DNA from: Candidatus Altimarinota bacterium
GTDB taxonomy: Bacteria; Patescibacteriota; Gracilibacteria; BD1-5; UBA6164
Direction: 5' to 3'
DNA length: 64,000 bases
Assembly: GCA_019454605.1 (NCBI GenBank)
Contig: JACFNZ010000001.1
Coordinates: forward strand, 186,001-250,000
Shown: one piece after another, positions 1-64,000 of the stretch
Layout of the letters: every line of letters begins with the position of its first letter
How positions within the stretch are numbered: the stretch's first letter is position 1
Translations under genes and position numbers: made by a program
Notes under the pieces: model-generated
Told to the model about the DNA's origin: nothing
Database searches by the model: none
The model's input: the letters and a program-made list of their open reading frames with translations, nothing else

Positions 1-923
1 ATAAATCAATTAAAATCAGGATAATTAAATTGTCTAAAACTTGAAACTATATTAGTCAAATTTGAATTTGTTGAAATTTTATCATTTCAAGTTGTTATTG
101 CTCTAATAATTACTTCATAACCAGTTTTTTGAGCTTTTTCATCAACAAGTTTTGCTCTCTCTTGAGTTAAAGCACTTGTTTCTTTTGATTGATTAGGGGT
201 TTTCTCTTCATCTTTTGGTATAAAAAACAATTCAACAATAGATATCAAAATATTTAAAGGATTAAAAGAAAAACTTTGCTTTTTTCATTCCATTATTTTA
301 CTTGATTGAGAAGAACACTCATGTTGCCAATCATCATTTATCGGTTTTAGTAAAATCTGAATTACTCAAGATTCATCTTCTTTAAATTTTGAAAAAGCAT
401 TTGTAATATTATTTATTGGATCTGATTCTAGTTTTTGATATGTTTTTAGTGGATAATAAAAATCTTTTTTTAAATCCAAATAAGTTCAATTATAATATTT
501 TTTTCATTCAAAAATATTTACTTCAGGAGTTTCTTCTATAATCGCATCTGGATAAAATCAATTTATTTGTTTTTCAAATAAATCTTTGTATTCAAAAGGA
601 CAAACTACATAAAAAAGTATTTCTTGGTTATGAGCAATATATTCAAAAGAAAATGTGTCTTGTCACAATATTTTTGTTTTAATTTTATTTGATTGTATAC
701 TCTTTAAAGATGCAAGTAGTTGCTCCATAATAGATATTACTTCTTTAAAATCTTTTAAAGTTTCTTGTTTTTCGTCTAAATCTGAATTTTTCTTAGGCAT
801 AGTTACACTCAAAAAAGACAACCTCAAAGTTCTTTTAAGATTTTCTTTTTTTCTAAGTATTAATATATAAAAAAATACTACTAGTAATATAATTATTATA
901 AAAAATATCGCTCAATAATTCAT
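1..923 (-). CDS. HerA/DUF87-type secretion ATPase, N-terminal part (partial)
   Basis: Partial: the 3' end lies before base 1, leaving about 307 codons. The protein starts with one membrane helix (about residues 4-22) followed by a basic stretch. Next comes a region with F-E-Y-I-A-H-N-Q, then an F-Y-V-V-C-P-like strand and Y-P-D-A. This resembles the N-terminal domain (DUF8128-like) of the type IV secretion/HerA-related ATPases common in CPR genomes. The Walker motifs would lie in the missing part, so the ATPase call rests on this N-terminal resemblance. ATG at 923 is the only early methionine before the helix. A VirB2/TrbC-like membrane protein occurs elsewhere in the window, which fits a conjugation- or pilus-like apparatus, but the two are not adjacent. 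Confidence 0.55.
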
Positions 924-1031
924 ATTTATCTTAAATATCTAAAAATTCACTTTTATTATAACATATATTTGTAGTATTTCAAAAAAAAAGCTAAAAATAA
1001 AATAAAACTCTCTTGATAATTTTAATTTTTA

Positions 1032-1586
1032 TTACTTTATTAATTTTTCTAAATCTTTTAATATTTCAATATTTAATTTTTCAAGTCTAAAAATATTTTT
1101 AATATTTTCTTTTGATACAAAATAAAGTATTTTTCTTATATCTTGATTTGTTGAGTCTATATTTAATAATCATAATATATTTTTTATTTTTAAGTGTGAT
1201 AAAATAACTTTTTGGGTAGTTATTTCATCATAATTATTTAAAAAATATATTATATTGTATATTTCATAAACAGGATTATTAAAAGCAGTTTCATCAAAAA
1301 TATATTTAAGTAAATTTAAAAATAAAATAATTATTTCATAACTTTTGTTATCATAATTAAATTCTTTTAATATTTTTATATTTTTTACTTCACTTATATT
1401 TAATTCTTTTTTATTATATATTTCAAAATTTATAATATATCATATATCAAGAGATTTTTTATTTTTAGATAAATTTACTTTTAGATTAAGTTTTCAATAA
1501 TCATATGAAAAAACATAAATTAAAAACTCATTATCTTTTAATTTATTAATTTTTAGTACTATTCATGAAGTTTTAAATATAGACAT
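1032..1586 (-). CDS. recO: RecO-like DNA repair protein, divergent and short
   Basis: 184 aa. The N-terminus (TSGIVLK, then L-K-D-N-E-F-L-I-Y-V-F and Y-G-K-L) matches the OB-fold start of RecO, which loads RecA onto SSB-coated single strands in RecFOR recombination. The rest is an alpha-helical region rich in Asn, Ile and Lys, as in the RecO C-terminal bundle, but no zinc-binding cysteines are visible and the protein is shorter than the usual 230-250 aa. It starts one base after the yvcK stop, so the two are almost certainly co-transcribed. The RecO call rests mainly on the N-terminal pattern. A different OB-fold protein is possible. Confidence 0.5.
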
Positions 1587-1587
1587 T

Positions 1588-2598
1588 TTATTTTATCCAT
1601 CAAGAAACTAAATCTTTCATAGTTTTTGCAAGTTTTAATGGATGATGTCTTACAACATCTCATTCATCTACAAAATCTCTCTCAATTATTTTATATTTTT
1701 TACCTTCAAATAAAGAATAATCTTTTAATTTTACTGGCTTTTTTCATTCTTCTATTTTATATTTTAATGCAAGTTCTTCGCTTATATGTCAATTATTTAC
1801 AAAAACATAATCAATAACTTCTCAAGCATATTTTTCAATATTATCTATAAAATCTTTTAATTCATAAGTGGTAGTTTCTCATTTTTTTGTCATAATATTA
1901 CAAACATAAATGATTTTTGCATTTGTTTCTTTTAGTGCTTCTTTCATTCATTTTGAAAGTAAATTTGGCACTATTGAAGTATAGAAATCTCAAGGTCATA
2001 GTATAATATAATCACTATTAAGTATAACCTCTCTTGCTTTTGGATTTAGGATTCAATCTCATCATACTAAAAAAGCGTCTATAACATTTTGATTTATATT
2101 ATGACTTCTCTCAAAATCATTTTTATCTGAAATATCAATATTTTTTTCTCAAATAATCTTTGTCCCATCTTCAAATTCAACTCATAAATGAACATCATCT
2201 AAAGTTACAGGAATTATTTTTCATTCTACATCAAAAAACTTACAAGCCTCATCAAGTCATTTTTCAAATGATCAAGTTATATCTCACAGAGCAGCTAATA
2301 TAATATTTCCAACTTTATTTCATCAAATAACTCATGTTTCATCCTTGAATTTATACTCAAATAATTTCCTAACCATTCAGGTATTAGATGCAAGTGCACA
2401 AATAGCTCTTCTTATATCTCAAGGTGGTAAAACTCAGTATTTATCTCTTATTTCTCAAGTAGTTCATCAACTATCTGTCATAGCAATAATAGTCGATAAA
2501 TTTCTTGTTTCTTCATCAAAAACTTTTTTAAGTCAATAAATAACATTAAATGTTCAAGATCATCATCCAATAGTTGTTATGTTAATTTTTTTTGTCAT
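1588..2598 (-). CDS. yvcK: YvcK/CofD-like gluconeogenesis factor
   Basis: 336 aa, usual length for the family. The N-terminal glycine loop I-G-G-G-S-G-T (about residues 10-16), the D-S-G-G-T-T-G-E segment (about 42-49) and P-P-G-D-I-R-R are hallmarks of YvcK/CofD nucleotide-sugar-binding proteins. The D-Y-V-F-V-N-N region and a C-terminal V-R-H-H-P-L-K-L-A motif also match. YvcK binds UDP-sugars and supports cell-wall precursor supply and morphology. Most glycines of the motifs are TGA. It is followed with a 1-base gap by the RecO-like gene. The upstream region is AT-rich with no obvious Shine-Dalgarno sequence. Confidence 0.88.
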
Positions 2599-2678
2599 AA
2601 GGTTATATTTAAATTTATTTATTTTTATTATATAAATAAAGATATTTTTGCAAAAATTAATTATTATATATTTTTACT

Positions 2679-3764
2679 TTAAGATCAAAAATTAGGAGTT
2701 TGGTTATCTATTATTAATTGAGAATTATACATTTTTATATATTTTTTTCTTTCATTATTTAAAATTTTACTTGATATTTTTGATTCAATAAATTCTTTTT
2801 TAAAAATCTCAAGTAAATGTTTTTTATATTCAATATTTGTAAAAATAATATCTCAATTTTCACTAAAATGTATTTTATAAGTATCATATAATTTATGGAT
2901 TTGAATAGGAAGACTTAATCAATTATTTTCATCAGCAATCATATACCACTTATCTAGTGGTAATTTTTTTATCTCAGAAACTGGAAAAATATGAGCTCAC
3001 TCACACATATCTGCAGGTAATTTTCAAAATAAATGATCAGATGGTTTTACTAAATTTAATCTATTTTTAAAAATTCTTCTAAGTTTTAATATTCTTTGAT
3101 TATTTATTTCATCTTCATTTTGTAAATCTAATTTATAGTTATTTGATAATATAAAATCAATAATTCATATTATATCTTCTCTATTATCTATTTCTTTAGT
3201 TTCACTTTCATTATCAGAGTTTAGAGCTTTAAATAATATTTCATTAAATTTTATAAAATCTTTTCAAATTTCTGGGAATAATTTAATATATTTATCTAAA
3301 TTTAAAGTTTGTAGTTTTTGAGTTCTAAAATTTTCTTTATTTTTTATCCTTAAAGTTTTAAAAAAATTAATAAATAAAAATTGATTATAATCTCATCAAT
3401 ATATTATATATGGAGTTTTTCTAAAATCAAAATTACTTCATGAAGGGTTACTTCAAGTAGTAAATTTGTCATGATTTAAAACAGTTGTTAAATTATTTAA
3501 AAAGTAATTATTTATATAATTTAATTTTTCTTGTGATAAAACTTCTGTTTCTATAGAATTATCCATAAAATTTTCCCTAAATTTAATAATTTTTTTATCA
3601 AATTTTAATCAATATTTGCCTTTTCATTGAAACTCACTTCAATTTAAAAGTTCTACATATTCATCAATAACATATCAATTTTGATTTATTATGTACTTAG
3701 CAATTCATTTAGTTAATATTTTTGCTTTAGGTCTTGATATAAATGGGATATTTAATATATACAT
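2679..3764 (-). CDS. HNH restriction endonuclease (partner of cytosine methylase)
   Basis: 361 aa. The C-terminal third (about residues 245-300) contains A-H-I-F-P-V-S, then A-D-E-N-N-G-L-S-L and I-Q-I-H-K-L-Y-D. This is the H-N-H order of an HNH nuclease, with Cys only once nearby, so it is not a four-cysteine type. The N-terminal two thirds are unrecognised and probably hold the target-recognition part. The gene begins 2 bases after the stop of a C5-cytosine methyltransferase, the standard layout of a type II restriction-modification pair. It uses TGA for glycine throughout, so it is adapted to code 25. Cleavage specificity cannot be read from the sequence. Confidence 0.72.
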
Positions 3765-3766
3765 AA

Positions 3767-4906
3767 TTATAATAGATAAAAACTAAAAATTTCTTCTAAT
3801 ACTTTTATATTTATAGAATTTCAAGCTAAAAATTTTATTTTATTTTCAGTTAATCAAATTTTTACTAATTTTTTATAAAATTCTTCATCATTAAATCATT
3901 GTAATTTTAAGTGTTCAAAAGCATTTAAATAAATTATATTTTTATTTTCATCAAAAAACTTTACTCTTGAATGAGCTCCAGATGCTGTAATTGTTGGAGA
4001 TTTTCAATCTAAATAATATACATAATTTTCTGCATTAAAATTAGAATATCAATCTAAAAAAGCTTTTTTTATTCAAATATGTTTATCTTTTTCTATAATT
4101 TTAAATTTTCTATTTGTAATAAATTTTTCATGAATTAAATTTTTACAATAAATATCTTTTATATATTTATCTTTATATATTTTTTCAATTTTAAAGTCTT
4201 TTAAATTATTCTTTTCTAAGAAAGATAACATAAAAACTCTTTCTCTATTTTGAGCTTCTCAAAGATCTTTAGCATTTATAACAAAAGGTTTCGTTGATTT
4301 ATATCATAAATTATTTAATTCATTTATCCATAAATCTAAATCCCCTTTAAAATTTCGGTTTAAAATTGCTTTAACATTTTCCATCATCAAAATTTTTGGT
4401 AATGATTTTTTGTCAGTATTTTTAACTTCTTTTAAAATCCTTTCAACTTCCCACAATAATCAAGATCTTGATTGAGTTCATCTAGAAAATCATTTTTGTT
4501 TTCATTGTTGAGAAATATCTTGACATGGAAAAGAATAAGTAAATAAATCAATATTTTTTCAAATAAAATTCTCTCATTTTAAATTTTTTATATCAAGGTT
4601 TCAGTATTTTTTTACAACTTGACATAATATTGATAATTTATCATTAGATAATCATCATAAATTTTTTGCTTTTATTTTACTATTAAGACTTAATGAATAT
4701 TTACTTAAATATAATAATATTTTAGTTTTATCTATTTTTTTAGGTTTTAAATTTAAATATTTTAATCAATATGCAATTATTGCATCTGTATACCAATCAC
4801 TTATTCAAATTATATCAACTTTAAATCACAAATTTAATAATGCTTGATGTTGGCTTCATATTCATGCAAAAGCTTCAAATAATTTTATTTTTTTATTTTT
4901 AAACAT
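3767..4906 (-). CDS. DNA (cytosine-5) methyltransferase
   Basis: 379 aa. The conserved motifs are in order: motif I near the start (L-F-E-A-F-A-G-I-G-S), the catalytic P-C-Q loop in S-F-P-C-Q-D-I-S (about residue 128), M-E-N-V-K-A (motif VI, about 175), Q-N-R-E-R-V-F (motif VIII) and a C-terminal motif X stretch. It transfers a methyl group from SAM to cytosine C5 and would protect host DNA from the adjacent HNH enzyme. The codon at 4355-4357 is CGA, a rare codon in this lineage. The start lies next to a perfect palindrome that contains a TATAAT box, suggesting a self-regulated promoter. The recognition site is unknown. Confidence 0.9.
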
Positions 4907-4911
4907 AAAAA

Positions 4912-4932
4912 GCATATTATAAAATAATATGC
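4912..4932 (-). promoter_or_regulatory. Palindrome with TATAAT box upstream of the R-M operon
   Basis: A perfect 9+9 inverted repeat with a 3-base centre lies 6 bases upstream of the methylase ATG. Read on the minus strand it contains TATAAT. A -10 box this close to the ATG would give a leaderless or nearly leaderless mRNA. A dimeric protein, perhaps the methylase itself, could bind the palindrome and repress. This is inference from position. Confidence 0.45.
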
Positions 4933-4941
4933 CAAAATAAA

Positions 4942-5072
4942 TTGAGATAGGAAGAGTGTAATGTTTTAGCAAACAAAAAAGGGCAACTTAATATACTCTT
5001 ATTGTTCGCCAAAACATTACACTTCTCAAATAAAATTAAAAAAGAGCTAGAGCAACTAAGTTGCCCTTTTTT
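4942..5072 (+). ncRNA. Pseudoknot-capable structured intergenic region
   Basis: Two long complementary pairs are interleaved. Arm A (4956-4970, extended by TTGAG at 4942-4946) pairs with A' (5008-5022, extended by CTCAA at 5025-5029). Arm B (4975-4990) pairs perfectly over 16 bases with B' (5057-5072), which ends in a T run. The order A-B-A'-B' allows a pseudoknot or a switch between two folds. B-B' would act as an intrinsic terminator on either strand. Strand and function are unknown: it may be a free small RNA on the plus strand or a leader of the restriction-modification operon on the minus strand. The rest of 4907-5193 holds only the alaS terminator. Confidence 0.45.
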
Positions 5073-5143
5073 TAAACTTATTTAAGTTTTTAATGTAATA
5101 TCTTGGCTTTTAGAGTTTATGTAAAAAGTGCTTATTTGCAAAT

Positions 5144-5179
5144 AAAAAATAAATAGACTAATAGTCTATTTATTTTTTT
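5144..5179. terminator. Bidirectional hairpin after alaS
   Basis: A-rich arm, a 9-bp stem around AATAGACTA/TAGTCTATT and a T run on both strands. It sits directly downstream of the alaS stop. Confidence 0.75.
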
Positions 5180-5193
5180 GACATAAGTTTAAA

Positions 5194-7008
5194 TTATTTT
5201 TCTAAAACTGCCTTTATCCTTCTTACTCATCTACTTGAAGCTTCTTCTTTTACTATCTTAAATACTCACATATCTTTTGTTTCTTCAACATGTGGTCATC
5301 AACAAAGCTCTTTTGAATAAATAGTTCATGATTTTCAAATAAAACTATAAACTTTTACTATATCTGGATATTTTTCCCAAAAAGATCATTCAACTCAATT
5401 ATCTTTTGCAGTTTGTTTTGGCATTTCTTCTAAAATTCTTGTTGTTTCATCTAAAATAGCTTCATTTACATAATCTTCAACTTCTTTTAATTGTTTAGGA
5501 GTTACTTTTTCATCATGTGTAAAATCAAATCTTAATCTTTCTGTTGTAATATTTGATCCGGCTTGGTGAACATGATCTCAAAGTACTTTTCTAAGTCATG
5601 CAAGCATCAGGTGTGTTGCTGAGTGAAGCATAGTTGTAGTTTCAGAGTGATCTGCAAGTCATCCTGCAAATTTTTGACTTGCTCAAGCTCTTGATAATTC
5701 TTGATGTCTTTTAAAAGACTCTCTAAATCATTCTTCATCTACTTTTAAATTTTTTTCTGTTGCAAGTTCAATAGTCATTTCTAAAGGAAATCAAAAAGTA
5801 TCATAAAGTTTAAATGCTTTATCTCAAGATATTGTATCAATTTTTTTTCAAGTTTTTTCAAATGCAACTTGAAATCAAAATACTAGCTTATCAAATTCCT
5901 TTAATCATTTTTCAAGTGTTTCACCAAAACTCTTTTCTTCTTTTATTATTTCTTCAAGAATTTCTGATTTTTTAGTTTTTATATTTTCATAAATATCTTT
6001 AAAGTTTTCTATTACAACATTTGCAATACTTGAAAGAAATTCTTTATTTGCTCAAAGTTTGTGTCATTCTCTAATAGCTCTTCTTAATAATCTTCTTAAA
6101 ATATAACCTTGATCAACATTTGAAGGAATAACTCAATCAGATAACATTATAACTGATGTTCTTATATGATCAGCAATAATTCTAATTGATTTTTTAGTTT
6201 CATCATTATATCTTATATTTAAAGTATTTTCTATTTCTTTGATGATTCAAGAAAAAACATCAGTTTCATAAACTGAAGTAGCTCAAGAGAGAGTTCTAGT
6301 AATTCTTTCAAGTCACATACCAGTATCAACATTTTGCATTTTTGCTTTTAGGAAATTCCCATTTTCATCTTTTATGTATTCCATAAATACATTATTCCAA
6401 ATTTCCATCCAGTTTTTTTCATCATTTCAAACTGTACTTCCAGGTGTTGGAAATTCAGTTTCTCACACCCAATAAAAAATTTCTGTGTCTGGTCCACAAG
6501 GTCAAGTAAGTCCTGCTGGCCCCCACCAATTATCTTTTTTTCATAAGTATGATATATTTTTAATTCATAAGCTTCTCCAAATTTCTGCAGATTCTTCATC
6601 TTTAGGAGCATTTTCATCTCACTCAAAAACAGTTACAGCAAGTTTTTTAATATCTATTCAAAGCCATTTTTTATCAGTTAAAAATTCATAACTCCAAGAA
6701 ATAGATTCTTTTTTAAAATAATCTCATAAAGACCAATTTCAAAGCATTTCAAAAAATGTTAAATGAGTATTATCTCAAATATCATCAATATCTCAAGTTC
6801 TTACACATTTTTGATAATCACAAAGTCTTTTTCATAAAGGATGTTTTTCTCAAAGTAAATATGGTACTAAAGGTTGCATTCAAGCTGTATTAAACAAAAC
6901 TGTTGGGTCATTATCAGGAACAACTGAAGCAGATGGTATAACCTTATGATCTTTAGTTTTAAAAAAATCTAAAAATTTTTGTCTAATCTCAAGTGAACTA
7001 ATTTGCAT
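5194..7008 (-). CDS. alaS: Alanine--tRNA ligase without C-terminal C-Ala domain
   Basis: 604 aa. The class II catalytic core is complete from the N-terminus ([10 protein letters not shown], then F-N-T-A-G-M-Q-P and the R-x-C-x-x-Q-K-C-V-R region). The editing domain carries the zinc motif H-S-A-T-H-L, and further on C-G-G-P-H-V. The protein ends right after the SAD editing domain at A-S-S-R-G-V-R-R-I-K-A. Full-length bacterial AlaRS is about 870 aa, so the C-Ala/DHHA1 part is absent. The natural stop and lack of downstream homology argue for a real short form rather than a break. It charges tRNA-Ala. A tRNA-Ala(TGC) gene is at 25162-25238. Confidence 0.95.
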
Positions 7009-7010
7009 AA

Positions 7011-7047
7011 AAATAGGTTTAATTAATAAAAAATTAAACCTATTTTA
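7011..7047. terminator. Hairpin between pilB-like gene and alaS
   Basis: A 14-bp arm (AAATAGGTTTAATT) and its complement surround an A-rich loop, with T tracts on both sides. It ends the pilB-like transcript on the minus strand. Confidence 0.7.
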
Positions 7048-7072
7048 TAAAAAAAATGTATTTTTTCAAGTA

Positions 7073-8434
7073 TTAATTTCATAAAACACTAAGTATCTCT
7101 TCAATAGAAGTATCTCACATAACTACTTTTAAGAAGGCATCTTCTTTTATTGTCACCATACCATCTCAAATTGCTTGAATTTCTATTTGAGTTTTTGAGG
7201 CATTTTTAATAAGTAAATCCTCTATTTTATCATTCATCTCTAGTATTTCATATATTCAAATTCTTCATTTATATCAAGTATTATTACATTGTTCACATCA
7301 TCAATCTTTTGCTTTATAAAGCAATATATTTTCTTTATCTTTTATATATTTTCAAACTTTTCAAATAATAGCATTTTTAACCCTATCTTCTGGAGAGTAT
7401 TTTTCTCTACATTTAGAACATAATTTCCTAACAAGTCTTTGAGATATAATAAGTCTTAAACTTGATGATAATAAAAGTGGATCTACTCATAAATTCACAA
7501 GTCTTGATAATGTATGAGTTGCTGAATTTGTATGTAAAGTTGAAAAAACTAAGTGTCAAGTAATTGATGATTCAACAGCTAATTTTGCAGTTTCTTCATC
7601 TCTTATTTCTCAAACCATTATAATATCTGGGTCTTGTCTTAGAAGTGATCTTAATCAACTTGCAAATGTAAATCAAATAGATGGATTTATTTGAGTATGA
7701 TTTACTCAAGGTATACGATATTCTACTGGGTCTTCAAGAGTAGAAATATTATTGTCTAAAGCATTAAATTGTGATAAAAGTGAAAATAGTGTTGTTGATT
7801 TTCAACTTCAAGTAGGTCATACAGCTAAAATCATTCAATGAGTATCTCATAAATGTTTTTTTATTTTTACCATATTATAAGGCAAAATTCAAAGATTTTT
7901 TAAGTCAGTTGGTTTTTCTTCTTTTTTTAAAATTCTAATAACTATTTTTTCTCAATAAATATTTGGTAAAATAGATATTCTTAAATCAACTGATTTTCAT
8001 CAAAAAAAATTAAAATTTATTTTTCAATCTTGAGGTAATCTTTGCTCATCTATTCTTAAATAAGCTAAAATTTTTATTCTAGCTATTAAAGAACTAGCTT
8101 TTGATAATTCAAATGACTTATAATTTATAAAATTTCAATCTATTCTAAATCTAATTTTAACTTCTTTATCATTTGGTTCTATATGTATATCTGAAACTCA
8201 TTTTGAAATAGCATTCAATATCAAGTCATTAACAAAATATATGATATTTTCATCATCTTCTTTTAAATTTTTATTAATTGATAAATTAGATCATTTTAAT
8301 CATACTGATGATGTTGTTTGAGAAACTAAAAATAAATCATCAACTTGAGAATTTGAATCTTTACTTTTTAAATTTTTATTATCTTTTTCTATTTTACTTT
8401 TAAAATCTTTTATTATTTTTTGTATTTTAGACAC
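7073..8434 (-). CDS. pilB: PilB/GspE-type pilus assembly ATPase
   Basis: 453 aa. Contains an S-D-I-H-I-E-P motif, R-I-D-G arginine loops, Walker A G-P-T-G-S-G-K-S (about residue 203, all three Gly are TGA), the Asp box T-L-E-D-P-V-E, Walker B D-P-D-I-I-M-V-G-E-I-R-D and the His box T-L-H-T-N-S-A. Two CxxC pairs (CSKC and CEQC) near the C-terminus form the zinc site of PilB/GspE extension ATPases, which separates it from PilT. The N1 domain is missing or very short, so it is shorter than typical PilB. No in-frame ATG is near the N-terminus. GTG at 8434 is the likely start. It powers assembly of the type IV pilins encoded near 46-48 kb. Confidence 0.9.
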
Positions 8435-8509
8435 ATCTGCTAAATTAAAATTAAGTTATTTATATAATAACATATTTTAAAATATTTTTCAAAAATAAGA
8501 CTTTGACTT

Positions 8510-9409
8510 TTAATTAGGATATTTTCTAAACCAAGTTAATTGTCTTTTAGCATAATTTCTATTTGCTTGAGAAACTTTATCTATACATTCTTGTTTTGTG
8601 ATTTTTCAGTCTAAAAACTCCACAACTTCTTTATATCAAATAGTTTGTAATCAAAAATCCGTTTTTAAAAATCAATTATTCAATATTTCTATAACTTCTT
8701 CTATTAGTCCAGATTCAAACATTAAATTTATTCTTTTATTTATTTTTTCATATAACTTTTCTCTATCTCAATTATATGGAGTTAAAAATAAAGTATCATA
8801 TTTTAATATTTTATCTTGGACAAAATCAAGTTTTGATTTTCAAGATAACATCTTGACTTCAATTCATCTAATCACATAATTTAAATTATGTGGATGAATA
8901 GTTTTAGCGTATTTTGAATCAATTTCAATTAATTTTTTATAAACAAATTCTTTTCAAAACTGCTTAGCTTCTTGTTCTAACTTTTCTCTTAATTCTTTAT
9001 CTCAAGGAACTTTTGGTATATTAAAATCATAAATTAAACTATCTATATAAAGCCCAGTTCATCAAACAAGTATTGGAATTTTATTTTTTAAAAATAAATT
9101 ATCTATAATTTTTAAACTTTCTTTTTTAAATTCTCAAACACTATAAGAAATATTTGGGGTTATAATATCTATCATATGATGAATTATTCAATCCATTTCA
9201 TCTTTTGTAGCCTTTCAAGTTCAAATATTTAAATATTTAAATATTTGCCTACTATCTGTTGAAATAATTTCTGAATTTATATATTTGGCAATATCAATTC
9301 AAAGGCTTGTTTTTCAGCAAGCTGTTGGTCAATAAACAATTATTATTTTATTTTTTAGATTTTTATTATCTAAAAATTTATTTATCTTTTCTTGAGTATT
9401 TAAATTCAT
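8510..9409 (-). CDS. miaA: tRNA dimethylallyltransferase
   Basis: 299 aa, normal length. The P-loop G-P-T-A-C-G-K-T lies at residues 27-34, followed by [15 protein letters not shown] and H-H-M-I-D, then G-G-T-G-L-Y-I-D. Ends with R-Q-L-T-W-F-R. MiaA adds the dimethylallyl group to A37 of tRNAs reading UNN codons. In this organism that could include the tRNA that reads UGA as glycine, which makes the enzyme of interest for decoding. It begins 3 bases after the stop of the upstream membrane-protein gene, so the two form an operon. Confidence 0.93.
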
Positions 9410-9412
9410 ATA

Positions 9413-10111
9413 TTATTTATTAAAAAATTTTTCTTTTTTGTGTTCAAAATAATTATTTGATTTTTCAAATATTTCAATAAGTTTTTTATAAATAAATGAT
9501 TTTTCTCATCAAACTAAATAAAAATATCAAAATACAGATGCAAAAAAAGCTCATAAAGTATCTAATACCAAATCATTCATAGTATCTTTTACTCACTCTC
9601 TTGAATTAATTATTCAATTTATATCAACTAAATCTCTTGCTTTTTGCATATTTAAATTAAAAAAGCTATCTAAAATAAATTCAGTAATTTCCCATAAAGT
9701 TCATAAAGTTACAGCAAAGCAAAATCAAAATAATACAATCATAATAGGAGGGGCTTTAAATTCTCTTATTTTATAAAAAGTATATGGAATTAAAAAGCCT
9801 ATAAATCATAATGCAATTCAAGAAAAACTATGTAAAACAATATCCCACCAAGGAAATAAATAATAAAATTCATTAATATCTCATAAAAATAAAGATGAAT
9901 AAATAAAAAATATTATGATAAATTGAAAAACTTGAGGTATAATTATATCATATTTTTTAAAAACTAAATGAATATAAGTAAATAAAAAAGTTAATATAAT
10001 AACAAATAAAATAGCCCAATTTCATTCAAAAATAGACCATAACATAGCAATAATTAAAGATATTCTAATTATATGTGTCCAAAATGAAATTTTCCATAAA
10101 AAATGTATCAT
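9413..10111 (-). CDS. Multi-pass membrane protein, YjdF/DUF2238-like
   Basis: 232 aa with about six hydrophobic helices. The segment W-W-D-I-V-L-H-S-F-S-G, then V-T-L-G-T-L-W-E-I-T-E-F and later D-T-M-N-D-L-V-L-D-T-L-G-A resembles the YjdF (DUF2238) family of inner-membrane proteins. These carry conserved His, Glu and Asp residues in helices and have no established function. The C-terminus is a lysine-rich cytoplasmic tail. It sits 3 bases upstream of miaA. The family call is by motif memory only. Confidence 0.55.
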
Positions 10112-10191
10112 TAGATATAAATAGGTTTAAATAATTAGATTTAGTATATTAATTAATTGAAATTTGTAAATATTAATTAATTGAAAACAAA

Positions 10192-10225
10192 TAAAAAAGT
10201 CTGATAAAATTATCAGACTTTTTTA
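10192..10225. terminator. Hairpin terminator, copy 1
   Basis: A-run, AGTCTGATA stem with AAAT loop, complement and T-run. The 28-base core is identical to the copy at 11053-11080. Confidence 0.8.
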
Positions 10226-10304
10226 TAATTAATTTTTATTTCTTATCAAATTCTATTTACACATTTTATTTTCTATTCACATAATCTCACTTGAGATTAT
10301 ATTT

Positions 10305-10547
10305 TTAAGGTAAATCTTTTCATCATTTTGAAAATGGATTACATCTTAAAATTCTCCACATTCATTTTATTATTCAATTCAAAACTCAATATTTTATTAT
10401 AGATTGTTTAGTATATTCGCTACAAGTAGGAGTAAATTTACAATATCAATTTGGAAAATATTTTTTAAAACTTGAACGATCAGGACTTATATTTTTTTGA
10501 TACCATTCAATTATTTTTACTGGAGTTTCACTATATTTATTAAACAT
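10305..10547 (-). CDS. yidD: Membrane protein insertion efficiency factor YidD
   Basis: 80 aa, typical length. The signature Y-Q-K-N-I-S-P-D-R, C-K-F-T-P-T-C-S-E-Y-T, then R-I-L-R-C-N-P-F-S-K-G-G identifies YidD, a small protein that assists YidC/Sec membrane insertion. All three conserved cysteines are present. The start overlaps the end of the upstream gene by 8 bases, so translation is probably coupled. The usual neighbours rpmH, rnpA and yidC are not in the window. A 9+9 palindrome (10280-10299) lies just after the stop. Confidence 0.93.
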
Positions 10548-10980
10548 TATTTGATGAAGAATTAATAAGTATTATAAATAATATTATAAAAAAAGTAATC
10601 CATACTATTTTTACTAATAACATAGTTTTCTTTATTTTTTTTATATTTTTAGATTCTGGCACTAAATTTCATAACTCTGAATTTTTTAATATTTTATATA
10701 CTTTTAATACATATTTAGCATCTCCTATTATAAAAATTTTTCAATTATTTTCTTCAAGTATAATTTGTTTATTTACTCATCTTTTTCATCATAAAATTGC
10801 ATAAATTATTCACACAGGAAACATAAAACATCATAAACAACAAGCTGTTCAACAAGAAGCTTTCTCATCAGGTTTTGAATATAACATCATTAAAGTATTT
10901 CATTGAAAATCTCTTACACTATAAAAATGATTTGAAGCTAAAATAATTTGCTTAGCTTTGGTAAGATTACTACTATCCAT
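10540..10980 (-). CDS. Small membrane protein of unknown function
   Basis: 146 aa, not recognised. A soluble N-terminal region is followed by a Cys-rich membrane hairpin (C-G-T-A-C-C-L-G-C-F-M-F-P, about residues 43-60), a soluble middle (about 70-120) and a C-terminal hydrophobic helix (about 123-142). Its 3' end overlaps yidD by 8 bases, which suggests a role linked to membrane-protein biogenesis. This is inference from context only. Confidence 0.7.
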
Positions 10981-11030
10981 AAAATAAAATTATAAAATAA
11001 ATCAAATAAGAAAATAACTTATAAGTCTTA

Positions 11031-11050
11031 GATATTTCTTCAAATATCTA
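11031..11050. repeat. Perfect palindrome AGATATTT-CTTC-AAATATCT
   Basis: An 8-bp inverted repeat with a 4-base loop lies in the upstream region of the membrane protein/yidD operon, just before the terminator of the tRNA-Val transcript. It could be an operator or the base of an extended terminator. Confidence 0.4.
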
Positions 11051-11052
11051 AT

Positions 11053-11088
11053 AAAAAAGTCTGATAAAATTATCAGACTTAGTTTTTT
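11053..11088. terminator. Hairpin terminator, copy 2
   Basis: Same 28-base hairpin core as at 10192, here followed by AG and seven T. On the minus strand it ends the rRNA/tRNA transcript. Confidence 0.75.
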
Positions 11089-11094
11089 TAAAAA

Positions 11095-11171
11095 TGGTGG
11101 GTGATATAGGATTCGAACCTATGACCCCCTGCTTGTAAGGCAGATGCTCTCGCCAACTGAGCTAATCACCC
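11095..11171 (-). tRNA. tRNA-Val(TAC)
   Basis: Full cloverleaf: acceptor GGGTGAT/ATCACCC, D-arm TTAGCTCAGTTGG, anticodon loop CTTACAA, T-arm with GGTTCGAATCC and an encoded CCA at 11097-11095. Anticodon TAC reads GUN. Confidence 0.97.
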
Positions 11172-11190
11172 ATAGATAATATCAAAAACA

Positions 11191-11265
11191 TGGTACCCAA
11201 GGCAGGGATCGAACCTACGACCTTTGGCTTAGAAGGCCACTGCTCTTCCACTGAGCTACTTGGGC
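11191..11265 (-). tRNA. tRNA-Arg(TCT)
   Basis: Acceptor GCCCAAG/CTTGGGT with a terminal G-T pair, anticodon loop CTTCTAA, T-loop TTCGATC and encoded CCA. Reads AGA and AGG, by far the dominant Arg codons here. Confidence 0.96.
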
Positions 11266-11365
11266 TTAAAAAGAGAAAAGCTAAAAGATTAAAGCCAAAA
11301 GATTATATCATTTTTTTTTTAACTTTAAGCCTTTAGCTTCTTCTAATTTAATCTTAATATCAAAA

Positions 11366-11484
11366 TCTTGGCAGCTACCTACTCTCTCACATCTAGGAGA
11401 TGCAATACCATCAGCACTAGCTAGCTTAACTTCTGTGTTCGGAATGAGAACAGGTGTACCCTGAGCCGTCATAACTACCAAGAT
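11366..11484 (-). rRNA. rrf: 5S ribosomal RNA
   Basis: About 119 nt. The ends pair (ATCTTGG/CCAAGAT), and the interior contains the typical GAACACAG-like and TACCATC-like loops on the minus strand. It lies downstream of the 23S gene. Confidence 0.9.
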
Positions 11485-11510
11485 TTTAACATTAAGATAT
11501 CATATATTTG

Positions 11511-11540
11511 TAATAATCTGAACAATTAAAGTTAGTTAAC
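11511..11540 (-). other. 23S precursor processing stem, 3' arm
   Basis: The 29 bases here are complementary, with one mismatch, to 14547-14575 on the far side of the 23S gene. This is the long stem cut by RNase III to release pre-23S. Confidence 0.8.
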
Positions 11541-11562
11541 AAAAAATAATTTTTGTTTCAAA

Positions 11563-14503
<2,941 letters not shown>

Positions 14504-14546
14504 TTTCTATTACAATTATTATTTTTTTTGCTATTAACAATTTAAT

Positions 14547-14575
14547 GTTAACTAACTTTAATTATTCAGATTATT
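14547..14575 (-). other. 23S precursor processing stem, 5' arm
   Basis: Partner of 11511-11540 across the 23S gene. Confidence 0.8.
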
Positions 14576-14591
14576 TTAAAGAACAAATAAA

Positions 14592-14610
14592 TGAAATTTT
14601 AGAAGAAAAT
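14592..14610 (-). other. 16S precursor processing stem, 3' arm
   Basis: These 19 bases are the exact complement of 16160-16178 on the other side of 16S. The 16S-23S spacer (about 14504-14640) contains only these stems and no tRNA gene. Confidence 0.8.
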
Positions 14611-14640
14611 AAAGAAAAAATTAAACTTAAGGATATATAT

Positions 14641-16118
<1,478 letters not shown>

Positions 16119-16159
16119 TAAATTTAATTTTGTTGTTTATCCGAGTTTAATCTTTCAAG

Positions 16160-16178
16160 ATTTTCTTCTAAAATTTCA
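16160..16178 (-). other. 16S precursor processing stem, 5' arm
   Basis: Exact complement of 14592-14610. Together they enclose 16S. Confidence 0.8.
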
Positions 16179-16223
16179 ATTATTTTAATGAACAAGTTTT
16201 ATTAATGTTTTTAAAGCTTCAAT

Positions 16224-16251
16224 ATTTTATAAAAAATTATCTAATTGTCAA
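16224..16251 (-). promoter_or_regulatory. rRNA promoter P3 (nearest to 16S)
   Basis: -35 TTGACA at 16251-16246, 16-base spacer, -10 TAAAAT at 16229-16224. Confidence 0.7.
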
Positions 16252-16315
16252 AACTTTTTTTACTTTTTATTAATTAATGTTTTTTATTTATTAATTAACT
16301 TTTTAAAGTGGTGAA

Positions 16316-16343
16316 AGTATATTAACTATTACCTAATTGTCAA
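16316..16343 (-). promoter_or_regulatory. rRNA promoter P2
   Basis: -35 TTGACA at 16343-16338, 16-base spacer, -10 TATACT at 16321-16316. Lies in repeat copy. Confidence 0.8.
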
Positions 16344-16407
16344 AACTTTTTTTACTTTTTATCAATTAATGTTTTTTATTTATTAATTAACTTTTTAAAG
16401 TGGTGAA

Positions 16408-16435
16408 AGTATATTAACTATTATCTAATTGTCAA
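16408..16435 (-). promoter_or_regulatory. rRNA promoter P1 (farthest upstream)
   Basis: -35 TTGACA at 16435-16430, 16-base spacer, -10 TATACT at 16413-16408. Immediately downstream of tRNA-Ile2. Confidence 0.8.
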
Positions 16436-16454
16436 AACTTTTTCTTACTTTTTA

Positions 16455-16530
16455 TGGTGGGCCTGGTTGGAATTGAACCAACGGCCAATCGGTTATGAGC
16501 CGACTGCTCTAACCCCTGAGCTACAGGCCC
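16455..16530 (-). tRNA. tRNA with CAT anticodon, probably tRNA-Ile2
   Basis: Acceptor GGGCCTG/CAGGCCC, anticodon loop CTCATAA, encoded CCA. The D-arm GTTAGAGCAG and the post-anticodon TTGGCCG segment closely follow E. coli ileX. The anticodon stem lacks the three G-C pairs of initiator tRNA. If Ile2, TilS changes C34 to lysidine to read AUA, which is very common here. Elongator Met remains possible. Confidence 0.9.
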
Positions 16531-16550
16531 ATAATTCTTGGAAAAGCAAA

Positions 16551-16641
16551 TGGCGGAAGGGATGGGATTCGAACCCACGAAACCTGTAATAGGTTTACTC
16601 CCTTAGCAGGGGAGCCCTTTCAGCCACTCAGGCACCCTTCC
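16551..16641 (-). tRNA. tRNA-Ser(GCT)
   Basis: Class II tRNA with a long variable arm, anticodon loop CTGCTAA, acceptor GGAAGGG/CCCTTCC, discriminator G and encoded CCA. Confidence 0.96.
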
Positions 16642-16661
16642 AAAATTTTTATTTTTTTTAA

Positions 16662-16749
16662 TGGCGGAGAGATAGGGATTCGAACCCTAGATGACTTGCG
16701 CCATGCCGGTTTTCAAGACCGGTGCAATCGACCACTCTGCCATCTCTCC
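16662..16749 (-). tRNA. tRNA-Ser(TGA)
   Basis: Class II tRNA, anticodon loop CTTGAAA, acceptor GGAGAGA/TCTCTCC, encoded CCA. The anticodon reads UCA, so it does not compete for the UGA codon. Confidence 0.96.
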
Positions 16750-16823
16750 AAATAATAAAACTATTTTAATGTACAATTTTTTGTAACAATTTTTTATTTA
16801 ATTTTTTAAGCCATAAATAAAAA

Positions 16824-16898
16824 TGGCTCCCCCAGTTGGATTCGAACCAACGACCAAATGGTTAACAGCCATCTACTCTACCGCTGAGCTATAGGGGA
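16824..16898 (-). tRNA. tRNA-Asn(GTT)
   Basis: Acceptor TCCCCTA/TGGGGGA, anticodon loop CTGTTAA, discriminator G, encoded CCA. Confidence 0.96.
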
Positions 16899-17079
16899 AT
16901 ATTGTATTTGTTTTACTAAAAATTAAGAAGTAACATCATTGCATCTTTTTGATATTTTCTAACTTTAGCGAGAGAAATTCTATTTTTTTTTTATTAAATG
17001 TCAAAATTTTTTTAAACTTTTCAACTATTTAAATATTAAATATCTTTTTATTGCTTTAATTTAGGTAAAAAATTATATT

Positions 17080-17133
17080 TATTAATTAATTTACCATACA
17101 ATATATTAAAAAGGTTGTATGGTAAATTAATTA
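17080..17133. terminator. Long hairpin after sodA
   Basis: About 19-20 bp stem (TTAATTTACCATACAA and complement) with an 11-base A-rich loop. Ends the sod transcript on the minus strand. The rest of 16899-17202 shows nothing else recognisable. Confidence 0.65.
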
Positions 17134-17202
17134 AATATTTATTCTAGTATAATTTTTTAGTACAATATATTTTTAATATATCTAGTATTTAGCAAAAAAT
17201 TA

Positions 17203-17781
17203 TTAAATCATTTCTTCAATTCTATCCCAGTTTATTATTTCCCAGAAATTTTCTAAATACTTAGGTCTTGAATTTCTTGTGTCTATATAATAAGCATGTT
17301 CCCAAACATCACAAGTTAAAAGTGGTTTTTTTCATTCCATAGTTAATACTGTTTGTGCATTTGAAGTATTAATTATTTCTAATTTTCAAGAATTATCTAA
17401 AACAAGCCAAGTCCATCAAGATCAAAAATTTCATACTGATTGTTTTGTAAACTCTTGTTTAAAATTATTAAAATCTCAAAAATCTCTATTAATTAATTCT
17501 AATACTTTTACTCATGGTATTTTTGTTCAATTTTTAGTAAATCATAAAAAGTAAAATGTATGATTCCATATTTGTGCTGAATTATTAAATATTCATCCTG
17601 ATGATTTTTTAATAATTTCCTCTAAAGACATGTTTTCAAACTCTGTATTTAATATCAAGTTATTTAAATTTGTTACATATGTTTGATGATGTTTCCCATA
17701 GTGATACTCTAAAGTTTCTTTTGAAATATATGGTTCTAGAGCATTTAATTCATAAGGCAATTGTGGTAATTTGTGTTCCAT
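17203..17781 (-). CDS. sodB: Superoxide dismutase, Fe-type
   Basis: 192 aa, full length. Metal ligands are visible: His27 in Y-H-Y-G-K-H-H, a second His in Q-I-W-N-H-T-F-Y (about residue 73), and Asp and His in C-D-V-W-E-H-A-Y-Y. Gln just before the W-N-H motif (A-Q-I-W-N-H) is the usual Fe-SOD marker, while Mn enzymes carry a glycine there and a Gln later. It converts superoxide to oxygen and peroxide. It is a single-gene unit with its own terminator. The Fe/Mn choice is inferred from the motif. An oxygen defence gene fits an oxic or microoxic host-associated life. Confidence 0.92.
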
Positions 17782-17841
17782 AGTTTTTATAGTTAAATGA
17801 TAATATTTCTCATTATACTAAAATACTTTAAAAAATAAAGT

Positions 17842-19899
17842 TTATTTTTCATCCATAGTCCAAATTCAATCCCAATTAGAATCTGGTGGATTTTTTAAAA
17901 ATATTTCACACCTATTTTTATATATTTTAGATGGCTCATCTCATAAACTTGAAAGTTTAGTAAATATTTCCAAAGATTTTTCAAAATCTCTTTTTTTATA
18001 AAGATTTATTCATTCCTCAAAATCTTTTATAATATTTTCTTTAAAAACTCATTCTTCTCAAATTTTTGATATAAGTTCATAAATATTAATTCAAATATTT
18101 TTTCATTTAACTCTAATTATATCAAGATATCTAAAAGTAAATAAATCTTTTGCATCTTGATAAATATTTTCTGAAACACAAATATTTGTATTATAAAATT
18201 TATTAACTCATTCAAGTCTTGAGGCTAAATTTACTGAATCTCAAAGTGCTGTAAATTCCATTTTTCTTCAAGTAGCTCATATATTTCATATAATTGCATT
18301 TCAAGTATGTAGTCACATTCTAACAGACAAAGTGTCTTTTTTTTCTTTTTCAAACTGATTATTTAATTCTTTTAATTTTATTTGTTGAAGTAAGGCAGAA
18401 TTACATGCATCTATTACTCAAAACCTCTCAACAGTTCAAAAAGCTCACCACAATGCCATAATAGCATCTCATTCATATTTATTAATAAATCATTTATTGT
18501 CCATAATTATATGAGACATTTCTCATAAATATACTCTCAAAAAAGAAACTAATTCTTCTGGGGATAATTTTTCAGAAATTGTTGTAAATCAAGCTATGTC
18601 AGAAAAAAACATTGTTAGTTTTTTGTTTTCTCAAGATAAATTCACATCAGATGAAGAATAAAGTATTTCACGAGCTATATCACTTGATACATATGCAGAT
18701 AATGCATCAGAAAGTAATCTCTTATTTTTGTCTTCATTTACATATTTTATAATTGATGAAACAAAAAATGATAAAAATAATATAGATACAAACTCAAATG
18801 GATAATTTGGAATTAAATATATTCAAGAATTTTTATATGATAATATAAAGACTATAATATATATAAAAAATATAATTAAAAATAAAAACAAAGCTCACAA
18901 AGAAATCCATCTTAAATTTACTCTCTTTAGAAAAAATACATTAAGATAAACTATAAAAAATATAAATAAAAATGAGATTAATTTTTCAATAAATTTATTA
19001 AAATAAATTATATAATTATCATTTAATATATTATTTATTACATTAGCATGAACATAAACTCATTTTGTTGTTTCTCATTTTCAAATTCACGGTAATAAAA
19101 AATCATCTTTAACTCATTCTGCAGTATATCAAACTAAAATAATTTTGTCTTTTAATTCATTTAAATCAAAATTTCAATTATATATATCGTAAAAAGAAAG
19201 TTTTTTAAATTTTTTAACATCTGTATAATTTATATAAAATTCTCAATTATTAACTGGAATTTTATGATTAAAGAAGTTATATACTCAATTACTATAAGAA
19301 ATTTTTTCTTTTCATTTTAAATTATAAATAAAATCATAGTAATATTTTAAAATTGATAAAGAAAATGAATCAAATCTTTTTATATTTCACATATAATTTA
19401 AATCATAAAAAGGTTTGATTGAATAAACTTTTGATGTAAATTCATTAATAGTTGGTAAAAAATATCATGTTTTAGCAACTCAAGTGTTAAATAAATAGTA
19501 TGGTAAAATAGCATCTTTGTTTTTAATATCAAATCATATAATTATATTTCAAAGCTCTTTAAATTTATTTGCTAGTTTTTTATCTGTTTCTTCATCTTTT
19601 CATTTATCTAAAAATAATATATCAAATCAAATAACTGCTGGAGATCATTTTTTTATATTTTCTAAAAAAGGTATATAATCTCACCTACCTATAGGAAATC
19701 ATAATTTATTATATGTTTTGTCATCTATTTCAACAACTATTATATTTGGATTTACTTTTGAAGTTGTTCGATTTTTAAAAAAATATAAAAATTCTCAATT
19801 TATATTAAAAAATAATTGTTTTAATATTCAATAAGAGAAAAAGTATATCAAAATTGATACTATAAAAACTATTAAAAAATTTAATTTCTTTTTTTTCAT
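17842..19899 (-). CDS. CHASE2-domain class III adenylate/guanylate cyclase
   Basis: 685 aa. An N-terminal helix is followed by an extracellular CHASE2 domain (about residues 45-320) with I-I-V-V-E-I-D-D and I-G-F-D-I-L-F-L-D. Three membrane helices follow (about 330-405), then a class III cyclase domain (about 425-600): F-F-S-D-I-A-G-F-T with the first metal Asp, K-Y-E-G-D-A-I-M-A-L-W-G with the second, then M-G-L-H-T-G and N-L-A-S-R-L-E-G. The C-terminus is a short helical repeat-like tail. It would make cAMP or cGMP in response to an external signal. It starts 2 bases after a FecR-domain gene, a pairing common for CHASE2 cyclases. Codon 19768-19770 is CGA. Nucleotide specificity cannot be settled by eye. 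Confidence 0.92.
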
Positions 19900-19901
19900 A
19901 A

Positions 19902-21131
19902 TTATTTAAAAAAATTTTTAATAAAATTAAGTGCATTATCAAGAAGTCAATTTACTTTTTCTTGTCATAAAGAATCAAGCGACCTAACAACTTGTTGCAT
20001 ATTTTCTAAATTAATATCTTCTCAATTTAAGAGTAAAATATCTTTTAGGAATTTTTCTTTATTTTCAGCTGGTAAAGAGAGTAAGTCTTTATATCTGTAA
20101 ATGAAATTAGTTGTTTTTTCATATAAACTTTTATTATTATCTTTTAAGTTTTTTAAATCAAATAATAAATAATTCAATAAAGTTTCTTTTTGTTCTTCAT
20201 CTGTAGTATTGTTTATTAAATTTTCTCTTGTATTTAACTTTAGGTTATATAAATCAGTATTTTCTCAATTTTCAAAATTAATATTTTGATTTAGAGTATT
20301 TAAATATGAAATTACTTTTTGTTTTTTTTCATCACTCAAATTTTTAAAAAATTTTTCAAACTCATTTTTTGGGTTTGTTTCTTTTAATATATTTAAAGTT
20401 TCTGATTTTAGAGTAAAGTTTTTGACTAGATTTAAAGGATTTGTATCATTTAATGAAGATATAAATTTTTCTCTTAATTGTTTTATATACTCTTTATCAA
20501 GCTTTTCATTTAATTCTTGAAATGAGGAATTGATTTTATTTAAGATATCTTCTAAAGAGAATGTTTTTATATTTAATTCTTTTCACTCAATAACATCAAT
20601 ACTTTTTCAATCTTTATTTGATACTTTTACTGTATGTTTATGAGATATTATATAATCGTTTTCATAACTTGCTTCAAATACAGTTCATCTAACTGCAGCT
20701 GATACTCATTTAATTTCTTGTTTAAAATATGATTCTCAAGAAAAAATTGATATAACATTTGACCAAGTTTTTCATTTTAATAACTCAAACGATATATTTA
20801 TTTTAGATAAATCATCACTTGTAAAATTCTCTTTTATAAGCACTTTTGTATTTTCTCAAAGTCTTGTAATAGATTTATCTCACCATTCTATTACTGCTAG
20901 TGAATTTCCAAAAGTATTTACTACATCTCAAGATGAGATTTTTTGTTTTTTTTCAAGTTTTAAAATATTTGTATCTCAAGAAGATATAAGTTCTCACTTT
21001 CCTTCTAAAAGTAAAACATAAGATGATGTATCTCTTGAGTAAGAGCTAGATATAAAATAAAATTGAATTGAAAATAATGAAAAAATTAATAACACTATAA
21101 ATATAAAAATCTTATTTTTTAAAAGTTTCAT
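19902..21131 (-). CDS. FecR-domain secreted/anchored protein
   Basis: 409 aa. Starts with a hydrophobic signal-anchor (about residues 4-25). A FecR domain follows (about 45-190): V-V-N-T-F-G-N-S-L-A-V-I-E-W-G-D-K-S-I-T-R-L, then V-S-A-A-V-R-G-T-V-F-E-A. The C-terminal half is a long helical, Asn/Lys/Glu-rich region with coiled-coil character. FecR domains bind ligands or peptidoglycan-linked partners outside the membrane. Co-transcribed with the CHASE2 cyclase (2-base gap), so I infer that it supplies the sensed input. Confidence 0.85.
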
Positions 21132-21197
21132 TTTTTGTTGAATAATCAAATAAAAATATATAATCTATTATAATAAATTTTAAAAATAAAACAAATT

Positions 21198-21599
21198 ATG
21201 AAAAAACAACAATATGTTTTTTTAATACTTATAGCATTAATTTTGTATTTTTTATATTTAATTATTCAATATAAGTATAAAGAATACAAAATTAATGCTC
21301 ATATTGAAGTAATAGAAAATACAAACTTAAAAATCGGTGAAAGTATAAAAGATAAAAAACTAAAATTAGATTATATAAATACTAAAGCATATAAAAATAA
21401 AGTTTTAAAAGAAGAACAATCTATGAAAAATAAATGAGAAGTAGTTATTTTTATAACTAATGAAGATAAATACAATAAATTTTCAAAAGATAATTTTATA
21501 ACTGAGACTATAGCCCCAATAAAGGAAAAACAAGTTCAAGACAATATGGAAATATTTGAAAAGTGGATTTATTTTTTATTTAAAAAGGATATAAGATAA
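21198..21599 (+). CDS. FtsB/DivIC-like single-helix protein
   Basis: 133 aa. One membrane helix (about residues 7-25) is followed by a lysine/glutamate-rich coiled coil (about 27-80) and a short C-terminal domain with E-V-V-I-F-I-T-N. This is the FtsB/DivIC septum-initiator layout, but sequence identity is weak. A code-11 reading stops at the TGA after residue 79, so standard annotation would truncate it. It is divergent from the FecR gene and has its own terminator. Confidence 0.55.
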
Positions 21600-21633
21600 A
21601 AGATTTACCTTTTAAGGGTAAATCTTTTATTAT
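21598..21633. terminator. Hairpin between convergent genes
   Basis: AAAAGATTTACC stem with TTTTAA loop and complement, T-rich on both sides. Serves the FtsB-like gene and the VirB2-like gene. Confidence 0.75.
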
Positions 21634-22058
21634 AAATCAGAAAAATCATTTGGTAGATTGTCTACACTTCAAGCAGATGAATCATATGTAGGAGTAGAAG
21701 TTTTTCAAAATATTTTATCTCATAATACTTTTATTTCAGTAAATATTTTATCAGGAGATGAATATTTTGACACATCAAGTCCTAAAAGTCATGCAACTTT
21801 TGGAAAAACAAATATAGAAACTATTATTACTCAAAGTCCTATCAAAGCAAATCTAATAGAATTTATTGCTGGTTTTATTTTATCATCTTTTCACCCAGAA
21901 AGTATAAGTAAAACTCCTCACCATAAAATATACATTATTGAAAATATTCAAGCAAATAATACAATAATTGATATAGCAAATAAAATAAAGTCTCAAAACT
22001 CCATTCTTGAAGTAAACAAAGTTTGATTTGATGAAGCTAATACAGTTTCAATTAACAT
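21630..22058 (-). CDS. VirB2/TrbC-like pilin or two-helix membrane protein
   Basis: 142 aa. Two hydrophobic helices (about residues 25-55 and 68-92) are separated by G-G-K-D-D-K-I-K-P, with a Ser/Thr-rich soluble tail. The helix-loop-helix with W-G-G-V-L-L-I-L-S-G-G-K is the usual form of CPR proteins annotated as TrbC/VirB2 or pilin-like. The overlapping plus-strand frame (21658-22026) is a shadow, since it lacks motifs while this frame has a membrane pattern with TGA as Gly. Probably part of a type IV secretion-like apparatus with the ATPase at 1-923. This is inference. Confidence 0.6.
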
Positions 22059-22061
22059 AAA

Positions 22062-22096
22062 AAAAATAACTAAAATAATAAATTATTATTTTAGTT
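22062..22096. terminator. Hairpin after khpA
   Basis: ATAACTAAAATAATA stem with AATT loop and complement, followed by a T run. Confidence 0.7.
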
Positions 22097-22126
22097 ATAC
22101 ATTTTTTTTTTTAAATTGCAAAAAAA

Positions 22127-22363
22127 TTAATCTAAAACTTTTAAGTTAATTTTTTGATTTGTCTTACTTCAAACTATTTTTAATAATGATCTTATTGCTG
22201 ATACTATATTTCCTCATTTTCAAATAACAACTCACATATCTTCTTTATTTACTTTTAAAGTAAGTAATACTCAAAGTTCATCAACTTGTTTATCAATAAC
22301 AATATCTTCTTTGTTTTTTACTAAATTTTCAACAACAAATTTTAAAAATTCAACATCTTGCAT
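22127..22363 (-). CDS. khpA: KH-domain RNA-binding protein KhpA
   Basis: 78 aa, the whole family length. A single KH domain has the G-x-x-G loop in V-V-I-G-K-G-G-N-I-V-S-A-I-R, where two glycines are TGA. KhpA binds RNA, usually as a heterodimer with KhpB/EloR, and affects cell elongation. It lies directly downstream of rpsP, the same order as in many Gram-positive genomes (rpsP-khpA-rimM). Confidence 0.93.
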
Positions 22364-22411
22364 ATTTATATTATTTTAAAAAATAAAAGCTCCCTACATT
22401 TAGTAAGGAGA

Positions 22412-22651
22412 TTATAAAGTTATATTATTTATTTTAATTAACTTTTCTACTCTTGGAGATAGTTGTGCTCCACAAGATAGGTATTTTTTTACAGCTTCTA
22501 AATTATTTATTTTAAACTCTTTAGAAATAGGGTTAAAAAATCCTAAAACTTCTTTAAATCAACTTTTAGTTGGTGCTGTATGTTCAGTCAATACAACTCT
22601 AAAAAAAGGTGAATTTTTCTTTCAAGCTCTTGCTAATCTTATTTTTAACAT
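22412..22651 (-). CDS. rpsP: Ribosomal protein bS16
   Basis: 79 aa. M-L-K-I-R-L-A-R-A-G-K-K, F-F-R-V-V-L, L-G-F-F-N-P and the G-A-Q-L-S-P-R-V pattern are the S16 signature. Component of the small subunit. It precedes khpA with a 48-base gap that contains a weak hairpin. Confidence 0.96.
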
Positions 22652-22794
22652 CTTTTAATATGTTTAAAAAAATAAAAACGGTGTTAATCGTTTAATTTAT
22701 ATCCAAAGACTACTCTTTCCTTTCAATATTTTTAACTATAATTAGTAAAATATTTGTTTAACGATATAAGTTATTCAACATTTTTTTTTGTAAA

Positions 22795-22881
22795 TGGTGC
22801 CCGGGGCGGGAATCGAACCCGCACTCCAGATTTGGAACAGGATTTTAAGTCCTGCGTGTCTACCAATTCCACCACCCGGGC
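22795..22881 (-). tRNA. tRNA-Leu(TAA)
   Basis: Class II tRNA with a variable arm, anticodon loop CTTAAAA, acceptor GCCCGGG/CCCGGGC, encoded CCA. Confidence 0.96.
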
Positions 22882-22939
22882 AAGTAGACTAGATTATAAT
22901 TTATTTTTTAAAAATTACAATCTTTTAGTCTTTAATTTT

Positions 22940-23137
22940 TTATATAATACCTTTTTTCTTTAAGGTTCTTATTCAAGCTGCTGAAACTTTTATTCTGTAA
23001 ACAAGTCAAGTTTCAGGGTCTTTTATATTTTTATAAAACAAATTTGGATAATATTTTCTTCTCATAGCTCTCATAGAGTGACTTCTTGTATTACCTACTC
23101 ATGTTTTTTTTCAAGTTATTTCACATACTCTTGACAT
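22940..23137 (-). CDS. rpmB: Ribosomal protein bL28
   Basis: 65 aa. C-E-I-T-G-K-K, G-N-T-R-S-H-S, R-R-K-Y-Y-P-N and V-S-A-A-G-I-R-T-L fit L28. One of the four zinc cysteines of the C+ form may remain (Cys5) but the others are missing, so this is a C- form. Sits between tRNA-Leu and rpsJ. Confidence 0.94.
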
Positions 23138-23164
23138 AATACTTTTTATTAATAATTAATTTTC

Positions 23165-23485
23165 TTAAATAGATTTAATTTCTACTCAAACCCCATTAGG
23201 AATATTTACATCTTGTAATAATTCTAAAGTTTTAGGAGTTGGTTGTGAAATATCAATAAGTCTTTTATGTCTTCTAATTTCAAATTGCTCTCTTGCATCT
23301 TTATTTACAAATGTAGATCTATTTAATGTAATTTTTTCAATTTTAGTAGGTAATGGTATTGGTCCAAGTACTATTGCACCTGAATCTTTTGCTACTAAAA
23401 CTATTTTTTTCACAGCCTCATCAAGCAATCTATAATCAAAAGCTTTTACTAATATTCTCATTTTTGGGGTTTCTTTTTTTGCCAT
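23165..23485 (-). CDS. rpsJ: Ribosomal protein uS10
   Basis: 106 aa. M-R-I-L-V-K-A-F-D-Y, G-P-I-P-L-P-T, and R-R-H-K-R-L-I-D-I match S10/NusE. A short lysine-rich N-terminal extension precedes the usual start. It is also the transcription antitermination factor NusE. It follows tuf, as in the str-S10 junction of many bacteria, but the rest of the S10 operon is not here. Confidence 0.97.
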
Positions 23486-23577
23486 ATATTTTAAATAACA
23501 ATTTAATATAATTTAATAATTTTAATATAAATTAATTTATAAGAAGAAGGATTTCTTCTTCTTATTTTTAATCTAAA

Positions 23578-24762
23578 TTAAGCATTAATTTTAGCTACTA
23601 CTCAAGATCAAACAGTTCTTCCTCATTCTCTAATAGCAAATCTTAATCATTCAGTCATCGCTATAGGAGCTTGTAATTTAACAGTCATTTTAGTATTATC
23701 TCAAGGCATAACCATTTCTACTCATGCTGGTAATTCAATATCTCAAGTTACATCAGTAGTTCTGAAGTAAAATTGTGGTTTATATCATTTAAAGAAAGGA
23801 GTATGTCTTCCTCATTCATCTTTAGTTAAAACATAAACTTCAGCTTCAAAATTAGTATGAGGTTTAATAGAACCTGGTTTAGCTAAAACTTGTCCTCTTT
23901 CAACATCATCTCTTTCAATACCTCTTAATAATAGTCATGCATTATCTCAAGCTTGACCTTGATCAAGTGATTTGTGGAACATTTCTACTCAAGTTACAGT
24001 AGTTTTTCTAGTATCTCTAATACCTACTATTTCAATTTCATCTCAAACTTTTACAATTCAAGTTTCAATTTTTCAAGTAACTACAGTACCTCTACCTTTA
24101 ATTGAAAATACATCTTCAACTGGCATTAGGAATGGTTTATCCAAATCTCTTTCTGGAACTGGAACCCAAGCTTCAATAGCATCAAATAAATCTAGAATAC
24201 ATTTAGCTTTACCTTCAAAATCTGTTGGATTTTCTAAAGCAGCAAGTCCAGATCATCTAATAATTGGAGTATCATCTCATGGAAAATCATATTTATTTAA
24301 TAAATCTCTTATTTCCATTTCAACAAGCTCTAACATTTCCTCATCAGCTATATCACATTTATTCATAAATACAACTATATAAGGAACTCATACTTGTCTT
24401 GAAAGTAATATATGTTCTCTAGTTTGAGCCATAGGTCAATCAGTTCAAGCAACAACAAGTATTGCAGCATCCATTTGAGCAGCTCAAGTAATCATGTTTT
24501 TTACATAATCAGCATGTCAAGGACAGTCAACATGAGCATAGTGTCTATTAGCAGTTTCATATTCAACATGTGAAGTGTTAATAGTAATTCATCTTGCTTT
24601 TTCTTCTGGAGCATTGTCTATTGAAGCATAATCTTTTGCTTCTCAAGTTCCATATTTAGCATTTAAAACTGTAGCAATAGCTGCTGTAGTAGTAGTTTTA
24701 CCATGGTCAACATGACCAATAGTACCAATATTTACATGTGGTTTAGATCTATCAAAAGCCAT
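23578..24762 (-). CDS. tuf: Elongation factor Tu
   Basis: 394 aa, full length. G1 G-H-V-D-H-G-K-T, effector region G-I-T-I-N, D-C-P-G-H-A-D-Y, N-K-C-D and S-A-L motifs are visible, followed by beta-barrel domains 2 and 3. Delivers aminoacyl-tRNA to the ribosome. It must also accept the Gly-tRNA that reads UGA. Followed by rpsJ with about a 90-base AT-rich gap. Confidence 0.98.
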
Positions 24763-24812
24763 AATATAATATTTTAAAAAATAAAAATAAAATAATAGAT
24801 AAAGTAAAGCTA

Positions 24813-24899
24813 TTAAGCTTTATTTTTTCTCATTTTTTTAGTAATTAGTTTAACTGCTCTTCTTAATTTTCTATGAGCATGTCAAGTAAGTCTAGCCAT
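24813..24899 (-). CDS. 28-residue basic mini-protein upstream of tuf
   Basis: 28 aa with about 11 Lys/Arg and three His-type residues. It begins M-A-R-L-T-G-H-A-H-R-K and contains K-K-M-R-K-N-K near the end. The coding sequence ends about 50 bases before tuf and follows another small basic gene. The composition suggests an RNA-binding ribosomal peptide, similar in size to Thx or the mS38/COX24-like peptides. I cannot assign it. Its size makes a chance frame possible, but the basic bias and position argue for a gene. Confidence 0.5.
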
Positions 24900-24908
24900 A
24901 ATTATATA

Positions 24909-25115
24909 TTAATTAGTTTTAATTCAATATTTTTTTAATTTTTTTCATACAATTAAAAAAGCATTGCTTATCCATTTAGTATTTCATTCAAACTCTGCTC
25001 TCTTTTTCAAAGTTTCATAATGTTTTATTGCATTTCCAACCTTTGAAGTATTTTTTACCCTTTTATTATTAACGGCATAATTCATTCTTCTTGGTCTTTT
25101 TCAAAAACCTGTCAT
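24909..25115 (-). CDS. Small basic protein of unknown function
   Basis: 68 aa, highly basic. Starts M-T-G-F-G-K-R-P-R-R-M-N-Y and ends with G-K-K-L-K-K-Y-G-I-K-T-N. No membrane helix or cysteines. It sits between tRNA-Ala and the 28-aa peptide, upstream of tuf, so a ribosome-associated role is plausible. Not recognised. It needs TGA as sense codons at four positions. Confidence 0.65.
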
Positions 25116-25161
25116 AAGCTTTTCATCAAAATATAAAAATCATTAAGATTTACCTTAATTT

Positions 25162-25238
25162 TGGTGGAGCATAACGGAGTCGAACCGTTGACCTCCTGCG
25201 TGCAAGGCAGGCGCTCTAGCCAACTGAGCTAATGCCCC
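25162..25238 (-). tRNA. tRNA-Ala(TGC)
   Basis: Acceptor GGGGCAT/ATGCTCC, anticodon loop CTTGCAC, encoded CCA. The G3-U70 identity pair is present (GGGGCAT pairs with ATGCTCC). Confidence 0.96.
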
Positions 25239-25247
25239 AAAACATAA

Positions 25248-25324
25248 TGGCGAGAATGACGAGACTCGAACTCGCGACCTCCGCAGTGACAGTGCGGCGC
25301 TCTAACCAACTGAGCTACACTCCC
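25248..25324 (-). tRNA. tRNA-Asp(GTC)
   Basis: Acceptor GGGAGTG/CATTCTC, anticodon loop CTGTCAC, discriminator G and encoded CCA. Confidence 0.96.
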
Positions 25325-25455
25325 ATTATTCATTATTTTTAGATGCTTTCTTAATGAAGCGAAAAGAATTATATAAAAAATATTATTAATTGCAAATTTT
25401 TTTTATAAAAAATGCTTTATATGTAATTTTTCTCTATAAGAAGCAAAAATCTAAG

Positions 25456-27852
25456 CTAGTTAAAAAATGGAAGTGTAAAATTATCTACTCTAAAGTCAAT
25501 TAAATCTGATTTTTTTATTTCCTCTAAATCTTCTAGTCATATTTTTCAAAAATATAACTCTTTTAAATTTCATGAATTAAAAACAAAATTATTAATTTCT
25601 AAAAGTCAATTAATATAAATAATATCTTTTAGAAAAACATATTTTTTAGAAGTATTTTTTAATCATCTCTTTAGTCTAATTAAATAGTTACCAACTACCC
25701 TATAGTCATTATTATAATAATCTAAAAGCTCTTTAACAAAAAAATTATAATTATGGTTTAATGCAAAATCTATTAAATAATATCTTTCTGCAGAAGTGTA
25801 GTATTTTGAATATGTATTTTTTATAAATCTATTTTGATTATAAATAGCAAGTCACTCTTCTGTTTGTAAGTAATTTCAAGTTCAAGACTTAAAAATTTCA
25901 TATTTTAATTTTTCTCAATTTAGCTTTCTCAAATAATGTGTTTCAACTTCATGTGCTATAACTGATCTAATTTCATTTTTTCAAACTTGCGATGTTTGTC
26001 TTACAAATAAATTATTTCATTTTATAGAAAATCTAGATCAAGTTTCTTTTTCAATAACTCACAAATTCATATTATAAATATGATTATATTTATTTATTTC
26101 ATGCTTTATATTATCTATAGTCAAAAATTCTTTTTCTTTTTTTATTTTATCTCTTGTTTTTAAAATATCTAAAGAGTAATCAAGTCAAGGGTTTGTTATA
26201 GTTCAATAAAGTAGTTTATTATATTTATTTAATCATTCAATATCTTGTTTTTCAAAAGATGAAATAAATCATATTTTATTAAAAATTTCTTCTTTTTTCC
26301 TTTTATAAATATTTGAAAGTGGTATATCTGGAATTTCAATTTTTTCTATTTTTTTGAAAAACTCACTTAAATCAATACTAATTGGATTATATTCAAGTTG
26401 AGGAATATAGGTTCATTTTGATTCTATAAACTTAAGTCTTTCTGATAAAATATTTTTTGGTGTGATTATTTTTAAGATATTTAATTTTTTATCAACTGAC
26501 ATTATTTCTTTATCTATTTTTAGTAATTGGTCTTCATATGATTTTAAAATAACTATGTTTTTTTCTTTTAATATCGGATTTTTTAAATCTTTTGGTAATT
26601 CATTGTCTTTGTATTTAAATGGATCTATTAAAAAATGATATAATGCTTCTTTTCATAATATAATATGTGATGTATCAAGGCATTTAACATAAAATTTTAT
26701 ACTTCTTGATTCTCACAATATATTTATTTTCAATTTAACTATATCATTTTTAATTTTTTCTTGTGGATAATTTAATGTAGTAGTTAAATAATTAAAATCT
26801 ATATAACTATTTGGTTTATTTGATTTAGTTTCTCAAATAGTTTTAAAAATATTATCATTATAGTGAATTTCAATATATTCTTTATTTCAAACAACCTTCT
26901 TTCAAGAAATATTTTTAATTTGTTCTTCTATATCTCATCAAAATAAATCTTTAGCAAGTCTAACTCATTTTTCTACAGAATTAACTTTTATATTTGAAAC
27001 TTTTTTTAATCTCTCAAGTAAAGGGATTTTGTTTGCAACTTGTACTTCAAGTCCAGGACGAACATTCATTTCAAGCAAAAGAGGTCAAAAAGTGTCATCT
27101 AAAACTATATCACATCAAACATATCAAACATTTGTCACTTGTTGAACTTTGACAGCAAGTTTTAATATATCATCCCAATGAGGAATTTCAATTCATCTCA
27201 CATCTCAAATTCAAGGAACTGATTTAATCATTTTTTTAAATTGAGTTATATATGTTATTTTTCAACTTCATATATCTATTCAAAGCCCACAAGCTCACAT
27301 GTGTAAATTTGCTTTTCATTTTGAGTTTTTAGTTGGAACTCTAAGCATAGCAATAACAGGAACTGAGTTAAAAACAATAACTCTTATATCAGGAAGTCAA
27401 TATTTTCAAAGTAATTCTATTGATTTATCTAAAGATAGTTTTCTTTCAAAAATAATTTTATCTCTAGATCAAGATAATGAAAAAAATCAATCAAGTATAT
27501 CGCTTAAATGTTTTTTTAAATCTTTAATTGAAAAAACTTGATTATCATTTGAGATAAAATTTCATTTATCATCTTTTTTTATAAAAATAATAATTCATTT
27601 TCATCAATAACCTGCATTTGGTTTTACAACAAAAGGAAGAGGAAGAGAATTTAAATCAAAGTCTTCTAAGTCTTTATGTGTTTTTAAAACAGCTATACTT
27701 TCTGAAACTTTTACTCATTTTGAAGATAGAAACTCTTTTGTTTTAATTTTAGAATCTCGGAGTTTTTTAGACAATGAATCATTATATTCTCAAATATAAT
27801 TAAGATTCCTTGCATTTTGTCATAAAATTCAATAGTTTTTTAAAAACCACAT
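25456..27852 (-). CDS. ATP-grasp ligase fused to DUF1704 (MATCAP-like) metallopeptidase
   Basis: 798 aa. The N-terminal half resembles alpha-L-glutamate-ligase-like (RimK-type) proteins: I-L-G-Q-N-A-R-N-L-N-Y-I, K-T-K-E-F-L, P-F-V-V-K-P-N-A-G-Y-G-G-K-G and L-L-L-E-M-N-V-R-P-G-L. The C-terminal half (about 470-780) has I-A-H-E-V-E-T-H-Y-L-R (about residue 629), an HExxxH-type zinc motif, and T-E-E-G-L-A-I-Y about 30 residues later, as in DUF1704/QEGLA proteins related to tubulin carboxypeptidase MATCAP. A plausible reading is one protein that both adds and removes amino acids at peptide ends. Substrate unknown. Codon 27777-27779 is CGA. The gene is divergent from the muramidase gene. Confidence 0.85.
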
Positions 27853-27906
27853 AAGATTAAAAATTATTTTAAAATAATAGTTTAATTATAGAAAAAAGCT
27901 TTTTTT

Positions 27907-27935
27907 TTGCAATTATTTTTAAAATATGGTAAAAT
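27907..27935 (+). promoter_or_regulatory. Promoter with extended -10 before the muramidase gene
   Basis: TTGCAA at 27907-27912, 17-base spacer, TAAAAT at 27930-27935 preceded by TATGG (extended -10). The 11-base string TATGGTAAAAT also precedes the gene at 36761. Confidence 0.6.
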
Positions 27936-27968
27936 TTAAATAAATATTAGTTACTTATTTAATAAAAT

Positions 27969-28919
27969 ATGACAATTGAAGTGAAAAATAATGATTTAGA
28001 AAATGTTGAAAAAGAAATAATTTCAACAAAAAATAATCTTGATAGATTAAAATATCAAAATAACAATCTACTTGATTCTCAAGTAAAAGAACTTGAAGAT
28101 AAACTAAAAGAGCTTGAGATAAAAAAACAATCAATAATTTTAGAAACCCAAAAAAAGTTATGAACTCAAAAAATGGATTCAGAGCAAAAAGAAAATATTT
28201 GAGAAAAATTACAAAATTCTAATTTAGATTCAAAGCAAAAAAATCAAGTAAATGAAGCAATAAAATGAAATAATTTTGATTTTTCAAAAATAGAATCTGG
28301 AATAATTTGAATTATTTTAGCAATACTTGAAAGTTTTTGATTTTGATTTAAAAACTATGCTGAAATTGATAGTAAAACTTGAGAAGAAATAAAAAGTTCT
28401 AAAGTAAATTATGAAAAAATAACCTCAAAAGAAAAAAAAGAATTTGTAAAAGAAGCTTCCATATATGCAAAAGAAATTGAAAAAATTTATGGAATACCTT
28501 ATGAAGTATCTATTGCTCAAGCTATTTTAGAATCATGATGGTGACAATCAAGTCTTGCTAAAAAATACTGAAATTATTTTGGAATAAAAGCTTTTGGAAA
28601 TAAAGAATTTGTTACTATGTCAACTCAAGAAGAAGTGAATTGAAAAATGGTAACAATTAAAGATTGATTTAGAAAATTTAAAAATATGAAAGAATCTTTT
28701 TATTGATATGCTGAATTTTTAACTCAAAATCCAAGATATAAAAATGCTTTTGCCTATTGATATGATATAAACCCTAAACCTCCACACTATCCTCCAAGCT
28801 ATAAATGACTTGATAGAGAAAAGTTTGCAAAAGAACTATCTAAAGCTTGATATGCAACTGATTCAAAATATGCCTCAAAAGTTATTTGACTTTGAGATAA
28901 AATTGAAGAAATAGCATAA
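27969..28919 (+). CDS. Membrane-anchored GH73-like N-acetylglucosaminidase
   Basis: 316 aa. The N-terminal 65 residues form a charged coiled coil, followed by a glycine/Phe-rich hydrophobic helix (about 112-130). The C-terminal domain (about 155-315) matches the FlgJ/LytG glucosaminidase (GH73) fold: I-A-Q-A-I-L-E-S-G-W-G-Q-S with the likely catalytic Glu (about 187), Y-W-N-Y-F-G-I-K-A and Y-A-T-D-S-K-Y-A-S-K-V at the end. It cleaves peptidoglycan glycan strands. Code 11 reads only the coiled coil (64 aa). As the first gene of a novel plus-strand cluster it suggests wall remodelling or attack on a neighbour's wall. The topology places the enzyme outside. Confidence 0.88.
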
Positions 28920-28943
28920 TTATTGTAAAATACAAAAAACTAT

Positions 28944-28955
28944 GATAAAATAAAA
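28944..28955 (+). promoter_or_regulatory. Possible -10 region TATGATAAAAT
   Basis: A variant of the extended -10 motif found at 27925 and 36717 lies about 25 bases before the ATG at 28980. No clear -35. Confidence 0.35.
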
Positions 28956-28979
28956 CAAATATAAATTAATTATAAAAAT

Positions 28980-31853
28980 ATGACAAATCCTGAAAAAAAT
29001 AATTCTCCTAAAGAAACTCAACCAAACAATAATAATTTACCTATTTCTACTGAAGTTCAAAGCTCTCAAGAGTGAATAAATCTTTCTAAAAACACTAAAG
29101 AAAATTTAGATAAACTAAAAAAAGAGCTCGAAAACTGAAAAGTAACTCCTGAATTTATAAGATCTTTTCTAGAAGTATTACCAAAATTAGACCAAAGCAA
29201 TAAAGCTTTTATTTTAGGTGGGGTTTTTTCATCTTTAAATAAAATGTGAATTTCTATAAAAGAAATTAAAAATTGACAAATTTCTTTGCAAAGGCCTAAA
29301 AATATGTTAATTGATTGAGAAAATCAAAAAGCAACTGATGATGAAATAGTTAATTTTGAAAATTTATTAAATAGTTGATTAAGAAATCAAAACTTTACTT
29401 TAAATGATTTACAAAATTCACTTCTTGCTAGAACTCTTCCATCTATGGATAAATTTAAACAAAATTCACTAGACAAATCTCTTTCAACAACTGATTATGC
29501 TATTTATTTACATAAAAAATATAATATTTCTTTTCAAAAAATTGACTGAAGTGATGACAATAAAAGTAAAACAAAAGAGTATTTTTCTCAAATACATTTT
29601 GAAGATGAAAATAAATATAAACAATTTAAAGCAACAATTTGAAATGCAATTAAAGAAAATCAAGCAGAGAAAGAATTTCTTTTATCCTTTTATGATAATC
29701 TTTATTATAATAAGTGAGAAAATATAGATGATAATAGCTTTGAAAGCATTTTAAAAACTTGAAAAGAAAATGAAGTCCAAATATTTCAAGAATTAAATCA
29801 GTTATCAACTGATGAAAAACTAGCGTTATGAATACACTCTAAAAATACTCAAGAAGAAATGGCAAGAAAATGGACTAATAATCCTATTGAAGCTATTACT
29901 GATAGTATAAAAAACGGATGACTTCATTTATGATTAATTTTTTGAATTATTTGAGCTATTTTTTGGTGAAAAAAATGATTTTTTTGATGAATTTTTGCCT
30001 GATTATGAATTGCATGATGATGATTAGAAGCTATTACAAGTATGTTTAATAAAGATAGAAAAAAATGAGAAAAACCTTCAGCTAGTTCAAATAGTGATAA
30101 ACCAAGAAATAAAGGAGAAAGTAAAAATGAAAATGTTAATTTATATAAAAAATATGAATGAGTTGTTTCTTGAATATCTACAGATAGTAATGAAAAAAAA
30201 GATTATTTAGAAGTTTGGGAAACTCTATCAAAAAATGAAAGTTTAATGAACTCTAAGATTTTAGAAATTCCTATTAATTGAAGTACTGAAGAAAAAATGC
30301 AATTTTTTGTAAATAATTGTTGATTTTATTACTGATTTTTAATACATAATCAAGATAAAATAAAGGAAATATATGAAGCTATTTTAAATAAAAGAAAAAA
30401 TAGTATTTGAGATTATAATGAAAATGAAACATTAAAAGAATATTTAGAGAGGACGAGTGGAAAAGAAGAAAAAGAAAAAAAAGATGACACTACTTCAGCT
30501 TGAAGTACAGTAAATAATGCAATTGATAATAATAATTCTTGAAATTGATTTTCTATTGAAAATTTAAAAAGAGAGTGATATAGTGATTTATACATACTAT
30601 CAAGATGAATTGAATTATGATATACTTTTACAAAAACTCTTCCATCATGGGTAAAACCATCTTGAAGTATGTGAATAATTTGAAGTACTTGGTATGTTAT
30701 AAAAACACCGTTAAGCATGCAAACATATAAATATCTAGCTAATACTTGAGGATATTTTATGACTTGATGATTACATAATTCAATGAATAATTGAAATTTA
30801 GGTAAAATAACTGAGGGTACTTGAAAATGATTAAATTGGTTATGAAAATGAGCTTGAAAAATTCTTTGAACAGAATTAATGATAGAAAAATCAAAATTAA
30901 ATAAACATTTAGATAATTTAAAATTAAATCTAAGTTGAAATGAAGTTGAAATAAATAAATTAAATTCAAAAATACAAATACTTGAGAAATTAGAAACAGA
31001 AATGAAACGATGAAATATTTGAGAAGTTAAAAGATTATTAAGAGAATATAGAACTAATTTTGATTCTAACTTTAGATTAAAAAATAAATGACGAAAAGAT
31101 GTTGAACTAAAAGCACATTTAGATAAATTTAAACTAGAAGAAGATAAAATTAATAAAATTAAATCAGATTTAGAAGCAAAAATTACAGAGTTAGAAAATA
31201 AATCAAAAACAGAAAAAGATCCAAAAAAAATTGAAAAATATAAAAAAGAGGTTGAAGAATTAGCAAAAAAATCAAATATTGAAATAGAAGAAATTAACAA
31301 AAAAGCTTGAATTTCTTTATCCAAACTAGATGAATGAACTATAAAAAGTATAGCTACTCAATCAAAATTTGTTGATAATATAGTAAAATTTAATTGATGA
31401 GCAGAAAAATTTTTAAATAAATTTAATTGAGTTTGATGAAAGGCTTTTATTTGAGTTGGTATAATTTCATTAATATATAATTGAAGAGAGTGACTATGAA
31501 GTATTTGGGATAATTGATTTTCAAATGAAAATAAAAATGATGCTATTGACCTTGGAATTTGATTTATTCCTATAATTTGATGATTACATGACTTAAAAAT
31601 AGCTTGGGATTGAGAAGATTTAAATGATAGAAAATTAAGCTCTTGAGAAAGACTCACAAGAACTGCATTTTGAATAGTATGACTTATACCTTGAGCTTGA
31701 ATATTAGCAAAATGAGTATTTAAATGAAGTGTTGCTGTATCAAAATGAGTTAATATAGCTATACAAACTACAAATATAGTTTGAAAATGACTAACATATT
31801 CTATGTTATGATTTTCTATAGCTACTGCTACTAAAGAAATAATTCTTGATTAA
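28980..31853 (+). CDS. Large coiled-coil protein with PT-TG-like C-terminal region
   Basis: 957 aa. A hydrophilic N-terminal region (1-310) is followed by a glycine-rich hydrophobic hairpin (about 310-350: G-L-H-L-G-L-I-F-G-I-I-G then G-I-F-A-G-L-G-I-A-G-G-G), a mixed region (about 380-600), a long lysine/glutamate coiled coil (about 640-800) and a C-terminal segment (about 820-957). That segment holds D-L-G-I-G-F-I-P-I-I-G-G-L-H-D and L-S-S-G-E-R-L-T-R, then I-P-G-A-G-I-L-A-K-G. This resembles the pre-toxin TG (PT-TG) domain that sits before toxin domains in polymorphic toxins, but the protein ends there with no toxin. Unrecognised as a whole. I infer a surface or secreted structural component. 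Confidence 0.8.
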
Positions 31854-31871
31854 TTAAATAACAAAAAAAAT

Positions 31872-33623
31872 ATGTCAGAAAAATTAACTATATCATCTGA
31901 AAGTGATTTAAGAAGCAATCTATGAATTGATGAAACTATTTCATTTGAAGTTTTTAAAAATCCAATAGAAGCTACTAAAGAAGAATTAAATAAACTAAAA
32001 GATGAAATATCTAAATTAACAGAATCTACTAGAAAAACTGAAATTATTAATGGATTTTTAAAAGAAAAACAAGAAACTGTAGACCAAACTAAAACAGATA
32101 TTTGAAATTTATTAAAAACTGGAGGAGTTGCTTGAATTGCTTGATGACTTTTAAATAGCTTACAAGACACAATAAATGAAGACGATTGAAAGGAGTGAGT
32201 TGAGAAAGTTTTATCTTTATGAGAAAAACTAACTGCTTGGTGGGATAAAATTACTTTATCTTTTCAAAGTCTTATGTGGGAAAAATTTCCATCATTAGCC
32301 AAAATGTTTTGAATAGAAGACCCTAGTGAAAGATTAAAACAAGAAGCTAAAGAAAAAAAGCAAAAAGCAGAAGAAAACGCAAAAGAGCAAGAAAAAAAAG
32401 TAGCAGAAACTATAAAACCTTGATATAATTTTTATACAAAAATATATTTTAAACTATTTAAATGAAGCAATGAACTTGACTCAGATTTTAAAGTAGATAA
32501 AAATCTTGAGTGAGAAGTTGCAAGATGTGTTTTTGAACATACTAAATTTAAAGATTTAAAATATAATGAATTAAATTCAAATAATGCTCAAATTATATTA
32601 AAAAGTATTAAATGAAATTTAAAATTAGATAAACAATATAGTGATGAAGTTTTGTTAAAATATGTTAATTTAGTATTTAAAAGTATTTCATCTTGAGAAG
32701 AAACAACTAAAACTTGAACTTGGTTTAAAAGTGATAAAACTTGAAAAATAGAAAGATGAAACACATTTTTAAACAAACACTTTAAAAATATAAAACAAGA
32801 AAATCCATCTATGAGAGAATTGTTTTCTAACTTAAATAATTTATGAGATTTTGAATTATTTTGAGAAGATAGTCAATTTGATATAGATTCTTTAAAAGAA
32901 TCTTTAAAATGAAAAACTCAATCATTATATGATTCTTGAGTAACTAATATTGCAAATTTAAAAGAAAGTGATTTTAGTAAATTAAAGTGATGATTAAGCA
33001 GTAAATTACAAAATTTATGAGATTTTCAATTAATTTCAAATAATATCTTAAAATCAAGTGATTCTCTTACATTAAATAACAATTTCGAAGCAAATTGAGT
33101 TGAAAATAATCCAAAAAATAAAGATGGTTTAGTGTCTGATTTTATAGGAGATAATGAAAAATGACTTATAAAATATTGAAATGATTTATATAACAATATA
33201 CTAAAAAGTTGAAGTTTAATTGACTCAAGTAAAAATATAAAAAAAGAGGATTTAACTTTAAAAAAAGTATATGCTATGTATTTGATGACTTGATGAGAAA
33301 CTAATTTAGAAAAATTATCTACTATGCAAAAATTAAACTTAACATTTAGTATAATGACTTCTCATTGAAATGCTTGAGATATATGAGCATGACTTTGAAA
33401 TATGGTTGAAAAAATTATGAATAATGAAATAACTATAGATAGTGATGTAAAAAATCTACTTCTATCAATTTGAAGTGCTAGTATAAATATGATAAAAGAT
33501 GCTTGAAAATTTATGTGAGAAATTGGTTGGTGATTTGCACAAAAACAACCTGTTTTAGCTACTTGAATATTAGTAATACTTTTAAAATTTCCATTTTTTG
33601 TTAAAAGACATTCTTTAATTTAA
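31872..33623 (+). CDS. Coiled-coil protein with glycine-rich hydrophobic segments
   Basis: 583 aa, not recognised. A charged N-terminus is followed by a short coiled coil (about 35-75), a glycine-rich hydrophobic stretch G-G-V-A-G-I-A-G-G-L-L (about 80-92), then P-S-L-A-K-M-F-G-I-E-D-P and a lysine/glutamate helix. The middle is a soluble domain. The C-terminus has a hydrophobic helix V-L-A-T-G-I-L-V-I-L-L-K-F-P (about 565-580) and a short basic tail. The segment near residue 135 resembles one in the next protein (F-L-A-M-F-L-G-L-N-G-D-N-P), so the two may be distant paralogs. It starts 18 bases after the preceding stop. Confidence 0.75.
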
Positions 33624-33670
33624 AAATTAAATAAAAAAATAAAAACAAATTTATTTATTAAATAAAAACT

Positions 33671-35899
33671 ATGACTATAGAAAACAGTCCTAGATTAGAA
33701 AGTAATCCTACTTTTAAAAACCCTGAGGAATTACAAAATGAGGAAAAAAATAAAATTTTAAAATTAGTTTTAGAAAAATATTGAGTTGATTTAAAAGATT
33801 TTAAAAAAGATTTAAATGAATTTAATAATATGTTTTTAACATATCAAAGAACAAAGCCTTTAGAAGCTATTGAGTTAGATAAAAAAGCAGAAATTACTTA
33901 TCAAAACTATTTAAAAGAACAAATAAATTCTTGAAATACTGAAAAAATTGTAAATATTGATAATTTAACTGCTTCAATAAATAATGAAAGATTAACTTCT
34001 TTAAAAAATGAGTTAGATAAACCATTAAATGAAGCTTTAAATAAGTATGATTTTTTAAATAACCAAAGTAAAGAATTTATAAAACTTGGATTTTTAAATT
34101 CTTTAGTAAAATCCCCTATAAATAAAATATGAGAATCTATTATTTGATGAGTTTGAAGTTTTATTTGAAATTTAGAAACCTGAAAATTAGATAATATTTT
34201 AGATAGTCTAAGTTCATCTCCTGTTGATTCTTGAAGAGTGTTGTCCATGAAAGAAGAGTTTATAAAACATTTAGGAACATATACTTCAAAACTTGATGAA
34301 ATTAATCAAAAATTTTTAAAAGAAGATGGTTTAAAATGATTAACTAAAGATCAAAAACAAAATATTATTTCAAATATTGATTGGTTTAGAGATCCTTGAT
34401 TAATAGAAAATTGACCTCAAAGTTTAGATATTTCAAAAATAGATTTTACAAAAACAACTAAAAATGAAGCTCCTTTAGATTCAGAAAAATTATCTAAATA
34501 TTTAGTTTCATCAAGAGAAAAATTTGTTCAATTATGAAATAAATTAAATTTATGAGATAAGGCTTCAGATGCATTATATAATGTGTTATGAAATTCTGGA
34601 AAATTATCAGAAGTGTCACAAAAATTAGTTGATATTTTACTTAAAGTCCCTATTTTGTGAAAATTTTTAGCAATGTTTTTATGATTAAATTGAGATAATC
34701 CTTTTGAAGAATTAAAAGAAAATACTAAAAATTTTAAGATTTTAAAATGATTTAAAGATCTTTGAGTCAGTAAAGATGAGAAGTGAAATATAATTCCTTG
34801 AAGCGATATATTTAAAGAAACTGATTTAAGTCGATTAAATTTTAATAGTTTAAAAGATGAATTAAAAGAAATTAATTGATTTTTTAATACAAGTAATGAA
34901 AAAGATTATAAAAGTTTATGGATAAGTGCTTTTAGTGAAAATTGAATTTGAGAAACAGAACCAAAGTTAAAGCTAAAGATAGATAAAAAAATAGATGATA
35001 AAAAACTAACAACTCAAGACTTTAAAGAAATTTTAAAAACATGAATTGATGAGTTAAAAGAGCAAAAAGAAAAGAAATCTCAAGAAGATACACTTAAAAA
35101 AGCTAATGATGAAACTCAAAAAAAACAAAAAGAAATAGATGAAAATAATACTGCTCTTTCTACAAAACAATTAGCATTAAATATATTAAGACAAAATAAG
35201 GGAGACAATGGGAAAGATATTATTTCAAATATTTGAAATTTATGAGATTATAATGATTTTAAAAAAATAACTATATGAGAAATTTTAAACAATAATGATT
35301 TAGATAATTTACTAAAAACTAAAATTTGAGAAAGTGATTACCAAAAAATAAGTGAAGAAGTAAAAAATTGACTTAAAAAAAGTATTGAAATTGTTAAAGA
35401 ATATTTAAATGGAAAATCAGTAAATACAAATATTTCATTAAAAGAGCTTTTAGAAAATAGTGAGTTTTTAAATTTTTTAAATGAAAAAAATAAATCTCTA
35501 AAAACTGATCTAACAAAATTGGAAAGTGAAAAAAAGTTTTTTTGAGAAAAAGAGAAAAAAATAGAGTTTTCTAAAAAAGTAGAAAGTATTTTAAATAATC
35601 TAACAACAAAAACAAGTTTAAAAGATTGAATAATAATAAAATGAGATAAAAAAATAAAATTTAATGATGATAAAAATGAACTACAAATCTGAGAAGAAAA
35701 ATATAGTTTAAGTTTAAAAGATAAAAGTATAAAAATAAAAGATATTAAAATAGACCATGAAAATGTATATTTAGAATGACAAAAAAATATTTTTTCTTGA
35801 GAAGAAATACATAAAAAAGATTTGTTTATAAAATGAATTGGATTGCTTGTTCAAAATTGAGAATATAAAAATAATAAACTTGAAATTGTAAAAATTTAA
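33671..35899 (+). CDS. Large coiled-coil protein of the same cluster
   Basis: 742 aa, not recognised. The N-terminal half is helical. A glycine-rich segment K-I-G-E-S-I-I-G-G-V-G-S-F-I-G-N (about 155-172) and a hydrophobic helix V-P-I-L-G-K-F-L-A-M-F-L-G (about 327-340) are followed by F-E-E-L-K-E-N-T-K, similar to the preceding protein. A lysine/glutamine coiled coil (about 455-490) and another (about 605-640) follow. The C-terminal 100 residues look like a beta-rich domain (I-I-I-K-G-D-K-K-I, L-Q-I-G-E-E-K-Y-S-L). No signal peptide. It probably works with its neighbours. Confidence 0.75.
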
Positions 35900-35942
35900 A
35901 AAATAAATATAATAAAAACTATTAATTAATAATTAAATAAAT

Positions 35943-36437
35943 ATGTGATTTTTTGATACATTAAAAACAAATGCATTAAAAGCTAAAGATAAAGCAGTAG
36001 AATTAAAAAATAAATGAGTTGACTTTACTGCAAATCAAATTAGTAAATCTAGTTTAATGATAAAAGATACTACAGAACTTGAAGCTTTTATTTTAAAATC
36101 AGCAAATAAAACTATAACAAAAGAAGATTGAGAAGAAAAAACTTTTATTAAAAGAGTTATTGTTTTAGTGTGAGACTCTAAAGAAAACTTTTTAAAAGAA
36201 ATTATGCTATCTATACCAGTTTTACTTACTAAATCTTTTTCTCAAAGTGTGCAATTAAAAATAATTGATAGTTTTGAGAAAAAAGTTGATTTAGAAAAAT
36301 ATAACTTAGAAAGTTTTCCTTGTCTAATTGTATTTGAAAATAAAGAAATTTATAAAATAATATCTTGAGAAGAAAATATAAAAAAAGTTGTAAACAGCCT
36401 AAGTTTAGATATAAATAAAGAAATAGAAGAAATTTAA
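35943..36437 (+). CDS. Thioredoxin-fold-like small protein
   Basis: 164 aa. The middle holds a beta-strand R-V-I-V-L-V-G-D-S (about 72-80), and the C-terminal part has L-E-S-F-P-C-L-I-V-F-E-N-K-E-I-Y-K-I-I-S-G. The cis-Pro position, strand-turn-strand and final helix mirror the end of thioredoxin folds (F-P-T-I-x-I-F-K-N-G). No CxxC is present, so it would be a non-redox scaffold or adaptor. The assignment is structural inference. Position 2 is TGA, immediately after the ATG. Code 11 therefore finds no gene here. Confidence 0.6.
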
Positions 36438-36454
36438 AAATTAATTTTAATATT

Positions 36455-36667
36455 ATGGAAATAATTGAAATTTTATATATAGTTTTAATATTTTTTACAG
36501 TTATAATTTGAAGTTTAATATCTATATTATTGTATAAATTATTAAAAATAATTTCAGTTATAACTGAAATTATTGAAGTATATAATGAAATAAAGCAAAT
36601 AATTTCCTTTTATAATCAAATACCTAAAGTATTTTTTGAAAGTATTAAAAAAATATTTAAAAAATAA
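36455..36667 (+). CDS. Small single-helix membrane protein
   Basis: 70 aa. One membrane helix (about residues 5-27) is followed by an amphipathic Ile/Glu-rich helix and a lysine tail. It follows the thioredoxin-fold-like gene by 17 bases and is the last gene before a terminator. Function unknown. It could be an anchor for the cluster's soluble proteins. Confidence 0.65.
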
Positions 36668-36695
36668 GCTCTTAAAAAAGAGCTTATTTTTTAAA
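36664..36695 (+). terminator. Terminator inside the novel cluster
   Basis: AAATAAGCTCTT stem with AAAA loop and AAGAGCTTATTT, followed by T run. Separates the first six genes from the last two. Confidence 0.8.
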
Positions 36696-36698
36696 TAT

Positions 36699-36727
36699 TT
36701 GATTTATTTTTTATAATATGGTAAAAT
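36699..36727 (+). promoter_or_regulatory. Promoter with extended -10 before the peptidase-like gene
   Basis: TTGATT at 36699-36704, 17-base spacer, TAAAAT at 36722-36727 preceded by TATGG. Same TATGGTAAAAT as at 27925. Confidence 0.6.
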
Positions 36728-36760
36728 AAATTGAAAAATTATATTTTAACAAACTATAAT

Positions 36761-37732
36761 ATGGTGTCATTATTAGATTTTTGAGATCAAATAAGCTTTA
36801 CAACTGAAAATCCTATTTCTAAAAATGATTTATTAATTACAAAAATTAATAATTTATTAAAATGAGTATGAAATAATCAAGATATACAAAGTTATTTTAA
36901 AGCTAATTTTGGTAAAGAATTAGATAAAAATAATAAAAATGAACTATTAAAAGTATTTTCAGATTTATATTTTAAAAAATATCCTCAAACATTAACTAAA
37001 TACTTAAAAGATTTAAACAAGCCTATTGATTTTAATTCAAGAAAAGAAATATATAAAACATTTAAAGATGATAACTATGTTTGAAGTGCAAGACAAAATA
37101 TAGAACTACATAAATATTTAATTTGAAAATTTGAGTGAGAAAAAATATTACAAGAAGTTAAAATCACAAAAGAAACTCAAAGTAATTTATGAAAATTAGA
37201 TTTAGATATTGAAAACTGAATTTGAAATATAGGTAATATAAAAAAAGAGAATAATAATAATAATAATGAAATACCAAATGAAGAAATATTATTAAATCCA
37301 GAAAAAATAAAATCAAAACCTTATAGAGTTAGCCCAAGATGAACAACAATGTGTTCTTTTACAGCAAGAAAAAATCTAGAAAATTTATGAATAAATGATT
37401 ACATGCAGTGAAATGCTAAAGCACTAACAAGACAGTTAGAAAAAAATTGAGCTCCTAAGTTTAATGATTTTGATAGTATAAATAGCCACTTAAATAGAGA
37501 AGATTGAAATGTCTTTGATATTTACCCAAAAACTAAAAATTGACATAGATCAATATGCTTTGCAGGAAAATGAGCAAATTGAGAAAAAGAATTTTTTGTG
37601 CTTGACCCATATTATTCTTGATGAAAAAGCACTTCTCCAGTCCCCTTAAATGAATATATAAATAACAATAATTTTTGATGAATAGTTGTTAATACTCAAA
37701 ACTATAATGTTTCAAATGAAAAATTTACTTAA
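36761..37732 (+). CDS. Putative papain-like cysteine peptidase
   Basis: 323 aa, not matched to a named family. A helical N-terminal half (1-150) leads through an Asn-rich linker (about 165-172) to a C-terminal domain. There G-T-T-M-C-S-F-T-A-R-K-N-L (Cys about 200, starting a helix), G-H-R-S-I-C-F-A-G (His about 261) and F-F-V-L-D-P-Y-Y-S (Asp about 283) appear in the Cys-His-Asp order and spacing of papain-fold peptidases such as C39 or NlpC relatives. It could process a neighbour's surface protein or wall peptide. The catalytic assignment is inference from spacing. It has its own promoter and is followed 19 bases later by a small gene. Confidence 0.6.
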
Positions 37733-37751
37733 TTATAACTTAATTAATATT

Positions 37752-38213
37752 ATGGAAAATATAAAAGAAAATAATTTATCTTCTATTGAAGATAAATTAA
37801 ATAAATTAGATCAAAAATTAGAAAAATTAAACAATGAAAATTATAAATTCTCTTACGAAAAAGATAATAATTGATTATTTTATCCTAAAATAAATTGAGA
37901 AAAATTAGAAATACCATTTGAGAATTGAAAGGATTTAATAGAGGCTTTAGTATTTTTAGAGTATTTAATGAAATTTTATTTAAGTTTATGAAATAAATGA
38001 AAGCTCTATGTAAAGGAAGATATTTGGACTAAATGAGAGTTAGTTCCTGCTTTAGATATATATGTTGATGATAATAATATACTAATTCCTGATACTATGT
38101 TTTTAAGAGCAGAGACTATTACAAAAAAATTTAAAATAATAGATTCAAGAGATAAAATGATTGCTTGAGAAATTGCTGATTTTTTAAATAAAGTATTAAA
38201 TATTTCAAAATAA
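37752..38213 (+). CDS. Small soluble protein, partner of peptidase-like gene
   Basis: 153 aa, not recognised. An N-terminal coiled coil (about residues 10-35) is followed by a compact domain with L-I-E-A-L-V-F-L-E-Y-L-M-K-F and a C-terminal L-V-P-A-L-D-I-Y-V-D segment. No membrane helix. It is the last gene of the unit and could be a chaperone, inhibitor or immunity-like partner of the preceding peptidase candidate. This is inference from the pairing alone. Confidence 0.65.
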
Positions 38214-38216
38214 ACT

Positions 38217-38244
38217 TTGACAAAAATATTAAAAAGCATAAAAT
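38217..38244 (+). promoter_or_regulatory. Promoter of the HMA-TauE gene
   Basis: TTGACA at 38217-38222, 16-base spacer, TAAAAT at 38239-38244, directly abutting the palindrome. Confidence 0.65.
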
Positions 38245-38259
38245 ACCTATACTATAGGT
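38245..38259. promoter_or_regulatory. Operator-like palindrome ACCTA-N5-TAGGT
   Basis: Half-sites ACCTA and TAGGT, 5-base spacer, inside a longer near-palindrome. Sits right after the -10 of the metal-handling gene. The same half-sites and spacing recur at 41513-41527 before the VKOR gene. It could alternatively form a hairpin in the leader. Confidence 0.6.
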
Positions 38260-38283
38260 ATTTTTAAATTAAAAGAAAAAATT

Positions 38284-39573
38284 ATGAAACAAAAACTTCC
38301 TGTGTATGGTATGCATTGTAAATCTTGTGAATTATTACTTGACTCAAAACTTAGTGAAATATCTTGAGTAAAAGTAAAAAAAGTATCATTTAAAGATAAT
38401 TTTGTAGAATTTGAAATAGATGATTTAAAAAATTTAAATAGTGTTAGAAAAACTATTTCTTCTTTATGATATGATTTGGAAAAAAAGAAAGTTAAGAAAA
38501 ATAATATTTTTGATTATATAATTATATTTTTAATATTTATAATTTTTTGAATAATTTATAAATTATTTTGAGATAATAATTTATTTAGTAGTTTTTGAAA
38601 TATTGCAAATCCTAGTTTAATAATAGTTTTACTTATATGAGTTGTAGCATCTTTGTCAACATGTTTAGCTGTAACTTGATGAATTGTTATATGATTTTCG
38701 AAATATTTAGATAATTCTAAAGGGAATTTATCACATTTTTTTATACAAATAAAATTTCATATTTGAAGAATATTATGATTTGCTATTTGATGAGGAATTT
38801 TAGGGTTAATTTGATGAACATTGTGAAGTATAGTTATGTTAAATAAACTATTATTGTTAATAACTTGATGATTTATGCTTTATATGTGATTGCATTTATT
38901 ACAAATCATCCCATCAATAAAATTTACTTTACCAAAATTTATTTGAAATAAAGTATTAAATATAAAAAACCCTGCTTTTGCTCCAATAGTATGAGCTTTA
39001 ACTTTTTTCTTGCCTTGTTGATTTACTCAAAGCATGCAAATGTATGCTGTTAGTTCTTGATGATTTATATCTTGAGCTTTAATTATGGGAGCATTTGCAC
39101 TATGAACTATGCCTGTTTTATTTTTAGTTGGATTTTGATCTAGCTATTTTAAAGATAAAAATATAAAATATATAAATATGGTTATGTGAGTAATTGTTAT
39201 TTATTTTTGAATATTTATGCTTAGTTGACTTGCAAACCTAATTTCATTTAAAAAAACTCCTTCTCAAACAAATCAAAATATAGTAAATGAAAATATATCT
39301 TATGAACAAAAAACTATTTTACATAATTGATGGAGTTTGTGAGAAAAAGAAATTTATTTAAAAGCATGATGATACTATAAATTAAACATAATTCCAACAA
39401 AAAATTGAACTTGATGTATGAGTACTTTATTAATACCTTGAATTGATGAAACTCCACATAAAATAATAGCTTGAGAACCTATCTCTATACTTATAAATGA
39501 TGCAAAACCTTGAAAATATAATATAGTTTGTTCAACTATGTGAATGAAACAATGAGAAATAATAATAAATTAA
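38284..39573 (+). CDS. HMA + TauE/DsbD-like + cupredoxin-like copper-handling membrane protein
   Basis: 429 aa. An N-terminal heavy-metal-associated domain has the G-M-H-C-K-S-C-E motif (about residues 10-16). Six to seven membrane helices (about 80-310) resemble the sulfite exporter TauE/UreH-DsbD family, with P-C-G-F-T-Q-S-M-Q in one loop. The C-terminal domain (about 330-429) looks like a one-domain cupredoxin: G-T-G-C-M-S-T-L, then Y-N-I-V-C-S-T-M-G-M. It most likely moves or sequesters copper at the cell surface. This three-part layout is known from other bacteria as TauE/SafE proteins with an HMA domain. Regulated by an upstream palindrome. Confidence 0.82.
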
Positions 39574-39606
39574 AATAGCAGTAGATTAAACTACTGCTAT
39601 TTTTTA
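39574..39606. terminator. Shared terminator of convergent genes
   Basis: AAATAGCAGTAG stem with ATTAAA loop and CTACTGCTATTT, T-rich both ways. The stop codon of the wecG-type gene lies in the stem. Confidence 0.8.
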
Positions 39607-40322
39607 AAATATAAATAATAAAATACATAAAAACTATTTACTACTTTATAAAAATTTTTTCTAGGATTTAAAATAAATCTAAACATCCACTCGAGTTTTA
39701 AATCTTGAATAATTTTTGGAGCTCTTTTTTCCTCTCAAGCCCAAAAATCAAAAGTTCATCATTGTGAAAATGTAAGTAGTTTATATTTTTTAAGATATTC
39801 TATATGTCAAAGAGCCCATTTTTCTTGTTTTGGAGTTCAAAGTCAAAGTAAAAATATATTAATTTTGTCTTTATCTAAGTTTTTTAATTTTTCAAAATCA
39901 AAATCACTATATCAATTTTGTGCATAAAATACATCTAAATTGTATTTATCTTTTAAATAAATAATAGTTTTTTCTATTACTTCTTCTTTTGCTCAATAAA
40001 GTATTAAATTTATATCTTTAGGCTTTAAGCTAGAGATTAAAAATTCTCAAAAATCAGTTCAATTAAGATTGTGTAACTTTAACTTAAAATATTTTTCATA
40101 ATACATTTTTAAAGCTATCCCATCTGGAAGTAAAAAATCACATTCTTTTAATGATTTAAAATAATTAGTATCTATATTTTTTCAAGATAAAATTCAGCAT
40201 TTAATTAAATTTGCAAAATAAATATAATTTATAACTCAATATCATTTTTTTTTATAAAGCTCTAAAATATCATCTAAAGCCTTTTGCTTATTATTTTTAT
40301 AGATTTTTTCAAGTATTGTCAT
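39597..40322 (-). CDS. WecG/TagA/CpsF-family glycosyltransferase
   Basis: 241 aa, normal for the family. L-L-P-D-G-I-A-L-K-M, N-L-N-G-T-D-F, I-F-L-L-G-L-G-T-P-K-Q-E-K-W and F-S-Q-G-G-T-F-D-F-W-A-G are the family signature, with the conserved catalytic Asp and Thr positions. It transfers N-acetylmannosaminuronate or N-acetylmannosamine to lipid-linked precursors in surface polymer synthesis. It is divergent from a GT4 glycosyltransferase, so the two may build one surface glycan. Confidence 0.9.
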
Positions 40323-40396
40323 TTTAGTTTTTTATTAATTTAATACATTTTAAAAAATCTTTTTATAAATCAAAACTTTTTTATATAATCAAACTT

Positions 40397-41509
40397 ATGA
40401 AAAAACTAGAAAATAAAAAAGTAGCAATAATTTGCGATTGGTTAAAAGATTTTGGTTGAGCAGAAATAGTAATATCTCATTTAATGGAAATTTTTCCAGA
40501 TGCAGATATTTTTTCATCTGTGTTTTTTATGGGTGAAAATAAAATTTTTCTAAATAAAAATATAAAAACTTCTTTTATACAAAAAATTCCTTTTTTAAAT
40601 AAGTCTCATAAACTTGCTCTAACTTTAAGACCAATAGCTTTTGAATCATTTGATTTATCAAGTTATGATATAGTTATTTCATCTTCTTCTGCTGAAAGTA
40701 AATGAATTATAACAAAACCAAATACAATTCATTTTTCTTATTGTCATACTCCAACTAGGTATTTTTGGAGTCACTATCATGAGTATATAAATATGTTAGA
40801 GTTTTGATTTTTAAATCCTTTAGCAAAATATCTTATACCAAAAATAATTAATAAATTAAGGATTTGGGATTATATAGCTTCTCAAAGAGTTGATTATTTT
40901 ATAGCAAATTCTCAAAATACAAAAAATAGAATTTTAAAATATTATAACAAAAATAGTGAAGTTATATATCCTTGAATTGATATAAAAAGCATTCCTTTTA
41001 GTGAAGAAAAATGAGATTATTATTTTTACAATTGAAGATGTGTTCCTTATAAAAAATTTGATTTAATAGTTGAAGCTTTTAATAAAAATTGAAAAAAAAT
41101 AATTATTGAAACAAATACAGATAATAAACTTTATAGAAAATTAAAAAGTATTTCAAATTCAAATATTATATGGAAATTTAATCTTCCAAAAGATGAGCTA
41201 AATAACCTACTATCAAAAGCTAAATGATTTATTTTCCCAGTTGATGAAGACTTTTGACTTGCTCCAATATTTGCAATGGCTAGTTGAACTCCTGTTATTG
41301 CTTTAAAGAAATGATGAGCTTTAGAAACTATAATTGATTGAAAAACTTGAATATTTTTTGATAATCAAAATATAAGGCAATTAAATAATGCTTTAGAAAA
41401 ATTTGAAACTATGGAGTTTGATGCAAAATATATAAGAAATTATTCTTTAAATTTTGATAAAAAAATATTTAAGCAAAAAATAGTTGATTTTATAGAAAAT
41501 AAAATATAA
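40397..41509 (+). CDS. GT4-type glycosyltransferase
   Basis: 370 aa. Rossmann-like GT-B protein: W-L-K-D-F-G-G-A-E near the N-terminus, C-H-T-P-T-R-Y-F-W (about 115-125), F-I-A-N-S-Q-N-T (about 170), Y-I-G-R-C-V-P-Y-K-K, then F-P-V-D-E-D-F-G-L-A-P-I-F-A-M-A (the E-x7-E-like donor site) and G-K-T-G-I-F-F. Resembles mannosyltransferases annotated as WbaZ-like. It transfers a nucleotide-activated sugar in surface polysaccharide synthesis. Its 3' end contains the promoter of the VKOR gene. Confidence 0.9.
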
Positions 41510-41512
41510 TAC

Positions 41513-41527
41513 ACCTACTATATAGGT
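41513..41527. promoter_or_regulatory. Operator-like palindrome ACCTA-N5-TAGGT, second copy
   Basis: Identical half-sites and spacing to 38245-38259. It lies just after a TTGATT/TATAAT promoter (about 41484-41510) and before the VKOR gene, so one repressor may control both genes. Confidence 0.6.
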
Positions 41528-41552
41528 ATTTTAACTTTTAATAATAATTTAT

Positions 41553-41990
41553 ATGAAAAAATTATATGCAATTTTTGCTTTAGCTATAGTTGCTATGTGA
41601 AATGCAATTTATTTAACAATTTCTGCATTTAATTATGCATCTTGAGATAAATCATCTTTATTTTGTGATATAAATAATACTTTTTCTTGTAGTACATTAT
41701 TTTCTTATGATTTTGCAACTATATTTTGATTACCATTTCCTGCTATAGCAATGATTGTATACCCAATACTTGCAATTTTAGCAATTGTTTGAGCTATATA
41801 TAAATTAAAATGATTATTTAAAGTTATTTTAACTATTTCTATAATGTGAATAATGTTTAATTCATATATCATATACAATGAATTTCAAGTAATGGTTTTT
41901 TGTCCTGCATGTCTTTTTTGTACTGTTATTATTATAACTATTGCAATAATGAGTTATATATGAAATAAAGAAGAAAAGAGATTAAAATAA
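41553..41990 (+). CDS. VKOR-family disulfide bond oxidoreductase
   Basis: 145 aa with four membrane helices. The C-P-A-C motif (F-C-P-A-C-L-F-C) near the C-terminus is the VKOR quinone-reactive pair, and two loop cysteines (F-C-D-I-N-N-T-F-S-C, about residues 37-46) form the shuttle pair. VKOR re-oxidises thiol oxidases using quinones, so extracytoplasmic disulfides can form. The thioredoxin lipoprotein at 49181 is a possible partner. Shares an operator-like site with the copper-handling gene. Confidence 0.88.
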
Positions 41991-41996
41991 TAGTTT

Positions 41997-42053
41997 AAAA
42001 AAATAGTATATAAAAAAACAAAGCAATTTTGCTTTGTTTTTTTATATACTATT
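41997..42053. terminator. Strong bidirectional terminator between VKOR gene and recA
   Basis: About 24-bp stem (AATAGTATATAAAAAAACAAAGCAA and complement) with a short loop. It overlaps the recA stop codon. Confidence 0.85.
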
Positions 42054-43025
42054 TTTAATTATTTCTTCTATTTCTTTAGAAATATCTTTATTTTCAAGTA
42101 AAAATGATTTCACATTTTCTCTTCATTGTCACATTTTAGTATCTCAAAATGAGTAAAATGATCATGATTTTTTAATTATTTCAAGTTCACTTCAAATATC
42201 AACTATCTCTCAAACTTTTGAAATTCATTCATTATACATTACATCAAATTCTGCTTCTTTAAAAGGTGGAGCTATCTTGTTTTTAACTACTTTTACTCTA
42301 GTTCTATTTCAAGTATTTTCTTTATCTACTCAACTTCAAGATTCTATTTTGTCTTTTCTTCTTACTTCAAGTCTTTGAGATGCATAAAACTTTAGAGCAT
42401 TTCATCATGTAGTAGTTTCTGGATTTCAAAACATAACTCATATTTTCATACGAATTTGATTAATAAAAATAACACTACATCAAGATTTTGCAATAGGTCA
42501 AGTTATTTTTCTTAAAGCTTGACTCATAAGTCTTGCTTGTAATCACATATGACTATCTCACATATCTCATTCTATTTCTGCTTTTGGTGTTAAAGCTGCA
42601 ACTGAATCAACAACTATCAAATCAACAGCTCAAGATCTTACTAAAGCGTCTACTATTTCAAGTGCTTGTTCTCAATAATCTGGTTGAGAAATAATTAAAT
42701 TATTTATATCAACTCATATTTTTCTAGCATATTCTGGATCAAGAGCATGTTCTGCATCAATAAAAGCACATACTCATCAAGATTTTTGAACTTCAGCAAT
42801 TGCATGCAAAGTTAAAGTTGTCTTACCTGATGATTCTGGCCCGTATATTTCAATTATTCTTCATTTTGCATATCATCCTCAAAGTGCTAGATCTAAAGTT
42901 AATGATCATGATGAAGAAGTTTCAACATTCATTGATTCTTTTTCTCATAGTTTCATAACTGATCACTTTCAAAATTGTTTTTCTATCATTAAAAGAGCTT
43001 GATTTAATGCTTCTTGTTTATCCAT
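42042..43025 (-). CDS. recA: Recombinase RecA
   Basis: 327 aa. Walker A G-P-E-S-S-G-K-T-T, A-F-I-D-A-E-H-A, L-I-I-S-Q-P-D-Y-G and V-D-S-V-A-A-L-T-P-K are all present, with loop L2 further on. Forms filaments on single-stranded DNA for homologous recombination and repair. The C-terminal acidic tail is short, ending in I-K-N-S-I. The minus-strand start ATG at 43025 is preceded by an AT-rich region without a Shine-Dalgarno sequence. Confidence 0.97.
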
Positions 43026-43099
43026 ATTTTTTTATTATTTAATAAAGTATACACTTAGTATATATACTATTTATATAAAATCAAATTTATTTTATTTTT

Positions 43100-43327
43100 T
43101 TATTGAATTTTATTTTTATAATTCTCTTTTATTCCCTCAAAAGTTCAAATTGATATATTTCATCAATTACATAAAGGGCAAATAAATTTGTATCAATTTG
43201 GATTTTTCCTAATTGCTTCTACTAATTTTTCACAATCTTTACAATAAAAAGAAATATCTCATCTTTCTAAAGAAAAATCTTCTCTTTTTTTAAATTCATC
43301 AATATTTACTAAATCTTTATAATTCAT
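43100..43327 (-). CDS. Small zinc-ribbon protein
   Basis: 75 aa. Two CxxC pairs (F-Y-C-K-D-C-E about residues 28-33, and F-I-C-P-L-C-N about 47-52) form a zinc ribbon. The second half contains G-G-N-I-S-I-G-T. Function unknown. Such proteins often bind nucleic acid or act as adaptors. The gene lies 11 bases after the exonuclease gene's stop. Confidence 0.8.
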
Positions 43328-43338
43328 ATATTTTTTTA

Positions 43339-43947
43339 TTAAAATAAACTAAGTATTTCTTGTTTTTTACTTTCTATATTTATAATTTTTTTATTATATA
43401 ATTCTAAAAACACCTTTAATGTAGCCTCTACATCGACAATAGCATCATGAGCTCAAATAAAATATTCTCAAAACAATTTTTTATATAATTCTCAAAGTTT
43501 TGGATATTTAAATCTTTCTCAATTTCACTTTAAAGCACAAAAATCAACTGTTGTTTTCATAGTACAAAAAACTTGCTTTGGTTTATATAAAAACTCTAAA
43601 CCTAGTCTTTTTAGTTCTATTTTTAAAATATCTTCATCATACTCTATATTATGTCAAACAACAACATCAACTAAATTAATAATTTCCAAAAATTGTTTTA
43701 TAAAATCCTTTATTATAGGCGAATTTTTTACATCAATATCATAAATATGGTGGACTAAACTTGCATCATAAGGTATTGGTATTTTTGGGTTAATAAATTG
43801 ATTAATTCTTTTTATTTCAGTCCATTTTCAGTTATTTAACTCCCCATAAATTCAAGCAAATTGGACTATATGAGGTTGAACATCTAGTGAAGTATCTTTT
43901 TTATTTATAAATCAAGTTGTTTCTGTATCAAATACAAATATTTTCAT
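43339..43947 (-). CDS. DnaQ-like 3'-5' exonuclease
   Basis: 202 aa. DEDDh motifs are in order: F-D-T-E-T-T-G (residues 6-12), G-H-N-I-E-Y-D-E-D (about 115-123) and H-D-A-I-V-D-V-E-A (about 170-178). It degrades DNA 3'-5', either as the proofreading epsilon-like subunit or as a separate RNase T/exonuclease. No polymerase domain is attached. Followed by the zinc-ribbon gene. Confidence 0.88.
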
Positions 43948-44004
43948 TTTTATTTTTTCTTTTTTACTAAATTATTTACCTGTAAGTTTATTAGAAAAAT
44001 AAAA

Positions 44005-44030
44005 AAAAGCAAACTAAATTTGCTTTTATA
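44005..44030. terminator. Hairpin after the sigma4/HARE gene
   Basis: AAAAAAGCAAA stem with CTAAA loop and TTTGCTTTT, overlapping the stop codon. Confidence 0.65.
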
Positions 44031-45096
44031 AACTATCTTTTAATGCATAATAATTTCTTCAAACTCTTGAAATTATAGATTTATTTTGTAAATTCATATA
44101 AATAGTTGTATTTTTAACTTTTCTAACTTTTAATACTTTATTTACAATTTCTTCAGTAGTCATTGGATCTTTATTTTTTTTAAGTATATCAACAATTACA
44201 TCTAAAACTGTCCCTGGTTTATAAATTCCCCAATCTTTTAGTGCATATATTCATCTTCAAACAAGTACAAACTCTTGATTTCTAATTAATTCATTATGAA
44301 CTGTATTAACTTTTACTTTTTCATCATTAATCTTTGAAATATTATTTGCAATAGAAACAAAATGCATTGGAATTTTTTCTTTTCTCAAAATATAAACTGC
44401 TTTATCTTTTAGCGTTTTTGGGTTTAGAATTTTCCATTTTTCAAGTCAAATAAGTGTTTCTTCTCAAAAAACAATATCTTCATATGATTCTAAAACATTA
44501 TCAATAAAAGAGTTTTTTAATTCAGGTTTTTTTAAATTTATTTTCACCATTTCAAATAAATTTATTTTCTCCATTACATCTTTTTTCTTTTTTAAAATAG
44601 ATATTGCTTCTTTATAAACTAAATCAATAGTTTTTTTTGAAATTTTTGGTAGATAAAAATATGTTCTAGTTCAAAGTTTTGGTTTTGATTTTACTATATC
44701 AAAATCTGATTGAATTATAGTTTCAATTATTGATGAATTTATATTTTCATCTAAATTATATCATTTTATAATTTTATTTATAAGTTTATCTCTAGTTAAT
44801 AATCATCATTCTTCTTCAAGTAATTTTTTTGTAAATTCTTGAATTCCAACTAAAGTAGTTGCTTTAATAATTCTTCAAATTTTTTTAATTCAAGCATCTT
44901 CAATTTGCCTTACCCTTTCTCTTGTGATAGATGGAGAAAATGAATTTCATATATTTTGTAATGTTTCTTTTTCAGAGTAAAGTCAAACTCTTTTGGATAT
45001 GACATCTTTTTCTTTTAAAGACAATGTTTTTAATACTTCTTCAAAAGTATTTATTATAGAATTTTTTGTAATATCTTTTATTTGCATATTTGTCAT
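44026..45096 (-). CDS. Sigma70 region 4-like + HARE-HTH regulator
   Basis: 356 aa. Near the N-terminus (about residues 20-75) is L-S-L-K-E-K-D-V-I-S-K-R-V-G, then S-I-T-R-E-R-V-R-Q-I-E, the helix-turn-helix of sigma region 4. No region 2 is present, so it cannot be a complete sigma factor. The C-terminal part (about 240-350) carries two HARE-type winged helices, with P-M-H-F-V-S-I-A-N and P-M-T-T-E-E-I-V-N-K-V-L. The same combination occurs in other CPR genomes. It probably acts as a transcription regulator or RNA-polymerase-associated factor. Confidence 0.8.
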
Positions 45097-45166
45097 AGAA
45101 ATAAGATTAAGAAAATATTATATAATGCTTTTTAAACAAAAGTCAAATGAATTTGTTTAAAAAATG

Positions 45167-45754
45167 TTAAAAAGGTAATTTCATATTGCTTTTATTTTTA
45201 TTTTCAGTTTCTGAAATATTATCTCAAAAATTATCATCAATATAAATTGAGGTTTTTGTTTTTGAGTAAATATTTAAACTAACTCAAAAAAAAGATAAAA
45301 TATATCAAACAATTGTAAGTGGTAGTCATTGTCATAAAATAATTCACTCTTTAAAAAATGATATATTTTCAATTATAAATATAGTGTTTATTGAAAATAT
45401 TATTCAAAATAATATAAAAAATAATATTATATAATCATCTTTTACTTGTAAGTTTAAAAATATTTTTAAAGAATTTTTAAATTTTTTTGAAAAAATTAAA
45501 AATAAAATACTTAAATTAAGTAATAATAAAATATATCCTGTAATTCAAATTATCTGATGAAATCAGCTTCATATAAATTTTCAGTCTACTGCTAAAAACC
45601 AATTTAAAAACAATCATATAGTCGATAAAATAACTCATATAATTATTATTTTTAATGAATTTTTTATATTTAACCATTCAAATTTTAAAAAATATATTAT
45701 ATTTAATAAAAATTTTTTTGTTTTCCTATTTTTTGCACTTATTTTATAAGACAT
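45167..45754 (-). CDS. Four-helix membrane protein of unknown function
   Basis: 195 aa. Four to five hydrophobic helices (about residues 33-52, 65-90, 105-130 and 138-160) with a basic N-terminus and a soluble Asp/Asn-rich tail. Not recognised. It is divergent from the prepilin operon and shares the intergenic region at 45755-45931, so a link to pilus biogenesis is possible. Confidence 0.7.
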
Positions 45755-45804
45755 TTTTATTTAAAAATTATTTTTAAATTAAAGCTTTTTTACATAATTT
45801 TTGA

Positions 45805-45853
45805 CAAAAGTAAAGTTTGTAGTTATTTACTTTTATTATATTTATTGTATAAT
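45805..45853 (+). promoter_or_regulatory. Prepilin operon promoter with inverted repeat over the -35
   Basis: TTTACT (45826-45831), 16-base spacer, TATAAT (45848-45853). The -35 lies in the right arm of the inverted repeat AAAAGTAAA...TTTACTTTT (45805-45833), a likely repressor site. Confidence 0.5.
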
Positions 45854-45931
45854 ATCTATTAATAAAATTATTATTTTGCAATTTGATTTTTTTAATTAAA
45901 ATAAATTAAAATTATAAATTTATAAAACAAA

Positions 45932-46177
45932 ATGAAGAAAGTAAATAATAAGTTTTTTGACCTAATATTGTTTTTTTTAAGTTTTTTATTTGCAATTTAT
46001 AGAAGCTTATTATCTTTATTTAAAAAAAAATCTGCTATAAAAAAATCAGGTTTTTATGATAGCATTGATTATATTTTTAGAATTTGGCCTAATAACTTTT
46101 GGAAAGATATAAAATTTTACAAGATTTGATATTTTCTATGATGATTAATTAAATATATATTTTATAAAAAAAAATAA
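45932..46177 (+). CDS. Small membrane protein at start of prepilin operon
   Basis: 81 aa. A hydrophobic helix (about residues 9-30) with a basic flank, a soluble middle, and a second hydrophobic stretch (about 66-76) that exists only if TGA is sense. Not recognised. It ends 1 base before the prepilin gene, so it belongs to that operon. Confidence 0.65.
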
Positions 46178-46178
46178 T

Positions 46179-47288
46179 ATGAAAAATAATAGTTGATTTA
46201 CATTAATTGAAATACTTGTTTGAATTTTGATATTTATAATAGTGATATTATGATGATTCCAAGCGCTATCATCTCTTACTTTATGAAAAGTAAAATTAAT
46301 TGAAAAAACAAATATAACAAAAGATATAACTTATTTTACAGAAAAACTTTTTGATGAAATAAAGGCTTGATGAACTATCGATTATGAAGAGTATTTTAAT
46401 AGACTAGTTGTTTGAAATAACACTTCATCTTGATATTATATAAAAAATACTTGATTTTGAAATTTTTGAAGTTGATGAAGTGTTTGAAGTAATAGTTATT
46501 GAGATAATTATTACTATTGTAGAAGTAGTAATTGAACAAATATGTGAACTTGATGATGTTATAATAATAATTTTAATACTTATTCTAACTCAACTTTAAC
46601 AAAACCACAAAGATACAATCAATATACTCTTCAGTTTGTAGATTATAATTCTGACCAAAATGCTGATTTGTGAGATGAAAATTGAGATGGGAAAATTACT
46701 TGAGATAAAGATGATGAACATCTTTGAGAATGACCTTTAGTTTTTACTTGATGAGAAAATATAAAAGAACTTTATTTAATTTCATGAGATTGAAAAAAAA
46801 GGACTTTATTTAGATGGAGATGGGAAGAAGATATGTGAAATAAACCACCAACAGCTACTTGTAATTCAACAGCTTTTTGATCTTGATGTATTTGAACTAT
46901 TGAGATATTAAAACTAGAATGAAAAGATTGGTGAGTAAATCACAACAAGACTTCTTCTTGAGCATATGATTGATTAATTGACACTTGGATTATTGACCCT
47001 AATTATTGAACTTGAACTGAAGTAATTGCTTGAGCAACTAATTATAATTATTGGCAAAAATTATTTCCAGATACTATTTCTGTTTCTGATTTTAAAGTAT
47101 ATTTATATCCAAATATAAACTCAAAATATGGATGGAAAAACTTAACAAATTCAACTAATATAAACCCTTATGTAAAACTTTCTATAACACTAGAACCATC
47201 TTGGAAAAAAAGATCTCAAATGAAATGACCTCCTATAAAATATACTATAAATACAACTATTAATCTAACAGATTACTTTAGTAAATAA
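46179..47288 (+). CDS. Type IV prepilin-like protein (PilW/PilV class)
   Basis: 369 aa. The class III signal S-G-F-T-L-I-E-I-L-V-G has Gly at -1 (a TGA codon), Phe at +1 and Glu at +5. A long hydrophobic helix follows. The large C-terminal domain is rich in Gly, Asn and Trp and has an acidic repeat D-E-N-G-D-G-K-I-T-G-D-K-D-D that looks like a calcium-binding loop. Prepilin peptidase cuts after the TGA-coded glycine. It would be a minor pilin or pseudopilin of the pilus driven by the PilB-like ATPase. Confidence 0.88.
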
Positions 47289-47298
47289 TATAAAACTT

Positions 47299-48168
47299 AT
47301 GAAAAAAAATAATTCTTGAATATCAATAGTAGTTTGAATGTGATTAACTTTATTAATTTCACTAGTTTCTTTTACTATTTTATCATACATAATGCCTTTT
47401 TTAAAAACAACTTCTTGAGTTGAAAATGCAACAAAATCTTACTATAATGCCTATGCTTGAGTTGAGAATTCTCTATACTTTATAAAAAATAGAAGCTCTT
47501 TAACTACTGAAACTTGAGCTATAATGCCAAATACAAAAACATGAACTAGTTATCAAACTTTTTCTTCTTGAAGTATAATCCCAACTCCTTGATTTTGAAA
47601 TAGTGAATATAGTTCTTGATATAATATAATTTCCTTAACTTCTCCTATACAAACAGAAATTTGAAATAATTATATAACTAATTTTTCAAATCTAAATTTT
47701 GAGTTTAAAGTTCCTGCCTTTACTTGATGATCTTTAACTCTTAATTGAAGTAGTACTTTAAGTATAATAAATTGGATATTATCAAGTGAAAATAATAATC
47801 TCTATGCAAGTGGATCTCAAATAACAGTAGACAATATAAATAATAATAACTTTTGAAATATAGAAAATAAAAATTGACTTAATTTAAATACTGCAACAAA
47901 TGAAACTTTTCAAACTTTTTATAACAATAATTGTGGAATATCAAAAAGTTGTTTATTAAAAATGGCTATTATAGATGATTTAACATTAACTAATTGAGAA
48001 AAAATTCCTTATTTAGAATATAAACTTAATTTTTGAAATAATAAGATCCCAGATAGATATACTCGTATAGATGCTTATTGAAAGTCTATTTGATATCAAA
48101 AATATCTTCAAGTTAAAATTCCTCAAGAAACAATAGACCGAGCATTTGACTTTACAGTATTTCAATAA
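47299..48168 (+). CDS. PilX-like minor pilin
   Basis: 289 aa. S-G-I-S-I-V-V-G-M-G-L-T-L-L at the N-terminus is a pilin-type helix without the +5 glutamate, as in PilX and GspK-like subunits. The rest is a Ser/Asn/Thr-rich exported domain with two cysteines close together (about residues 212 and 217) that could form a disulfide. It follows the prepilin gene by 10 bases. A short gap then leads to the RluA-type gene. Confidence 0.75.
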
Positions 48169-48177
48169 TAATTACAA

Positions 48178-49170
48178 ATGAAAATATTTAACATAACAGA
48201 AAATGATTCAAATCAAAGACTTGATAAATTTTTAAAAAAATTATTTCCAAATGCCTCTTCATCGTTAATTTATAAATTTAATAGAAAAAATAAAATAAAA
48301 GTTAATAATAAAAAAGAAGATAATGAATATAAGTTACAAATAAAAGATGAAGTAAAAATTTATTTAAATGATAGTGAAATAGAGCTACTTTCTAAAGTAG
48401 AAAAAATAAATAATAATTTAGAAAAAACAAAATTTGATAGAAAAAATATAGTTTATGAAGACTCTGACTTAATTATAATAAACAAAGATGCTTGAATAAA
48501 TGTTCATCCTTGAGATCATAAAACAAAAGAATCAAATATAATTTCTCAAGTTCAAGATTATTTATGAAATAAATTAAATAGTTTAACTTTTAAACCATCT
48601 TTAGTTCATAGAATCGATAGAGATACCTCTTGAATACTTATAATTGCAAAGAAAAAAGATATTTTAACTAAATTGACAAGTGACTTTAAAGAACATAAAA
48701 ATATAAAAAAGTTTTATTATGCTATTGTTTTATGAAAACTACCTAAAAATAATTGAACTATAGATAAAAAAATTTTAAGAATTGAAAATGCAAAAGATGA
48801 AAATAAAGTAATTATTAGTGAAGATGGGCAAAAGGCAATAACTCACTATAAAGTATTAAATGAATTTGAAGTAAAAAGTTCAAGTAAAAATTTAATTTTT
48901 TCAGAACTAGAAGTAGAAATTGAAACATGAAGAATGCATCAAATAAGAGTTCATTTATCTAGCATTTGAAATCCTATATTGTGAGATAATAAATATTGAG
49001 ATAAAGCACTAAATAGTTTTTTATCTAAAAATTATTTATTAAAAAGACAAGCTCTTCACTCTTGGAAGATACAATTTCACCATTATGGAAAACAAAAAAA
49101 TTCAAGATTTGAAGCTAAAATAAAAGATGATTTAATTAATTTTTTAAAAAAAATAAAGTCTAAAATTTAG
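48178..49170 (+). CDS. RluA-family pseudouridine synthase with S4 domain
   Basis: 330 aa. An N-terminal S4 domain (R-L-D-K-F-L-K-K-L-F-P, about residues 14-60) precedes the catalytic domain with I-N-V-H-P-G and the H-R-I-D-R-D-T-S-G-I signature, whose Asp is the nucleophile. G-R-M-H-Q-I-R-V-H is the downstream RluA motif. It isomerises uridines in 23S rRNA or tRNA (RluC/RluD type). Code 11 truncates it at residue 105. It lies at the end of the pilin operon by position only. Confidence 0.93.
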
Positions 49171-49184
49171 ACTTTATTTTTTAG
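49151..49184. terminator. Shared terminator after rluA-type gene
   Basis: AAATAAAGTCTAAA stem and TTTAGACTTTATTT, nearly no loop, T-rich ends. The two convergent stop codons lie in or next to it. Confidence 0.75.
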
Positions 49185-50668
49185 TTTTTAAATCAAACTA
49201 TCTCAATATCAAATGTTAAATCTTTTCAAACAAGGAAGTTATTTAAATCAATTTTTACACTATCTTTCGTAACTTCTTTTATCTCAAATTCTCAATACAT
49301 TGTTGGTAGTTTTGTTCAAACTTCTAGTTTATATCAAGCATCTTCAAATTGTTTTAATTCTTCTTTTTTAATTTCTTGAACTTTACTTGGGTCATATTCC
49401 CCGTAAGCATCTTTTGCTTTAATATTTAAAGTTTTTTTCTCTCATAATTTCATTCATAAAACTCAGGCATCAAATCAAGGAATCATTTTTCAAGCTCAAA
49501 CTTCAAACTCTATTGGTTCTCATCTTGTGTATGAATTATCAAACTCTTTTCAATCAGCAGTTGTTTTTCAAATATAATTTACTTCTATTATATCTCAAGC
49601 TTTTACAATTCTATTTTTATCTGCTTCTTTCTTTAATTCAGCTTTAGCATTTAATTCTTTTTGAGCATCTTTCAAAGAAAATTTATATGGTTTTAAAGAA
49701 GTTCAATCAAATTTTACAATTTCTATTCAAATAATTTTTACTTCTTTTTCTGGTTTATCATCTGAAGTAGTTTTTGATTTTGAAATTTTTTCTACATTAT
49801 CATATCAATTAACAACTTGTCCAAAAACTGTATGCTTTCAATTTAAAAATGAATTATTTGCTACATTTATAAAAAATTGGCTTCAATTTGTATTTGGTCA
49901 AGCATTTGCCATCGAAATACTTCAAGTTAAATTTTGTAAATTGTCTACAAATTCATCTTCAAATTCTTTACCATAAATACTTTGTCCTCACATTCAAGTT
50001 CCTTCTGGATCTCATCATTGTATCATAAAATCTTTTATAACTCTATGAAAAATTGTTTGATTATAATATCAAGTTTGAGCTAAAGCTAGGAAATTATTAA
50101 CTGTTTTTGGAGCTTCATTTGGAAATAATTTTATTTCTATTTTTCAATTAGTTGTTGTTAAAATTACTCAAATATCATCTTTTTTAAATCATGAAGTTTG
50201 GTAAGTAGTATCTATAGTTTTCATATCATTAGTATTATTTGTAATTAATTTTGCTTTTAATTCATCATAAGTTAATTTTCATCAACAAACTTTTTCTTCT
50301 AATTTTCCATTTTCATCATATATAACATAGCTTGGAACATATTCACATTTATCTCAAGTAGTTTTTTCGTATGTTGTTGGTAGAGATAAGTCTTGTGGAA
50401 TAATTAAATCTCAAGAAAATTTCTTTTGATCAGTATTTATAAGTTGCATATTTACTTGATCTTTAAAATCTCTGTAAAATTTATCTAAAACTGGGACTTC
50501 TGCTTTACAGTGAGGACACCATGAAGCTACAAATCATACATAAGTTTTTTTTCAGTTTGTTGTAACTTTTTGTATATCAATATTTGGATCACTTTGTGTT
50601 TTTGTTCCACAGCTTGTTAATCAAAATACTGCAAACAATAAAATCATTGTAAGTAATAATTTTTTCAT
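49181..50668 (-). CDS. Thioredoxin-cyclophilin-FKBP fusion lipoprotein
   Basis: 495 aa. A lipoprotein signal ends in L-T-S-C (about residues 17-20). A thioredoxin domain follows (about 30-150) with active site W-C-P-H-C. A cyclophilin-type domain comes next (about 165-325) with F-H-R-V-I-K-D-F-M-I-Q-G-G-D-P and S-Q-F-F-I-N. An FKBP-type domain ends the protein (about 355-495) with V-N-Y-I-G-K-T, F-E-V-G-A-G-K-M-I-P-G-F-D and K-L-G-E-K-K-T-L. All three catalyse rate-limiting folding steps: disulfide exchange and prolyl isomerisation. It would act as an all-in-one folding lipoprotein on the outer face of the membrane. I do not know this exact three-domain fusion from other bacteria. Confidence 0.92.
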
Positions 50669-50738
50669 ATTTAGTATTTAAAAAATAATATATTTATTAT
50701 AGAGAAATTTATTTTATTTCAATTTTTGTTTACAATTT

Positions 50739-53700
50739 TTAATTTACTTTTTTTAAATTTATACTTTTAATTTTTACTTTTTTTGTAAAAAACATAATTT
50801 TAAGTAAATAATTCAAAAAATCATTATCTCAATTAAAGTTTCTACAAGGCGATTTTATGCTTGTTAAATCCTCAACTATAAATAAAACTTTTTTATCTAA
50901 ATCAAGAAATTTTTTCAAATCTTCAACTTTTATATTTTTTTCAAAAATTATTTTATACAAAACTCACTCTCTTTTTATATGTTTTATATTATATTTTGGA
51001 CTTTCTAGTTTTATTTTAAGTAAATTAAATAAATTTTCACTTTCTTTTGGAATATTTTTATTAAAACTTGTAAAATCATTTATTAAATTTTCTAAATCAT
51101 CTAAATCGCTTATAGTTTCAATTTCTTTATAAAATTCAAGCTTATCTAAATCATTTTCAAAAAAATTATCATCTAAAAATGCAGGAATATTTAAATCAAT
51201 TAAAGTTTGTTGTTTTTTTTCAATTTCTTTTCAAGTTTCAAGAGATTGCTTTAATTCTTGCATTTTTTCTTCAAGCATTTTTAAATATACCGAAATTCAA
51301 ACTTCTGATGTAAGTCAAGATTGATTTAATCCTAGAATATCTCCTCATCATCTTAATTCTAAATCTCTCATAGAAAGCTCAAATCATGCTCAAAGATAAG
51401 AATACTCAACTAAAGTTTGAAGTCTTTTAGCTCGATCTTCAGTTAAAAAGTCTCATTTATAAAGTAAATAACAAGTTCAAAGTTTGTCTTTTCTTCAAAC
51501 TCTTCATCTTAATTGATGGATTTGACTTACTCAAAATTTATAAGCATCGTTTATAATAATTGTATTTACATTTGGAAAATCAATTCAATTTTCTATAACA
51601 GTTGAAGAAAGTAATATATCGTATTTTTTTTGTTTAAAACTTAATATCCTATTTTCAAGTTCATCTCAATTAAGCTGTCCGTGAGTTATAATTATTTTTT
51701 TATCTTTAAAAATATTTTGTAGTATTTTTTCCATATTTTCAATAGTTGAAACTCTATTATGAATAAAAAATACTTGTCCTCAAGAATCAAACTCTTTTTT
51801 ACAAGCTTGAAATATAATATTTTCATCAAATTTTGAAACAAAAGTTTCAACTCATTTTCTATTTTCTGGAGGAGTTGGCAATATTGAAATATTTTTTATT
51901 CAAGATAATGCCATATTTAAACTTCTTGGGATTGGAGTTGCAGACATAGAAAGTAGGTCAATATTTTGTTTTAATTTTTTAATTTTTTCTTTATCATTAA
52001 CTCAAAATTTATGTTCTTCATCTATAATTAAAAGTCATAAATCTTTATATTCTATTTTTTCACTAAGTAGTCTATGAGTTCAAATAATTAAATCTATATC
52101 TCAAGATTTTAATTTTTTTAAAATATTTTTTGCTTCACTACTTGTTTGAAATCTCGTTAAAAGCTCTATTTGTATAGGAAAAGCTGAAAATCTCTCAATT
52201 GCTTTTTGATAATGTTCATATGATAAAACTACTAAAGGAGAGATTAAAATTGATTGTTTTTTATTTAAAAAAGCATTGTAAATTGCATTAAAAGCAACTT
52301 CTGTTTTTCAAAATCAAACATCTCAAACAAGTACTCTTTCCATTGGAAAATCTTTTTCCATATCTATCATAATTTCATCAATTGCATTTATTTGTCAATC
52401 TGTATAAACATATTCAAAACTATGTTCAAATTCTCTCATTTTTTCTCTATTATAGACAAATGAAAATCATTTTTGTAGTTTTCTTTTTGCATATATTTCA
52501 AGTAATTCCATTGCTACAATTTGCACATCTTTTGAGACTTTTTCAAGTTTTTTTGTCCATTCTTTTGTCGACAATGATGTAAGTTTTGGATTTTCTTTTC
52601 AAATATATTTTGATACTCTTGAGGTTTCTGTTATAGGAACAAACAATTTATCATTATTTAAATAATCTATTTCTAAATATTCTTTTATATCTTTTCAAAC
52701 TTCTTTTTTTATAATTCATTTAAAAACTCAAACTCAATGATCTATATGAACAACAAAATCATCTTGTTTTATAGATAAAAGTAGGTCAATATTTTGAGAA
52801 AGCGATTTTTTTAATCTTTTTTTGGTAAATATTTTAAATAAATTATCATCACATATATATATTTCTTTAGGTGTTTCAAATGACTTTAAAATATTTAAAT
52901 TTGTTTCAAAAACTAAAGCATCTAAGTTATTATATTCTAAAAAGTTTTTAATATTTTTAATATTTTTTGTATAAATAGAAATTTTTTTACTCCCTTTTAA
53001 AATTTTTATAAAATCTTCAATATTATTTAAAAACAAGTCTTTTACTTCAAGTGAAGTTTGATTTAAATTTGGGTTTTTTAATATATCAAAAGAGGTTTTA
53101 TTTTTAATTTTTTCTAATTTTTCAACTCAAGGAAGTATATCTATATTGTCTAAAATAATATGTTTTTCTCAAAACAAATCTAAAATTTCTGTATTAAAAT
53201 CTTCATTTAAATCATAAAAATTTATAACTTTTTGATTTCAAAAAGTTATTTGTTCAAGTTTTTTAGAGTTTATTCAATTTTCTAAATATATATCTTCAAC
53301 AACACTTCAAAAAAAACTAATAATTATAGTTTTATTTAAAGATTTATTTTTTATATGCAATGTATCTCAGAGTTTTTTATAACTAAAATCTTCTAAAAAA
53401 TCTCAAAAATTATATCAAAATTCACTTAATTTTTTTATAATTTCATCAATTTCTATTTCTTGGTTTTTAGATATAGTAATTGAGTTTTTTGTTTCTATTT
53501 CCCAATTATTTGGAAGTTTTGTAAAAAATATATTATAATCAACTATATAATTTTCTAAATTATTTTTTATCGCATCAATAAAATCTCATAAAGTTTTTAT
53601 TTCAACAATATGATTATTTAAACAACTTTGAATTAAAATATTTTTTTTTATATTATTATCCTTTGTAAAAATAATTGAATTTTTTAAATTATCTTTAATT

Positions 53701-53744
53701 AAAATATTTTTATAAAAAATATTTTGAGTGTTTAGATAGTGCAT
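50739..53744 (-). CDS. mfd: Transcription-repair coupling factor
   Basis: 1001 aa, near normal length. The N-terminal 320 residues are very divergent and replace the UvrB-like region. The CarD-like RNA-polymerase-binding domain is seen at about 330-400 (V-H-I-D-H-G-V-G-V-F-K-G). The RecG-like translocase has [26 protein letters not shown] and Q-L-R-G-R-V-G-R. A short C-terminal TRCF domain ends the protein. Mfd removes stalled RNA polymerase and recruits UvrA. The CarD-like domain and TRCF region separate it from RecG. It starts one base after the PhnA-like gene. Confidence 0.93.
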
Positions 53745-53745
53745 T

Positions 53746-53949
53746 TTATATTTTTTTAAAAAATTCAGTTTTTAAAACCATTTTTCCTGATTCAACTACT
53801 CACCCCTCATCAGTTAACTTTATATTTTTAAATTTATCTCCTCTTTTTATATCAGGTGCTCATTTTACTTTTAGGTCTTTTATTGCAATAATTGTATCTC
53901 AATTATTCAATATATTTCAATTAGCATCTTTTATTATTAATTCATCCAT
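53746..53949 (-). CDS. PhnA/YjdM-like small protein
   Basis: 67 aa. K-D-A-N-G-N-I-L-N-N-G-D-T and I-K-D-L-K-V-K-G match the C-terminal SH3-like domain of PhnA (alkylphosphonate utilisation/YjdM). The N-terminal zinc ribbon is absent. The old phosphonate role is doubtful for the family. Sits 1 base before mfd. Confidence 0.8.
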
Positions 53950-54080
53950 TTTTTAAAAGTTAATTATTATATAAAATTAGTATATTAAAAATTAATTATT
54001 TTTCAAAAAATTAACTTTTATTAATACTTGATTTATCATAAAAATTAATTAAATTATGTGTATATAATAATAAAAAACTT

Positions 54081-54635
54081 ATGAATTTATTTTTAAATAC
54101 TATTTCCAAAATTTGAAAAATTATTTTATTTGATAATGATAAAAATATTATTTTTTCTAAAGATATTGAAGTTTTATGAAATGAGTCAACATTGCTTATA
54201 AATCAACTTGATATTTTTTTAAAAGAAAATAATACTTTTTACTCAGACTTAGAAAATATTGTAGTTGTAAATTGACCTGGGAGTTTTACTTGAGTAAGAA
54301 CAACAACTTTAATGGTAAATACAATTAATTTTGTAAATAAAAAAAATATCACTCCTATAAATTATTTTGAGTTATTTGATAATTATCCTATTATAAAAAC
54401 TTCATCAAAAAGAGATAGTTTTGTAGTTTTTTCAAAAAATTGAGAAGTTTTGGTTATGTTAAATGATGAAATTGAAAAAAAACTTGAAAATATAAAATCA
54501 TATTACTGAGATTTAAAAATTGATGGTAAAATAAATATTGAAGATATAGATTATGAAAAAATCATTAAAAATATAGTTTTAAAAAAAGAAGAGATAATAA
54601 AACCATTTTATGTAAAAAAACCTAGTATTTCTTAA
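54081..54635 (+). CDS. tsaB: TsaB-like tRNA t6A biosynthesis protein
   Basis: 184 aa. V-V-N-G-P-G-S-F-T-G-V-R-T-T is the TsaB signature (about residues 70-84). TsaB is an inactive ASKHA paralog that scaffolds TsaD and TsaE in making t6A37 of ANN-reading tRNAs. The length is short compared with about 230 aa, as in many CPR. No tsaD or tsaE here. It leads a four-gene plus-strand run. Confidence 0.82.
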
Positions 54636-54644
54636 AAAAATTTT

Positions 54645-55100
54645 ATGAAATTAAAAGAAAATGAAAAAATTTTAGAAGTTTTTACTCCAAATTATTTTAC
54701 AAAAATAATTTTATTTATCTATTTATTTATATCGATTTTAATTACATTAAGTATTTATTATTTATTTGATAATTATCAATTTATAGAAGTATTTTGTATT
54801 TTATCTATATTGCTTTTTATAGTTTGATTTTATTATTTATTTATATATTTTGAGTTAATGACTGTTGTTTTAACTAATTTTAAGATAATTTATGTTAAAA
54901 AAAATAATTTATTTGAATCAAAATACGAAAGTATAAATTACTCTGAAATAACTAAAATAAAAGCAAGTCAAAATGGTTTTTTAAAAAATTATTTTTGATA
55001 TTGAGAAATAATTTTATTTTCAAAAGATAAAGAAATTATTTTAAAATATATAAATTTTCCGTTAGAAAATGCAAAAAAGATAAATACTTTTTTAAAATAA
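54645..55100 (+). CDS. Bacterial PH-domain membrane protein
   Basis: 151 aa. Two membrane helices (about residues 20-38 and 46-72) are followed by a PH-like strand pattern: M-T-V-V-L-T-N-F-K-I-I-Y-V, then S-I-N-Y-S-E-I-T-K-I. This is the bPH_2/YdbT form. Function in the family is mostly unknown. Starts 9 bases after tsaB. Confidence 0.75.
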
Positions 55101-55169
55101 TGAAAATATAACTTTTATTTTAGAAAAAATAAATATAATAATTTAAAATTTAAATGTTAAAACAATTTT

Positions 55170-56618
55170 ATGCACAACTTAAGTTTAACTCAAATAATTG
55201 AAAATATTAAATCAAAAAAAACTACTCCAAAAGAGGTTTTTGATTTCTTTTTAGATAGAATAAATAAATATGATCCTGAAATAAAATCATTTAATTTTAT
55301 AAATACTTCTTGACTACAAGAAGATATAAATTCTCCTCTAGCTTGAGTTCCTATCTCTATAAAAGATAATTATGCAGAAATTTGAATTCCAACTACTTGA
55401 GCATCAAATATATTAAGAGATTTCAAACCTCCTTATGATGCAACTGTTATTAAAAAATTAAAAGATGCTTGAATGTCAAGTATTTGAAAAGTAAATATGG
55501 ATGAATTTGCTATGTGATCTACAACAACTACTTCAGCAATTCAAATAACAAAAAATCCGTGGTGAGAAAATAGAATTCCAGGTGGTTCTAGTTGATGAAG
55601 TGCAGCATCTGTTAGTGCTTGACTTGTTCCTGCTTCTTTATGAAGTGATACTTGATGAAGTATTAGACAACCAGCATCTATGTGTAATATAGTTTGATTT
55701 AAGCCTAGTTATTGAAGAAATTCAAGATATTGAATAATTCCTATGTGATCTAGTTTAGATTGTCCTTGAACTTTAACAAAAACTGTTAGAGATGCTTGAT
55801 TATTGTATGAAATAATGAATTGATTTGATGAAAAAGAAGACACTTCTATTGATGGAAAAGATATAATAGATCAAAAAATTTGGGAAAGACAAGATTTAAA
55901 ATGATTAAAAATTTGATTACCAAAAGAATATTTTGAAGAGTGAATTGATGAGTGAGTTAAAAAAACTATTTTGGAAGCTGTTGAAAAATTAAAAGAACTT
56001 TGAGCAGAAGTAAAAGAGATTTCTCTTCCTATGACTAAATATGCTATTGCAACTTATTATATATTAATGCCTGCTGAAGTTTCTACAAATTTAGCAAGAA
56101 TTGATTGATTAAGATATTGAAATGCTTCAAATAAGCCATATTCTACTATGGATGAGTTTTATATAAATAATAGAACTGATTGATTTTGAGAAGAAGCTCA
56201 AAAAAGAATTATTTTATGAAGTTATGTTTTATCTGCTTGATTTTATGATGCTTATTATAAAAAAGCCTCTCAAGTTAGGACTTTGATTATAAAAGATTTC
56301 AAAAAAGCTTTTAGTGAAGTTGATGTAATAGTTTGACCTGTTTCTCCAAATGTAGCTTGGGAAATTGATGAAAAAATTGATGATCCTTTAAAACTATATT
56401 TATGAGATGCTTATACTGTTCCAGCATCACTTGCTTGATTACCTGCTATTTCAGTTCCAGCTTGATTTAGTGTTTCGAGTGACAATAAAAAAGAACTTTT
56501 ACCTGTTTGACTTCAAATTATGGCTCCACATATGGAGGATCAAAAAGTTTTAGAAGTAGCTAATGTTTTTGAAAAACATACTAACTATTACAAAAAACAA
56601 CCAAGTAAATTTTTATAA
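55170..56618 (+). CDS. gatA: Aspartyl/glutamyl-tRNA amidotransferase subunit A
   Basis: 482 aa, full length. The Ser-cisSer-Lys triad is clear: I-S-I-K-D-N-Y (Lys, about residue 70), G-G-S-S-G-G-S-A-A (about 147) and D-T-G-G-S-I-R-Q-P (nucleophile Ser, about 172). Many of the invariant glycines in these motifs are TGA, one of the best proofs of code 25. It provides ammonia to convert Glu-tRNA-Gln or Asp-tRNA-Asn. gatB and gatC are not in the window. Confidence 0.97.
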
Positions 56619-56634
56619 ATTAATTTATTTTAGA

Positions 56635-57195
56635 GTGTATAATATTACAAGAGAAGAAGCTTCTTTAAAGTTAAATTTATCAACAAGAAGTATTGATAGA
56701 TATATAAAATCTTGAAAATTAAGATCTAAAAAAGATTGAAAAATAGTTTATATTCACCAAGATGATATAGATAATTTTTTATGACTTTGAGAAAAAAAAC
56801 AAGTAATTATAGAAGATAAAATTAATCTTATGGAAAACCAAACTATAAATGAAAAAAGTTTATCAAATAATAAAAATAATGATTTTTGAGTTATTTTTGA
56901 TAAACTAAAGTTTGAAATAAAAATAAAAGATGATGAGATTAAAGAATTAAATAAACAAATTTGAAAGATGGAAGAAGTTGTAAAAAATTCTATTTCATTA
57001 ATAGAATTTAAAAAAAATCAATTCTTACTTGAGGAGTCAAAAAATTCATTAACTTCAGATGTATCTAATTTAAAAAAAGAAATAGAATATAGTGAGAAAA
57101 AGTTAAAAGAAGAAAAAAAATTAACTTTAATACTTATAATAACAACTATAATATTATTTTTATGACTTGTTATTGTATTTTTAGTAAAGATTTAA
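56635..57195 (+). CDS. Excisionase/MerR-type HTH protein with coiled coil and C-terminal membrane anchor
   Basis: 186 aa. A helix-turn-helix fills the N-terminus (about residues 1-55): T-R-E-E-A-S-L-K-L, S-T-R-S-I-D-R-Y-I and I-V-Y-I-H-Q-D-D-I. A long Glu/Lys coiled coil follows (about 85-160) and then one C-terminal membrane helix (about 163-182). So a DNA-binding domain is tied to the membrane. GTG at 56635 is the start I chose because the domain begins there. No ATG is available upstream. It lies just upstream of tRNA-Arg and the recombinase element, so it may relate to the element or to chromosome anchoring. Confidence 0.75.
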
Positions 57196-57203
57196 AAAAT
57201 CTT

Positions 57204-58748
57204 TTATTGTCCTCATAGTTTAGTGGAAGAACAATCCCCTCCTAAGGGATAAACACAAGTTCGATTCTTGTTGGGGATACCATATCATGATAAAAAAATT
57301 TTAGGTAAATTTAATACCATATTTTCCTTTATTTTAAGGGAATAATCACTGTTTAAAAAAAGTTCAACCTTTAATTTTTTTAAAATAGTGATTTTTTTAA
57401 ATATATCTTCATTTTTGCTTATAAAATAGCCATTTCTTAAAAGTTCAACCCATTTTCTGATTAGGGTATTAATATTTTTACTATCATCTATAATACTTGA
57501 TAATTTTTCTTCAAGTATTTTTTTCTGTTTCATATATGAAAGTATCATATTTCTATATGTATCATCATCTATAATTCCTGATATTAATTTCTCTGTTAAA
57601 ACTTTCTTATAATCATCTATCTTTTTCAATTCATCATTTATAAAAAATTTTTCATTTTTTGTTTCATTTTTAGTAAAAAATTCTTTCTTTAATTCTTTTT
57701 CAAATATATTAATATTTTCTATATTAAAATTATAGTTTTCTTTAATATACTCTTCTATTTTTTTAAAAAGTTTATTTTGTGAAATATTTATTTTATTATC
57801 TATATGACTTAAATTTCTATAATAAATATACTTATCTCAATATTTATTTTTTGTTTCATAAGCAAGTAATTTTATACCATCAGCATTATATAAAAGTCAT
57901 TTAAAAGGAGCATTATAATCTATTTTTTTAGTTCTTTTTATTTTTGGAGTAATATTATTAATTTCTTCAAATAATTGGCAAGATATTAATGGCTTATATC
58001 AAGGCATTTTAATTTCTGCTTCTCATAGTTTTCATTTTTGGATTCAAATATAAAATGTATTTTTTAATATTAAATCTATTCAACCAGTATTTTTATTATA
58101 TCAATTACTTTTAAAATAATCTGAAATATCTCTTAAAAAAGCCCCTTCTTTTCTCATTTTAAAGGCATGCCTAACAAGTTCAGCCTCTTTATCTATTATG
58201 ATTATATCTTTTTCTAATCTACCATTTTCATTAAAAAATTGGTGATTTTTATATCAAAAAGGAGCACTCCCCATTAATCTTCATTCCATAAAATATGTCT
58301 CCATCTTTTTTCTTGTATTTGATGACCTCATTTGATTATCAACTTTTGAAATTAAAAAAGAAATTCATAACATTAGAGCACTAAAAATATCTGCTCCATT
58401 AAAAAACTGCCCACTTTCAGCAGCATAAAATCACTTTATATGTGATTTATTTATTAATTCTGTGAAGTGAGCAGCATCAATAGTATTTCTACTAATTCTT
58501 GTTGGGTCATATGCTATAACATAATCATAATTTCATTTTTTACATAAAGATAACATTTGTTTGAATCCAGGTCTTTTTAATTCTTCTTTGGCACTTTTAT
58601 GTTCCTCAATCAAAAAAGTGTCAATATTATTTTTTTCTGCTAATCTTAAACAATATTGCCTTTGTGTTTCAATTGATATTTGTTGTTTATCTTCTCTATC
58701 TGTTGATTTCCTTAAATAAACAATTGCTTTTTGTTTTTTAGTTTCCAT
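57204..58748 (-). CDS. Large serine recombinase 1, reading through tRNA-Arg antisense
   Basis: 514 aa under code 25. The N-terminal resolvase domain has Y-L-R-K-S-T-D-R-E-D with the catalytic Ser (about residue 15), a conserved Arg pair in D-P-T-R-I-S-R-N, and the following E helix. The recombinase domain follows with a zinc-ribbon-like area and a coiled-coil C-terminus. The frame continues past the TGA at 57285-57287 through the antisense of the tRNA-Arg gene to TAA at 57204-57206, adding 27 residues. With a TGA stop it would be 487 aa. As UGA is glycine here, read-through is the default prediction. It catalyses integration and excision at the tRNA site. Confidence 0.88.
57209..57282 (+). 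tRNA. tRNA-Arg(CCT), probable integration site
   Basis: Acceptor GTCCTCA/TGGGGAT with a G-T first pair, anticodon loop CTCCTAA, T-loop TTCGATT and encoded CCA. It is the only tRNA on the plus strand here, and its 3' end abuts the recombinase gene, a classic attachment site. The second copy of the attachment sequence was not found in the window. Confidence 0.92.
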
Positions 58749-58751
58749 AAT

Positions 58752-60242
58752 TTAATTTTTAAAAATATTTAGAAAATCCTCTGATTCAATAGTTATTGTT
58801 TTATCTATTCATACAATAAATTTTATTCATAATCATCTTAATATATTTGCTTTTTCATCTTTTGGAGATTTTTTATATGTTCATGGTAGGTCTTTAAATA
58901 ATTCTAAATAATTATTTATAATATCTTCATAATTAATTTTTGTATTTTCTTTTTCTTTTAATTTTTCTTTTAAGAATACAATATCTTCTTGAAATGATGA
59001 TAATTTATTTATCATAATCTTTTTTAATTCTTCATTATCAAATCTTCAAATCTCAAAGATATTATCATCTATCTTTTTCTCTTTTAATAATATTTCTGAT
59101 TTTATGTATTTAATTTCTGATTTTTGTTCTTCTATTAAAACTGAAATTTTTGATAAAAAACTTTCCTTTAAAATTATTAACATTTCATCTGATAAATTAT
59201 AATTAATTATTTGTTTTTCCATCTCATCAAATAATTTTTGTTCTCATATATTTACCTTATAGTTATAATTTTTAGTTGATTGTCTATAATAGATTTTTCA
59301 AGTTTTATTACTTTTATATGGTTGTAATGCCTTTCAAAATACATCAAAAACCATTTTATCCAAATAATGACTATTTTGATTTTTTGATTTATTAATATTT
59401 GAAGTTCAGTGTTTCCTTTTATTTAATTTATTATATTCTTGAACTTTATAAAAAGTTTCAGGTCAAACTATTACCTCAAATCAAATATTCTTTATTGCTT
59501 TTTCTTCTCAATTAAATTCAAATATTCAAGTATATATTTGATGTGAAAGAATACCACCTATAAAATCTCAATCTTTATTATATCATTTTTTTATAAATTC
59601 ATCTGCTATTTCTTTAAAAGAGCATCATTTTAATCTCATATTAAATGCTAATCTTACTAAAAGCATTTCTTCTGGAACTATATTAATAACATTTTTTGAG
59701 ATATGTTTATATCAAAATGGAAATCTATGAGGCCATATTCAATTTGATTTATCAAGTTCTTGTCTATCTTTTACTGATTCAGATACTTCACTATTATCTT
59801 TTTTTGCTTGTGCTAAATCTATTTCTAAATTACTTACATTAATTTTACTATTAACATCATAATATCAATTTTTTGTTATTATAGCCTTATGTATCTTTTT
59901 TTCCTTTCCTTCAATAAGTTTTAAAAAAGATATCATATCATCACTATTCCTTGATATTCTACTTGGTTTCCACACAATTACATAATCACATTCATATTTA
60001 TTAATTGCTTCTAACATTTTATTAAATTCTGGCCTTTGCTTTCATCATTGTTTAGCACTCTGGCTTTCATAAATAAATCATTCTGCTGGAATATCACAAA
60101 TATTTCAATCTAATCAAATTACTTCAAGATTATGGTGTTTTTTTAATATTTTAATAACTGCCTTTGTTTGAAGTTCAAAACTTGCTTGTTGTTTATCTTT
60201 TCTATCTGTTGATTTTCTTAAATACACAAAACATGTTTCCAT
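58752..60242 (-). CDS. Large serine recombinase 2
   Basis: 496 aa. Begins M-E-T-C-F-V-Y-L-R-K-S-T-D-R with the catalytic Ser at about 11, then V-W-K-P-S-R-I-S-R-N. The catalytic domain has an insert (Glu/Gly/Tyr-rich, about residues 45-75) not seen in the first recombinase. A recombinase domain and a coiled coil follow. Many TGA codons are sense. It precedes recombinase 1 by 3 bases, so the two are co-expressed. Two paralogous large serine recombinases could form a heteromeric integrase. Confidence 0.9.
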
Positions 60243-60258
60243 AAATATTGCTTATAAA

Positions 60259-61179
60259 TTATAAAATATTGCTTAAAAAATTATTTACAAAATCAATTCA
60301 CTTATTTATTTCTTTTTCTGAAATATTATTTTTATCTCATAATTTTAATATATCTTCTTTTATTTTTTCAATTTTTAGTTCTGGTGCTTTTCTTTTTGAA
60401 CTTGCTATAAAATAATCAAAAAACTCACCTGTTTTTATAACTTTTTCTTTTTGTTCTTCATCTTCATTATCATCATATTTATTTACAACAAGAATTTTCT
60501 TTAATGAATTTATATCTGTTTGATTATCTACCTGAACTAATATTGGAGTTATAATAATTTGTTTTTTAATTTTATCATTTTCTTTTATTTCATAAACATC
60601 TACTGTTTTTCATTTCCATCTTTCATAAATATCAATAGTTCTTTTATAACTTTCAATTTTACTTGCTAATCTTTTTGTTTTTTCACTTGGTTCTTCTCAA
60701 CCTGCTGGCTTTTGTTCTATTAAAAAATCTGATAATGATTTTAATTCTTTTTGTTTATAAAAAGAATTAATTATATAAAAATTCACATCAATATTATTTC
60801 AATTCTCATCAAATGTAATTTCTCTATATGTATATAAATCAACTCAAAAAAGAAAATGATAATAGATATACAATAAATCTTTTAAAATCATATTTGCTTT
60901 TATTTGATGAAACCAAAAATAATAAAAATCTATTTTTAATCAATTTATTATAAGTCATGGGTATTCTATATCATCTTTTTTATCATCAACATAATTATTA
61001 GAATTTATAACTAATTTATTGAGTAATAAATAATTATCTTCTGATTTTAAAAAATCATTATATTGAATTACTCATAAAGTTTTAAAACAAAAATCATAAT
61101 TTTGTTTTATTCATTTCCTTTTATCAATTTCAGGAACATTAAAAATTAAATAATTTGTTTTTTGATTATTATTTGTCAT
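60259..61179 (-). CDS. Element protein of unknown function
   Basis: 306 aa, not recognised. Rich in Asn, Ile, Lys and Asp with aromatic-rich strands near the centre (F-Y-Y-F-W-F-H). A C-terminal Lys/Glu helix (about 260-306). No membrane helices or clear motifs. Directly upstream of recombinase 2 in the same direction, so part of the element operon. Confidence 0.7.
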
Positions 61180-61260
61180 AATTTAAAGTTTAAAAAATAA
61201 ATTTAAACACATTTTTCTTATTATAATAAAAATGGCTTCAAACTCAACTCTTTAGATGTA

Positions 61261-61318
61261 AAAGGTGTGTTTTGGCTTATTACACAAATAACACACCTTT
61301 ACACACCTAATGCCAAAA
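61261..61318 (-). ncRNA. Interleaved hairpin region at the end of an element gene
   Basis: Arm A (61261-61271, AAAGGTGTGTT) pairs with A' (61290-61300). B (61270-61276, TTTTGGC) pairs with B' (61312-61318, GCCAAAA). The order A-B-A'-B' again permits a pseudoknot. A third AGGTGTGT-type copy lies at 61301-61308. It overlaps the stop of the upstream minus-strand gene, so it may simply be an elaborate terminator. Confidence 0.4.
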
Positions 61319-61907
61319 TTGATTCTATATCTCTTTTTTTAATTTTTTTAATATTTTCAAAAAAATATATCTTTTCATTTCTATTGTTATTATCAACAAT
61401 AAAAACTTCTTTTTCTTTTAAAAAATCATAAAGGGCTCTGGCTCTAATCTGAATAATTCAAAGTTTTATAAGGTTTCTGACTGATAAATTTTTATTTAAT
61501 ATCAAATCAACTATTTTATCTATCAAATCTGTTTTTTTATTTTCAATAGTTTTTTGAATTTCAAATTTTAGAGGACTTTTTGATATTAAAAATCAAGATT
61601 CCTTTATTTTTGTAGAGTTATAAAAGATAATACTATTTTTTAGTATCTTTTCTCACAAATAAACACTATTAAAAGTTATGTTGTTATATTTTATATCAAA
61701 ATAGTTATTATATGTTTTTAAAATCAAATTTAATACATTTATAAAAGCATCAAAATTGTTATTTATAAAAGAAATATCTTCAATTCATAAATCTAATTCA
61801 ATTATAACAAAATTTTTGATTTTATAACTACTTTTTAATAGTCCTTTTGTTTTATATAAAAATTTATTCAGTCATGAATGCCATAAAATTTTTTCTAATT
61901 CATTCAT
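61299..61907 (-). CDS. Element protein of unknown function
   Basis: 202 aa, not recognised. Soluble, Ile/Lys/Asn-rich. The C-terminal part has L-S-V-R-N-L-I-K-L-G-I-I-Q-I-R-A-R-A, which looks like a helix-turn-helix, so DNA binding is possible. The gene start overlaps the end of the coiled-coil gene upstream by 13 bases, which suggests coupled translation. Confidence 0.65.
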
Positions 61908-62275
61908 TGTATTTCATAACTTAAATCATAAATATCATTTTCTTTTTCCCTGATTTTTATATTTATTTGTTTCACTTGTAATTCAAGTTTTTTGATTTTT
62001 GTTTCATTTTCTGCTTCCTTTTCAAAATTCATTGATGCTTCAAGTTTCAATTTATCAATTTCATTTTCAACTTCCTCTTTTTTTATTTTCATAGTTTCAA
62101 GAGTAATATTCTCTTTTTCAAGTTGTCTATATTTTTTAATTTTTTCATCATTATATCATCTATTTTGTTGAAATGGTGGATCTTCTGGACCATCTCAACC
62201 AATAAATTTTAAAATAAAGAAAAAAGCAAACATTCATAAAATAATATATAAAACCATATCATTATCTACATTCAT
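61895..62275 (-). CDS. Membrane-anchored coiled-coil protein
   Basis: 126 aa. An N-terminal membrane helix (about residues 7-24) is followed by G-G-D-G-P-E-D-P-P and then an almost continuous Glu/Lys coiled coil (about 45-120). Code 11 reads only the coiled coil and misses the helix and the last three codons, ending at TAG. Function unknown. First gene of the minus-strand element operon. Confidence 0.65.
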
Positions 62276-62337
62276 ACCAACAATAATTAAAAAATAAATT
62301 AGTAATTTTTAAATATAAAAAAGAAATAAAAAAACAA

Positions 62338-62376
62338 GCAAAAAATAAACTTTTTTAAAAAATCTTTTTTGCTTGA
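62338..62376. repeat. Inverted repeat between divergent element genes
   Basis: CAAGCAAAAAA and TTTTTTGCTTG separated by about 17 bases. A possible operator or bidirectional hairpin for the divergent genes at 61895 and 62428. Confidence 0.45.
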
Positions 62377-62427
62377 AAAAATATAAACTTTTTCTATTTA
62401 AAATTTATTATTTTTTAATTTAAAATT

Positions 62428-63258
62428 ATGATTTTAGAGACAAGGTTTAATATAGAAGTATTTAAAATAAATAATTATGCTGATTGATATAAGCATTTTT
62501 TATATTTTTTGATAAAATATTTTTTCAATAGTGAAAATTTTTCTGGAACTATAAAAAAACAAGATTATATAAAAAGATGAATAGAACTCTGATTTGAAAA
62601 AAGATTTTTAGAAAATGTTTATGATAAAGGAAAAAAAGATAATAAATTTTTGAAAATTAATTTTTATAAAAACTGAATTCATATCACTTTAAAAAGTCTT
62701 ATAGATAAAGAACAAGCAAAAAATTTAATTGTTTATATAGAGAATGAACTTTTAGAAAGAATAAAAGATTTGAATGATTTTAGATATTTATGTTATATGA
62801 TAGTGGCTTGTAGACCTTTAAAAACTGAAAATAATTTTAAACAAAGTGAATATTTCTATAAAAGTCCTTCAAGAACTATAAAAAGTATTTGAAGTAATTT
62901 TTGAAATATAGAAAAAGATGTAATGAGTAAAAGACTGAATGAAGCAAAAAAACATTTTCCTGATATTTTTAATATCACTTCAAGATATACAACTTATGAA
63001 TATTATAACAAAAAATACATAATTCAAATTAGCAATTTATATAGCATAAAGCAAGTGATATATAAACTTATAAAAAATAAAGTGAAGCAAAAATCAAAAT
63101 GAAAAGATTTTGAAAAAAGATTCTTTTATGTTGATACAAAATATATTAAAAGCCAAAATCAAGTATTTTGAAATTGGAAAAATGTAAATTGATTTTTGCC
63201 AAGTGAATGGTATGAAATTTTAGGAAAAAAAATAAAAGAGGAAGTTTTTAAATCATAA
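62428..63258 (+). CDS. Element protein of unknown function
   Basis: 276 aa, not recognised. Soluble and basic, with F-L-Y-F-L-I-K-Y-F-F in the N-terminal part, a Cys-containing strand Y-L-C-Y-M-I-V-A-C-R-P-L (about 127-140) and a lysine-rich patch (about 220-230). The basic charge, size and location ahead of a structured intergenic region make a DNA- or RNA-binding role such as replication initiation possible. No motif proves it. Confidence 0.65.
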
Positions 63259-63315
63259 CTTTCTCTTTTATTTGCCACCAATTTGACTTTAAAAATTTTT
63301 TAAATAAGATAAATA

Positions 63316-63448
63316 GGCTTACCAATTTAACTATTGCCCAAAAATGGGCTCCTTATTGTGTGTAAAGATGGAGAAAATAACCTTCCATCTTTAAAAATAT
63401 ACACAATATATTTCAATGTTAAGTGGGTAAGCGGGGTTATTTTCTCCA
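63316..63448 (+). ncRNA. Pseudoknot-capable structured RNA candidate
   Basis: Arms in order: C (63316-63331), a small GCCCA-AAAA-TGGGC hairpin (63336-63349), A (63355-63371), B (63370-63382), A' (63385-63407), C' (63418-63432) and B' (63435-63448). C/C' pair over about 13 of 15 bases. A/A' pair with one A-rich bulge. B/B' are perfectly complementary over 13 bases. B is in the A-loop and B' lies outside C, so a pseudoknot is needed to form all. It fills most of the gene-free stretch 63259-63539. Confidence 0.5.
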
Positions 63449-63484
63449 CTATTTAAATACGAAAAAATAAAAAATTTTCAAGTG

Positions 63485-63520
63485 AATAAGTAGAGATAAA
63501 TATGCTCTGCTTATTTTTTT
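63485..63520 (+). terminator. Terminator after the structured region
   Basis: AATAAGTAGAG stem, 9-base loop, CTCTGCTTATT and T run. It would end a transcript that covers 63316-63448. Confidence 0.65.
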
Positions 63521-63539
63521 ATTGTTTAATTATTTTCAT

Positions 63540-64000
63540 ATGAAAAAGTTTTTTTCATTATTATTAACTATTCTTATAGTTTGAAATATGTTTATATACA
63601 ATACTATAAATGCTGCTGGTATTGCTTTATCTGTTGATTATTCTAATTTTAATTGAGACCAAGAATTAAAAATTTCTTGAAGTATCAATAATAAAATTGA
63701 TAATTTATTATTAAAAAATTTTAGTTGAGATTATTATAATCAATTTAATTTTTTAAAAACTTTAAATACAAAAGTTATTGCTTTGTCAAAAAAAGTTTCT
63801 GTAAAACAAAAACCAATTATGGATGAATTAAAAAATTATTTAAGTATAAAATGAGATTTTATCTATAAAAAAAGTATGGTTGATGATAATGAAAAAATAA
63901 AAGAATTAGATAATACTTTTAAAAAATCATTACAAACAAAATGAATTACAATAAATAAAGTTATTGAAAATATTGATAATATAAATATTATATCTATTTC
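63540..64000 (+). CDS. Secreted protein, partial
   Basis: Runs off the end of the window (153 codons seen). A signal peptide (K-K-F-F-S-L-L-L-T-I-L-I-V-G, cleavage near N-A-A) is followed by an Asn/Lys-rich helical region with possible coiled coil. Not recognised. It lies within the element, after the structured RNA candidate, so could be surface cargo. Confidence 0.65.

What the first reader, a model, noticed from the sequence alone, without database searches (positions are those of the whole stretch)
27969..38213. Ten-kilobase cluster of unrecognised envelope or contact proteins
Eight consecutive plus-strand genes hold a GH73-like muramidase, three large glycine-rich coiled-coil/membrane proteins, a thioredoxin-fold-like protein, a small membrane protein, a Cys-His-Asp peptidase candidate and a partner. 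Two share an identical extended -10 promoter. Code-11 annotation shows only fragments here, so the cluster would have been missed. For an epibiont or predator lineage, a muramidase plus pre-toxin-like protein suggests a device acting on a host cell or the own envelope.
Basis: partly seen in the sequence, partly recalled or inferred. Interest (0 to 1): 0.85.

Follow-up and report, generated by a model that had tools for sequence, protein, structure and literature searches.

The report
Fast-evolving envelope gene locus in Gracilibacteria
Four of the eight reported genes belong to a previously undescribed gene set, kept at one chromosomal spot by most relatives of this tiny (probably host-dependent) bacterium but changing unusually fast, and it probably works at the cell envelope; the other four are unrelated neighbours.

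Summary
The eight ORFs are real code-25 genes: TGA aligns with Gly, never Trp, in homologs. They are not one cluster.

Core: A–D, 27969–35899. A is a GH73 glucosaminidase (Pfam E=6e-33). B, C and D are large, signal-less, helix-rich proteins with embedded hydrophobic segments and no annotated family. Homologous B/C/D genes sit beside FtsX, usually running to QueA, in most Gracilibacteria of this family (29 of 33 FtsX loci have such large proteins) and occur at other loci in a second family, repeatedly next to peptidoglycan-binding or -cleaving genes. They diverge about twice as fast as neighbours. In one relative, two alleles of B are near-identical in the hydrophobic hairpin (dN 0.008) but carry a hypervariable block (dN 0.37) just downstream.

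E–F is a separate conserved pair found elsewhere in relatives. G (Cys-His-Asp protein) and H lie behind a terminator and are not part of the conserved locus.

The pre-toxin (PT-TG) match is borderline and no toxin domain or known immunity gene follows. Folds were uninformative. Best reading: a lineage-specific peptidoglycan-linked envelope or contact apparatus; function untested.

The parts
27969..28919 (+). A: N-terminal coiled-coil-like part, hydrophobic/amphipathic segment (residues 108-126), C-terminal GH73 glucosaminidase domain (166-311); no signal peptide
   Evidence: Pfam PF01832 E=5.7e-33; orthologs next to FtsX and B in G001 and G003
28980..31853 (+). B: 957-aa protein; N-terminal domain, glycine-rich hydrophobic hairpin (about 310-352), block corresponding to the hypervariable region (about 428-515), long helical part, C-terminal hydrophobic region with weak PT-TG
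   Evidence: B homologs at the FtsX locus; hairpin by hydropathy; AF2 mean pLDDT 52; PT-TG 2e-5 for the C-terminal part
31872..33623 (+). C: 583-aa protein with ITGGET-like motif and C-terminal hydrophobic tail with basic end
   Evidence: 55.6% identical in G001; profile found in 19 of 60 relatives in two families
33671..35899 (+). D: 742-aa helical protein with conserved hydrophobic segment LGKFLAxFLG (about 319-340)
   Evidence: profile in 10 of 77 genomes of the order; AF2 mean pLDDT 66, pTM 0.52, no PDB or viral fold match
35943..36437 (+). E: weakly thioredoxin-like protein without CxxC; separate conserved pair with F
   Evidence: 36 of 60 relatives, at loci away from the FtsX cluster
36455..36667 (+). 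F: 70-aa membrane protein paired with E
   Evidence: adjacent to E in G001, G002, G003, G012 and G020
36652..36699 (+). strong AT-rich inverted repeat, probable terminator between F and G
   Evidence: 6 terminator-like hits, all of this stem, against 0.8 expected
36761..37732 (+). G: papain-like Cys-His-Asp candidate (C208/H272/D292, numbered from the TTG at 36731); probable ATG start 36761
   Evidence: invariant triad in six homologs at other loci; no Pfam or PDB match
37752..38213 (+). H: 153-aa protein of unknown function, probable ATG start 37752
   Evidence: no homolog in the loci examined
27925..27935 (+). extended -10 TATGGTAAAAT upstream of A; the same 11-mer at 36717-36727 upstream of G, variant at 28941-28951 upstream of B

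Best explanation
A-D is the local version of a Gracilibacteria-specific envelope locus. B, C and D are helix-rich proteins without Sec signals that I propose associate with the cytoplasmic membrane through a hairpin (B), a C-terminal hydrophobic tail (C) and an amphipathic or hydrophobic helix (D), and together form a scaffold. The scaffold recruits a peptidoglycan-active partner (GH73 glucosaminidase A here; PG_binding_1 or LysM proteins in relatives) that opens or grips the wall where the complex sits. The domain just behind B's hairpin is diversified by recombination and/or selection, as expected if it meets a variable partner such as a host surface or phage. Shown: genes, homology, synteny, linkage to peptidoglycan genes, excess divergence, hypervariable block. 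Inferred: membrane association, complex formation, wall opening, exposure of the variable domain, role in host contact.
For: Retention: 29 of 33 same-family genomes have one or more large proteins on the 5' side of FtsX, mostly related to B, C or D by BLAST or profile comparison. D-B-C or B-C order occurs at other loci in a second family. Peptidoglycan link in several lineages: GH73 in three g1 genomes, each with only two GH73 genes; LysM-like proteins in G001 and G003; PG_binding_1 in the first gene of the G044 (5e-9) and G046 (9e-12) clusters, weaker in G040 and G045, and inside c59 proteins of G007 and G004, although these genomes hold only 1-7 detectable PG_binding_1 matches. Fast evolution: A, B and D at 0.15-0.77 bits/aa against flank medians of 1.3-1.5 within the genus. 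B alleles in G003: dN/dS 0.008/0.10 in the hairpin region against 0.365/0.41 in the adjacent block. Each of B, C, D is single-copy in the own genome.
Against: No localisation, expression or structural evidence. Topology calls rest on hydropathy only. No Sec signal explains how A reaches the wall. AF2 models are weak. Coiled-coil proteins often diverge quickly for neutral reasons. C is nearly as conserved with G001 as its flanks are (1.12 bits/aa). The hypervariable block rests on one pair of contigs in one genome whose estimated contamination is 6%. Nothing here shows host contact.
Confidence: 0.45

Rival explanations
1. Own-envelope module: B-C-D is a division or elongation scaffold that works with FtsX, which regulates peptidoglycan hydrolases in other bacteria. 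A is the hydrolase under FtsX control, and no host contact is involved.
For: Divergent adjacency to FtsX and proximity to EF-Tu in most family members; GH73 directly beside FtsX in G001 and G003; retained in small genomes.
Against: In the window genome FtsX has moved to another contig while A-D stayed together. In the second family no such cluster lies beside FtsX. Division proteins rarely carry a hypervariable block.
Confidence: 0.25
2. Polymorphic-toxin-like secreted effectors: B carries a conserved N-terminus, a pre-toxin TG module and exchangeable C-termini, and is delivered to competitors or hosts.
For: PT-TG at 2e-5 in B and 6e-6 in a relative; C-termini of B differ between G001/G006 and window/G003 types while N-termini match.
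Against: Only about 30 residues follow PT-TG, so there is no toxin domain. No recognised immunity gene; the next gene C is a conserved large protein. In a six-frame search PT-TG reaches E<=0.001 in 2 of 60 relatives, and the own genome does not reach it. No match to a known defence family.
Confidence: 0.1
3. B, C and D are substrates or unrecognised parts of the Patescibacteria type IV secretion system, and A is its VirB1-like wall opener.
For: VirB4-like ATPase (P-loop_TraG 2e-23) and a VirD4-like gene (my reading of the sequence) exist in the genome; Gracilibacteria lack recognisable VirB6 and have scattered T4SS genes (PMC12102498); the proteins lack Sec signals.
Against: The cluster is about 195 kb from the virB4-like gene on the same contig and its proteins match no T4SS profile. 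A T4CP-like gene near the cluster was noticed only in G001 (L027).
Confidence: 0.12
4. Remnant of a prophage or mobile element.
For: A matches phage endolysin families; a transposase gene interrupts one relative's locus.
Against: No relatives of B or D in 2.9 million viral contigs, no viral fold match, fixed chromosomal position, single copy, no neighbouring structural phage genes.
Confidence: 0.03

Closest known systems
GH73 glucosaminidases (FlgJ C-terminal domain, GsmA, phage endolysins)
   Same: A carries the full catalytic domain above the Pfam cut-off
   Different: A has an N-terminal coiled-coil-like part and an internal hydrophobic segment, no Sec signal, and sits with B-C-D
FtsEX-regulated peptidoglycan hydrolases (PcsB, CwlO, EnvC; from general knowledge)
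   Same: FtsX is the divergent neighbour of a coiled-coil hydrolase in G001 and G003
   Different: hydrolase is GH73; FtsX not adjacent in the window genome; B-C-D have no counterpart there
VirB1-type wall-opening enzymes of type IV secretion systems (PMC12102498)
   Same: a dedicated peptidoglycan enzyme next to envelope proteins
   Different: not near the virB4-like gene; B-C-D are not T4SS proteins by profile
Giant membrane proteins of Vampirococcus and other CPR predators (PMC8080830)
   Same: large, membrane-associated, no known domains, proposed host contact
   Different: B-C-D have no signal peptides and form a syntenic set conserved in Gracilibacteria
Polymorphic toxins with PT-TG
   Same: weak PT-TG region and exchangeable B C-termini
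   Different: no toxin domain and no known immunity protein follow

Membership tests
GH73 glucosaminidase (gene A) | PF01832 above curated cut-off | tested here: met
   114.6 bits against a cut-off of 30.2, profile 3-120 of 123
GH73 glucosaminidase (gene A) | Sec signal or known export route (usual for wall-acting members) | tested here: not met
   no N-terminal hydrophobic segment; one internal segment at 108-126
Polymorphic toxin with PT-TG (gene B) | PT-TG domain | tested here: inconclusive
   22.5 bits (whole protein) and 24.8 bits (C-terminal part) against a cut-off of 23.5
Polymorphic toxin with PT-TG (gene B) | toxin domain after PT-TG | tested here: not met
   PT-TG ends at residue 923 of 957; no further domain
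Polymorphic toxin with PT-TG (gene B) | small immunity gene downstream | tested here: not met
   next gene is the conserved 583-aa C; no defence or immunity family
Thioredoxin (gene E) | profile above cut-off and CxxC site | tested here: not met
   15.8 bits against 23.5; sequence has FPCLIVF but no CxxC
Papain-like peptidase, C39 or CHAP type (gene G) | Cys-His-Asp order, conserved in homologs | tested here: met
   invariant C208, H272, D292 in six homologs
Papain-like peptidase, C39 or CHAP type (gene G) | match to a known peptidase family | tested here: not met
   no Pfam match in six members, no PDB sequence relative; fold not predicted
FtsEX-hydrolase module | FtsX beside the hydrolase | tested here: inconclusive
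   met in G001 and G003, not in the window genome
Type IV secretion system component | profile match or virB4 neighbourhood | tested here: not met
   no T4SS family in A-H; virB4-like gene about 195 kb away
Prophage | viral homologs or phage structural neighbours | tested here: not met
   neighbours are chromosomal

The most novel reading that the evidence does not exclude
B-C-D is a new, signal-less, peptidoglycan-anchored cell-contact machine of Gracilibacteria, kept at one chromosomal locus, whose exposed B domain diversifies within populations as hosts or phages change.
Probability: 0.2. Interest if true: 0.85.

Novelty: new variant of a known kind. Interest (0 to 1): 0.52.

Why it matters
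How Gracilibacteria attach to or feed on other cells is unknown. Most family members keep this locus despite genomes of about 1–1.5 Mb, its proteins match no annotated family, and part of B varies between alleles as contact proteins do. It gives three named candidate proteins, a fixed chromosomal address to look at in any Gracilibacteria genome, and a specific domain to test. Automatic annotation with the standard code would show only fragments here.

Tried and rejected
EF-hand-like pattern in D: rejected, not above shuffled expectation. A shared 'hydrophobic helix ending in FG' as a genome-wide export motif: only A and D among the cluster proteins stood out in the genome scan, dropped. Fold searches with D gave nothing in PDB or viral libraries; B was too poorly modelled to search. 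G against PDB and Pfam: nothing. Profile of B's C-terminus across 287 genomes of the phylum: only three weak hits besides the own genome, so the set looks restricted to this order at this sensitivity. Viral collections: nothing for B or D.

Full report
OBSERVATION. The eight plus-strand ORFs exist at the stated coordinates and are open only if TGA is read as Gly. In pairwise alignments with homologs TGA positions fall on Gly (C: 31 of 40; B: 36 of 61 and 51 of 71; D: 15–24 of 30–35) and never on Trp. The window is G000:C6:186001–250000 of a 1.0-Mb genome. Nearly all named relatives in its family are labelled Gracilibacteria, for example the closed genome 28_42_T64.

WHAT IS KNOWN IN EACH PROTEIN. 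A: GH73 glucosaminidase (5.7e-33). B: only a borderline PT-TG region at residues 855–923 (1.1e-4 whole protein; 2.1e-5 for the C-terminal part; three of six homologs match). C, D, F, G and H: no family; E: sub-threshold thioredoxin (15.8 bits against 23.5), no CxxC. G: homologs at other loci share an invariant Cys208, His272 and Asp292; the spacing and the H...DPY pattern recall C39-type peptidases (my reading, not a test), but no profile matched.

NOT ONE CLUSTER. E and F are a conserved adjacent pair in G001, G002, G003, G012 and G020, away from the B-C-D locus; E has homologs in 36 of 60 relatives. G homologs are also elsewhere. H has no homolog in the loci examined. A strong inverted repeat at 36652–36699 follows F. 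G and H most likely start at ATG 36761 and 37752: the -10 element upstream of G then stands 33 bases from the start, as it does for A (sequence). The shared 11-mer upstream of A and G is therefore real, but TATGNTAWAAT is a general promoter form in this genome (25 of 85 sites upstream of genes, 2.8 expected).

THE CORE LOCUS. B, C and D homologs were found by single sequences and profiles. Many lie between FtsX (with EF-Tu beyond it) and QueA. Using FtsX as an anchor I fetched this place from the family. In 29 of 33 genomes at least one large ORF (650–1520 aa, one cut short by a contig end) stands on the 5' side of FtsX, mostly B followed by C, D or a related protein and then QueA (my tally). 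Exceptions are G012, G013, G033 and the window genome, where FtsX lies on contig C8 and A–D stand beside the ATP-grasp/MATCAP gene, as in G001 and G003. Profile comparisons connect many of the divergent B's (up to 99.8% probability), C with C-like and D with c28/D33 proteins; two genomes' large proteins (G015, G030) stayed unclassified. In a second family the set occurs at other places: D–484 aa–B–C in G054, a PG_binding_1 gene then D-B-C in G040, a PG_binding_1 gene then split B and C in G045. B, C and D are single-copy in the own genome.

PEPTIDOGLYCAN LINK. GH73 stands next to B in three genomes of the genus, each with only two GH73 genes (one shared event). A LysM-like protein lies between B and C in G001 and G003 (LysM E=0.016, below cut-off; G003 by sequence). 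PG_binding_1 is above cut-off in the first gene of the G044 and G046 clusters (5e-9, 9e-12), and weaker in G040 (3e-4), G045 (0.014), and the c59 proteins of G007 and G004 (1e-3, 3e-3). These genomes hold 1 to 7 PG_binding_1 matches each, so repeated placement in the cluster is unlikely by chance; the lineages are not all independent.

FAST AND LOCALISED CHANGE. Within the genus, A, B and D score 0.15–0.77 bits per residue against flank medians of 1.3–1.5; C is closer to its flanks (1.12 in G001). In G003 two contigs carry overlapping B sequences with 91% DNA identity over 1.9 kb. One runs FtsX-A-B, the other continues from B into the 249-aa protein, LysM protein and C, so they look like two alleles in one population rather than distant paralogs. 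The hairpin region has dN 0.008 and dS 0.10; residues 421–507 have dN 0.365 and dS 0.41; the rest 0.04–0.05 and 0.11–0.16. Raised dS suggests recombination; a dN/dS near 0.9 suggests relaxed or diversifying selection on that block. This is one pair in one genome with 6% estimated contamination.

ARCHITECTURE. Sec-like N-termini were not seen in B, C or D. B has a glycine-rich hairpin, C a C-terminal hydrophobic tail with basic end, D a conserved LGKFLAxFLG segment, A an internal segment that is weaker in homologs. Hydropathy alone does not fix topology. AF2 models are helical and uncertain (D 66, B 52 mean pLDDT), with no fold relatives for D.

INTERPRETATION. The best-supported statement is that A–D is the local form of a conserved, fast-evolving, peptidoglycan-linked locus specific to this order. 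That it is a membrane-bound scaffold that recruits a wall enzyme, and that the variable block meets a host or phage, are inferences. A toxin system fails two defining features. A type IV secretion link is possible, since a VirB4-like gene exists and Gracilibacteria T4SS genes are scattered (PMC12102498), but there is no positional support. I found no description of this locus in the literature searched; Sieber et al. (PMC6851277) describe a different hypervariable gene in 28_42_T64.

Noticed in passing
window 25456-27852 (-): Fusion of a sugar-transfer ATP-grasp domain (1e-58) with a MATCAP-type metallopeptidase domain (2e-23); conserved beside FtsX or A in many relatives.
   Followed up: partly
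window 38284-39573 (+): HMA domain + DsbD_2-type transmembrane region + weak cupredoxin-like C-terminus in one protein.
   Followed up: no
L029 1-2463 and L030 2-2314 (G003): Two apparent alleles of B differ mainly in one 87-residue block (dN 0.365 against 0.008 in the hairpin region); assembly of G003 breaks at this gene.
   Followed up: yes
G000:C6:87496-90321 and G000:C10:38318-41656 (outside the window): Two more large proteins with no clear Sec signal, EF-hand-like and internal hydrophobic stretches, no Pfam family above cut-off.
   Followed up: partly
window 35943-36667: E-F: conserved pair of a thioredoxin-like protein without CxxC and a 70-aa membrane protein in Gracilibacteria, function unknown.
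   Followed up: partly
G000 genome-wide: Extended -10 element TATGNTAWAAT is enriched about ninefold upstream of genes.
   Followed up: yes
window 12000-16000: GC of about 43-45% in a 20% GC genome, without long ORFs; probably rRNA genes.
   Followed up: no
L060 7936-17383 (G236): Three adjacent large signal-less proteins, one with a weak PT-TG-like region, in another family of the class; possibly an analogous locus.
   Followed up: partly

Follow-up and report, generated by a model that had tools for sequence, protein, structure and literature searches.

Our results indicate that an RNA pseudoknot in the genome of a Gracilibacteria/SR1-type bacterium belongs to a family of 5′ leaders and, judging from the sequences, this family rather probably acts as a bistable transcription attenuator. 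Its most likely role is that of a cis-acting 5′ leader of accessory, often defence, operons and not of a free-standing antitoxin or an origin, because in seven of seven members a promoter lies at a fixed distance and a terminator stands 0–19 nt before an open reading frame (ORF). Since the copies are found between promoter and terminator, in three cases directly before DNA-methylation genes, the leader is probably an undescribed on/off switch for methylation or defence genes. An earlier note on this DNA had suggested, among other roles, a regulatory RNA; promoter, terminator and covariation speak for that suggestion and narrow it to a cis-acting 5′ leader.

The window, i.e. the whole 64,000-nucleotide stretch of DNA that was analysed, comes from a 1.0 Mb genome that uses translation table 25, in which TGA is read as glycine. 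The RNA is placed between a gene for a 276-aa protein (62428–63258) and an ORF starting at 63540, and all its features are on the plus strand. Helix C has its 5′ strand at 63317–63331 and its 3′ strand (C′) at 63418–63432. Specifically, a 7 bp core (63317–63323, GCTTACC) pairs with 63426–63432 and a 7 bp extension (63325–63331) pairs with 63418–63424; the last bases of C′ can pair with the terminator instead. A small hairpin, GCCCA-AAAA-TGGGC (63336–63349), lies between C and A; it is clear in the window and in the relative from genome G037 and doubtful in the other members. The long hairpin A (63356–63406) is made by 63356–63371 with 63385–63391 and 63398–63406, and its loop carries B (63369–63382, TGGAGAAAATAACC). 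B pairs at 14 of 14 positions with B′ (63435–63448, GGTTATTTTCTCCA), which begins two bases past C′ and can also pair with the terminator instead. Completion of the full B helix (14–20 bp in the family) is incompatible with completion of the top of hairpin A. The interlocked order C-A-B-A′-C′-B′ had been described correctly, arms and coordinates included; the perfect B/B′ pairing is also real, with a length of 14 bp and not the 13 given at first. A further helix enclosing the whole RNA (P0), seen in single folds, is absent from the G031 transcript and was rejected.

The nested helices fold with −49.4 kcal/mol as compared to −26.4 ± 3.9 kcal/mol for shuffled sequences (z = −5.9), and none of 200 shuffles was equally stable. 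Together with covariation in six relatives this agrees with the earlier view that the structure is beyond chance. Topology alone is weak evidence, because a loosely defined motif of this type has an expectation of about 0.4 per strand of 64 kb. A stricter motif scan of 1.4 Mb returned three sites: the window's own, one composed entirely of A/T and one with a length of 11 bp. Since such a topology is by itself not rare in AT-rich DNA, relatives were sought. We regard as decisive the six relatives with compensatory sequence changes, above all those in B.

The family has seven members: the window and six further copies from five code-25 genomes related to the host (G031, G037, G030, G003 and two copies, a and b, in G026). 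The G031 relative came from a DNA search and sits behind a 47% homologue of the 276-aa gene. The G037 relative (DIUG01000068.1, UBA6164) was found with a covariance model of the window alone, and it was the only copy recovered by a DNA pattern scan of genome contigs; such scans of viral contigs gave nothing relevant. The G030 relative was read upstream of the sole homologue of the window's downstream gene (E = 0.0007, filters off). A four-member covariance model (window, G031, G037, G030) led to the two copies in G026 and the one in G003. Two of these three hits are marginal for the model (E 0.09 and 0.2) and were accepted because promoter, B/B′ pairing and terminator are present, none of which is in the model's structure. 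Three- and four-member models added no member when applied to 353 and 337 genomes of the class, and a model search of 379 genomes drawn from the phylum returned the window only. The true number of members should be higher, because the strict filters in those genome scans miss diverged copies. Weak model hits in G059, G017, G015, G051, G021, G001, G175 and G010 were taken as noise.

Pairwise identity of the seven members is mostly 38–66% (73% for the highest pair), so the changes are independent enough to count. In helix C, the small hairpin and A, 95.8% of cells are paired, as against 42–50% when one side is slid, and 26 of the 35 nested pairs change on both sides, which no shuffle out of 500 reached; it is important to note that these values come from six alignable members in an alignment fitted to the structure, which favours the score. 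B was never part of the search models, and its covariation is therefore independent evidence. The B helices are 14, 14, 14, 14, 16, 18 and 20 bp long, with largely different sequences (UGGAGAAAAUAACC, UGGAGAAAGUAACC, GAGGUAAUAAAUCC, GGGUAACUUAGGUU, GGGGGAUAAUAAAUCC, AAAAGGAGGAAAUUAGCU and UAAAAAGGAGGAAACUAGUU), and all of their 110 pairs are standard. Where three members can be aligned base by base, 8 of the 14 B positions have changed on both sides. The check across relatives that the earlier note had proposed thus gives a strong answer, since the nested helices and B both covary. We also considered that B might mimic a Shine-Dalgarno sequence. This idea was dropped: B is not consistently of that kind, and in the whole window the 20 bases upstream of the ATG contain no Shine-Dalgarno-like motif in any of 44 ORFs (at least 150 aa). 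The 3′ end of the 16S rRNA nevertheless retains CTCCTT.

A promoter is found at 63283–63310 (−35 TTGACT, 16 nt, −10 TAAGAT), also by a consensus scan, and the transcript is predicted to start at the first G of helix C (63317), six bases past the −10 element. The spacing is identical in all seven members: TTG-N3, 16 nt, TA-N3-T, 6 nt, then the G of helix C. This pattern has a frequency of about 0.0009 per position, i.e. a chance of about 0.001 per member. The terminator that had been noticed behind the pseudoknot is an intrinsic one (63485–63520), with a hairpin at 63485–63515 (stem 63485–63495 / 63505–63515) that runs into 7 T, the T run reaching to 63520. A terminator hairpin with U-run is present in 7 of 7 members, the last U-run ending 0–19 nt before the ATG; of 74 terminator-like hairpins that precede an ORF, no more than 11 are at a distance of 45 nt or less from it. 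Note that terminators of this AT-rich genome are modest. In the window no sigma-70 promoter-like site was found between the terminator and the ATG at 63540; the downstream genes could have non-sigma-70 promoters of their own. The arrangement is always promoter, leader, terminator and ORF. No leader-peptide ORF is conserved among the members: G026 copy a has no ATG ORF in the leader at all and G003 a single one, which overlaps the gene start. Ribosome-mediated attenuation was rejected on this ground.

In the window the first ORF after the leader (63540–64000, code 25; 469 aa from a TTG at 63522) runs past the end of the stretch and encodes a secreted-type protein, a homologue of which lies behind the G030 leader. 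The first gene is a 134-aa protein in G031 and a 200-aa membrane protein in G037. In G026 copy a and in G003 the first gene encodes an EcoRI-type adenine methyltransferase and the next one a GmrSD_N/HNH restriction enzyme; in G026 copy b the gene of a type III methyltransferase comes before that of a type III restriction subunit. A restriction-modification methyltransferase is thus first in three members out of seven. Starting at the window leader, a co-directional run extends to a probable defence island just past the window, with a PLD/SNF2 helicase and two methyltransferases of type IIG-like character; the helicase of this region (L027 7537–17149; contig 6, ~255.5–265.1 kb) resembles DrmD/BrxH models. 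The G031 leader heads a co-directional run to an oligonucleotide cyclase and type III restriction-modification genes. The leader has been retained before homologous genes in two cases, the window and G030, and G026 and G003 with their EcoRI-type methyltransferase.

The RNA lies in a series of accessory genes, next to which are two large serine recombinases and a tRNA-Arg gene. The recombinase genes (57204–60242) adjoin an intact tRNA-Arg(CCT), and the ORF of the nearer one extends into the tRNA gene on the opposite strand. Attachment-site repeats for this element were searched for and not found, and no second attachment site was seen in ~52 kb downstream of the window. The 276-aa protein has the G031 homologue as its only relative and no Pfam or PADLOC match; searches in viral contigs, genome contigs, phages and plasmids gave no match, and its structure model is uninformative (pLDDT 35). 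By eye it may have two helix-turn-helix regions, and it is possibly a regulator or a replication protein. Its gene stands beside two of the seven members only, the window and G031, and is absent in G037. A ~109-aa protein family (MKK-x-I...YDT; L026 6303–6632, L027 5407–5736, L056 5310–5962) is common to all three integrative elements and a few other relatives.

Strands of the pseudoknot have other partners downstream. In the window C′ and B′ (63426–63450) can pair with the terminator (63489–63515), giving an alternative fold at 63426–63515 with 24 pairs and −23.6 kcal/mol. From C′ to the terminator the window folds with −24.6 kcal/mol when C′/B′ disrupt the terminator versus −16.8 kcal/mol with the terminator intact, and G037 with −25.6 versus −15.6 kcal/mol, in both cases not matched in 500 shuffles. 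In G031 the C′/B′-terminator duplex is reached by 0.2% of shuffles and the net gain is almost nil (−0.2 kcal/mol). By a wide margin, G037 and the window take the first and second rank among the 79 terminator-like hairpins examined. One more terminator with a high score, the third (G031 contig 7 near 10759, minus strand), was set aside as an unrelated double hairpin before a DsbA-like gene. At this locus (L059 near 9759) two successive hairpins have the same stem sequence, possibly another terminator/antiterminator leader unrelated to the pseudoknot family. The other subgroup consists of G030, both G026 copies and G003. Here C′ finds its partner in a segment that follows B′, and strand C matches the base of the terminator's 5′ arm, which at most 0.1% of shuffles do equally well; what is left of the terminator then has 0 to −1.8 kcal/mol. 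Neither the window nor G031 shows this pairing of C with the terminator base, and the wiring therefore differs between members. A downstream partner of C′ exists in all seven, equalled by at most 0.6% of shuffles. By computation the alternative pairing and the pseudoknot are mutually exclusive, and both states lie within ~8 kcal/mol before any pseudoknot penalty.

These pairings suggest the following mechanism. A sigma-70-type promoter would start the transcript on the first base of helix C, C would close around the long hairpin A, and loop B would pair over 14–20 bp with B′ to form the pseudoknot. This state is assigned to OFF because it leaves the terminator free to form. If the pseudoknot is not formed, its strands would re-pair downstream, the normal terminator would be lost and the genes would be ON. 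In the window, in G037 and less clearly in G031, the ON route would have C′/B′ paired with the arms and loop of the terminator; in G030, G026 (both copies) and G003, C would pair with the base of the terminator 5′ arm and C′ would take its new partner. The genes would be read only if polymerase passes the terminator, since this ends 0–19 nt before the first ORF. We infer the existence of the transcript, regulated termination and the switch direction. The sign of the switch should be taken with caution, because the window-type alternative hairpin ends next to the same U-run and might itself terminate; in G030 and G026 copy b the hairpin formed by C′ and its partner has U's after it. No unpaired core and no leader peptide is conserved, which makes a metabolite or a translating ribosome a less likely trigger than a trans-acting protein or RNA or the kinetics of folding. 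The switch would serve to control the expression of horizontally acquired operons, most of them for defence or restriction-modification.

A free-standing structured small RNA of ~200 nt acting in trans, with the terminator as its 3′ end and the next gene having its own start signals, seems unlikely to us. Every member does have its own promoter and terminator, and the downstream genes are not all related, as loose adjacency would give. However, the 0–19 nt from U-run to ATG are too short for an ordinary promoter in all seven members, the match of C, C′ and B′ to the terminator is left unexplained, trans targets of B and B′ in the elements are matched only at chance level, and leaders stay with homologous downstream genes. 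Quite improbable is processive antitermination in cis as with HK022 put or the Bacillus EAR element, in which the folded leader would modify polymerase for reading through the adjacent and later terminators. It would fit a pseudoknot at the 5′ end of long co-directional runs, directly before a terminator, but there is little sequence conservation where polymerase would need to bind, and the pairings that compete with the terminator would be superfluous. That the pseudoknot is the aptamer of a metabolite-binding riboswitch is very improbable in our view. Pseudoknot, terminator and competing pairings do make up the anatomy of a riboswitch; against this, the leader alignment has no conserved unpaired core, the downstream genes are not metabolic, and Rfam gave no gathering-level match at the site or in the six relatives (riboswitch, T-box, HDV-like ribozyme, tmRNA, 6S RNA), the best sub-threshold hits being eukaryotic miRNAs. 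The roles of RNA antitoxin (type III) and of single-strand or replication origin of the mobile element, both offered in the earlier note, are hardly credible in spite of the pseudoknot, the serine recombinases and the possible helix-turn-helix domains of the 276-aa neighbour: there is no tandem repeat array and no toxin homologue, the genes downstream being methyltransferases, a secreted protein, a membrane protein and unrelated proteins, five of seven members (G037 among them) lack the neighbour so that no fixed association with a Rep gene or relaxase is seen, and the RNA precedes unrelated operons, twice in G026, always with promoter and terminator kept at fixed distances.

How restriction-modification and defence genes are restrained after transfer is an open question, and the answers known to us are proteins and antisense RNAs. 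A bistable attenuator leader before methyltransferase or defence operons would, if true, add a new kind of restraint. Moreover, a riboregulator would then be defined for bacteria of the code-25 candidate phyla, where this is rare and genetic handling is hard. As a design for a switch, the long kissing helix with its freely varying sequence is unusual. As a tentative idea, this could be the first class of RNA leaders dedicated to anti-phage operons, in which the bistable pseudoknot/antiterminator switch keeps restriction-modification and other defence genes silent until it is flipped by a signal from the cell or a phage, or by establishment in a new host. The leader parts are short enough for tests in E. 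coli or in vitro.

Passages of two reviews on restriction-modification control describe C proteins, autorepression by the methyltransferase, antisense RNA in EcoRI and Eco29kI, and hairpins at the translation start; the same passages make no mention of a riboswitch, a leader attenuator or control of transcription termination (PMC3874152, PMC12707154). Like the known regulation, the leader would keep restriction-modification expression under control. A full-text search for attenuator leaders combined with restriction-modification gave nothing relevant within its open-access scope, which is not proof of novelty.

In riboswitches of the transcriptional type (preQ1-I, ZTP and fluoride), a pseudoknot and an antiterminator compete for one strand before an intrinsic terminator. 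The leader resembles them in this competition. It differs in that its pseudoknot is a 14–20 bp helix of nearly free sequence formed in a hairpin loop, and it has neither a conserved ligand core nor an Rfam match. In trp-type attenuators pairing of regions 1:2 permits the terminator and pairing of 2:3 blocks it. The three-way pairing logic is the same here, whereas the leader has no conserved peptide and a pseudoknot replaces the simple hairpin. In the antisense-controlled attenuators of pT181 and pIP501, the leader can adopt two folds that exclude each other, and a terminator precedes the gene. Our leader shares both features, but its competing strands, B and C, are in cis and the gene behind it is not rep; inspection by eye revealed no antisense RNA that has a terminator of its own. 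HK022 put RNA and the Bacillus EAR element are structured cis RNAs at or in long operons that affect termination. The leader would likewise be a structured cis RNA at long operons; unlike them, it is hardly conserved in sequence, and its pairings compete with the adjacent terminator.
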